NCBI GenBank assembly: GCA_017551925.1
Contig: JAFZKA010000116.1
Span: 1-35,943 of the forward strand
Direction: 5' to 3'
Source of the DNA: Bacteroidaceae bacterium
GTDB lineage: Bacteria > Bacteroidota > Bacteroidia > Bacteroidales > Bacteroidaceae
DNA: 35,943 nt
The notes under the pieces were generated by a model. It was not told the origin of the DNA. It made no database searches and was given only the letters and a program-made list of their open reading frames with translations. Shown one piece after another: positions 1 to 35,943 of the stretch; the stretch's first letter is position 1, and each line of letters starts with the position of its first letter. The translations under genes were made by a program, and so were the position numbers.

Positions 1-1843
1 AAGGAGTTGCCGAAAGAACAACTTTTATATTACTGTCAACATTTATCTTCTCGAACTTGATCTTGTCAATGTTACAGTTGCTTCCGGTTATGGTAAGACG
101 TATTGTATTTAAGCCATCTTTAAGAGGTACAAGGGTTCTTCCGGACAGAGTGGTGTATTTACTCCAATCGTTACTTGCTGTTTGCGGAACACTTATGTTG
201 TTTGTTATATCAGTCAGACCGTCATAATCATTCACTGAGAGACGGAATCCCGAACCTGTTGAACCGGATGATGCGGTGGCTGTATATACATAATAACCAG
301 GTTCCTCTACCAAGACTGTATATTCCAGCCATTCATCGGTGTTGGTGTATCCAATGGCTCTGCCTCCGGAGCAGGTTTCAATGTCAACACCTTCGGAGGT
401 ACGGAAACCTGCATTGCCCCTGTTTTCGGATTCGTTGTCCATGTATGTCAGACCGTTTCCTCCTACGTCATAATTTTCGGCCTGGATTGTACCTGGTAGT
501 CGGACGGTATCGTTATTGAATACGGAACGTGGTCCATATACTGTGAAACTGCCTTCACGTTCATAAGTATTGCCCTTGTTTGTATATACAATAGCTTTCA
601 AAGCATGCTTGCCTGTGACTGAAGGTACATACTTGGCAATATACGGGGCTTGGGTCATTATTGTATCCAGAACACCCTTGACAAACAGTTTAACGCTGTC
701 TATCCTTATGGTGTCTTTTTCCTGACCTATGGTTTTGATGGAATCAACCAGTTGAGCCCTTACTGTTATTGGAAGAGTATCACCTTGGGTTGCTATTGTG
801 GATGCAGGTTTGATATAGAGTGAAATAGGTTTCTTTCCTCCAGGGAACGGACTCTTGGCATTCTTGGCAGCATCGGTTGCCATGTAGTCAATGAGCCAAT
901 TCATAGCGGGACGCGCTTTACCATTCTTATATAATCCTGAGTGATCAACCCATGTTGCGCCATATACATAGCCCCAAATGGTAACACCTGCGCAATATTC
1001 GGCTTCCCACATAACAGGGAATATACTTGCATATTGGTTTTTCTGTTGGTTGTCATTTTCGACGTTGATATCCAGCTCCGTAATATACATAGGTATCTTG
1101 ACGGCATCCTGAATCTTCTTCATTGCATTTTGCAGGTCGCTTTTACTGATGTTGTCTACATCATGACTCTGACAGCCGTATGCATCAATCGGGGCTCCGG
1201 CATCACGAAGAGTGCGGACAAGTTCTATGTATGCATCAGTGTCATGCTGGAATGTGTTATAATCATTGTAAATAAGTATGGCATTTGGCCAACGTTCGTG
1301 TGCCAACTCAAATGCCTTGATAAGCCAGTCATAACCGGTCTTGCCGCCACCGCCCAGAGACTCTTTCATGAGTGGATTGCCTTGCTGGTGCATGCCTACA
1401 GCCTCGTTAACCACATCAATCATGGGAAGGTTGGGATAATGTTTCTTTACCTCATCAAACCATTTTACTATAGCATTGTACCGTTCCTGAACAGGTAAAC
1501 TGCTGGTAAACCAGTTGGGGTATTGTGCGCCCCATACCAATGCATGGAACTTATAGGTGAAACCGTATTGCTTTGCATAGTTGAACGGCGTGTCGCTTCC
1601 CCAGTTGTATTGGTTTCTGGTACCTTCAACTGAGCCCCACTTGGACTCATTCTCAGGAGTGATCTGGTTCCAAAGTTTATAATATTCCGGCACTCCGCCT
1701 CCTGCATTCACCTGGTATCTGGTGGTGATGTTACCCAGGAATTTGTTGGGGTTCTGTGACAGCTGGGCCGATGAGGGCGTCGCTATGATTATTGAACAGA
1801 GTAGAGCGGATGCTAAATAGCAAAATGACTTAATCCTTCTCAT
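1..1843 (-). CDS. Endo-1,4-beta-xylanase, GH10 + CBM6, secreted (C-terminus cut by window edge)
   Basis: The frame is open from an ATG at 1843 to base 1, giving 614 codons with the 3' end missing. Residues 1-26 form a signal peptide (MRRIK..., hydrophobic core, ...SSAQ). Residues ~27-330 are a GH10 TIM barrel that cleaves xylan backbones: WNQITPENESKWG, the strand-3 motif FHALVWG, acid/base Glu147 in DVVNEA and nucleophile Glu256 in YITELD. A ~100-residue Ig-like linker leads to a CBM6-type module at ~450-590 (PGTIQAENYD ... NTDEWLEYTV ... NCNIDKIKFEK), expected to bind xylan. Neighbours encode arabinofuranosidases and another GH10, so arabinoxylan breakdown is the likely role. A C-terminal sorting domain cannot be excluded because the end is missing. 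The family call is very secure; exact specificity is inferred. Confidence 0.95.
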   Translation of the reverse strand, partial: MRRIKSFCYLASALLCSIIIATPSSAQLSQNPNKFLGNITTRYQVNAGGGVPEYYKLWNQITPENESKWGSVEGTRNQYNWGSDTPFNYAKQYGFTYKFHALVWGAQYPNWFTSSLPVQERYNAIVKWFDEVKKHYPNLPMIDVVNEAVGMHQQGNPLMKESLGGGGKTGYDWLIKAFELAHERWPNAILIYNDYNTFQHDTDAYIELVRTLRDAGAPIDAYGCQSHDVDNISKSDLQNAMKKIQDAVKIPMYITELDINVENDNQQKNQYASIFPVMWEAEYCAGVTIWGYVYGATWVDHSGLYKNGKARPAMNWLIDYMATDAAKNAKSPFPGGKKPISLYIKPASTIATQGDTLPITVRAQLVDSIKTIGQEKDTIRIDSVKLFVKGVLDTIMTQAPYIAKYVPSVTGKHALKAIVYTNKGNTYEREGSFTVYGPRSVFNNDTVRLPGTIQAENYDVGGNGLTYMDNESENRGNAGFRTSEGVDIETCSGGRAIGYTNTDEWLEYTVLVEEPGYYVYTATASSGSTGSGFRLSVNDYDGLTDITNNISVPQTASNDWSKYTTLSGRTLVPLKDGLNTIRLTITGSNCNIDKIKFEKINVDSNIKVVLSATP

Positions 1844-1879
1844 AATATGATAGTGGTTAATAATTATAATATAGTTATG

Positions 1880-1887
1880 CAAATATA
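1880..1887 (-). promoter_or_regulatory. Bacteroidetes-type -7 box for the GH10 gene
   Basis: On the minus strand this reads TATATTTG, a full match to TAnnTTTG, 36 nt before the start codon. No convincing -33 TTG is seen at 19-21 nt upstream. Confidence 0.55.
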
Positions 1888-1908
1888 AGCAATTTTTCTA
1901 AGACTGTA

Positions 1909-2907
1909 TCAGCGGATGCCGGCTTTATCGAGGGCGCGCTGGTAGCGTGCTGCGTATGCGTTGTGCTGTGACAGGGTGGTGGAGAAATAGTGGGATCCAC
2001 TGAAATCCTCCTTGGCAGAGAAGTAGAGATAGTTGTGCTTGGTGTAGTTCAGGACTGCATTTATTGCCTGCGTGCTTACAAACCTGATGGGACCTGGAGG
2101 AAGCCCCGGATTCTTATAGGTATTATAAGGCGAGTCATATTCCAGATGCTTCTTGAGCACACGTTTGGGGCGTTCGCCTCCCATTGCGAATATGACCGTG
2201 GGACATGCCTGTAAGGGCAGTTTCTTTTTTAGACGGTTTATATAGACACCTGCAATAATTGGAAACTCCTCTGTTTTGGCCGTCTCTTCTTCAATAATGG
2301 AGGCTAAAATGATGACATCCTCCTCAGAGAGTCCTATTGACTTGGCTTTGGCTTTGCGTTCATCGGTCCAGTATCGGTTACGTTCCTTGACCAGACGTGC
2401 CAGCAGGGCATCGGCCGATGTGTTCCAATAGACCTCATATGTATTGGGGATTATCATGCAGAATACATTGGTGGGTGTGTAGCCCAGTGAGTCCAAGAAC
2501 GCGGGGTTGGTAAGGCGGCTGGCTATTGAGGCCGAATCCACCATTACCTGGTTTGCTATGGCGCGGGCCATCTGGCCAATGGTGCGGGTGCTGTTTATGG
2601 TCAGGCGGACCGGGGTCTGATTGCCGCTCAGCAGCATGTTTGAAACCTCTTTGGGTGTGGCTCCGCTCTTGATGGTGTAGCATCCGGTGCGGATGTGATT
2701 GTCATAGTCGCGGTGCTCAAGCAGGAAGTCCAGGGCTTTGGTCTGTGCCTGGGGATCGGTCTCCAGAATGGATTGTATGACGGTCTGGCGGGTATCGGAC
2801 GGATAGATGTATATCCTGTAGTCGGGGCATTCCGATACAGGTTTGTTGAATGAACATGCAGTAAAGAACAGCAGTGTGACAATTATCAATAATCCTTTTT
2901 TTGCCAT
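1909..2907 (-). CDS. mltG: MltG-like endolytic murein transglycosylase (copy 1), lipoprotein form
   Basis: MltG cuts nascent peptidoglycan glycan strands at the inner membrane. The start at 2907 gives 332 residues beginning MAKKGLLIIVTLLFFTAC, a lipoprotein signal whose Cys would be lipidated; an upstream ATG at 2961 would put 18 non-signal residues in front. The YceG/MltG domain fills the rest: the catalytic Glu206 in ASIIEEET is kept, as is PSTR-like PVRLTINSTRT and the C-terminal KEDFSGSHYFSTTLSQHNAYAARYQ. The usually conserved Asp of LQ(A/T)DPTV is Cys235 here, whereas copy 2 (6571-7596) keeps Asp. It is divergent from the GH51 gene at 2976. The two MltG proteins are roughly two-thirds identical by eye. 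Confidence 0.9.
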   Translation of the reverse strand: MAKKGLLIIVTLLFFTACSFNKPVSECPDYRIYIYPSDTRQTVIQSILETDPQAQTKALDFLLEHRDYDNHIRTGCYTIKSGATPKEVSNMLLSGNQTPVRLTINSTRTIGQMARAIANQVMVDSASIASRLTNPAFLDSLGYTPTNVFCMIIPNTYEVYWNTSADALLARLVKERNRYWTDERKAKAKSIGLSEEDVIILASIIEEETAKTEEFPIIAGVYINRLKKKLPLQACPTVIFAMGGERPKRVLKKHLEYDSPYNTYKNPGLPPGPIRFVSTQAINAVLNYTKHNYLYFSAKEDFSGSHYFSTTLSQHNAYAARYQRALDKAGIR

Positions 2908-2927
2908 TGCAATAGAGGTATCTGACA

Positions 2928-2958
2928 CAAAGATATTATCTTTACGAGTCAGAAACAA
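2928..2958 (-). promoter_or_regulatory. Promoter of mltG copy 1 in the divergent mltG/GH51 gap
   Basis: The minus strand carries TATCTTTG (2928-2935) with TTG at 2956-2958, spaced 20 nt, matching the Bacteroidetes -33/-7 pattern. A near match on the plus strand, TATCTTTA at 2937-2944, could serve the GH51 gene at 2976, so the two promoters would lie back to back in 68 nt. Confidence 0.55.
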
Positions 2959-2975
2959 CAAAACAATTCTATATA

Positions 2976-4544
2976 ATGATGAAAAAGGTTTTTTTCCTGC
3001 TTACTCTGACGGCAGCTCTGTCAGTAAGCGCCAAGAATGAAGTTACGGTTTATGTCCATGCCGACAAACCGGGTGCTACAATCAACAAGAATATCTACGG
3101 ACAGTTCTCAGAGCATCTGGGAACCTGCATCTACGGAGGTCTTTGGGTAGGCCCCGAGTCATCAATTCCCAACACCGACGGTTATCGTAATGACGTGCTG
3201 GCAGCCCTTAAGGAGCTGGAGGTTCCTGTAATGCGCTGGCCGGGCGGTTGCTATGCCGACGAGTATCACTGGATGGACGGTATCGGCCCCAAGGAGGATC
3301 GTCCCGTTATGGTGAACAACAACTGGGGTGGTATTGTCGAGGACAACAGCTTTGGTACACATGAGTTCCTTAACCTGTGCGAGCTTATCGGTTGCGAGCC
3401 TTATATCTCACTGAACGTTGGTAGCGGTTCCGTTGAGGAGGCTGCCAAATGGATTGAGTATATGAACGCTGCCGATGGTCCTATGGCCAAGCTGCGCAAG
3501 CAGAACGGTCGTGAGGAGCCCTGGCACGTTAAGTATATAGGTATAGGTAATGAGGCATGGGGCTGCGGCGGTAACATGTTGCCTGAGTACTACTCAGATA
3601 TTTTCCGTCGTTATCAGACCTATTGCCGCGATTTCAATGGTACTCAGCTGTTCAAGATTGCCAGCGGTGCTACCGACTACGATTATGAGTGGACCGAGGT
3701 TCTGATGAAAAAGGTGGGTTCAATGATGAACGCCGTTTCTCTGCACTACTATACAGTATCCGGTTGGGTAGGTGCCAAGAAGCCTGCTCTTGACTTTACC
3801 GATGAGGATTTCTACTGGTGCTTAGGTAAGTGCTTAGGTATTGAGCCCGTAATCCAGAAGCACCTGGCTATTATGAGCAAGTATGATCCCGAGCACAAGA
3901 CTCCGCTGCTGGTTGACGAGTGGGGTACATGGTGGGAGCCGGAGCCCGGCACTCAGCTCTATCAGCAAAGCACCATGCGTGACGCCCTTGTGGCTTCACT
4001 TTCACTTGACGTGTTCCACAAATATTGCGACCGCATTCAGATGACAAACATCGCCCAGGTTGCAAACGTGCTCCAGTCTATGATCCTGACCAAGGATGAC
4101 AAGATGGTGCTCACCCCGACATACTGGATCTTTGATATGTACAAGCCTCACATGGATGCTACTTACGTTCCCACTGACCTGGAGGGTGTTGAGGTTAAGC
4201 TTACTCCCAACGAGCGTTACGCAGCAAATCCTGATGAGACTGCTACACGTCCACTGCCGCTGTTCAGTTCAACTGCATCCATGAAGGACGGCAAACTGCA
4301 CGTTTCAATGTCAAACGTAAAACTGAACGAGGCTCAGACTGTTACCGTCAAGTTGGATGGCATCAAGGCAAAGAAAGTAAGTGGTAAGATTCTTACCAGT
4401 GACAAGGCCAGCAACTACAACACATTCGAGAATCCCGATAAGATTAAGCTTGCTGACTTTGACGGCGCACGCATCGATAAGAAAACAGGCGACCTGATAC
4501 TCGAGATCCCGGCTGCAAGTATCGTAACCCTCGAAGTAGAGTAA
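2976..4544 (+). CDS. Alpha-L-arabinofuranosidase, GH51 (copy A)
   Basis: This exported enzyme removes arabinose side chains from arabinoxylan or arabinan. It has 522 residues from ATG 2976 (a second ATG at 2979 would be equally good). Residues 1-20 are a signal peptide ending SVSAKNE. The GH51 barrel has NIYGQFSEHLG, MRWPGGCYADEYHW, acid/base Glu193 in GIGNEAWG and nucleophile Glu315 in LLVDEWGTWW. The C-terminal beta domain spans ~340-522. A nearly identical protein is encoded in inverted orientation at 4903-6468. Only about 20 of ~521 residues differ, all near the ends, yet many third codon positions differ. A hairpin with a T run directly after the stop probably ends transcription. Confidence 0.96.
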   Translation: MMKKVFFLLTLTAALSVSAKNEVTVYVHADKPGATINKNIYGQFSEHLGTCIYGGLWVGPESSIPNTDGYRNDVLAALKELEVPVMRWPGGCYADEYHWMDGIGPKEDRPVMVNNNWGGIVEDNSFGTHEFLNLCELIGCEPYISLNVGSGSVEEAAKWIEYMNAADGPMAKLRKQNGREEPWHVKYIGIGNEAWGCGGNMLPEYYSDIFRRYQTYCRDFNGTQLFKIASGATDYDYEWTEVLMKKVGSMMNAVSLHYYTVSGWVGAKKPALDFTDEDFYWCLGKCLGIEPVIQKHLAIMSKYDPEHKTPLLVDEWGTWWEPEPGTQLYQQSTMRDALVASLSLDVFHKYCDRIQMTNIAQVANVLQSMILTKDDKMVLTPTYWIFDMYKPHMDATYVPTDLEGVEVKLTPNERYAANPDETATRPLPLFSSTASMKDGKLHVSMSNVKLNEAQTVTVKLDGIKAKKVSGKILTSDKASNYNTFENPDKIKLADFDGARIDKKTGDLILEIPAASIVTLEVE

Positions 4545-4554
4545 ATCACAAAAA

Positions 4555-4593
4555 AATGACACAGTAGGGACGGTTCCTTCTGTGTCATTTTTT
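4555..4593 (+). repeat. GGGACGGTTCC palindromic element A, likely terminator of GH51 copy A
   Basis: Perfect 10-bp arms AATGACACAG (4555-4564) and CTGTGTCATT (4580-4589) enclose TAGGGACGGTTCCTT, which can form an inner GGA/TCC stem with a CGGT loop. A T run follows (4588-4594), so it can act as a Rho-independent terminator 10 nt after the stop codon. Elements at 4816-4904 and 7599-7633 share the core. Confidence 0.8.
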
Positions 4594-4601
4594 TATCTTT
4601 G
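4594..4601 (+). promoter_or_regulatory. -7 box for tRNA-Gly
   Basis: TATCTTTG matches TAnnTTTG and lies 11 nt before the mature tRNA 5' end, directly after the terminator of GH51 copy A. No clear -33 TTG is seen. Confidence 0.55.
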
Positions 4602-4612
4602 CACACGCAATC

Positions 4613-4685
4613 GCGATAGTAGCTCAGTTGGTAGAGCGTTGGCTTCCCAAGCCGAAGGTCGCGAGTTCGAGACTCGTCTATCGCT
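4613..4685 (+). tRNA. tRNA-Gly (anticodon CCC)
   Basis: The cloverleaf is complete: acceptor GCGATAG/CTATCGC, D arm GCTC...GAGC, anticodon stem TTGGC/GCCGA with loop TTCCCAA (anticodon CCC, reads GGG), T arm GCGAG-TTCGAGA-CTCGT and discriminator T, as expected for glycine. CCA is not encoded. The 3' half is repeated downstream at 4777-4813. Confidence 0.95.
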
Positions 4686-4689
4686 CTGG

Positions 4690-4716
4690 AAAGGGTTCCT
4701 CTTTTTGGAACTCTTT
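4690..4716 (+). terminator. Hairpin after tRNA-Gly
   Basis: Arms AAAGGGTTCC (4690-4699) and GGAACTCTTT (4707-4716) pair over 10 bp with one G-T. The loop is TCTTTTT. The T tail is weak (CTCATTCT), so termination may instead occur at the large palindrome at 4816-4904. Confidence 0.45.
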
Positions 4717-4726
4717 CTCATTCTAT

Positions 4727-4813
4727 CGGCTTGGGAAGCCAAGGGCTTGTCTAAGCGCTCGCTACCCGCTCGCTTGAGCCGAAGGTCGCGAGTTCGAGAC
4801 TCGTCTATCGCTC
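4727..4813 (+). pseudogene. Rearranged tRNA-Gly fragments
   Basis: Two pieces of the adjacent tRNA are present. Bases 4727-4742 are an inverted copy of the anticodon arm (CGGCTTGGGAAGCCAA). Bases 4777-4813 are an exact 37-bp direct copy of 4650-4686, the anticodon-stem 3' strand through the acceptor end. Between them lies a G+C-rich stretch with a possible AAGCG/CGCTT hairpin around CTACCCG (4754-4775). The 5' half of a tRNA is missing, so this is not a functional gene. It could be the scar of an integrated element that used the tRNA 3' end, or a replication-slippage product. Confidence 0.8.
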
Positions 4814-4815
4814 AA

Positions 4816-4904
4816 AAAAGGACACAAAAGGACCGTTTCCCTGTGTCATTATCAAATCCTCGGAGAAAGGATGACACAGGGAAACGGTCCTTTTGTGTTC
4901 TTTT
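4816..4904. repeat. GGGACGGTTCC-type element B: double palindrome, bidirectional terminator
   Basis: Two 34-nt arms (4816-4849 and 4871-4904) are inverted copies with one mismatch, separated by 21 nt. Each arm is itself a hairpin: GACACA ... TGTGTC around AAAGGACCGTTTCCC (core GGGAAACGGTCC on the other strand). A- and T-runs flank both sides, so it can terminate tRNA-Gly on plus and GH51 copy B on minus. The arm overlaps the stop codon of copy B by 2 nt. Confidence 0.85.
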
Positions 4905-6468
4905 ATTCTATTTCCAATGTGACTATGCTGGCAGCGGGGATTTCAAGTGTGATGGCACCGGTTTTCTTGTCTATCTTGGCACCCTTGAAATCAGCAAGCT
5001 TGATCTTGTCAGGATTCTCAAATGTGTTGTAGTTGCTGGCCTTGTCACTGGTAAGGATCTTGCCGGAAACCTTAGTAGCCTTGATTCCGTCAAGTTTCAC
5101 TGTTACAGCCTGAGCCTCGTTCAGTTTGACATTTGACATGGAAACATGAAGTTTGCCGTTCTTCTTTGAGGCGGTTGAACTGAACAGAGGCAGCGGACGT
5201 GTTGCAGTCTCATCAGGATTTGCAGCATAGCGCTCATTGGGAGTGAGTTTAACCTCAACGCCCTCAAGGTCAGTAGGAATGTATGTAGCATCCATGTGAG
5301 GCTTGTACATATCAAAGATCCAGTATGTGGGTGTGAGCACCATCTTGTCATCCTTGGTCAGGATCATAGACTGGAGCACATTGGCCACCTGTGCGATGTT
5401 GGTCATCTGAATGCGGTCACAGTACTTGTGAAACACATCAAGTGAGAGTGAAGCCACAAGAGCGTCACGCATGGTGCTCTGCTGGTAGAGTTGTGTGCCG
5501 GGCTCCGGCTCCCACCATGTACCCCACTCGTCAACCAGCAGCGGAGTCTTGTGCTCAGGATCGTACTTGCTCATTATGGCCAGATGCTTCTGGATAACGG
5601 GCTCGATACCCAGGCACTTGCCAAGACACCAGTAGAAATCCTCATCAGTAAAATCCAGAGCAGGCTTCTTGGCACCTACCCAACCTGATACTGTATAGTA
5701 GTGCAGAGATACGGCATTCATCATTGAGCCAACCTTCTTCATCAGGACCTCGGTCCACTCATAGTCGTAGTCTGTAGCACCGCTGGCAATCTTAAAGAGC
5801 TGAGTGCCGTTAAAGTCGCGGCAGTAGGTCTGATAACGGCGGAAAATGTCTGAGTAATACTCTGGCAGCATGTTACCTCCGCAACCCCATGCCTCATTAC
5901 CTATACCGATGTATTTTACGTGCCAGGGCTCCTCACGGCCGTTCTGCTTGCGCAACTTGGCCATAGGACCATCGGCGGCGTTCATATACTCAATCCACTT
6001 GGCGGCCTCCTCAACAGAGCCGCTACCTACGTTCAGTGAAATATAAGGCTCGCAACCTATCAGTTCGCAAAGATTCAGGAACTCATGTGTACCGAAACTG
6101 TTGTCCTCAACAATACCGCCCCAGTTGTTATTCACCATAACGGGGCGATCCTCCTTTGGACCGATGCCGTCCATCCAGTGATACTCATCGGCATAGCAAC
6201 CGCCCGGCCAGCGCATTACAGGTACCTCTAGTTCCTTGAGTGCAGCAAGCACATCATTACGATAACCGTTAGTGTTTGGGATCTTTGACTCAGGACCTAC
6301 CCACAGACCACCGTAGATGCAGGTTCCCAGATGCTCTGAGAACTGTCCGTAGATGTTCTTGTTGATGGTTGCACCCGGTTTGTCGGCATGCACGTTTACA
6401 GTAACCTCATTCTTTGCGCTTACTGACAGAACTGCCGTCAGTGAAAGCAGGAATAATACCTTTTTCAT
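4903..6468 (-). CDS. Alpha-L-arabinofuranosidase, GH51 (copy B)
   Basis: This is the second exported GH51, 521 residues from ATG 6468 (MKKVLFLLSLTAVLSVSA signal peptide). A longer reading frame to 6534 adds 22 residues that would precede the signal peptide and run through the promoter, so it was rejected. Catalytic motifs GIGNEAWG and LLVDEWGTWW are intact. The protein matches copy A (2976-4544) through the whole catalytic core; differences cluster in the signal peptide and the last ~110 residues. Synonymous positions differ often, so the copies are not an assembly duplicate. It is divergent from mltG copy 2, mirroring copy A and mltG copy 1. Confidence 0.96.
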   Translation of the reverse strand: MKKVLFLLSLTAVLSVSAKNEVTVNVHADKPGATINKNIYGQFSEHLGTCIYGGLWVGPESKIPNTNGYRNDVLAALKELEVPVMRWPGGCYADEYHWMDGIGPKEDRPVMVNNNWGGIVEDNSFGTHEFLNLCELIGCEPYISLNVGSGSVEEAAKWIEYMNAADGPMAKLRKQNGREEPWHVKYIGIGNEAWGCGGNMLPEYYSDIFRRYQTYCRDFNGTQLFKIASGATDYDYEWTEVLMKKVGSMMNAVSLHYYTVSGWVGAKKPALDFTDEDFYWCLGKCLGIEPVIQKHLAIMSKYDPEHKTPLLVDEWGTWWEPEPGTQLYQQSTMRDALVASLSLDVFHKYCDRIQMTNIAQVANVLQSMILTKDDKMVLTPTYWIFDMYKPHMDATYIPTDLEGVEVKLTPNERYAANPDETATRPLPLFSSTASKKNGKLHVSMSNVKLNEAQAVTVKLDGIKATKVSGKILTSDKASNYNTFENPDKIKLADFKGAKIDKKTGAITLEIPAASIVTLEIE

Positions 6469-6501
6469 TATTAATATGTGATTTTGTTTGTATGCGTGCT
6501 C

Positions 6502-6509
6502 CAAAGTTA
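6502..6509 (-). promoter_or_regulatory. -7 box for GH51 copy B
   Basis: The minus strand reads TAACTTTG, a full TAnnTTTG match, 33 nt before the ATG at 6468. This supports the shorter start. No clear -33 element. Confidence 0.6.
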
Positions 6510-6542
6510 GAAAAAATCCCGCGCTATAACCCACTTTATCAC

Positions 6543-6550
6543 TATTTTTG
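6543..6550 (+). promoter_or_regulatory. -7 box for mltG copy 2
   Basis: TATTTTTG matches TAnnTTTG and lies 20 nt before the ATG at 6571. With the box at 6502 it makes a divergent promoter pair like that of the other mltG/GH51 arm. Confidence 0.55.
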
Positions 6551-6570
6551 CTGAAAAATAATAATACTCT

Positions 6571-7596
6571 ATGTCTTTCAGAAAAGGATTATTGTTCATT
6601 TCCGCAGCCGTCATTGTCATTGCTGCGGCATTTGCAGCATACTGTTACCATGTATTCACCAGTCCGGTATCAACGTGTCAGGACTATCGGATATACATAC
6701 GCCCGTCTGATACCCGCAGCAGCGTTATCCAATCCATAATGGCATCAGACCCCGCTGCCAGTACAAAAGCCCTTGAGTATCTTTTAAAGCACAGGAATTA
6801 TGATCAGAACATTCACACCGGATGCTATACAGTCAAAAGCGGAGCAACCCCCAAGCAGGTAACCGATATGCTGACAAGCGGAGCGCAAACCCCTGTCAGG
6901 CTCACCATAAATAGTACCCGCACGGTCAGTCAGATGGTCCACAACATAGCATTACAGTTAATGGCTGATTCTGCCACAATAGAAAAACGCATCACTGATA
7001 CACACCTGCTGGATTCCTTGGGATACAATCCTGCCACAATATTCTGCATGATCATACCCAACACCTATGAGGTTTACTGGAACATATCGGCCGATGCTCT
7101 TATAAAGCGGCTCTTAAAGGAGCGTGACCGTTTCTGGAACGAAACCCGCAGGAACAAGGCAAATTCAATAGGCCTGTCAGAACAGGAAGTGATGACACTT
7201 GCCTCAATAATTGAAGAAGAGACATCAAAAACTGATGAACTGCCAATTGTGGCCGGTCTCTATATTAATCGTCTGAACAGGAAAATGCCTCTCCAGGCAG
7301 ACCCGACAGTCATATTCGCGCTCGGAGGCGAAAGACCTAAAAGAGTACTCAAAGAGCATCTTGAGGTAAACTCGCCGTATAATACATATAAAAACGCGGG
7401 GTTGCCGCCAGCACCAATCAGATTTGTAAACACACGTTCTATTGATGCCGTACTCAACTACACAAAGCACAATTATCTGTATATGTGCGCCAAAGAGGAT
7501 TTCAGCGGCTATCACAATTTTGCCACGACCCTGTCACAGCACAACGCAAATGCGCGCCGATATCAGCGTGCATTGAGCCAGGCCGGAATACGCTGA
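6571..7596 (+). CDS. mltG: MltG-like endolytic murein transglycosylase (copy 2), membrane-anchored
   Basis: This 341-residue protein has an N-terminal transmembrane helix at ~6-27 (LLFISAAVIVIAAAFAAYCY) and then the MltG domain. Catalytic Glu215 lies in ASIIEEET, and the conserved LQADPTV keeps Asp244. The C-terminal region YNTYKNAGLPPAPI is typical of the family. It probably cuts nascent peptidoglycan at the inner membrane and so sets glycan length. Unlike copy 1 it lacks a lipobox Cys at the membrane segment and has every expected active-site residue, so it is the better candidate for the housekeeping enzyme. Its stop is 2 nt before palindromic element C. Confidence 0.92.
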   Translation: MSFRKGLLFISAAVIVIAAAFAAYCYHVFTSPVSTCQDYRIYIRPSDTRSSVIQSIMASDPAASTKALEYLLKHRNYDQNIHTGCYTVKSGATPKQVTDMLTSGAQTPVRLTINSTRTVSQMVHNIALQLMADSATIEKRITDTHLLDSLGYNPATIFCMIIPNTYEVYWNISADALIKRLLKERDRFWNETRRNKANSIGLSEQEVMTLASIIEEETSKTDELPIVAGLYINRLNRKMPLQADPTVIFALGGERPKRVLKEHLEVNSPYNTYKNAGLPPAPIRFVNTRSIDAVLNYTKHNYLYMCAKEDFSGYHNFATTLSQHNANARRYQRALSQAGIR

Positions 7597-7598
7597 CT

Positions 7599-7633
7599 CT
7601 GTCCGCATTAGGGACGGTTCCTTTTGCGGACAG
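7599..7633. repeat. GGGACGGTTCC palindromic element C
   Basis: Arms CTGTCCGCA (7599-7607) and TGCGGACAG (7625-7633) enclose TTAGGGACGGTTCCTTT. The core equals that of element A while both stem strands are changed together. It lies between the convergent mltG copy 2 and the GH10 gene and may act as a terminator, although no T run follows. Confidence 0.75.
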
Positions 7634-7696
7634 TCTGAACAACTATCCGGCCTATCTTATTCTATGACCTTGTAAAAAGCCTGCAATGGAACATCC

Positions 7697-10087
7697 TTAC
7701 TCTCTTACAAGGATTTTCTTTCCATCAACAAAATAGAGTCCTTCTGGGAGTTCATAGATGTAATCCATTGTAACACCCTCTGCTATCTTGCGGCCGGTGA
7801 TATCATATACATCGACAGTCTTTTCCAACTCGAACCAGTCTGAATCCGACTCATCTTCAGATATAAGTTCAACGTCAAGCATCTCATTAACCATAGCATA
7901 CTTCTGATATGTTTTACGCACATCAATATATGCCTGATGAGGAGTTCTGTCAGCAAAGAACAACAGAGGTTTAGTACCTTCACTGCAGTCCAACCATGAA
8001 TTACTGTCAACGACTCCCCAAACAACCAATGTAGGACAGTTGTCATACCTCAATGAGATATCAACCAACTTGGCATATTTCTCAGCCTGAGTTACAAGTT
8101 CCGCATCAGATATCTCCCTGACAAGTTTTGCGTTGTCACCGCTACCGGACACCTCACCACCCGGCATATCTGTCTCAGTGAATATGCAGTTAAGACCAAT
8201 CGCAGCGAACTGTTTGACAGTCTCCTCAATCTGTTCCGGCTGAAGTCCGTTCACAGATGTATGAGTCTGCATACCAACACCGTCAATCGGAATGCCGGCA
8301 TCCTTAAGTCTCTTGGCCAGATTATACATGGCATGTGTCTTACCGTTTTCATAATGTCCGCCACCCCAATGACCGATGTTGTAGTCATTGATATAGAGTT
8401 TTGCATCGGGATCAGCCTGATGTGCCCAGACAAATGCAGAATCAATATAATCCTCACCGCCGAATCCGGTGTACCATACAGACCATGTTCTTGTTGAATA
8501 ACCCGCTCCTACTGCGCGTCCGTTATTCTCCTCAAGGCACTCGTTCACCACATCCCATTCTGCAATCTGGCCTTTCCAATGTCCAACAACATTATAGATG
8601 TGATTCTTAAGGATGTTTATAGCCTCCTGCCTGCGTTCTGCACCCTGCTTGGCATTAATGGCATCGCTTACCCAACTCGGGTTCTGACCATGCCATGCAA
8701 GAGTATGTCCGCGAACCTTCATGCCGTAACTGTTGGCTGTATTGACAATTGTCTGACCTCCGTTATAACTGAACTGATTCCTTCTGGGTTCTGTCGCATC
8801 AAACTTCATCTCATTCTCACAGACAACCATATTGAAGTTGTTACCGGCCAATGCGCCAAGACTACCCGCAGTCCAGTTGTTAAGGCACGTTCCAATGTTC
8901 TTGTCTAACTTGTTTGCCCAGTAACGTGCGGTTTTTGTCTGATCGTCAGTTGAATATCCGTTAGACTCTATAAAGCATATATCATCAATATAATAATCCG
9001 CTCCGGCAGCAACAAAGCCAATCCTCATCTGCTTTGCCAAAGAATTACTTATAGTACTAAGTTTAAAGGTGTTCTCAACCCATTTCCTGGATGAGACCGC
9101 CACCTCAGGCTTTGTATTGGATGAATATCTGCCACCCCATGTTATCTCAAAGTTGGCATTTGCAGTTACCTTATCTGAAGCAGACACGAGCACTCTGACA
9201 CCGAATATATCATAAGTCTTAAGAAGCGTTGATACGAGTGAAGGATTGGTTGACCCGTTTGTTGAAGGATTGTCAAGTTCCACATATCCCCCGGTATCAG
9301 GAGTAGTAATATGGAGCACCTTGTTTGCGGGATCCTTAGGATCAAGTTCAACAACAGCCTTGGCACCTTCAATTGCAGTCTTTCCCTTTAACGGGAAAAT
9401 GCTGAATTCGGTCCCGACCTCATAATCCTCAAAATCATATGCAACCTTCTTGTCAATCATTTTCACGACTTCTGCCATATAGGCATTGGTCAACGAGTCT
9501 CTACGTGCCTTTTCTATAGCAAACTGTTCCCGCTCAAAGGCATCGGGACTGCTCATAAAACAGACATCATCAATGTAATAATCTGCACCTGCAGCAGAAA
9601 TACCGAATCGGATAGATTTGGTGAGTGCCCTTTTTTCAAGTTTCAAAGGACTGAACATATAGGTTTTCCATTCCTGTGCCGAAAAATCAGTATTCCCGCT
9701 GTTCTTGTAAGCGCTTACCTTTCCAAAAAACAAACCGAATTCAGCCGATGCTGCAGCAGTGTCGGCATTATCACGAATAACAGACACAGACAGATAAGGA
9801 TATCGACTGACAACAGTATCAGGAAGTGCCTTTCCCGGAGTAGGCATGGCAACATAACCTGGTTGGGATCCGATAGTGACATGCAAAACCTTGTTTGAAG
9901 AATTTGTTTTATCAATCTCCACCACAGCTTTGGCATCTCTTACAGTATCACCCGACTGGGACAGAACAGCAAATTCATATCCCGGTTCCAGGTCGTCAAA
10001 CCTTGCAGCCCATGTATAATAATCATTTAGGGCATAAACAGACAGAGATGAAACTGACAGAAAAAACAGAAGTAGCTTTTTTCTCAT
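7697..10087 (-). CDS. Endo-1,4-beta-xylanase, GH10, with two N-terminal beta-sandwich modules and C-terminal sorting-like domain
   Basis: 796 residues with signal peptide 1-20 (MRKKLLLFFLSVSSLSVYA). Residues ~22-178 and ~216-373 are two related modules, each ending AAGADYYIDD(V/I)CF, probably carbohydrate-binding. A charged, helical linker (~182-213) joins them. GH10 spans ~385-715 with GHTLAWHGQNPSW, acid/base Glu516 in DVVNECLEENN and nucleophile Glu638 in FTETDMPGG. The last ~40 residues (VDVYDITGRKIAEG ... LPEGLYFVDGKKILV) resemble the C-terminal signal used by type IX secretion, so the enzyme is probably secreted or surface-bound. GH10 is certain; module function and export route are inferred. 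Confidence 0.95.
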   Translation of the reverse strand: MRKKLLLFFLSVSSLSVYALNDYYTWAARFDDLEPGYEFAVLSQSGDTVRDAKAVVEIDKTNSSNKVLHVTIGSQPGYVAMPTPGKALPDTVVSRYPYLSVSVIRDNADTAAASAEFGLFFGKVSAYKNSGNTDFSAQEWKTYMFSPLKLEKRALTKSIRFGISAAGADYYIDDVCFMSSPDAFEREQFAIEKARRDSLTNAYMAEVVKMIDKKVAYDFEDYEVGTEFSIFPLKGKTAIEGAKAVVELDPKDPANKVLHITTPDTGGYVELDNPSTNGSTNPSLVSTLLKTYDIFGVRVLVSASDKVTANANFEITWGGRYSSNTKPEVAVSSRKWVENTFKLSTISNSLAKQMRIGFVAAGADYYIDDICFIESNGYSTDDQTKTARYWANKLDKNIGTCLNNWTAGSLGALAGNNFNMVVCENEMKFDATEPRRNQFSYNGGQTIVNTANSYGMKVRGHTLAWHGQNPSWVSDAINAKQGAERRQEAINILKNHIYNVVGHWKGQIAEWDVVNECLEENNGRAVGAGYSTRTWSVWYTGFGGEDYIDSAFVWAHQADPDAKLYINDYNIGHWGGGHYENGKTHAMYNLAKRLKDAGIPIDGVGMQTHTSVNGLQPEQIEETVKQFAAIGLNCIFTETDMPGGEVSGSGDNAKLVREISDAELVTQAEKYAKLVDISLRYDNCPTLVVWGVVDSNSWLDCSEGTKPLLFFADRTPHQAYIDVRKTYQKYAMVNEMLDVELISEDESDSDWFELEKTVDVYDITGRKIAEGVTMDYIYELPEGLYFVDGKKILVRE

Positions 10088-10127
10088 AAACGATATTAAA
10101 ATTTAGTTGGTCAAACAGTTTAATGTG

Positions 10128-10135
10128 CAAATATA
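10128..10135 (-). promoter_or_regulatory. -7 box for the large GH10 gene
   Basis: The minus strand reads TATATTTG (TAnnTTTG), 40 nt before the ATG at 10087 and immediately after the terminator of the upstream RNA gene. Confidence 0.6.
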
Positions 10136-10162
10136 TGAAAAAAAATCGGACAATTCCGATTT
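10136..10162 (-). terminator. Rho-independent terminator after the structured RNA
   Basis: On the minus strand AAATCGGA and TCCGATTT (10143-10162) form an 8-bp stem with an ATTG loop followed by T's. It insulates the structured RNA from the GH10 promoter. Confidence 0.75.
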
Positions 10163-10167
10163 CATAT

Positions 10168-10348
10168 TAAAAATAACCGCACCGGTGATGTGATGAGAAC
10201 TCCGGAAAAAAAGTTTTGAGCGCCCGGCCTCCTTTGTAATCCACCGACCGAAGGTTACCCCGTAAAGGGCGTGGCCCGCCATTGGAAACCAGAGCAATCC
10301 CGGTTCTTCATTTTAATTGATGAGTCTCCCGATCTAACCCGGTGCGGT
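10168..10348 (-). ncRNA. Structured RNA downstream of rplT, probably Bacteroidales-1 (6S-like)
   Basis: No protein is encoded in this ~180-nt stretch. It is closed by a perfect 11-bp stem: AACCGCACCGG at 10175-10185 pairs with CCGGTGCGGTT at 10339-10349. Inner helices are also possible, such as GAGACUC with GAGUUCUC and GUAACC with GGUGGAUUAC, around an open, A-rich interior. It has its own promoter (TACTTTTG at 10353-10360) and ends in a U run plus terminator. A promoter-bounded Bacteroidales RNA just downstream of the L20 gene is the published description of the Bacteroidales-1 motif, which may be the 6S RNA of this order. Identity rests on position and architecture, not on a covariance search. 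Confidence 0.75.
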
Positions 10349-10352
10349 TGTA

Positions 10353-10360
10353 CAAAAGTA
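10353..10360 (-). promoter_or_regulatory. -7 box of the structured RNA
   Basis: The minus strand reads TACTTTTG, a full TAnnTTTG match, ending a few nt before the closing stem. Transcription would start at about 10346-10348. Confidence 0.65.
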
Positions 10361-10363
10361 ACA

Positions 10364-10399
10364 AAAAAATGAACCGGAAACACTTCCGGTTCATTTTTT
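10364..10399. terminator. Strong bidirectional terminator of infC-rpmI-rplT
   Basis: AAAAAATGAACCGGAA (10364-10379) pairs perfectly with TTCCGGTTCATTTTTT (10384-10399) around ACAC. A's on one side and T's on the other make it functional on both strands. It lies between rplT and the structured RNA gene. Confidence 0.85.
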
Positions 10400-10402
10400 A
10401 AC

Positions 10403-10453
10403 TTTGGCTTTTGGCTCTTGGCTTTTGGCCAACAGCTAATAGCTAATAGCCAA
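10403..10453. repeat. Short GGCTTTT/GGCTCTT and AGCTAAT tandem repeats
   Basis: TTTGGCTTTTGGCTCTTGGC and continuing units to 10430 form a heptamer array; 10434-10449 repeats AGCTAAT. They fill the gap between the rplT stop and its terminator. No function is apparent; slippage-prone low-complexity DNA is the simplest reading. Confidence 0.6.
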
Positions 10454-10472
10454 GGTTAAAGCGTAAAACGCT

Positions 10473-10817
10473 TTATTTAACCTTTGCAACGATAGCCTTG
10501 AAAGCCTCGGGGTTGTTCATAGCCAGGTCGGCCAGAACCTTGCGGTTGATCTCGATACCTGCCTTATGGATAGCACCCATGAGCTGTGAATAGTTCATAC
10601 CCTCAAGACGGGCAGCAGCGTTGATACGCTGAATCCACAGTGCGCGGAACTCTCTCTTCTTGTTCTTACGGTCACGGAATGCATAAGTCAAACCCTTTTC
10701 CCAAGTATTCTTGGCAACGGTCCAGACGTTCTTTCTTGCGCCAAAGTAACCTCTGGTAAGACCTAAAATTTTCTTTCTCTTTGCTCTTGAAGCAACGTGA
10801 TTTACTGATCTCGGCAT
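10473..10817 (-). CDS. rplT: 50S ribosomal protein L20
   Basis: 114 residues, basic, with the L20 signature regions [35 protein letters not shown] and [15 protein letters not shown]20 binds 23S rRNA early in large-subunit assembly and in several bacteria represses its own operon. It is the last gene of infC-rpmI-rplT. A hairpin AAAGCG/CGCTTT overlaps the stop codon (10458-10474). Confidence 0.99.
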
Positions 10818-10835
10818 AGTTTTTTGTTTTTTGAA

Positions 10836-10873
10836 TGTCAGCGCCCGTTAAGATTCAGGACTTAAGGCTGACA
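10836..10873 (-). promoter_or_regulatory. Hairpin between rpmI and rplT, possible autoregulatory site
   Basis: TGTCAGC (10836-10842) pairs with GCTGACA (10867-10873), and inside it TTAAG with CTTAA. It lies 19 nt upstream of the rplT start on the minus strand. L20 represses its operon in E. coli and B. subtilis, so a binding or processing site is possible, but no known L20-site consensus was recognised. Confidence 0.35.
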
Positions 10874-10912
10874 AATCGGTTAATTTTCTTTTGACTGATC
10901 TCTTAATCGGGG

Positions 10913-11110
10913 TTATCTCATGCAAAGCAACTCCTTAACCATCTTTACATTAGCCTGGTCAAGCAGAGTGAAATGATCCAGATTTCTCTTACGCTTCTTA
11001 GTCTTCTTTGTCAGAATGTGGCTGTGGTAAGCGTGTTTTCTCTTGATTTTGCCCGATCCGGTAAGAGCGAATCTTTTTTTAGAACCGGAATTAGTCTTTG
11101 ATTTCAACAT
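10913..11110 (-). CDS. rpmI: 50S ribosomal protein L35
   Basis: 65 residues, very basic, with typical L35 sequence: [40 protein letters not shown] and a C-terminus ending LLCMR. It sits between infC and rplT as in most bacteria. The long gap to rplT (95 nt) holds a hairpin. Confidence 0.98.
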
Positions 11111-11174
11111 TGTTATTAAAAGTTTTGTTTGTTATTTATAACCGTAAGCACCATGCCGGGGCTTAACGGTCGGT

Positions 11175-11747
11175 TTATTCTTTATTATCTTCCTGCTTGG
11201 GAGCGTCAGCCTTTTTGGGGGCGCCGCCCTTTTTGGGTGATATGAATATCGTCATACGCTTACCCTCCAGGATAGGTGCCTGCTCCTGCTTTCCGTACTC
11301 CTCAAGGTCTTTTGCAAAGCGCGCAAGAATGTTCTCGCCCTGCTCCTTGAACAGTATTGAACGGCCGCGGAAAAAAACGTATGCCTTAACCTTGTCACCG
11401 TTCTGCAGGAAACCCATGGCGTGCTTCAACTTGAAGTTGTAGTCATGATCATCGGTCTGGGGTCCGAAACGGATCTCCTTGACGTCAATCTTGACCTGCT
11501 TGGCCTTGGCCTCTTTCTGCTTTTTCTTGAGTTGATAAATAAACTTGGAGAAATCTACGATTCTGCATACCGGAGGAACGGCATTTGGTGAAATCAGGAC
11601 CAGATCCAACTCCATCTCATCGGCTATTCTGAGTGCTTCACGCAGTGGAACCACCTTGGACTCAATGTCATCACCGACTATACGGACCTCTCTGGCACGA
11701 ATTTCATCGTTAACCTGAAACTGGTCACTCAAATTGTCTTTCTTCAT
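11175..11747 (-). CDS. infC: Translation initiation factor IF-3
   Basis: 190 residues. The N-domain ([40 protein letters not shown]) and C-domain ([38 protein letters not shown]) are complete. IF-3 binds the 30S subunit and checks initiator tRNA and start codon. The start here is an ordinary ATG, unlike the AUU of E. coli infC. A charged tail of about 20 residues ([17 protein letters not shown]) extends beyond the core and is probably disordered. A promoter overlaps the thrS stop codon upstream. Confidence 0.98.
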
Positions 11748-11807
11748 TCAGAATCAGTTATATAGTTTTCTCTTTTATCTGTTTTCAACTTTTACACAAC
11801 GCGGGCG

Positions 11808-11815
11808 CAAAATTA
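11808..11815 (-). promoter_or_regulatory. -7 box for infC-rpmI-rplT overlapping the thrS stop codon
   Basis: The minus strand reads TAATTTTG (TAnnTTTG), 60 nt before the infC ATG; its first three bases are the thrS TAA stop. The ribosomal operon can therefore be driven independently of thrS. Confidence 0.55.
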
Positions 11816-13759
11816 CCATTTATTTATCATAGAATTGACTTCATCGGCAATTTTTTTACCGAAATCATCAATTTTCATGTTTCCAAGGTTCTCAGCACCC
11901 TGCTTACGGACGTTAACCTCGCCCATTTCAGCCTCCTTTTCACCGACTACAAGCATGTAAGGAATGTGCTTGACCTCATTGTCACGGATCTTGCGGCCAA
12001 TCTTCTCGTTGCGGTCATCAACAAAACTGCGAACCTCATACTTATCCTCAAGTTCCTTCTGCACCTTGTGTGCATAGTCGTTAGCCTTTTCAGAGATAGG
12101 CAGAATAGCAACCTGATCAGGAATGAGCCAGAGCGGGAACTTACCGGCGGTATGCTCAATGAGTACTGCAACGAAACGCTCCATTGAACCGAAAGGTGCA
12201 CGGTGAATCATAACCGGACGCTCCTTCTGGTTATCTGATGCAATGTATTCAAGTTCAAATCTCTGCGGCAGGTTGTAGTCAACCTGGATGGTACCCAACT
12301 GCCAGCGGCGGCCCAGGGCATCCTTTACCATAAAGTCCAACTTGGGACCGTAGAATGCAGCCTCGCCGTACTCAACGGTAGCCTTCAGACCCTTCTCCTG
12401 GCAAGCCTCTACGATAGCGCGCTCAGCCTTCTCCCAAACCTCATCGCTGCCTACATATTTCTCGTGGTCGTTAGGATCACGCAGTGATATCTGAGCCTCA
12501 AAGTTGTCAAAGTCAAGAGCCTTGAAGATAATCTCAATAATCTCCATTACGCGGATGAACTCGCCTTTAACCTGGTCGGGACGGCAGAATATGTGTGCAT
12601 CATCCTGGGTGAAACTGCGTACGCGGGTCAGTCCGTGCAACTCGCCGCTCTGCTCGTAACGGTAAACGGTACCGAACTCAGCGATGCGCAGAGGCAGGTC
12701 TCTGTATGAACGGGGCTGTGACTTGAATATGCAGCAGTGGTGGGGGCAGTTCATAGGCTTGAGCAGGTAGCACTCACCCTCCTCTGGAGTGGTGATGGGC
12801 TGGAAACTGTCCTTGCCGTAGTGATCCCAGTGACCTGAGGTTACATACAACTGCTTTGAACCGATATGCGGAGTGATTACCTGCTGGTAACCGTAACGCT
12901 TCTGAATACGTGAAAGGAAATCCTGCAGTCTGAGACGCAGTGCTGTGCCTTTGGGCAGCCAGATGGGAAGGCCCTTGCCTACCATGTCGCTGAACATGAA
13001 GAGTTCCATCTCCTTGCCTATCTTGCGGTGGTCACGCTTCTTGGCCTCCTCAAGGAGTGTCAGATACTCGTCCAGCATCTTCTGCTTGGGGAATGTGATA
13101 CCGTAGATACGTGTCATCTGCGGGCGTTTCTCGTCACCGCGCCAGTATGCGGCCGATGTAGCCAGCAACTTGATGGCTTTGATGGCACCGGTGTCAACCA
13201 GATGCGGTCCGCGGCAAAGGTCAGTGTAATTACCCTGAGTGTAGGTGGTGATGGTACCGTCCTCCAGATCGGCAATGAGTTCGTTCTTGTAACTCTGACC
13301 GCGTGAAGCGAAGAACTTAAGGGCATCAGCCTTTGAGATCTCCTCACGGACCAGTTTCTCTTTCTTCTGAACCAGTTCCTTCATCTTGGCCTCTATGGCA
13401 GGGAAATCACTCTCCTTGATTACGACGCCTTCAGGTGGCATGATGTCATAGTAGAATCCCTTCTCAATTGCCGGACCTATACCGAACTGTGTGCCGGGAT
13501 AGAGCTCCTGCAGGGCCTCGGCCATAAGGTGGGCGCTGGTGTGCCAGTAAGCGTGCTTGGCCTCATCGTCCTCCCACTTGTGCAGTTTGATGGTAGCATC
13601 GGTGGTTATGGGGCGGTTGAGCTCTGTAATCTGGTCATTCACACTGCAGGCCAACACATCCTGTGCCAGGCGCTGGCTGATGCTCTCAGCAATCTCATAA
13701 CCGGTCACGCCGCTTTCATATTCGCGTACGGAACCGTCGGGAAACGTAATCTTTATCAT
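11813..13759 (-). CDS. thrS: Threonyl-tRNA synthetase
   Basis: 648 residues, full length for bacterial ThrRS. Domains in order: TGS (1-62), the second N-terminal editing domain with [11 protein letters not shown] and [10 protein letters not shown], the class II core and the C-terminal anticodon-binding domain (~545-648). The zinc ligand Cys338 is in [10 protein letters not shown], and motif 2 is [22 protein letters not shown]. It charges tRNA-Thr and edits mischarged serine. It has its own -7 box upstream at 13791. The thrS-infC-rpmI-rplT order is widely conserved. Confidence 0.99.
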
Positions 13760-13790
13760 GTTGTTAACTATGTTATTCTGTTTAAGTCCG

Positions 13791-13798
13791 CAAAATTA
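13791..13798 (-). promoter_or_regulatory. -7 box for thrS
   Basis: The minus strand reads TAATTTTG (TAnnTTTG), 31 nt before the thrS ATG, in the 76-nt gap after the TPR gene. Confidence 0.6.
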
Positions 13799-13835
13799 TT
13801 AATTTCTTTTGACAATCCGTTGATAAGAGACAATA

Positions 13836-15860
13836 TTAATCTGTTCTGGAAAAGCGCTTCATAATGTTATAAGCAGAATAGATGCCAAGTTCACCGGCTC
13901 TGCTAAGATCAGAAAAAGCATCATCCATGCGGTTCAGAAGTACCGATATAAGCCCCCGGTTATACCACGCCTCGGCCATTGTTTCATCCAGCTCAATAGC
14001 CTTATTGAAATCGGCAAGTGCAGCATGAAGGTCATTGGTCATAGCATAGAAGGTTCCTCTGTTGTAATAAGCGTAGGCGAATGAAGGCTCCATGTCTATC
14101 ACTCTTGACAAGTCCCTGATTACATATTGGTAGCCCTGATCAGCCACGGCTTCACGGACATTCGACTGCACCTGTTGAACGGATATTTCCTGTTCCGCAC
14201 GCTTTATCTCAATGGAACGGGCCCTGATCTGGGAACGCAGGAACCACACAGCCCAATTATCGGGATTGTATGACATGGCATTTTCAATATCTGATTCGGC
14301 ACTGCTGAAATCCTGAAGCAGAGCAAAATCAATAGCCCTTGCAAGCAACAGGTTATCCGGAGCGGACTTTCCGCCTGACAGGTCCGAAGTCCGTTTCTCA
14401 ATATCTGAAAACAACTGACTTATCTGTTTTTCATTAAGTGAAACCTCATGATTCTCCAACATTATTTCAGACATGAAACATCCGGTTCCATACAATTCAT
14501 CAACAATCCTGCTGTAACGGGGATAGTTTAATGTCTGAGCCTCATCCCTGTAGTATGTCAGTCTGAACGGCTCCAGATACTGGACTTCAACATTGCGGTT
14601 CTGTATCTTACCGCGGTATTCGCTTGAAAAGCCTGTAGAGTTCTCCAGATTCTCATCCACAATTATCTTACGGTAGTGGCGTACATTCTTGTCAGAACTG
14701 CCTCTGGTCTTGCTTTCATCCTCATCTTCGGGTTCATCGGTATAACCCATGGCATTATTGAACCGACGGTTCTGTTCACGCAACACAACCATCGCATCCT
14801 GCTCTGCGCCACGACGGTTACCCAACTTGCCACGCACCTCACTGCGTATCTGATAGCCCTGAATAAATTGCGGATACTTTTCCAAGACCTTGGTAATATC
14901 CTCTTCGGCACCACGGTAATCTCCGGTATTATCCCTGAGCAACCCGCGGTAAAAAAGCGCCATCATATTGTCAGGCTCAGCATCAATAACCATATCAAAA
15001 TCCTCAATGGCACGATTGTCATCACCGATCTGCGCCCTAAGATTACCTCTGTTATAATGACCGGTAACGTTTCCGGGATCTATCATAATGGAAAGGTCAT
15101 AGTCATTCAGGGCTCCGTTCAGGTTCTCACGGAAATAACGTATCATGGCACGGGTTATATAGGCGCCTGCATCTCCGGGGTTAAGATAAATGGAACGGTC
15201 CAAATCCTGTTCCGCCTCTTCATAGCGTTCCATGCGGGCCAGCATAACACCTCTGTGATGCAACATGTCAGCATCATATCTGTTTACGTCAAGTGCCTTA
15301 TTCACCCACTCCAACGCTCCGGTACTGTCTCCGAGTTCCCACAACAGGTCTGAGCGCATTGCCATGGCAGGAGCATATCGCGGAGAAAAAGCCAGCAAGG
15401 TATCAGCAGCCAGAATAGCCTCTTCATGCTTTCCGCTGCGTGCCAGACAAAGAATCAGATTATGCCTCAATGACCTGTTATCAGGATCCAGCCTTAATCC
15501 CTCTCTGAAATCCCTGATTGCATCATCATAACGTTCCTGATAGACGCGCGCCAGACCTCTTACCTGATAACTGTTCACCACATACGGATTCCGGCTTATG
15601 GAACTGTTGCAGTCCTGTTCCGCTCCACGATAATCCTCAAGTGACAGTTTTGCCACAGCCCTGTAAAAATATGGCTCATACAGATAGGGCTTGGCATTGA
15701 TAACCTGATTGAAATATTGGATTGAGAGTACGTAATCATCAAAATACAGGGCGGTACGACCGACTGACATCATACGGTCAGTATTGATCTGTGCATGCAA
15801 CGGAGTGAGCAGCATAATCAATGCCGCAACGCATGCAAGAACTTTCCGTCCTGCTTTCAT
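13836..15860 (-). CDS. Exported TPR-repeat protein
   Basis: 674 residues from ATG 15860, chosen because it gives a signal peptide (MKAGRKVLACVAALIMLLTPLHAQ) and begins one nt after the def stop; an earlier ATG at 15914 lies inside def. About ten TPR motifs of 34 residues occupy ~30-355 (for example GDAGAYITRAMIRYFRENLNGALNDYDLSI, shown in part) and ~500-665, separated by a middle segment with charged residues and a unique region (LEPFRLTYYRDEAQTLNYPRY). TPRs bind partner proteins, so a periplasmic scaffold is likely. Function is unknown. It follows def and ruvX closely, suggesting co-transcription. Confidence 0.88.
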   Translation of the reverse strand: MKAGRKVLACVAALIMLLTPLHAQINTDRMMSVGRTALYFDDYVLSIQYFNQVINAKPYLYEPYFYRAVAKLSLEDYRGAEQDCNSSISRNPYVVNSYQVRGLARVYQERYDDAIRDFREGLRLDPDNRSLRHNLILCLARSGKHEEAILAADTLLAFSPRYAPAMAMRSDLLWELGDSTGALEWVNKALDVNRYDADMLHHRGVMLARMERYEEAEQDLDRSIYLNPGDAGAYITRAMIRYFRENLNGALNDYDLSIMIDPGNVTGHYNRGNLRAQIGDDNRAIEDFDMVIDAEPDNMMALFYRGLLRDNTGDYRGAEEDITKVLEKYPQFIQGYQIRSEVRGKLGNRRGAEQDAMVVLREQNRRFNNAMGYTDEPEDEDESKTRGSSDKNVRHYRKIIVDENLENSTGFSSEYRGKIQNRNVEVQYLEPFRLTYYRDEAQTLNYPRYSRIVDELYGTGCFMSEIMLENHEVSLNEKQISQLFSDIEKRTSDLSGGKSAPDNLLLARAIDFALLQDFSSAESDIENAMSYNPDNWAVWFLRSQIRARSIEIKRAEQEISVQQVQSNVREAVADQGYQYVIRDLSRVIDMEPSFAYAYYNRGTFYAMTNDLHAALADFNKAIELDETMAEAWYNRGLISVLLNRMDDAFSDLSRAGELGIYSAYNIMKRFSRTD

Positions 15861-15861
15861 G

Positions 15862-16419
15862 CTATTTTCTGGATATCTTGACCTTATAATCACAGTTGAA
15901 CTTTCCGGCTGCAATTGAACTGAGCGTCTTCTTGTTCATCTGACGGCGCAGAGGTGACATACGGTCAATAAAGCATTTGCCGTCCAGATGGTCAATTTCA
16001 TGCTGAAGCACTCGTGCCGGGAAACCTTCAAACCACTCGTCATGCTCAACAAAATTCTCATCCTGCCAACTTACACGGACCTTTGACGGCCGGTTAACCT
16101 TTTCATGTATTCCTGGAAAACTCAGACACCCCTCCTCATAAGGAACCGAATCACCTGACGTCTCTTCAATATAAGGGTTGATGTACGTACGGAAATATCC
16201 CTTAAACTCAGGCTGATCATCAGAAATGACATCCAGGTCAACCACGGCAAGTCTGATGGAAAGGCCTACCTGAGGAGCAGCCAGGCCCACGCCTTCGGAT
16301 TTACGCAAAGTCTCAAACATATCTTTGATCAACTGCTCGAGTCCTTCATAACTGCTGTCAATCTCCTCCGCCTCTTTCTTGAGTACGCTTTGTCCGTAAG
16401 TATAAATAGGTAATATCAT
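15862..16419 (-). CDS. def: Peptide deformylase
   Basis: 185 residues with all three deformylase motifs: GVGLAAPQVG, EGCLSFPG (metal ligand Cys98) and QHEIDHLDG (ligands His140 and His144, catalytic Glu141). It removes the formyl group from new N-terminal methionine. Its ATG overlaps the ruvX stop in an ATGA, so the two are translationally coupled. Confidence 0.98.
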   Translation of the reverse strand: MILPIYTYGQSVLKKEAEEIDSSYEGLEQLIKDMFETLRKSEGVGLAAPQVGLSIRLAVVDLDVISDDQPEFKGYFRTYINPYIEETSGDSVPYEEGCLSFPGIHEKVNRPSKVRVSWQDENFVEHDEWFEGFPARVLQHEIDHLDGKCFIDRMSPLRRQMNKKTLSSIAAGKFNCDYKVKISRK

Positions 16420-16838
16420 TGTTTGTAATGAATTGAGTTCATATATGATTCCAAAATAATCGTGGCACTGACCTCATCAACCAATGCCTTGTTGCGGCGA
16501 GCCATCTTTTTGATTCCGGCTTCAAGAATCGCCTTCTGTGCCAGGACCGATGTAAAACGCTCGTCAAACATCACCACCTGTTTGTCAGGATACTGTTTTT
16601 TAAGTTTCTCCACAAAAGGACGTATCTGCTTCATGCTGGCAGACTCTTCACCGTTCATATTGGTAGGATGACCCACCACAATCTGATCGACCTGTTCTTT
16701 TGAGAAATAACCGGCAAGAAATGACTGTAACTCATGTGTAGCAACAGTAGCAAGCCCGCCGGGAATTATCCTTAGCGGGTCTGTCACGGCAATGCCGGTA
16801 CGCTTGGTACCGTAGTCAATAGCGAGTATTCTGCCCAA
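16416..16838 (-). CDS. ruvX: YqgF/RuvX-type nuclease (putative Holliday junction resolvase)
   Basis: 140 residues, the usual length. The RNase H-like fold is marked by MGRILAIDYGTKRTGIAV with Asp7 as a metal ligand, VVGHPTNMNGEES, and VVMFDERFTSVLAQ. The C-terminus carries DEVSATIILESYM, with the last acidic residues of the site. Members process pre-16S rRNA or resolve DNA junctions; which one here is not shown. It overlaps def by 4 nt and lies 18 nt after the SPOR gene. Confidence 0.95.
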   Translation of the reverse strand: MGRILAIDYGTKRTGIAVTDPLRIIPGGLATVATHELQSFLAGYFSKEQVDQIVVGHPTNMNGEESASMKQIRPFVEKLKKQYPDKQVVMFDERFTSVLAQKAILEAGIKKMARRNKALVDEVSATIILESYMNSIHYKQ

Positions 16839-16856
16839 GTCGGGATCCTTTTAGAC

Positions 16857-17330
16857 TTATTTCTTATAAAGGATCCAGGCTCCCTGGAAGTCCTGATTGT
16901 CAGGATATCTTGCCTTGAACCTGTTACGTTCATCAACGGCCTCCTCCTTTGTAGAGAAACTGGCGCAAACCACGCGATAGGTCTTTCCGGCCTCATTAAC
17001 TACCACAACAGCCTTATATCCGTCATCTATCAGTCTCTGTCTGAGAGCATCGGCATTAGCCTTGAGTGAGAAACTGCCGCATACTATTCCGTATGACCTC
17101 ATTTCCTCATCACCTGTCACAACAGAAACCTTTTCTTCACGGACAGAAACATTTGAAACATCTTCGGCCTTGGGAGCCTCGGCAGTTGCAACCGGCTCCT
17201 CAACGACAGTCTTGTTTTCATCACCGCTTATTGCCTTTTCATAAGCCTGTTTATAAGCATTCTCACTTGACTTGCAGGCTGATAAGGAGAGCACTGTTCC
17301 CGCTACCAGCAGATACATAATATTCTTCAT
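16857..17330 (-). CDS. SPOR-domain lipoprotein
   Basis: 157 residues from ATG 17330. An upstream ATG at 17354 adds eight residues, overlaps the preceding gene and spoils the signal, so the shorter start is used. The lipobox is LSLSAC, and the mature N-terminus is acidic and Pro/Ala-rich. The SPOR domain covers the last ~75 residues (YGIVCGSFSLKANADALRQR ... YRVVCASFSTKEEAVDERNR). SPOR domains bind denuded peptidoglycan glycan, often at division sites. An envelope role is therefore likely; the specific job is unknown. Confidence 0.9.
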   Translation of the reverse strand: MKNIMYLLVAGTVLSLSACKSSENAYKQAYEKAISGDENKTVVEEPVATAEAPKAEDVSNVSVREEKVSVVTGDEEMRSYGIVCGSFSLKANADALRQRLIDDGYKAVVVVNEAGKTYRVVCASFSTKEEAVDERNRFKARYPDNQDFQGAWILYKK

Positions 17331-17347
17331 AGAAGTACTATTTAAAA

Positions 17348-19108
17348 TTACCATTGAGCATTTTTTGAAATTAATGAAAATTTAATCGTATCTCTTGAAA
17401 GATAACCGTCAACAGCCTTTTCAGGAACAAGTTTCCAATTATCATATCGTTTCACATCCACAGCCTTTTTACCCTCGGTATTCATTTCAAATTTTGTCAG
17501 TATATAATATCTGATATCCGCTCCGGCCGAAGACTGGAACCTTTTCTGCATTTCCTTATCAGACAAACCGGTGGCTTTCAGCAATACAGATGCTGAGCCT
17601 GAATAAAGGAATGTATTTATCGTGGTTCTGTACGACTTGTCATTATCAAACTTAGTGCCATCTGACATGGAAAGAATTCTGACGCGCTGTCCCTGGGGCT
17701 TAGAAACATCTATAGTATAATCAATTCCCGCTGCCGAGATATAAGCGCTTGCATCAGTTTCAGGTATCATATTTCCGGTCTCGTCATCAGGTTTCAGTTT
17801 AAGCAGATGATCTGCACCCTTACCTATGGTGTTATAGAACAATCCGGCAGAATACTCCAGTACATCCCTGATTTCAGAACCTTTCAACAGCACAGACACC
17901 ATGTTGTTGTCAAACTGATAGAGTCTGAACGCATCACGGATCTTAAAATCACCCTCAGGAATAGTAAGTGCAGTTGAGACAGGAGCGGTTAAAGAGACCT
18001 CAGCCCCCATAAACCTCATCTGGATTGAATGTATCATATCAATTGCCGAAGCGCTGCGCCACAGGGCAGGGTTAACCTCCAACGGGACAGCCAGTTTACC
18101 GATAACAGAATCTGTATAATGAGTCACATCGTCATGCCATCCTGAAAGAGCAGCCGAAAATTCCGGATCCGGTTTTTCTGATGTCATATCAACCAACTCA
18201 CCTGCTGAACGGACCGCAGGAGTGTCTCCGTTACTGAAATCGATATCCAGGGTTACTACCGCCGCTTTTTCAGCATAAGGTCCCGGATTTATCAATAAAA
18301 CAGAATCACCTTGACAATCCGCCATTTTCATACAAGCAGGGATATGGTCATGACCATATACAATGACATCAAAGCCCGGCACTTCGGCCAGGATTCCGCT
18401 CACGATATTTTCACCCGAATATCCTGAAACAGTGCGTCCTCCGTCCAGACCGGAATGGAACAGACCTACTACCACATCGGCTTCCTCCTTAAGAACGGGA
18501 ACCCAGTAACGGGCGCGTTCTATAGGGTCTGATACGTTCAGATCACCCATCATATCCCTGGGAATACTGTATTTTACAACCGGTGTTATAAGTCCCAGAA
18601 CCGCAATCCTGACGCCATGCCTCTCTATTATCTCATATGGGGGCAGGAACCAACCCGAATCCGGATAACGCAGATTGGCACTCAGGACAGGACACTTTAT
18701 GGACTGCATCAGACGGGCATAGGTCTGTGCGCCAGCCGACAGGTCATGATTACCCATAGTGACTGCATCGCATCGCAGAAGATTATATGCCTGGGCCGGC
18801 AGGTTTGGTCTGACAAACTGTGCCGTCACGTCATGATACATCTCCACTGAACCCTGAAGAATGTCTCCGGCATCCAAATAGATTACGTTGTCATTCTTTT
18901 CCCGTTGTTCCTTAAGGAAAGTAGAGATTTTCGCCAGACTACCTTTGCGTTCACTCCCGTCAAGACAGTTGTCAGCAAAAAAACGTCCATGGACGTCGGT
19001 AGTGGCGACAACCTTTATTGACACCACGCCACGTCTTTCAGAACAGCCTGAAATGACAACGCATAATGCTGTCAGGAATAAACACTTTATGGTACCTGAT
19101 ATTCTCAT
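17348..19108 (-). CDS. 5'-nucleotidase / 2',3'-cyclic phosphodiesterase family lipoprotein (UshA-like)
   Basis: 586 residues. Lipobox Cys22 (VVISGC) predicts a membrane-anchored periplasmic or surface protein. The metallophosphatase domain has all metal motifs: TTDVHG (Asp38, His40), DAGDILQG (Asp79, Asp82), GNHD (120-122), LFHSGL and YGHDH. The C-terminal substrate domain (~330-560) includes TINTFLYSG, corresponding to the NxFLxxGG motif of the family. It probably hydrolyses external nucleotides for salvage. Its ATG overlaps the GH43 stop (ATGA), an odd partner for a nucleotidase. Confidence 0.92.
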   Translation of the reverse strand: MRISGTIKCLFLTALCVVISGCSERRGVVSIKVVATTDVHGRFFADNCLDGSERKGSLAKISTFLKEQREKNDNVIYLDAGDILQGSVEMYHDVTAQFVRPNLPAQAYNLLRCDAVTMGNHDLSAGAQTYARLMQSIKCPVLSANLRYPDSGWFLPPYEIIERHGVRIAVLGLITPVVKYSIPRDMMGDLNVSDPIERARYWVPVLKEEADVVVGLFHSGLDGGRTVSGYSGENIVSGILAEVPGFDVIVYGHDHIPACMKMADCQGDSVLLINPGPYAEKAAVVTLDIDFSNGDTPAVRSAGELVDMTSEKPDPEFSAALSGWHDDVTHYTDSVIGKLAVPLEVNPALWRSASAIDMIHSIQMRFMGAEVSLTAPVSTALTIPEGDFKIRDAFRLYQFDNNMVSVLLKGSEIRDVLEYSAGLFYNTIGKGADHLLKLKPDDETGNMIPETDASAYISAAGIDYTIDVSKPQGQRVRILSMSDGTKFDNDKSYRTTINTFLYSGSASVLLKATGLSDKEMQKRFQSSAGADIRYYILTKFEMNTEGKKAVDVKRYDNWKLVPEKAVDGYLSRDTIKFSLISKNAQW

Positions 19109-20832
19109 TTGACAAACGACCAGCTTTCAATACTGAGGTTACCTGATGAAACAATGTAAAGTTGATTTACGACACCCGTAGGAACATTGACAAGAGGAAC
19201 CGTAAGATTCTTGTATAACTGGGCACTCTCAACCTCCATATATGCCACATCCTTTCCCAACTTGCCGGGCCTGGTTGTACAGATCTTGATTACGCCACGT
19301 CCCTTTACCCTTGCAGAGAAAGCAATGGGGCCCTCCTGAAAATCGACCTTTGACAGACACATCCATGAACCTGCTTTCATTTCTGCAGTGCATACATATG
19401 TATTGCCGCTCTTGTGATAATCAGTAGTTACATTCTTCTCCCATGCCATAGTTGCGCCCGGTACCTTTACATAAGGATCAAAATTCTTCAACTGACTGAC
19501 ACCCTCCTGGGTTATCGATGAAGCGGTAAGGTTCTTGATTTCAGCCTTTACGGTATCAACGGTTATAGGACTGATACATGTACTGCGCAACTCGACATTG
19601 TCATTTATATCAGAATTTGAACTGCGCATGGCACTCTTGAGTGAGCGGTTGTGATAAAGGATATAATACTTACCCTTAAACTCGACAATGGCATGATGGT
19701 TGTTTCCACCGCCTCCGGACCATCCCGCTCCACCGGGATTTTCAAAGCATGTACCCACAAAAGTGAACGGGCCAAGCGGATTGTCAGATTTCATATAGCC
19801 TATATTGCCACTGCCCGGTGCCTTTCCACCGGTCTGGAAATGAGCGCAATAACTATACAGATATTTTCCTCCTACCTTATTGATTCCCGAATCCTCAAAA
19901 TGATAAGGAGGCCTTATCTCTACCGGAGTTCCTACTATTGAAGTCATATTGCTTCCCAATTGCACACAACGCGCCGAAGCAGGATCTGCAAGGTCCAGAT
20001 TGTCGGTACCACCTCCAAAATAGAGATATGCCTTACCGTCATCATCAATCAGCACTGCCGGATCATATACTGACGGAACCACGTTTCCGGCACAGTTAGC
20101 AGTGCTGTGATTGATGAGCGCACCGCCCTTAGGATCACTCCACGGTCCGTAAGGAGTATCTGCTGTCAGCACACCAATGCCGTTGCTGTTATTGGAAAAA
20201 TAGAGAAAATACTTCTGCTTGCCGTTAATGGTCTTATAAGCCGCACATGGAGCCCACATATTGCCGGCCCATGCTGCAGGAGCACCGCTTCCGGCCACAG
20301 GCTGGGTTCCGTGATCCGTCCAGTTCACAAGGTCCTCTGATGATATGATGGCAACCTTCTTGCAGTCAGAATAATCATATGCACCCGTTATCGGCTTTCC
20401 GTCTGTCGAACGGTAAAGATGATCGTCTGTCATATAGACATACAGTCTGTCACCCACTACCAGGCCCCAGGGATCGGCACCGAATTTATGTCCCATAAGC
20501 GGATTGTTCTTGCCGACAGGCTTGAATGTGCTGGTCTCAATCACAACTGACTTGAATGCTTCCTTGAGTTGTGAAACAGTTTTCTTATTGGTGCTGGTAA
20601 CATCAGGAACCGATATGGTAATACTGTCAATATCAGATGCGTTGACTGATTGTGTCTTATTTGCATAGAAACTGACCGTATTGTTGTCATCGGCCAAAGA
20701 AATACTGTCAAGGGTTGCAAGTGAAAAATCAGAATTTTTTCCGTTACTCCAGACAGATACGGAACGGTACGATTGAGCCCACCCTGCCGTACACATCAGA
20801 CATGTAACACAAATACTACAGAATCTGTTCAT
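19105..20832 (-). CDS. GH43 glycoside hydrolase with C-terminal CBM6, secreted (arabinoxylan-active candidate)
   Basis: 575 residues with signal peptide 1-19 (ending GWAQ). A short N-terminal segment (20-80) has two similar units ending DSISL and DSITI, often seen in Prevotella secreted proteins. The GH43 five-bladed propeller follows (~100-430) with base Asp120 in GADPWG, Asp257 in YDPAVLIDDDGKAYLYFGG and acid Glu313 in HFEDSG. A CBM6-like module ends the protein (~450-575). The likely activity is arabinofuranosidase or xylosidase on arabinoxylan, matching the GH10 and GH51 genes at 1-10 kb. It lies 11 nt after phosphoglucomutase and overlaps the nucleotidase gene by 4 nt. Confidence 0.94.
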   Translation of the reverse strand: MNRFCSICVTCLMCTAGWAQSYRSVSVWSNGKNSDFSLATLDSISLADDNNTVSFYANKTQSVNASDIDSITISVPDVTSTNKKTVSQLKEAFKSVVIETSTFKPVGKNNPLMGHKFGADPWGLVVGDRLYVYMTDDHLYRSTDGKPITGAYDYSDCKKVAIISSEDLVNWTDHGTQPVAGSGAPAAWAGNMWAPCAAYKTINGKQKYFLYFSNNSNGIGVLTADTPYGPWSDPKGGALINHSTANCAGNVVPSVYDPAVLIDDDGKAYLYFGGGTDNLDLADPASARCVQLGSNMTSIVGTPVEIRPPYHFEDSGINKVGGKYLYSYCAHFQTGGKAPGSGNIGYMKSDNPLGPFTFVGTCFENPGGAGWSGGGGNNHHAIVEFKGKYYILYHNRSLKSAMRSSNSDINDNVELRSTCISPITVDTVKAEIKNLTASSITQEGVSQLKNFDPYVKVPGATMAWEKNVTTDYHKSGNTYVCTAEMKAGSWMCLSKVDFQEGPIAFSARVKGRGVIKICTTRPGKLGKDVAYMEVESAQLYKNLTVPLVNVPTGVVNQLYIVSSGNLSIESWSFVK

Positions 20833-20843
20833 AATCGTATGTA

Positions 20844-22583
20844 TTAAATTCCCAGATCTTTCTTGAATCCCTCAATCTTTTTAAGAGCCTCAGCCTGCAC
20901 TTTCAGATAATCCTTCTTGTCAGCCATAGGCAGTTTGGCCTCCATATAGAACTTTATCTTAGGCTCCGTTCCTGACGGGCGGACCGATATCTTGTCACCT
21001 GCGGTGGTAAAGTACTGCAGCACGTTTGAAGGCTCCGGCATAACCAGGTCGGTAACCTTACCGGACTCATCAGTCTGCTTGAGCAGTTTGAAATCCTTTA
21101 TCAGAACAACCTTCTCGCCAGCCAGTGACTTGGGCGGGTTGGCACGGAACTGCTCCATCATGGCCTTGATCTCATCGGCACCGCTCTTACCGGGCTTTAC
21201 AACACTTACGGCACCCTCCTGTGAGAATCCGTACTCCTGATAAGCATCCAGCAGCAGGTCCCAGAGAGTCTTGCTGTTCTCCTTGGCCCATGCGGCAATC
21301 TCAGCCATCAATGAGCAAGCCGATACGGCATCCTTGTCACGTACAAAGTCCTCAGCCAGGAAACCGAAACTCTCCTCACCGCCTCCGATGTAATGCTTGC
21401 CCTTGGCGTTCTCATCGGCAATGACCTTGGCAATCCACTTGAAACCGGTGTAGCAGTCAAACATCTCCAGGTTGTTCTTCTCAGCAATGCGGCTGATAAC
21501 CTCGGTGGTTACAATGGTCTTGACAATGTACTCCTTGCCGGTCATCTTGCCCAGTTTGGTGTACTGTGTTATGATGTAGTAGAGGAAAATCATTGCGGTC
21601 TGGTTACCGTTGAGCAGCACAAGTTCACCCTTGTCATTGCGGCAGGCCACGCCCAGACGGTCAGCATCGGGGTCTGATGCCATTACAACGTCGGCATTCA
21701 GTTTGCGGGCCAGTGCCAGGGCCATTGTCAGAGCCTCAGGATACTCGGGGTTGGGTGAGACCACGGTCGGGAAATTGCCGTCAGGTATCATCTGCTCGGG
21801 TACGCAGTTCACGTTGGTAAAGCCCCACTGCTTGAGTGAGCGCGGAATCATGACGCGACCGCATCCGTGCAGCGGAGTATATACTATGCAGAGGTCATGG
21901 TTGCGCTTAACCAGAGCAGGATCAATGCAGATTCCCTCAATGGCGTCCAGATAAGGTTTATCAACCTCCTCGCCAATTATCTGGATAAGAGCGGGATTGC
22001 CCTTGAACTTGACATCGGCCACCTTAACCTTGGCCACCTCATCAATGATGCCGGTATCATGCGGAGCCAGTACCTGTGCGCCGTCCTCCCAGTATGCCTT
22101 GTAACCGTTATATTCACGGGGGTTATGGCTGGCGGTAACGTTCACACCGCTCTGGCAGCCCAGATAACGGATTGCGAATGACACCTCAGGTGTAGGTCTC
22201 AGGTCATCAAACAGATAAACCTTGATGCCGTTTGCGCTGAATATGTTAGCTACGGTCTCGGCAAACAGACGACCGTTGTTGCGGCAGTCATGTCCTACTA
22301 CGACCGATATCTCCTTACGCTCCTTGAAATTCTTGTTCAGATAGTTGGCCAGACCCTGGGTAGCCATACCCACGGTGTATATGTTCATACGGTTTGTACC
22401 TGCGCCCATAATACCGCGCAGACCGCCTGTACCGAACTCCAGATCCTTGTAGAATGCGTCAATAAGATCTGCCTTGTCCTCTTTACTCAGAAGAGCCTTA
22501 ACCTCTTCACGTGTCTTCTCGTCAAATGAACTGCCCAACCATTCCTGAGCCTTGGCAGTTACCTGTCCTAATAATTCTTCCAT
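20844..22583 (-). CDS. Phospho-sugar mutase (phosphoglucomutase/phosphomannomutase)
   Basis: 579 residues, the PgcA-like long form. Active-site Ser152 lies in VTASHNPREYNG, the metal loop is DPDADR, the sugar-binding loop is GGEESFG, and the phosphate-binding loop near the C-terminus is RPSGTEPKIKFY. It interconverts glucose-1-P and glucose-6-P (or the mannose pair) for glycan precursors or glycogen. It is probably the first gene of a seven-gene transcript that runs to the TPR gene at 13836, with a good promoter at 22655. Confidence 0.96.
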   Translation of the reverse strand: MEELLGQVTAKAQEWLGSSFDEKTREEVKALLSKEDKADLIDAFYKDLEFGTGGLRGIMGAGTNRMNIYTVGMATQGLANYLNKNFKERKEISVVVGHDCRNNGRLFAETVANIFSANGIKVYLFDDLRPTPEVSFAIRYLGCQSGVNVTASHNPREYNGYKAYWEDGAQVLAPHDTGIIDEVAKVKVADVKFKGNPALIQIIGEEVDKPYLDAIEGICIDPALVKRNHDLCIVYTPLHGCGRVMIPRSLKQWGFTNVNCVPEQMIPDGNFPTVVSPNPEYPEALTMALALARKLNADVVMASDPDADRLGVACRNDKGELVLLNGNQTAMIFLYYIITQYTKLGKMTGKEYIVKTIVTTEVISRIAEKNNLEMFDCYTGFKWIAKVIADENAKGKHYIGGGEESFGFLAEDFVRDKDAVSACSLMAEIAAWAKENSKTLWDLLLDAYQEYGFSQEGAVSVVKPGKSGADEIKAMMEQFRANPPKSLAGEKVVLIKDFKLLKQTDESGKVTDLVMPEPSNVLQYFTTAGDKISVRPSGTEPKIKFYMEAKLPMADKKDYLKVQAEALKKIEGFKKDLGI

Positions 22584-22654
22584 AATATTTGGTTCTCAAT
22601 TTTATAATTAGCCTTTGGTCACACACGCGTGCGCTCCTCCGTACACGTGAAATG

Positions 22655-22685
22655 CAAAGATAGCATTTTTTCAAAAAAGGCACAA
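22655..22685 (-). promoter_or_regulatory. Promoter of the phosphoglucomutase operon
   Basis: The minus strand has TTG (22683-22685), a 20-nt spacer and TATCTTTG (22655-22662), a full Bacteroidetes -33/-7 match. The start codon is 72 nt downstream. The rest of the 104-nt gap holds a TTTTTT/AAAAAA inverted repeat (22665-22677) that may end the flippase transcript. Confidence 0.65.
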
Positions 22686-22687
22686 GA

Positions 22688-24193
22688 CTATTTACCGAAA
22701 ACCTTTGAGAAAAATGAAGGCAGAAAAGACGTATGGACACAAAAGAAATGCACTGAAAAAGCAACAGATATAATACACAGCGCAATACTGACCATAAAAC
22801 CCTGCCGCGATCCCGGCAAAACGCAGACCGCAGTCAGCGCCACAAGAACCGCATGAACAAGAAAGTTTCTTACAAGTTGTCCAGACATCACAAATCCGTA
22901 TCGGATCCGTCCGATAATAAGCACAATCAAAAGATATGACAGTTCCCATACGGCAAAAGAAAGCCCCAAGCCAACTGTTCCTGCCAGTTTGTAACCACAT
23001 ACCACACTGACCACAAGCAACAAATAGCATAAACTTTCCTGTATCAGGTATATCCTGGAATCTGATCTTGCCAGGACAAGATAGGCTATTGGCTGATAGA
23101 CCGCCTTAAACATAAGCCCTATAGCAGCCATCTGGGCAAAGGCTATTGACGCTTGGAATTTTTCGTACTCCAGAATCACCAGTACCAGCATCGGAGCACA
23201 TATGATGAAAATAATCACCAGAGGAGCGGCAAGCATACACATGGCCAGAGACTGGCTGTTCATAAGTTTATGCGCCTGAGCCATATCACTGCCCACCGCT
23301 GAAAGACGCGGATAGTATTCAGAATCCGATACAGACAACAGCAATGTGGTCAGATATGTGACAAGCATATATCCCGCACTGTAGGTGCCTGTCAGCTCCT
23401 CACCGCCCTGAACAGTAAGGAACTTGGCGATTATGGACCATGCCCACGCGCCCAGAAAGGCCGTCAGGGTCAACAATAAGCCGAACCCCATCATATCCAA
23501 CCCCTTACCAAGCACCGCACGTGAAAACGGCCTTGCCTTATACGGATGTAGCCTGAAAGAATAAAGACAGGTCACCGTCATTGTACCCACAGCAGAGAGA
23601 ACCAATGCCGGAATGATACCTCCAAGCCTGAAAAACCAATAAAGAGGAAATGAGATGCACAATGAAACAAGATTAGCAAACAATTGGCTAAGCGCCACAT
23701 TGCGCATCTGTCCTGTCCCCCTGAGTATCGCTATTTCACCTCCTGTCACCGATGAAGCGGCTACAGAAAGGGACATGAGCGTGAAATCAAAAACATAATC
23801 CGTATCATTGAACGCCCATCTGCCCAGTACGGGAGCAAGAGCGACACAGATAATCATACCTGCCATCGCTGTCAGAAGAGCCCAACTGCGGGTTACCAAT
23901 ATGCGTTCCGACAACCGGGAATCATCAGATAAATCTGCCGAAAGCGATATACCCGGAACAGCGACCGTCTGTATTCCCAGGTTCGTGGCATTCTTGATTA
24001 TCTCAGTCGTACGGTTGACATTTTCGGTTATTCCGAAACCCGCAGGACCTATCAGATAGGATTTGACCTTGGCCAGAACAGCAGATACGACCATAGCAAC
24101 ACCCTGCACGCTGCTGAACACGCCGGTATATTTCAGTATCCGGTCATAAAGCCTGCGCTCTGTTCCGTTTTTTTCGCTATTCCCTGTCTCCAC
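22688..24193 (-). CDS. Wzx-type polysaccharide flippase (MOP/MATE superfamily)
   Basis: 501 residues, with 12 or more predicted hydrophobic segments across the length. The pattern fits O-antigen/lipid-linked oligosaccharide flippases (N-terminal VAMVVSAVLAKVKSYLIGPAGFG, ATNLGIQT). It would move lipid-linked glycan across the inner membrane. The best start is GTG at 24193 (METGNSEK...); no in-frame ATG exists before a stop upstream and the first internal ATG would remove the first helix. A promoter lies 25 nt upstream. It is divergent from three glycosyltransferases, consistent with one envelope glycan pathway. Confidence 0.88.
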   Translation of the reverse strand: METGNSEKNGTERRLYDRILKYTGVFSSVQGVAMVVSAVLAKVKSYLIGPAGFGITENVNRTTEIIKNATNLGIQTVAVPGISLSADLSDDSRLSERILVTRSWALLTAMAGMIICVALAPVLGRWAFNDTDYVFDFTLMSLSVAASSVTGGEIAILRGTGQMRNVALSQLFANLVSLCISFPLYWFFRLGGIIPALVLSAVGTMTVTCLYSFRLHPYKARPFSRAVLGKGLDMMGFGLLLTLTAFLGAWAWSIIAKFLTVQGGEELTGTYSAGYMLVTYLTTLLLSVSDSEYYPRLSAVGSDMAQAHKLMNSQSLAMCMLAAPLVIIFIICAPMLVLVILEYEKFQASIAFAQMAAIGLMFKAVYQPIAYLVLARSDSRIYLIQESLCYLLLVVSVVCGYKLAGTVGLGLSFAVWELSYLLIVLIIGRIRYGFVMSGQLVRNFLVHAVLVALTAVCVLPGSRQGFMVSIALCIISVAFSVHFFCVHTSFLPSFFSKVFGK

Positions 24194-24217
24194 GTCAATA
24201 TAACGGATAAACGGTCA

Positions 24218-24225
24218 CAAAATTA
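24218..24225 (-). promoter_or_regulatory. -7 box for the flippase gene
   Basis: The minus strand reads TAATTTTG (TAnnTTTG), 24 nt before the GTG start, which supports that start. For the divergent glycosyltransferases only a weak candidate (TACTTTTT, 24224-24231, plus strand) is seen. Confidence 0.55.
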
Positions 24226-24290
24226 CTTTTTTAATAATATAAATACATACTGCATGACAATAAAAGGAATTACTGAACGTTTCAAAACTG

Positions 24291-25256
24291 ATGGAGAAAC
24301 TGTCAGTCATAATTCCGGTTTATAATTCTGATTTCACCCTTGAAAGATGCGTAAACAGTGTGCTGTCACAAAACCTGGACAACGTTGAGATTATTCTGGT
24401 TGATGACGGCTCAAAGGATATTTGCGCCGCATTATGCGACAGCCTGGCCTCAGAACATCAGGAAATCAAAGTGATTCACCGCGTCAACGGAGGTTTGAGC
24501 GCAGCAAGGAATACCGGAATTGAAGCCTCGACAGGAAAATGGCTCTCATTCATTGACAGCGATGATGAAATCACTCCCGGCACGCTGTCTTCAAACATGG
24601 AGTGGCTGGAATCAAACCCCGGAACAGATCTGCTTGAATTTCCCGTAAATGTCCATTACGGATCACCTGATTCCTTTGTGTTATCATTCAAGCCTGAAAC
24701 CGTAACCGGCACCAGGGTTTTCAAACATTGGGTTGAGAATGAAGGTTACACCCACTGCTATGCATGGAACAAGATTTACAGGCGCGAACTGTTTGACAGC
24801 ATCAGATTCCCGCAGGGCGAAACATTTGAGGACGCAGCGGTGTGCCCTGGCATAATATCCCTTTGCAAATCCGTAAGATATTCTGACAAAGGATGTTATC
24901 TGTACTACAAATCCGCCGGAAGCATAACTCTGAATTATACATTCAAATATCAGGAACCGGCGTTCAGAAACAATCTCAGGCTTCTGAATATGATTACGGA
25001 GCAAGGGCTTGACGAATTCTGCCGCACACGGCTATGGAATGTCTGTCTGAACCTGCTTACAGATCTCTACCGATGCAAGGATGCCGATGCAGGAAACCTC
25101 TCAACCAATGCAAGCATCCTGAACAGCACCAGGCCCGGACTCACTTACATTTTACGCAACACATTATCATTCAAGCAGAAGACCAAGGCTATTGCCGCAT
25201 GGCTGTTTGGAGTCAAGAGTGTCTGTTCAGTCTTAGGTCTAAAGAAATATTCATGA
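24291..25256 (+). CDS. Glycosyltransferase family 2 (first of pair)
   Basis: 321 residues, GT-A fold: SVIIPVYNSDFTLERCVNSV, nucleotide-binding ILVDDGS (Asp38-Asp39), NGGLSAARNTGIE and metal-binding DSDD (89-92). The acceptor-side part includes FEDAAVCPGI, where the catalytic base is expected (ED motif). It probably transfers a sugar to a cell-surface glycan. Donor and acceptor are unknown. Its stop overlaps the next start in ATGA. Confidence 0.93.
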   Translation: MEKLSVIIPVYNSDFTLERCVNSVLSQNLDNVEIILVDDGSKDICAALCDSLASEHQEIKVIHRVNGGLSAARNTGIEASTGKWLSFIDSDDEITPGTLSSNMEWLESNPGTDLLEFPVNVHYGSPDSFVLSFKPETVTGTRVFKHWVENEGYTHCYAWNKIYRRELFDSIRFPQGETFEDAAVCPGIISLCKSVRYSDKGCYLYYKSAGSITLNYTFKYQEPAFRNNLRLLNMITEQGLDEFCRTRLWNVCLNLLTDLYRCKDADAGNLSTNASILNSTRPGLTYILRNTLSFKQKTKAIAAWLFGVKSVCSVLGLKKYS

Positions 25257-26233
25257 CAATATCAGTAATCATACCATACTACAACCCTGACTGCAATTCA
25301 GAGACAGACAGACTGTTAATCAGAGCAGTCAGGTCTGTCATAGACAATCTTGCCGGAGTCTGTGATTATGAAATCATAATCGTAAATGACGGCTCCCCCT
25401 CTGACCCGCGCGTTGATTTACTGCCTGAAATAAAATATATCAGACGTGAACATGGAATGCTGGGAGCAGCCAGGAACACCGGAATTGACAATGCCACAGG
25501 TGATATCATTGCCTTTCTTGATGCCGATGACTGCTATTATCCCGATTCACTTGCCCCATGCCTGAAAGTCATGCAGGAAACCGGAACTGATCTGCTGGGA
25601 TTCGGGATGAAACGCATCATTGTCACTGATGGAGAGCTAGTGCTCAAGCCATCATCAGAGAGACCGGCTTTCAGCAAGCCGGTAACCGGCAACCGTTATA
25701 TGTGTACGCACAACCTGCCGGGCAGTGCATGCCGATACCTCATCAGTTCTGCGCTTATCAGAAACAACAACCTCCGTTTTATGGAGAACGCATTTATTGA
25801 GGATGAGGAATTTACTCCCAGAATGATGCATTTCAGTAAGAAATACACAGAAACAGACAAACCGGTATATGCTTACTGTATCCGCAGCGGCTCCATCATA
25901 ACAGATGTGTCACAACAGATGGTTGAAACAAAATCGGCCGACACCGTCAAGGCTCTCTCCAGTCTGGTCAGGTTCCGTGAGGAGCACATTTCCGAGCCCC
26001 ATGACGGACTCGACCGTAAAATCAGTTATCTGGCCATGGACCACATCAGGCGAACACTTCGCCGCAGAGACTGGCGCAACGCAATCAATGAGCAGACCGG
26101 CATACTCGGTTCAATGGGTTTATTCCCCCTGAAATGTAAAAACTGCTCAGTTGGATTCAAACTATATTCTTTATTCTCAAGATGCAGAGCAGGACTGTCT
26201 CTGCTTCATCTTGCCGAAACCTTCTACAAATGA
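25253..26233 (+). CDS. Glycosyltransferase family 2 (second of pair)
   Basis: 326 residues from ATG 25253, which overlaps the preceding stop (ATGA) and begins directly at the GT2 fold (MTISVIIPYYNPD). A longer frame from 25034 is overlap with the previous gene. Motifs: IIIVNDGSPSD, GMLGAARNTGID, DADD (metal-binding DxD) and IEDEEFTPRMM near the expected base. It resembles its neighbour in layout but not closely in sequence, so it is not a recent tandem copy. It likely adds the next sugar in the same pathway. Confidence 0.92.
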   Translation: MTISVIIPYYNPDCNSETDRLLIRAVRSVIDNLAGVCDYEIIIVNDGSPSDPRVDLLPEIKYIRREHGMLGAARNTGIDNATGDIIAFLDADDCYYPDSLAPCLKVMQETGTDLLGFGMKRIIVTDGELVLKPSSERPAFSKPVTGNRYMCTHNLPGSACRYLISSALIRNNNLRFMENAFIEDEEFTPRMMHFSKKYTETDKPVYAYCIRSGSIITDVSQQMVETKSADTVKALSSLVRFREEHISEPHDGLDRKISYLAMDHIRRTLRRRDWRNAINEQTGILGSMGLFPLKCKNCSVGFKLYSLFSRCRAGLSLLHLAETFYK

Positions 26234-27351
26234 AAATTCTACTGTTAGGCGAATACAGCAACGTACACAATACGCTCGCCAAAGGGCTGAGAGAACTCGG
26301 GCATCAGGTAACTGTAGCCAGTGACGGTGACAGTTGGAAAAACTATCCGCGTGACATAGACCTGAAGCGCGACCGTTCTCAACGCAGCGGACGGCTCTCT
26401 TTCATTTGGAGACTGCTCAAGGCATTACCCAAGATGCGCGGTTATGACATAGTACAGATCATCAACCCCATGTTCCTGGAACTGAAAGCGGAGCGCATCA
26501 TGCCTTTCTACCGGTACCTGCGCCGCCACAACAGAAAGATTGTAATGGGCGCTTACGGAATGGATTACTATTGGGTAAGCATCAACTCCGATATCATGCC
26601 GCTTAGATATGGAGATTTCAATTTCGGCAATTCCATACGTACCGATGCCGAAGCACAACTTTATCGGAACGAATGGATAGGAACGGCCAAGGAGAAACTC
26701 AACAGGGATATTGCCCTGGATTGTGACGGAATAGCAGCCGGACTCTACGAATACTGGGCCACATACAATCAGGTGCATACCGTATGTCCCGACGGACGTG
26801 AGATCAGAGACAAAATGCGCTTTATTCCTTTTCCCATTGTCATGCCTGAGATTTACCGCACTTCATTTTACGGCGGCCCCTTGAAACTGTTTGTCGGAAT
26901 AAGCCTCGGCCGTTCCGCTTACAAGGGCACAGACATAATGCTGCGTGCAGCGCAGAAACTGAAGGAAAAATACCCGGACCGTCTGGAACTGAGAATAGCG
27001 CAAGGCGTCCCCTTTGAAGAATACAAGCGCATGATGGAGGGCAGCGATGCCATTCTGGACCAACTCTACAGTTACACGCCGTCCATGAATTCCCTGCTCG
27101 CCATGTCAAAAGGAATAATAGTCATAGGTGGCGGTGAGCCTGAGAACTATGAAATAATAAATGAGAAAGAACTGCGTCCAATCATCAATGTGGAGCCGAA
27201 TGAGGAGAGTGTCTATCATGAACTGGAGCAACTCATTCTGCATCCTGAACGCATACCTGAACTGAAACGCCAGTCAGTGGAATACATTCGCAGACATCAT
27301 GACTATCTGAAAGTTGCCGCGGAGTATCTGGATTTCTACTCAAAACTCTAG
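26230..27351 (+). CDS. Glycosyltransferase, GT-B fold (GT4-like)
   Basis: 373 residues from ATG 26230, again overlapping the upstream stop (ATGA); an earlier ATG at 26182 adds 16 residues inside the previous gene. The N-domain has MKILLLGEYSNVHNTLAKGL; the C-domain has LFVGISLGRSAYKGTDIML, followed by YTPSMNSLLAMSKGIIVIGG and PENYEIINEKELRPIINV, typical of nucleotide-sugar binding. It completes a coupled three-gene glycosyltransferase set. Its 3' end overlaps the convergent acyltransferase gene by 12 nt. Confidence 0.88.
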   Translation: MKILLLGEYSNVHNTLAKGLRELGHQVTVASDGDSWKNYPRDIDLKRDRSQRSGRLSFIWRLLKALPKMRGYDIVQIINPMFLELKAERIMPFYRYLRRHNRKIVMGAYGMDYYWVSINSDIMPLRYGDFNFGNSIRTDAEAQLYRNEWIGTAKEKLNRDIALDCDGIAAGLYEYWATYNQVHTVCPDGREIRDKMRFIPFPIVMPEIYRTSFYGGPLKLFVGISLGRSAYKGTDIMLRAAQKLKEKYPDRLELRIAQGVPFEEYKRMMEGSDAILDQLYSYTPSMNSLLAMSKGIIVIGGGEPENYEIINEKELRPIINVEPNEESVYHELEQLILHPERIPELKRQSVEYIRRHHDYLKVAAEYLDFYSKL

Positions 27352-28659
27352 TTTAGGAGCGCGCTTCTTCTTGAACTTCCATCTGATATCCGAGCATAGG
27401 CGACGGAAATAACACCCGTAATCATACAGGAACTTCAATGACGGCAAGGAGAGCAAGAATGCAGCCGTAGCAATCTGCCATGGTAAAAGCAGATAATAGG
27501 CAACCGCCCATACAGGGAGGGCCAAAAGCGCCAGCGCCATACGGGTGCCGAACCTTGCGGTATTGTAAAAAGCGTCATCCTTGACAGTTCTGAGAACCAG
27601 CGTTATGGGAATCCACTTTATTGAACTTGCAATAGCGCAGAAACAGTAATAAGGCAATCCTATCAGAGCCAGCATGAACTTGGCGAACAGTTTCAATCCA
27701 CTGCATTCATTGGCAATGGACCTTGCCGAGACGCCGTTCTGGATTCTCCACAGTCTGAGCGCATCAACCTTCTTGAACAGATTCTTTGCAGCATCGGGAT
27801 CACTCTCCTTCAGATCAAGAGCCTTTTGAACCGTATATCTGTCAACAGCCTGGATTCCCAAAAGGCCATTGAGTTTCTTTCCCTCCTTTGATTCGATCTC
27901 TGCAAGTACCTTGTTGCGGTATTCAGGATTGTCCGCCTTGAGTTTTACATACTCCCAGATGGCATCATAATCCTCATCATCGGGTATGTACACAATCAAC
28001 TCTGACAGTTTCTCTGTAAGGACCTCACGCATTTTCAGCATGGTCACAGGCTGAGGCTGGTCACTGTGTTCCTTTAAAAACTCCGTAATATTTAACGGCT
28101 TACCGAATTTTATAAGGACCGATGAACGGAATCTGAAATAATCACCATATTCAATTCCTATAGGCTGAATATATACAGGGGAACCGTCTTTAGTCTTTTC
28201 AATAGCTGATTCTGCAATGTGGAATATTCCCTTACTGAGTTTCAGAAGCGAATGCTTAGGCCTGTGGGTGGCCTCAGGATATATCACAAAAGGTACATGA
28301 TCCAGCAACACACCAGTCGCCCTTTCAATTGATTCATTGTTGTGTTTTACGGCATCAATACCATCCCTTATCCTGTAGATAGGCATAACCTTGAGGAAGG
28401 TTAGAATCTTAACGACAGATTGTTTCTTGAATATATCGGCCCTTGCCACGAACACCTTGGGCTGCTTTGTCGCTGACAGCAGCACCATCGGATCCATCAA
28501 AGCGTTAGTATGATTTGCAGCCCATATACAACAACCGTCATTAGGTATGTTTTCTATGCCTTCAACCTGATATTTACGGTAAGAACTTTTTACGGACCAG
28601 TCAACAAATATTTTCAGAAAAGAATATAACTTACTTTTATCCTGAATATTCTTGCTCAT
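27340..28659 (-). CDS. PlsC-like glycerolipid acyltransferase with C-terminal membrane extension
   Basis: 439 residues. The acyltransferase domain is at ~25-215 with motif I NHTNALMDP (His50, Asp56) and motif III FVIYPEATHRPKH (Glu129). The His-Asp spacing is HX5D rather than the usual HX4D; similar spacing is known from fungal-type glycerol-3-phosphate acyltransferases. A helical middle (~215-320) and two or three membrane segments (~325-415) follow; the C-terminus is basic (KFKKKRAPK). It probably acylates glycerol-phosphate or lysophosphatidate. Its start overlaps the transporter stop (ATGA), so they are co-translated. Confidence 0.87.
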   Translation of the reverse strand: MSKNIQDKSKLYSFLKIFVDWSVKSSYRKYQVEGIENIPNDGCCIWAANHTNALMDPMVLLSATKQPKVFVARADIFKKQSVVKILTFLKVMPIYRIRDGIDAVKHNNESIERATGVLLDHVPFVIYPEATHRPKHSLLKLSKGIFHIAESAIEKTKDGSPVYIQPIGIEYGDYFRFRSSVLIKFGKPLNITEFLKEHSDQPQPVTMLKMREVLTEKLSELIVYIPDDEDYDAIWEYVKLKADNPEYRNKVLAEIESKEGKKLNGLLGIQAVDRYTVQKALDLKESDPDAAKNLFKKVDALRLWRIQNGVSARSIANECSGLKLFAKFMLALIGLPYYCFCAIASSIKWIPITLVLRTVKDDAFYNTARFGTRMALALLALPVWAVAYYLLLPWQIATAAFLLSLPSLKFLYDYGCYFRRLCSDIRWKFKKKRAPKLEF

Positions 28660-29636
28660 TTCTTCTTTATGAATTTTGAAAGGTTCAAGGTGTCAAAGCC
28701 CGATGCCCTGAACAGGGTTCCAAGCAACAGGCCCGATACGATATGCCAAACACCCCACCATGCTGTAACAAACACCATTCCGCCCTTTGCAATCTCAGGT
28801 GGAAATATTCCGGTATTGAACAACAAAATCAATCCCAACCCTGAGTTTTGGATACCCACCTCAATAGTCACGGCACGACGGTCCTTGACCGGCACGCCGC
28901 CTATCGTGGCAGCGGAATAACCCAAAATTAAACTTACAAGGTTGTGGACCAGAACTATTATGAAAACAATCCCGATATACTCTTTAAAAAGGATCATGTT
29001 CTGTGACACCATCATCGCGGTCACGCCAATAAAGACTGCAATTGAAAGATATCTGAATATCTCCTTTAGTTTAGCCGATGCATTAGGTGCGAACTTTACC
29101 GTTGCAAGACCAAAAAGAACGGGAATACCTATTATACCGATAACCGTAATGGCTATCTGCAGCGGCGGGACCTGTAACGTACGCAGCACATCACCTGCTG
29201 AGGAGTCCATATATTTTGCATAAAGCCCACCCCATACCGCATAGTTTATCGGCGTAAAAATCGGGGCGCCCAGTGTCGTGATGGAACTCATCAGCACTGA
29301 CAGTTCAGTATTTCCCTTGGCTACCGAAGTGACAAAGTTCGATACCGCGCCGCCCGGACATGATGCAACAAGAATCAGTCCCATTGCCACCATCGGCGAA
29401 ATAAGGTTATGGAACAGAACGCAAAGCAGAAAAGTCACGAACGGCAAGAACAGCCACTGGCAGGCCAATCCTATGAAAAGCGCACGCGGACGGTTGAAAA
29501 CGCCACGAAAGAACTGCGGCTTGAGGCCAAGCGCAACGCCATACATAACAAAAGCCATGAAAAGCAACAGCAGGCCGTTTCCTGTGCGGTCAAGATTAAT
29601 GGTAAGAGTATCCAGCTGTTGCAGACTGCTATACAT
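28656..29636 (-). CDS. BASS-family sodium-dependent transporter (bile acid:sodium symporter family)
   Basis: 326 residues with about nine or ten membrane segments. The family signature is clear: NRPRALFIGLACQWLFLPFV, the unwound-helix motif ASCPGGAVSNFVTSVAKGN (crossover region) and VEIGIQNSGLG-like VEVGIQNSGLGL. Bacterial members carry varied organic anions; bile acid is only a family name. It is coupled to the acyltransferase gene. A second BASS gene, interrupted, lies at 34110. Confidence 0.93.
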   Translation of the reverse strand: MYSSLQQLDTLTINLDRTGNGLLLLFMAFVMYGVALGLKPQFFRGVFNRPRALFIGLACQWLFLPFVTFLLCVLFHNLISPMVAMGLILVASCPGGAVSNFVTSVAKGNTELSVLMSSITTLGAPIFTPINYAVWGGLYAKYMDSSAGDVLRTLQVPPLQIAITVIGIIGIPVLFGLATVKFAPNASAKLKEIFRYLSIAVFIGVTAMMVSQNMILFKEYIGIVFIIVLVHNLVSLILGYSAATIGGVPVKDRRAVTIEVGIQNSGLGLILLFNTGIFPPEIAKGGMVFVTAWWGVWHIVSGLLLGTLFRASGFDTLNLSKFIKKK

Positions 29637-29685
29637 ATTTTCTATCCTGATTCTCAGGCGTCACGGCTTTTCCGCAAACGCACGG

Positions 29686-29717
29686 CAAACTTAACAAATA
29701 TCCTCCAAACGACCAAA
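29686..29717 (-). promoter_or_regulatory. Promoter of BASS transporter-acyltransferase operon
   Basis: The minus strand has TTTG (29714-29717), a 20-nt spacer and TAAGTTTG (29686-29693), one of the best Bacteroidetes promoter matches in the window, 49 nt before the ATG. Confidence 0.65.
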
Positions 29718-29807
29718 ATCAGAAACAAAAAGAGGTATTAATTGATTCATAGTGAAAAAACAAATCATAATACGTATCTTCGTGCAAGGAAAAGCAGCTT
29801 ATTGACG

Positions 29808-30281
29808 ATGAAAATTCTCCTGATAGTAGTAGGCAAGACTGACCAGAAGTGGCTGATTGACGGTATCAGCCAGTACACCGAACGCCTGACTCACTTTGCC
29901 CAGTTTGAGATGATGGTAATACCTGACATCAGGAACAACAAGAACATGGATCAGAACACCCAGAAGGTACGTGAGGGTGAACAGATTCTGAATCTGCTGC
30001 AATCGTCCGATGACGTCTGGCTGCTTGATGACAAAGGCCGTGAAATGACTTCGCCTGAAATGGCACGGTGGCTCGAGAAACGCATGGCTCAGTCAACCAA
30101 ACGACTTGTGTTCATAATAGGTGGCCCATACGGCTTCTCGCCCGATGTCTATGACCGCGTACCAGGCCGCCTCTCACTCTCTCGCATGACATTCTCACAC
30201 CAGATGGTGCGCCTCATATTCGTGGAGCAACTCTATAGGGCATTCTCCATTTTAAACAACCTGCCCTACCATCACGAATAG
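29808..30281 (+). CDS. rlmH: 23S rRNA (pseudouridine1915-N3)-methyltransferase RlmH
   Basis: 157 residues from ATG 29808, close to the 155 of E. coli RlmH; a longer frame from 29742 adds 22 residues with no family match. SPOUT-class features are clear: MKILLIVVGKTDQKW, LDDKGREMTS, the knotted SAM-binding region FIIGGPYGFSPDV and the C-terminal SLSRMTFSHQMVRLIFVEQL. It methylates helix 69 of 23S rRNA in assembled ribosomes. A near -7 match (TATCTTCG, 29775-29782) lies upstream. It is convergent with the next gene, 6 nt apart. Confidence 0.96.
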   Translation: MKILLIVVGKTDQKWLIDGISQYTERLTHFAQFEMMVIPDIRNNKNMDQNTQKVREGEQILNLLQSSDDVWLLDDKGREMTSPEMARWLEKRMAQSTKRLVFIIGGPYGFSPDVYDRVPGRLSLSRMTFSHQMVRLIFVEQLYRAFSILNNLPYHHE

Positions 30282-30287
30282 TACCGT

Positions 30288-31658
30288 TCAAAAGAGCATC
30301 TCGTAAGTGTTGAATACTACGGTGCGGCCGCCAAAGCCCTCTTTCTGAAAGATCAGGCCTTCATTCAGATGGTTGCCGCCGTACAGCGTAGAACCGCCGA
30401 AATCAAAATATTTACGTTGTGAATATGTTTCTCCAAGCAGATTCCAGAAAAGCATATCAAGTGCGCCGCAGTTCTTTCCTTCAGCAGACGCAGCAATATA
30501 CTGTGTACGCGCCACAGTGCCTGTATCATAAATAACGGTTCCTGCAAGCACCTTATCGGCATCTTTCACCAGATATAGTTTAATATTGTCCGGGAAACGG
30601 CTCTGAAGCAGTCGCATCTCATCCAATGTATGTACAGGCTTTGAATCAAACTTATCATGCAGAAGGCTGCCAAGAATATTCCAGAATGTTTCAAGATCAG
30701 ACTCAAAATTGCCCTCCACGACCTGCAGGCCCCTTTTCTTTGCCTTTGAGATACCATATTTACGGGAATCTCTGAACGGTATTCTGTTTGCCATATCCAC
30801 TACCGATGCCACCTCGGTCTTGCGGACCGTTGCACCGTTACGGAACAGGGCATACATATCCTCCTCGGCCGGGAGTGAGCAATATATATATGGTATAGGA
30901 GCATAAATCCATCTGTTTACACCCAGAGTATTCTTCATATATTCAATGGCACAACTGAATACTTCAAGAGCATCTTCGGCAGTAAAACTGGCACTTGTAA
31001 CAAGGCCGCCGTATGTCAATCCTCCATGGGACTGAACCGTCTGTTCATCTTTACGCAGGTTTGCAGGCAAAAGAGCAATAAGCACACCTTTTTTATAGAA
31101 CATAAGCGAACAATCAGTAAAACGGTCGCTATGATAATCCATATATCCCCTGTCAAGTAGGAATGTACCGTTCTTTGAACTTTTTACAAACCTGTTCCAT
31201 ATCTCCCTGTCAGCCGGTTCATACGCAACGGCTGTCACGCGGTTGCTGCTGTATTCGGGATGATCTATCACATAATCTTCCATGCGGAAAGGATGCGATG
31301 TAAAAACCATCACAGATGTGCCGGGAGCAAAATCTCTCAATTCACACCAGATGCCCGGCGGAAGCAGTATTCCCTTTGATGCCGAATCCATCAGTATATC
31401 CGCCTTATCAGTTCCGTCATCAATAAGCAACATGAAACTGCCGGTAACAGGGACCAGGACCTGCGATGCCTCCAAATGCGAATGTCCGCCTCTTGTCTTG
31501 TCCTTGGGAATATTGTACATCCAGAACATACGCTCAATGTGAAACGGGATATGATTTACGCTCTCGGCAAACGATAGCGCTCCCCTGTCATCTTCAATCC
31601 TGGGGAAATCAATTATTCTGCAGCCACGCGGCAACTTAACGGTAGTGTCTTTTGACAT
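30288..31658 (-). CDS. Fusion: FdtA/QdtA-type dTDP-sugar 3,4-ketoisomerase + GNAT/FemAB-like acyltransferase domain
   Basis: 456 residues. The N-terminal cupin (~1-135) has MFWMYNIPKDKTRGGHSH (His59, His61 at the expected active site) and a WxcM-like core FMLLIDDG, PPGIWCELRDF. FdtA/QdtA enzymes isomerise dTDP-4-keto-6-deoxyglucose to the 3-keto sugar for 3-amino sugars. The rest (~150-456) resembles FemAB/GNAT-fold transferases (WNRFVKSSKNGTFLLDRGYM; KLYLVKDADKVLAGTVIYDT; FDFGGSTLYGGNHLNEGL). A combined isomerase/N-acyltransferase would make acylated 3-amino-6-deoxy sugars, but no aminotransferase is adjacent. The first domain is secure; the second is a fold-level call. Confidence 0.82.
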   Translation of the reverse strand: MSKDTTVKLPRGCRIIDFPRIEDDRGALSFAESVNHIPFHIERMFWMYNIPKDKTRGGHSHLEASQVLVPVTGSFMLLIDDGTDKADILMDSASKGILLPPGIWCELRDFAPGTSVMVFTSHPFRMEDYVIDHPEYSSNRVTAVAYEPADREIWNRFVKSSKNGTFLLDRGYMDYHSDRFTDCSLMFYKKGVLIALLPANLRKDEQTVQSHGGLTYGGLVTSASFTAEDALEVFSCAIEYMKNTLGVNRWIYAPIPYIYCSLPAEEDMYALFRNGATVRKTEVASVVDMANRIPFRDSRKYGISKAKKRGLQVVEGNFESDLETFWNILGSLLHDKFDSKPVHTLDEMRLLQSRFPDNIKLYLVKDADKVLAGTVIYDTGTVARTQYIAASAEGKNCGALDMLFWNLLGETYSQRKYFDFGGSTLYGGNHLNEGLIFQKEGFGGRTVVFNTYEMLF

Positions 31659-31690
31659 TGCTCAAATAGAGAATACAATCTTTTCTTTTG

Positions 31691-31698
31691 TAAAGATA
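31691..31698 (-). promoter_or_regulatory. Weak -7 box for the fusion gene
   Basis: The minus strand reads TATCTTTA, one mismatch to TAnnTTTG, 32 nt before the ATG. Confidence 0.35.
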
Positions 31699-31748
31699 AC
31701 GATTTTTACTCGGCTTTGTTGTTTTTTGAAAAAATATCGCTCCAAAAC

Positions 31749-31779
31749 TTGCAAGACTCAAATCTGCGCATTACCTTTG
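31749..31779 (+). promoter_or_regulatory. Promoter of tRNA-Ser/tRNA-Glu operon
   Basis: TTG (31749-31751), 20-nt spacer, TACCTTTG (31772-31779). Both boxes and the spacing fit the Bacteroidetes consensus. Transcription should start near 31786, about 28 nt before tRNA-Ser. Confidence 0.7.
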
Positions 31780-31813
31780 TGCCCGCTTAAGGATTCCGGA
31801 CAACGGTTCCCAG

Positions 31814-31903
31814 GGAAGTTTGGGTGAGTGGCTGAAACCAGCAGTTTGCTAAACTGCCGTACGGGTAACCGTACCGGGGGTTCGAATCCCCCAGCTTCCG
31901 CCA
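31814..31903 (+). tRNA. tRNA-Ser (anticodon GCT), CCA encoded
   Basis: Type II tRNA with a long variable arm (CGTACGG/CCGTACC). Acceptor GGAAGTT/AGCTTCC, anticodon stem GCAGT/ACTGC with loop TTGCTAA (reads AGC/AGT), T arm GGGGG-TTCGAAT-CCCCC, discriminator G and CCA at 31901-31903. The mature body without CCA ends at 31900. Confidence 0.95.
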
Positions 31904-31928
31904 CCTTAAGCGGATATAATAACCGAAT

Positions 31929-32000
31929 GGCGCTTTCATCTAACGGTTAGGATACAAGATTCTCAATCTTGGCATACGGGTTCGATTCCCGTAGGCGCTA
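31929..32000 (+). tRNA. tRNA-Glu (anticodon CTC)
   Basis: Acceptor GGCGCTT/AGGCGCT with G-T at 1-72, D arm around AACGGTTAGGAT, anticodon stem CAAGA/TCTTG with loop TTCTCAA (reads GAG), T arm ACGGG-TTCGATT-CCCGT, discriminator A. CCA is not encoded. It follows tRNA-Ser by 25 nt. Confidence 0.93.
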
Positions 32001-32064
32001 CACGACAAGAAGACCTCAACGAGGTCTTTTTTTTGTCGTGTAGCGCCTACGGGAATCGAACCCG
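31977..32064. repeat. Perfect 32-bp inverted repeat of the tRNA-Glu 3' end
   Basis: Bases 31977-32008 (T arm, acceptor 3' strand and CACGACAA flank) recur exactly in reverse at 32033-32064, around the terminator. The second copy is a 3' half-tRNA on the minus strand and lacks a 5' half. If the transcript read through, the arms could hide the T arm of tRNA-Glu. Confidence 0.9.
32008..32034 (+). terminator. Terminator of the tRNA-Ser/Glu operon
   Basis: AGACCTC (32011-32017), AAC loop, GAGGTCT (32021-32027), then eight T's. A classic Rho-independent terminator, 11 nt after tRNA-Glu and inside the 32-bp inverted repeat. Confidence 0.9.
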
Positions 32065-32292
32065 GTGCCCTGAAGGGCACTATGGCCGCAAGCGGCCTCG
32101 GGTCCCCTCCTTTTAGTTTGCATACGCAAACGCGCTCCCTATGGTCGCTTGGCGGCCTACCCGGCCGCTCTCGTTCGCATACTCACTTCGCCCCAATACG
32201 ATTGAACCTGCGTAGAAAAAACATTTTTCCTTGTAAAAAGCCAGGCTGCCAGTCGGCAAGATTGATTTGTGGATACTGATTTGGGGTTATAG
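32065..32292. other. Non-coding stretch with four consecutive perfect hairpins
   Basis: Hairpins: GTGCCCT-GA-AGGGCAC (32065-32080), GGCCGC-AA-GCGGCC (32084-32097), GTTTGC-ATAC-GCAAAC (32116-32131), GCGGCC-TACCC-GGCCGC (32152-32168). They begin directly at the end of the half-tRNA-Glu copy. On the minus strand they would precede it. The minus strand also shows a T-loop-like GGTTCAATC (32199-32207). From ~32210 to 32292 nothing is recognised except an A/T-rich patch. No coding frame is supported. Confidence 0.7.
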
Positions 32293-33108
32293 TTAAATCA
32301 GATATTTGTTGCGCAGTTTTTCCTGGTCCTGGGCGGTAAAGCCTAGGGCCTCCTCCAGATAGTGTGAAAGGCTGCCGTACTGCGAATCAATCAGGTCCAG
32401 AGTGCTCTCAAAGTTCTCCTTACTCACGCCCACCATGGTGCGGATAAAAGCAATCTCCTTCAAACCACCACCCATTTGGGTGACCTTTCGGGACAGGGTT
32501 TCCACCTGAGACGCATAAAAGACATTTGAAAGGTCAAAGTCTTCAACAATGGTCTCACGGCTGGCTCCAAGTGCACCCAGAATAAAGGCGACACCTAACC
32601 CGCAACGGTCTTTTCCCTGGGAGCAGTGCAAGAGGACGCCACCCTCGGCATCCAATACGCCCTGGAGAAAAGCACCGTAACGCTGCCGGGACGTGGTATC
32701 CGACACTATGGCCGGGTAGAGCCTGTGGCCCATTTCCTGCGCCTGGGGATTAAATGCGTACTCGGCCAGACGTTCCATAAAACGGGCTACTTGTATCCGT
32801 GTGGTGTCGGCACGGCCGGCGCTAAAGCCGTCAACAAAATGCTGCGGCAAGGTGGACAGATGAGTATTGCGCACGCCGTCAATGACCCGGTCCGGTGCCC
32901 CTGCCACCTCGGTATCAAAGCGAAAATCAAAGACATCCGTAAGCTGGAAACGGTCTTTGAGAATCGCCACATCCTTATCAGATGCCCTATTAAGATTGCC
33001 GCAGCGAACCAGTTGGCCGGTGCGGATACGCCGACCATCCTGCATCACCAGACCGCCCAGCTCGCGGGCATTCTCTATTCCGTCAAAAGTTATGGTGCGG
33101 TCTTTCAT
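32293..33108 (-). CDS. Tyrosine-phosphatase-like protein (HCxxGKDR type)
   Basis: 271 residues, no signal peptide. The P-loop is HCSQGKDRCG (161-170) with nucleophile Cys162 and Arg168; the N-terminus has ENARELGGL and RTGQLVRCGNL, both typical of the Y_phosphatase3 family (MptpB-like), members of which act on phosphotyrosine, phosphoserine or phosphoinositides. The GKD in the P-loop points to broad or lipid specificity. Its start codon overlaps the stop of the kinase-like gene (TAATG), so the two are translationally coupled. Confidence 0.92.
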   Translation of the reverse strand: MKDRTITFDGIENARELGGLVMQDGRRIRTGQLVRCGNLNRASDKDVAILKDRFQLTDVFDFRFDTEVAGAPDRVIDGVRNTHLSTLPQHFVDGFSAGRADTTRIQVARFMERLAEYAFNPQAQEMGHRLYPAIVSDTTSRQRYGAFLQGVLDAEGGVLLHCSQGKDRCGLGVAFILGALGASRETIVEDFDLSNVFYASQVETLSRKVTQMGGGLKEIAFIRTMVGVSKENFESTLDLIDSQYGSLSHYLEEALGFTAQDQEKLRNKYLI

Positions 33109-33962
33109 TATGATCCAAGAATTCGTCTTACCAGACCAAAAACTCCATCCATATTGGCACCAACGCCGTTGTTCAGTTTACCTATGGCAAATAGCATCTT
33201 GAGGGCAAAGTAACGGTACAGCACCTGTTGCTTGCGCCCAAGCTCTGCCGGATCAGTGGTTCCGTAGTAGGCCGGGGCAAAAATGTCCCAATGCTTTTTG
33301 AGCATATCGGGCGTGAGGTGAAATATATTGTCGGCACGCTGCTCGCTCATATGCTCCGATATGTAGAAAATCATGCAAAGGTCCCATTCCGGGCAGCCGT
33401 AGGAGAAATCTCCCACGTCAATCCACAGATTGCGATGCCCATCGGTGATAATATTGCCTATGTGCAGGTCTCCGTGCAGGCAGGTGGTGGCATCTGGGAG
33501 AGTTTCCAGCGTTCGCAGGGACATTTCCCGGACATCATCCGGCAGTCCGTTAAAGCGCGCTATCTCCTTTCTCACCAGCTCTTTCATGGACGGAAGACGT
33601 GCAGTATCGGCCTCCTTGGCGTGAATTTCCCTGGCCAGTTTGGCAAAAAGCACAGACAGGGGTTCCAACTGCTCCGGTTCCTGGGATATGATTCGGGTGA
33701 ATGAACGCTTGTTAGGGATAAGTTCATACTCAGCCCCGAACCGCGTGCCGTCAGTTATGAGCCGGATGGGCCTGGGCGTAGGAATGCACATGTCATAGAC
33801 CACCCTGTTCACTTTGAATTCACGCTCGGCAGTATCTGCGGCCACCCCGGGCATAAAGAGTTTGGCCAGGGCTTTCCCGTCCTTGTGGTTGTATGTGAGG
33901 GCTGTTCCACCCTCTCCGGTCTGGATATACTCATCCAGATTGATGCGTTCGTAGTTTTCCAT
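33108..33962 (-). CDS. Aminoglycoside phosphotransferase-fold kinase-like protein
   Basis: 284 residues. An N-lobe (LTYNHKDGKALAKLF, with Lys34 a candidate ATP-binding lysine) leads to the APH/choline-kinase catalytic loop CLHGDLHIGN (His163-Asp165-Asn170) and the metal motif IDVGDFSYGCPEWDLCM (Asp182/Asp185). It resembles a family first noted as a Fibrobacter paralog group (TIGR02172, from memory). The substrate is unknown; it could be a small molecule, lipid head group or protein. It overlaps a phosphatase gene by one base, suggesting that they act on the same target in opposite directions. Confidence 0.85.
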   Translation of the reverse strand: MENYERINLDEYIQTGEGGTALTYNHKDGKALAKLFMPGVAADTAEREFKVNRVVYDMCIPTPRPIRLITDGTRFGAEYELIPNKRSFTRIISQEPEQLEPLSVLFAKLAREIHAKEADTARLPSMKELVRKEIARFNGLPDDVREMSLRTLETLPDATTCLHGDLHIGNIITDGHRNLWIDVGDFSYGCPEWDLCMIFYISEHMSEQRADNIFHLTPDMLKKHWDIFAPAYYGTTDPAELGRKQQVLYRYFALKMLFAIGKLNNGVGANMDGVFGLVRRILGS

Positions 33963-33994
33963 CTTTTACTTAAATTCTGATTACTGCACCTTGG

Positions 33995-34020
33995 TCACCT
34001 GGAAGGTGATGGCCATCACC
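33995..34020. promoter_or_regulatory. Perfect 16-bp palindrome with overlapping hairpin
   Basis: GGTGATGGCCATCACC (34005-34020) is a perfect palindrome; TCACCT-GGA-AGGTGA (33995-34009) overlaps it. It lies 33-58 nt upstream of the kinase start, a fitting place for an operator. It also falls inside a 19-codon frame on minus (34040-33981, MNRTIQWVMAITFQVTKVQ), possibly a small ORF or remnant. The rest of the 147-nt gap holds the hairpin AATTGCA-A7-TGCAATT (34073-34093), a possible terminator for the transporter remnant. Confidence 0.4.
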
Positions 34021-34109
34021 CATTGAATAGTCCTGTTCATATCATTATGATTGATGTGTCTTTGAAACGTAAAATTGCAAAAAAAATGCAATTCATTCTT
34101 ACATATTTC

Positions 34110-34870
34110 CTATTTCTTGCGGATAAAAAAGACGTAGATAAGCAGTACTACATTCATCATCAGCGAATAGAGAATGGCAGGAATGGCCATCTCGGCACTG
34201 TTGAAGATGAACGGGCTGGTTGCTATGGCTATGGCCTGGGCGGCATTCTGCATACCGACCTCAATCACCACTGTCCGACGCTGCTCGGAACTGTTCTTTA
34301 CCAGACGTGACAGAAGTGAAGAACAGGTTATCGCAACCAGAATAAGCGCCGTAACGCAGGCTCCGATGACACCTATATTGTCAATAATAGTCTTGTGGTG
34401 CTGAATATAAAAAACGGTAATAAGCACCATAAGCAAAGGGAATGCAAGTTTGGAAAGGGCCTTATCTGTCTTGCCAGCCGCATTCGGCCACAGGTAATGC
34501 ATGCCTATTCCAAGCAGCACAGGTACAAGCATCAGCAGCAGATTCTGCTTGATGAGATTACCCACCGGCAGTGTAATGCCCACGCTCTCTCCTATCATCT
34601 GTGTAGCCCAACTCATTATCACCGGAATGGTAAACAGCGTAATGATGCTGCTCAATGCAGTAAGAATCACAGATAGTGCAACGTCACCGCCCGCAAGTTT
34701 GGAAAACACGTTTGATGAACTGCCGCCGGGACAGCAGGCAATCAGAATAAGACCGATAAAGAACACGGGACCCAACCCGAACAGTTTCGCCAGCCCCAGT
34801 GCAATCAACGGCAAAAGGACCAGTTGTCCGAACATAGCTACGACAATAGGCCACGGGTGACGGAAAACTT
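34110..34870 (-). pseudogene. BASS-family transporter, N-terminus removed by IS insertion
   Basis: The frame reads through VFRHPWPIVVAMFGQLVLLP (start of the family domain), AC CPGGSSSNVFSKLAGG-like crossover, VVIEVGMQNAAQAIA and ends FFIRKK at 34110. An internal ATG at 34835 gives 241 residues, but homologous sequence continues upstream of it to the IS edge near 34870, so about 40-60 residues including the first helix are missing. It is a different paralog from the intact BASS gene at 28656. Very likely non-functional unless an outward IS promoter and the internal ATG rescue it. Confidence 0.8.
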
Positions 34871-34888
34871 TGTCTTGTCCTAAAAAAA

Positions 34889-34912
34889 GTTGACTCGTAA
34901 AAACGAGTTAAC
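34889..34912 (+). other. Hairpin just inside the IS left end
   Basis: GTTGACTCGT (34889-34898) and ACGAGTTAAC (34903-34912) pair over 10 bp with one G-T, loop AAAA, ending 1 nt before the orfA ATG. Such a hairpin can block translation from transcripts entering from outside. Confidence 0.6.
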
Positions 34913-34913
34913 A

Positions 34914-35303
34914 ATGAAGAGCAATCGTACAGTTAGAAAGGATCAGTATTACAAAAAGGTTATTGATCTTTACACGAAAGAGCATCTGTCCATGTGGCAA
35001 ATCGCAAAGATTATTCCAATAGACAGGTCAACAATCTGGAGATGGATTTCTACCTTTGCAGCGTATGATCAAGAATCATGTGTTATGGAGGACAAAGAAA
35101 TCGAAACACCTGATCCCGTAGTCCAGCCGGAAGATGATGAGCCGATGCCCGATGATGTGGAATCACTGCAGGCAGAGCTCAAACGCTTGCGTCGTGAACT
35201 CACCAAGGCCGAGATCAAGGCTGAAGCCTATGATGAGATGATCAACGTGGCCGAATCCCAGTTCAACATCAAGATACGAAAAAAAGCTGGCGCCAAACAG
35301 TAA
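34914..35303 (+). CDS. IS3-family OrfA (HTH protein)
   Basis: 129 residues from ATG 34914 (an upstream in-frame ATG at 34890 lies in the IS end and hairpin). Residues ~20-45 are a helix-turn-helix (LSMWQIAKIIPIDRSTIWRW) for end binding. An acidic linker follows, then a leucine-zipper-like coiled coil (LQAELKRLRRELTKAEIKAE) for dimerisation. It overlaps orfB and is expected both alone and as the N-terminus of the OrfAB transposase. Confidence 0.9.
   Translation: MKSNRTVRKDQYYKKVIDLYTKEHLSMWQIAKIIPIDRSTIWRWISTFAAYDQESCVMEDKEIETPDPVVQPEDDEPMPDDVESLQAELKRLRRELTKAEIKAEAYDEMINVAESQFNIKIRKKAGAKQ
35279..35285 (+). promoter_or_regulatory. Programmed -1 frameshift site of the IS
   Basis: Seven A's read in frame as A-AAA-AAA, then GCT. 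A -1 slip continues as AGC TGG CGC into the open orfB frame. This is the standard IS3 arrangement; 18 nt later the orfA frame ends at TAA. Confidence 0.75.
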
Positions 35304-35943
35304 TTAACCTGCGCGCAAAGGATCCCAAACGCTATGAGGTCCAATACCTATGCGCACTGTTTGGCGTTACCAAGCAGGCTTATTACAAGCATGATGAGTC
35401 CAGAGATATGGCTTGCGCCATACGTGAGTCATTGGCATTGGATTATATCATGTCTATACGCGAAAAAGACCCCGGCATCGGCGGGAAGAAGATATGGTAT
35501 ATGTACCGCTGTGAGTTCTATGGGAACGATCCCATAGGACGTGACTGGTTCTTGGATTTAATGGAGCGGTGTAACCTGAGAGTCCGCCGTAAGATGCGCA
35601 AGCCGCGTACGACCGATTCCAGGCACGGGCTTCCCACATATCCCAACATCATAAAGGACCTCATACCCACCAGACCGAACCAACTGTGGGTAAGCGACAT
35701 CACCTACATCACGATGTGGAAGAGCGCCTATTATTACAAATTCTGTTATCTCTCGCTTATAATGGATGCATTTACGAAAGAGATAGTCGGTTGGGACGTA
35801 GGTCCCACACTGGGACTGGAATATCCCTCAAACGCCCTCAGAATGGCTCTGGGACGTCTCAACGGAGAGAAAGCCACAGACCTCATACACCACTCCGACA
35901 GGGGCTGTCAATATGCAAGCTCGGAGTATGTGAATCTCCTCAA
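35285..35943 (+). CDS. IS3-family OrfB transposase (rve, DDE), 3' end outside window
   Basis: The -1 frame is open from the slip site to the window end (219 codons). Start of the family pattern: GIGGKKIWYMYR, LMERCNLRVRRKMRKPRTT, the first catalytic Asp in LWVSDITYI and the second in HHSDRGCQYAS. The final Glu lies beyond the window. It is made as an OrfAB fusion by frameshifting and cuts and joins the IS ends. Confidence 0.9.

Follow-up and report, generated by a model that had tools for sequence, protein, structure and literature searches.

The window, i.e., the whole stretch of 35,943 nucleotides that was analysed, contains an alpha-L-arabinofuranosidase gene on the plus strand (2976..4544, PF06964), a second such gene that is its inverted duplicate (4903..6471, minus strand, PF06964), and an mltG (YceG-like) gene on the plus strand (6571..7596, PF02618). 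Short palindromic elements lie at the ends of these three genes. Element A (4550..4594, plus strand) is a single palindromic unit, TGACACAGTA-GGGACGGTTCC-TTCTGTGTCA, set in an A7/T7 extension, with its core at 4567-4577 and a model match at 4557-4587 (47.3 bits); it lies 12 nt after the stop codon of the first arabinofuranosidase gene (4542-4544). Element C (7599..7633, plus strand) is also a single unit, GTCCGCATTA-GGGACGGTTCC-TTTTGCGGAC, with its core at 7611-7621 and a model match at 7601-7631 (49.5 bits), 4 nt after the stop codon of mltG (7594-7596). The cores of A and C are the only two exact occurrences of GGGACGGTTCC in the window. Element B (4816..4904, no strand assigned) is an inverted dimer with 34-bp arms, 97% complementary, and a sibling-type core, GGACCGTTTCC; it extends to 4903-4905, where the minus-strand arabinofuranosidase gene ends with its stop codon. 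When folded as DNA and compared with shuffles, the elements have z scores of -6.5 (A), -6.7 (C) and -11.6 (B). The first-pass annotation had placed palindromes at A and C, and both are indeed there; the third one, at 4816-4904, is presumably the element B that it left undescribed. By eye, the CCGTTTCCCTGTGTCAT arm of element B is like a repeat downstream of the transposase of one Y1 locus (L098).

The core GGGACGGTTCC has 90 exact occurrences in the 2.6-Mb assembly and none when reversed as a control, and its frequency is thus not that of chance. All 23 pairs of cores no more than 400 nt apart are oriented forward then reverse. A model built on the copies of this genome (G000) finds at least 100 places in it and has matches in at least 23 of the 37 genomes of the genus, this one counted; these counts are lower bounds, since 150 candidates were scored per genome, and the apparent invariance of the core is partly due to a search that demanded the exact core. 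The palindromes are copies of a short DNA hairpin, of a known kind and probably mobile, that is present about 90 to 100 times in this genome. A search with the sibling core gave 13 sites; judged by eye, 7 of the cores, spread over 4 loci, belong to elements, and the other 6 look like chance hits. The matches listed in a literature search by core sequence look unrelated, as judged by title. For the four loci that carry the large composite repeat, Rfam gave 3 matches at E<=1; none attained its gathering score, and AsrC ranked first (E 0.019, 19 of 111 bits).

The stems of A and C had been read as having changed in a compensating manner, and this stands in part. At the four variable stem pairs, 194 of 276 cells are paired, where shuffles give a mean of 162.3 and 0/10000 are as high, but the arms are wholly Watson-Crick at pairs 5-10 in only 19/87 copies, and copies with unpaired flanks, which the first-pass annotation had named among the things that would speak against it, do occur. 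The compensating changes could instead reflect mosaic copying among a few subtypes and not selection for the fold, a reading that we find doubtful. It would account for the few arm haplotypes, which recur among copies, for two measures of covariation that show no excess (3 pairs with changes on both sides versus 3.0 in shuffles; 11 further pair types versus 10.1), and for the short dimers, in which a unit's own two arms match in just 3 of 38 units (contig ends cut two of the units). However, the dimers match between units instead, with identical outer arms in 8/19 and identical inner arms in 13/19, against about 0.08 at random. Furthermore, a copy's own stem is preserved more often where no partner is near: the three variable outer pairs are all Watson-Crick in 22/44 of such copies, versus 6/36 in short inverted dimers (Fisher p 0.002), although this class also includes two chance cores and dimers truncated at contig ends. 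Pairing is maintained inside units or across dimers; often, what folds is an inverted dimer and not the single palindrome.

What could move such hairpins? The first-pass annotation found no transposase in the window, which holds, and the same is true of the assembly at large, as far as it was searched. A Y1 gene was not found in this genome by Pfam, in a search whose controls were positive in 5 of 14 known genomes, nor by a 26-row profile that was run without a positive control. With 127 contigs, the assembly reaches 97% completeness, and contigs end at copies of the element, so the gene could simply be unassembled. We infer that the lineage once had the cognate enzyme, which has since been lost or is missing merely from the assembly. 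If the family is an orphan, it would show that copies can persist when an enzyme is no longer detectable.

In congeners, Y1 genes are bracketed by elements of the same type or of sibling types. The closest match (L082) has elements of the window's type at four places around its transposase gene (46-49 bits). An identical GGG[AT]CN5 10-mer occurs on both sides in 64 of 92 deduplicated Y1 loci, compared with 571/2000 mismatched flanks, a control that is high because GGGACGGTTC is common to many loci. At least 13 nt are common to both flanks in 58/96 loci, a set that still held 9 near-duplicates removed for the 92-locus count, versus 180/1500 mismatched pairs. A palindrome is present on at least one flank in 20/26 congeneric loci (p<=0.04, 25 shuffles), and is significant on both flanks in 12/26 of these, 4/13 loci of other Bacteroidota and only 4/49 others. 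The class of core clusters on the transposase tree, with 7 changes over 62 labelled rows and a shuffled mean of 17.2 (0/200 as low); the tree was made quickly, and near-copies contribute to the clustering. These results bear on the possibility that the elements spread by a mechanism other than Y1 (replication slippage, recombination or another transposase), Y1 genes being a mere landing place. This would agree with our failure to find a Y1 gene in the genome itself and with core-rich genomes that lack a matching gene, e.g., G029, which has 80 cores and whose one Y1 gene (L085) has GGGGTCAGGCC-type flanks. We nevertheless consider it very unlikely, as the core class follows the transposase tree, the same 10-mer lies on both flanks of so many Y1 genes, and, downstream of a Y1 gene, the copy often starts right at that gene's stop codon. 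Among solved structures, TnpArep 4er8 is the sole relative of the profile at E<=0.01 (E 0.0072).

The idea that these are REP elements moved by Y1/RayT transposases is thus supported by the congeneric Y1 genes, but needs amending, because the enzymes look like TIRYT or subclass 2.1 proteins and not like the GTAG-type RAYT. REP/REPIN elements of the GTAG type with RAYT, reportedly described by Nunvar (2010) and Bertels (2011), are said to be short palindromes that form inverted dimers and belong to a Y1 gene that has an element family to itself, all of which is also seen here. This identity was rejected on the foot sequence, there being no GTAG or GTGG at the hairpin foot in the copies read, and here the palindrome runs through the core. 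CGTC-tagged REPs, found in Bacteroidetes among others, have a terminal CGTC tag and flank no transposase gene according to the available part of PMC3733652; here the core itself contains CGTC and the elements do flank transposase genes, and this candidate was likewise rejected on foot sequence and transposase association.

The elements resemble the TIRs that flank TIRYT genes and that, in the available part of Di Nocera 2013 (PMC3733652), have dispersed copies in some genomes, some of them self-complementary and in dimers. Here, too, inverted copies flank the Y1 gene (in congeners, not in this genome) and copies are dispersed (the 90 cores). A GGGG-type motif is found in some elements of both; the GGGGWSAS motif is given there for some TIRs only and is not defining. 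The window core AGGGACGG does not fit it, whereas the sibling types GGGGACAG and GGGGTCAG do. For the enzyme, the available text of Quentin 2018 (PMC6006769) describes TnpA subclass 2.1 (RAYT group 1) as Y1 proteins that are long, carry an FQ motif and have a C-terminal extension similar to HTH_23/HTH_28. The 28 congeneric Y1 proteins share NHVH (24/28), FQ (28/28, in the named loci partly a product of the scan pattern) and length (median 265 aa). C-terminal HTH matches, all under Pfam cut-offs, were found in L082 (HTH_23, E 0.0063; HTH_28, E 0.01) and L075 (HTH_38, E 0.046), and none in L101. The listed Y motif of subclass 2.1 is YIELNP or Y[IV]HLNP, whereas ours is mostly YIHQNP (24/28; YIHLNP 1/28), within the general class 2 motif Y...NP. 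That motif resembles subclass 2.6 (RAYT group 5), which in the same text is mostly from Bacteroidetes, has YIH[QN]NP and shows atypical flanking structures that recur at other places of the genome, as here; its WQ motif and 179 aa differ from our proteins. The NCBIfam model REP_Tyr_transpos (NF047646, cut-off 80 bits) gave 48.9 to 61.7 bits in all 5 proteins scanned of the 26 aligned. The elements are best read as REP/REPIN-like repeats that belong to a Y1 transposase of the TIRYT type, one that is probably of subclass 2.1, its motifs being mixed. In the available part of PMC6006769, automatic and manual searches near subclass 2.1 genes report no REP-like sequences, unlike the palindromes of the congeneric loci; its authors suspect that 2.1 is TIRYT, leave the tie to REP-like DNA open and ask for further analyses. 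If our proteins are 2.1, the data would link a large subclass with hairpin repeats, for Bacteroidales and, less strongly, for Bacillota.

We consider it likely, with a confidence lowered by the misfit of the Y motif to subclass 2.1 as listed, that these are mobile elements of single-strand DNA of the REP/REPIN type, non-autonomous and dependent for their spread on a TIRYT-kind Y1 transposase acting in trans. That protein, a Y1 (HUH/tyrosine) transposase probably of subclass 2.1, would recognise the hairpin of GGGACGGTTCC, cut it and move it, and an element could be one unit or two inverted units. Whichever form is used, its self-complementarity would tend to persist, since the enzyme would act on the folded single strand. 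With ends reading outward as TGA or TAA, some copies could lie exactly on a stop codon, even between convergent genes, leaving proteins untruncated.

It had been claimed that all copies lie near stop codons, which is true of A and C; genome-wide, a stop codon of a long open frame (80 codons or more, not all confirmed as genes) is found at -30 to +5 nt of the element in only 40/87 copies and is absent nearby in 47/87. The control sites, 100-200 nt upstream, are mostly intragenic, which makes the comparison flattering. This proximity, and the T7 after element A (though it can pair with its A7), would suit functional RNA elements, i.e., intrinsic terminators or 3' mRNA stabilisers selected at gene ends and not mobile. 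We regard this as quite unlikely: a terminator scan gives no match at element A and a partial structure at element C, the presence and type of element at the same gene vary among congeners, and the same sequences bracket transposase genes. A further feature is that in 15/87 copies the stop codon is the element's first triplet. The outer triplets are GTA (27), GTC (23), TGA (17), TAA (5) and others, with C after GTA and GTC. The E. coli REPs that lie within 15 nt of stop codons (available part of PMC12306157) are alike in being hairpins just 3' of them, and differ from the 15/87 copies here whose first three bases are themselves the stop codon; such exact coincidence was not seen in the available TIR account (PMC3733652). 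The kind of hairpin is already known and the exact occupancy of stop codons is a new extension of it. We tentatively suggest that TIRYT-type elements may integrate preferentially at stop codons, their outward TGA/TAA ends replacing or restoring the stop of one or both convergent neighbours, and that stops could be a safe-harbour target reused by several distinct element families. This gives a testable idea for how copy number can be high in gene-dense genomes without harm to genes. Among orthologues of hisB, folE and mltG (the window's mltG being the reference), those with elements showed no sign of truncated proteins when these were looked for, and several element types occur at the same stop codons. 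In one relative the hisB site is empty, and two convergent stop codons touch there.

Our reading of the window's repeat family is that its hairpins are non-autonomous and belong to a TIRYT-type enzyme (the product of a Y1 transposase gene flanked by inverted repeats); in this assembly, the family is an orphan. The first-pass annotation had described two palindromes and likened them to REP elements mobilized by Y1/RAYT-type transposases. Both palindromes are present, and the likeness holds in its TIRYT form, because the Y1 genes of congeners are flanked by the window's own repeats or by siblings of them. Elements A (4557-4587) and C (7601-7631) are single units, each containing one of the window's two exact matches to GGGACGGTTCC, with single-stranded DNA folding energies of -12.8 kcal/mol (z -6.5) and -12.3 kcal/mol (z -6.7), respectively. 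Element B (4816-4904), between them, is an inverted dimer with the core GGACCGTTTCC.

The core GGGACGGTTCC occurs 90 times in the 2.6-Mb assembly (50 forward, 40 reverse) against 0 for its reversed control, i.e., above the chance frequency with which the annotation had proposed to compare it, and 27 of the genus's 37 genomes contain it, counting the window's own. A 31-position element model, built from 63 of the 69 distinct copies, matches at least 100 places in this genome (E up to 0.01) and has matches in 23 of the 37. A stricter pattern, CRCANTAGGGACGGTTCCTTCYG, was found in 5 of 301 family genomes searched, all within the genus, and 50 of its sites belong to the window's genome. There, all 23 core pairs less than 400 nt apart are in forward-then-reverse order, and nine cores have a contig end within about 55 nt, so assembly tends to break at copies. 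A second, larger repeat (L037:380-720) measures about 190-330 bp, consists of nested inverted repeats that fold with z -14.9, and often has the small element at its borders; it exceeds 90 bp in 41 of 49 match rows in this genome, and an Rfam search of four of its loci gave no match at gathering score.

A transposase, noted as lacking in the window, was not found elsewhere in the assembly either: searches with Y1_Tnp and with a profile built from 26 congeneric Y1 proteins (run without a control genome) gave no match. A Y1 gene is present in 23 of the 37 genomes, and most congeneric Y1 genes have palindromic repeats on both sides. At L082, a Y1 locus of another genome (G004), the flanks are of the window's own type and the Y1 stop codon TGA forms the element's first three bases; at L098, 75% identical to L082, the downstream repeat resembles element B. 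A core 10-mer is common to both flanks in 64 of 92 deduplicated Y1 loci, compared with 571 of 2000 mismatched flanks, and core classes, labelled for 62 rows of the transposase tree, require 7 changes on it, compared with a mean of 17.2 after shuffling. Palindromes on both flanks (p up to 0.04) were found at 12/26 congeneric, 4/13 other Bacteroidota and 4/49 other loci. Near-identical counterparts of the congeners' Y1 loci occur in rumen Bacteroidales assemblies. At L100, L086 and L074, the Y1 reading frame extends into the flanking element, which encodes the C-terminal residues (e.g., GTVPF).

Most of the 26 proteins in the alignment have a length of about 265 aa. Y1_Tnp matched all three proteins scanned, two with weak C-terminal HTH matches, and REP_Tyr_transpos matched below cut-off in all five scanned; among solved structures, TnpArep (4er8) is the profile's only relative at E up to 0.01. 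FQ (28/28), NHVH (24/28) and protein length agree with TnpA subclass 2.1, whereas the Y motif, YIHQNP in 24/28, agrees with that listed for subclass 2.6 in PMC6006769. Judged from motifs and length rather than from a reference tree, subclass 2.1 is the more likely assignment. That paper reports no hairpin repeats beside subclass 2.1 genes; those found here beside genes resembling this subclass add to the record. A scan of named genomes gave 578 relatives, and the best 80 of them came from Bacteroidota, Bacillota and, in one record, Atribacterota. Above 51 bits, the 37 genomes have a single Y1 match, a classical short IS200-type TnpA (L072 in G018; 159 aa, 130 bits).

Are the stems maintained by compensating changes, as the annotation claimed? 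Overall pairing supports this in part. Over four variable pairs of 69 distinct copies, which include a few chance or shifted cores, 194 of 276 cells have standard pairing (shuffle mean 162.3, 0/10000 as high). In 63 rows, covariation is 0.154 versus 0.099 shuffled and 87.7% of cells are paired versus 83.8% (each 0/500 as high), and the true stem register scores far above slid registers. However, the same rows have no excess of pairs with both sides changed (3 versus 3.0) or of further pair types (11 versus 10.1, 136/500 as high), and the three outer pairs are unpaired in 21-23 rows; the pairing rule is therefore loose. The full set of three outer Watson-Crick pairs is seen in 22 of 44 copies that lack a near partner, a class that also takes in two chance cores and dimers truncated by contig ends; the fraction is 5 of 7 where the partner is a variant and 6 of 36 for short dimers (first versus last, Fisher p 0.002). 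The 19 short dimers have identical outer arms in 8 and inner arms in 13 (random expectation about 8%), and arms of one unit match each other in 3 of 38 units. Hence, lone units tend to preserve the hairpin within themselves and paired units to preserve it across the two, with kinship among copies only partly controlled.

The annotation had also placed all copies near stop codons. Genome-wide, this holds for 40 of the 87 copies with enough upstream sequence, in which an open frame of at least 80 codons stops between -30 and +5 nt of the element end (5/150 shifted positions, a generous control), and fails for the rest. In 15 of the 87, the stop codon and the first triplet of the element coincide exactly; this triplet is TGA or TAA in 22 copies, and fully palindromic copies carry TGA...TCA in their own sequence. 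Such exact occupancy extends the record: in a search with subscription journals mostly outside its reach, the literature gave just E. coli, whose REPs lie, according to PMC12306157, within 15 nt of stop codons, whereas some elements here are exactly on them.

Orthologues illustrate this arrangement. The hisB product ends in LPS[ST]KG plus two residues in 30/30 orthologues read, and in nine an inverted repeat of at least 10 bp starts no more than 14 nt from the stop codon; eight of these are GGGAC or GGGGWC repeats and one differs in kind, and L272 has an additional repeat by eye. The outer triplet may come from element or target; at hisB, the stop codon is TAG in L256, L257, L260 and L267, TAA in L258 and TGA in L259. 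In L267, TAG directly adjoins the TCA ending a convergent gene, whose homologue aligned through its last residue; in the window's genome, the hisB TGA is the element start and a dimer lies exactly between it and the convergent gene's TCA. Another palindromic repeat (CCAAAGTGTCCCAC) directly follows the hisB stop codon in L256, L257, L260 and L274. For folE, an element starts at the TGA itself in 7 of 29 read, by eye (L285, of the window's genome, L287, L289, L290, L295, L299, L300), with at least three core types, although a single shared insertion may account for some of them; for L287 (7 bp, 0.08 of shuffles) and L299 (8 bp, 0.03), the arm test gives weak support. For mltG, 4 of 29 have an element by the stop codon, exactly on it in L238, with perfect arms of 9 bp (L225, of the window's genome), 21 bp (L236), 36 bp (L238) and 7 bp (L242, not significant).

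Two opposed alpha-L-arabinofuranosidase genes form a large inverted duplication (2974-6473; 87% complementary over 1587 nt), beyond which a second mltG-like gene lies on the minus strand (1909-2961). Between the two arabinofuranosidase genes is a tRNA-Gly (4613-4686), whose 3' half is partially copied at 4777-4821, with an additional inverted 17-nt piece at 4726-4742.
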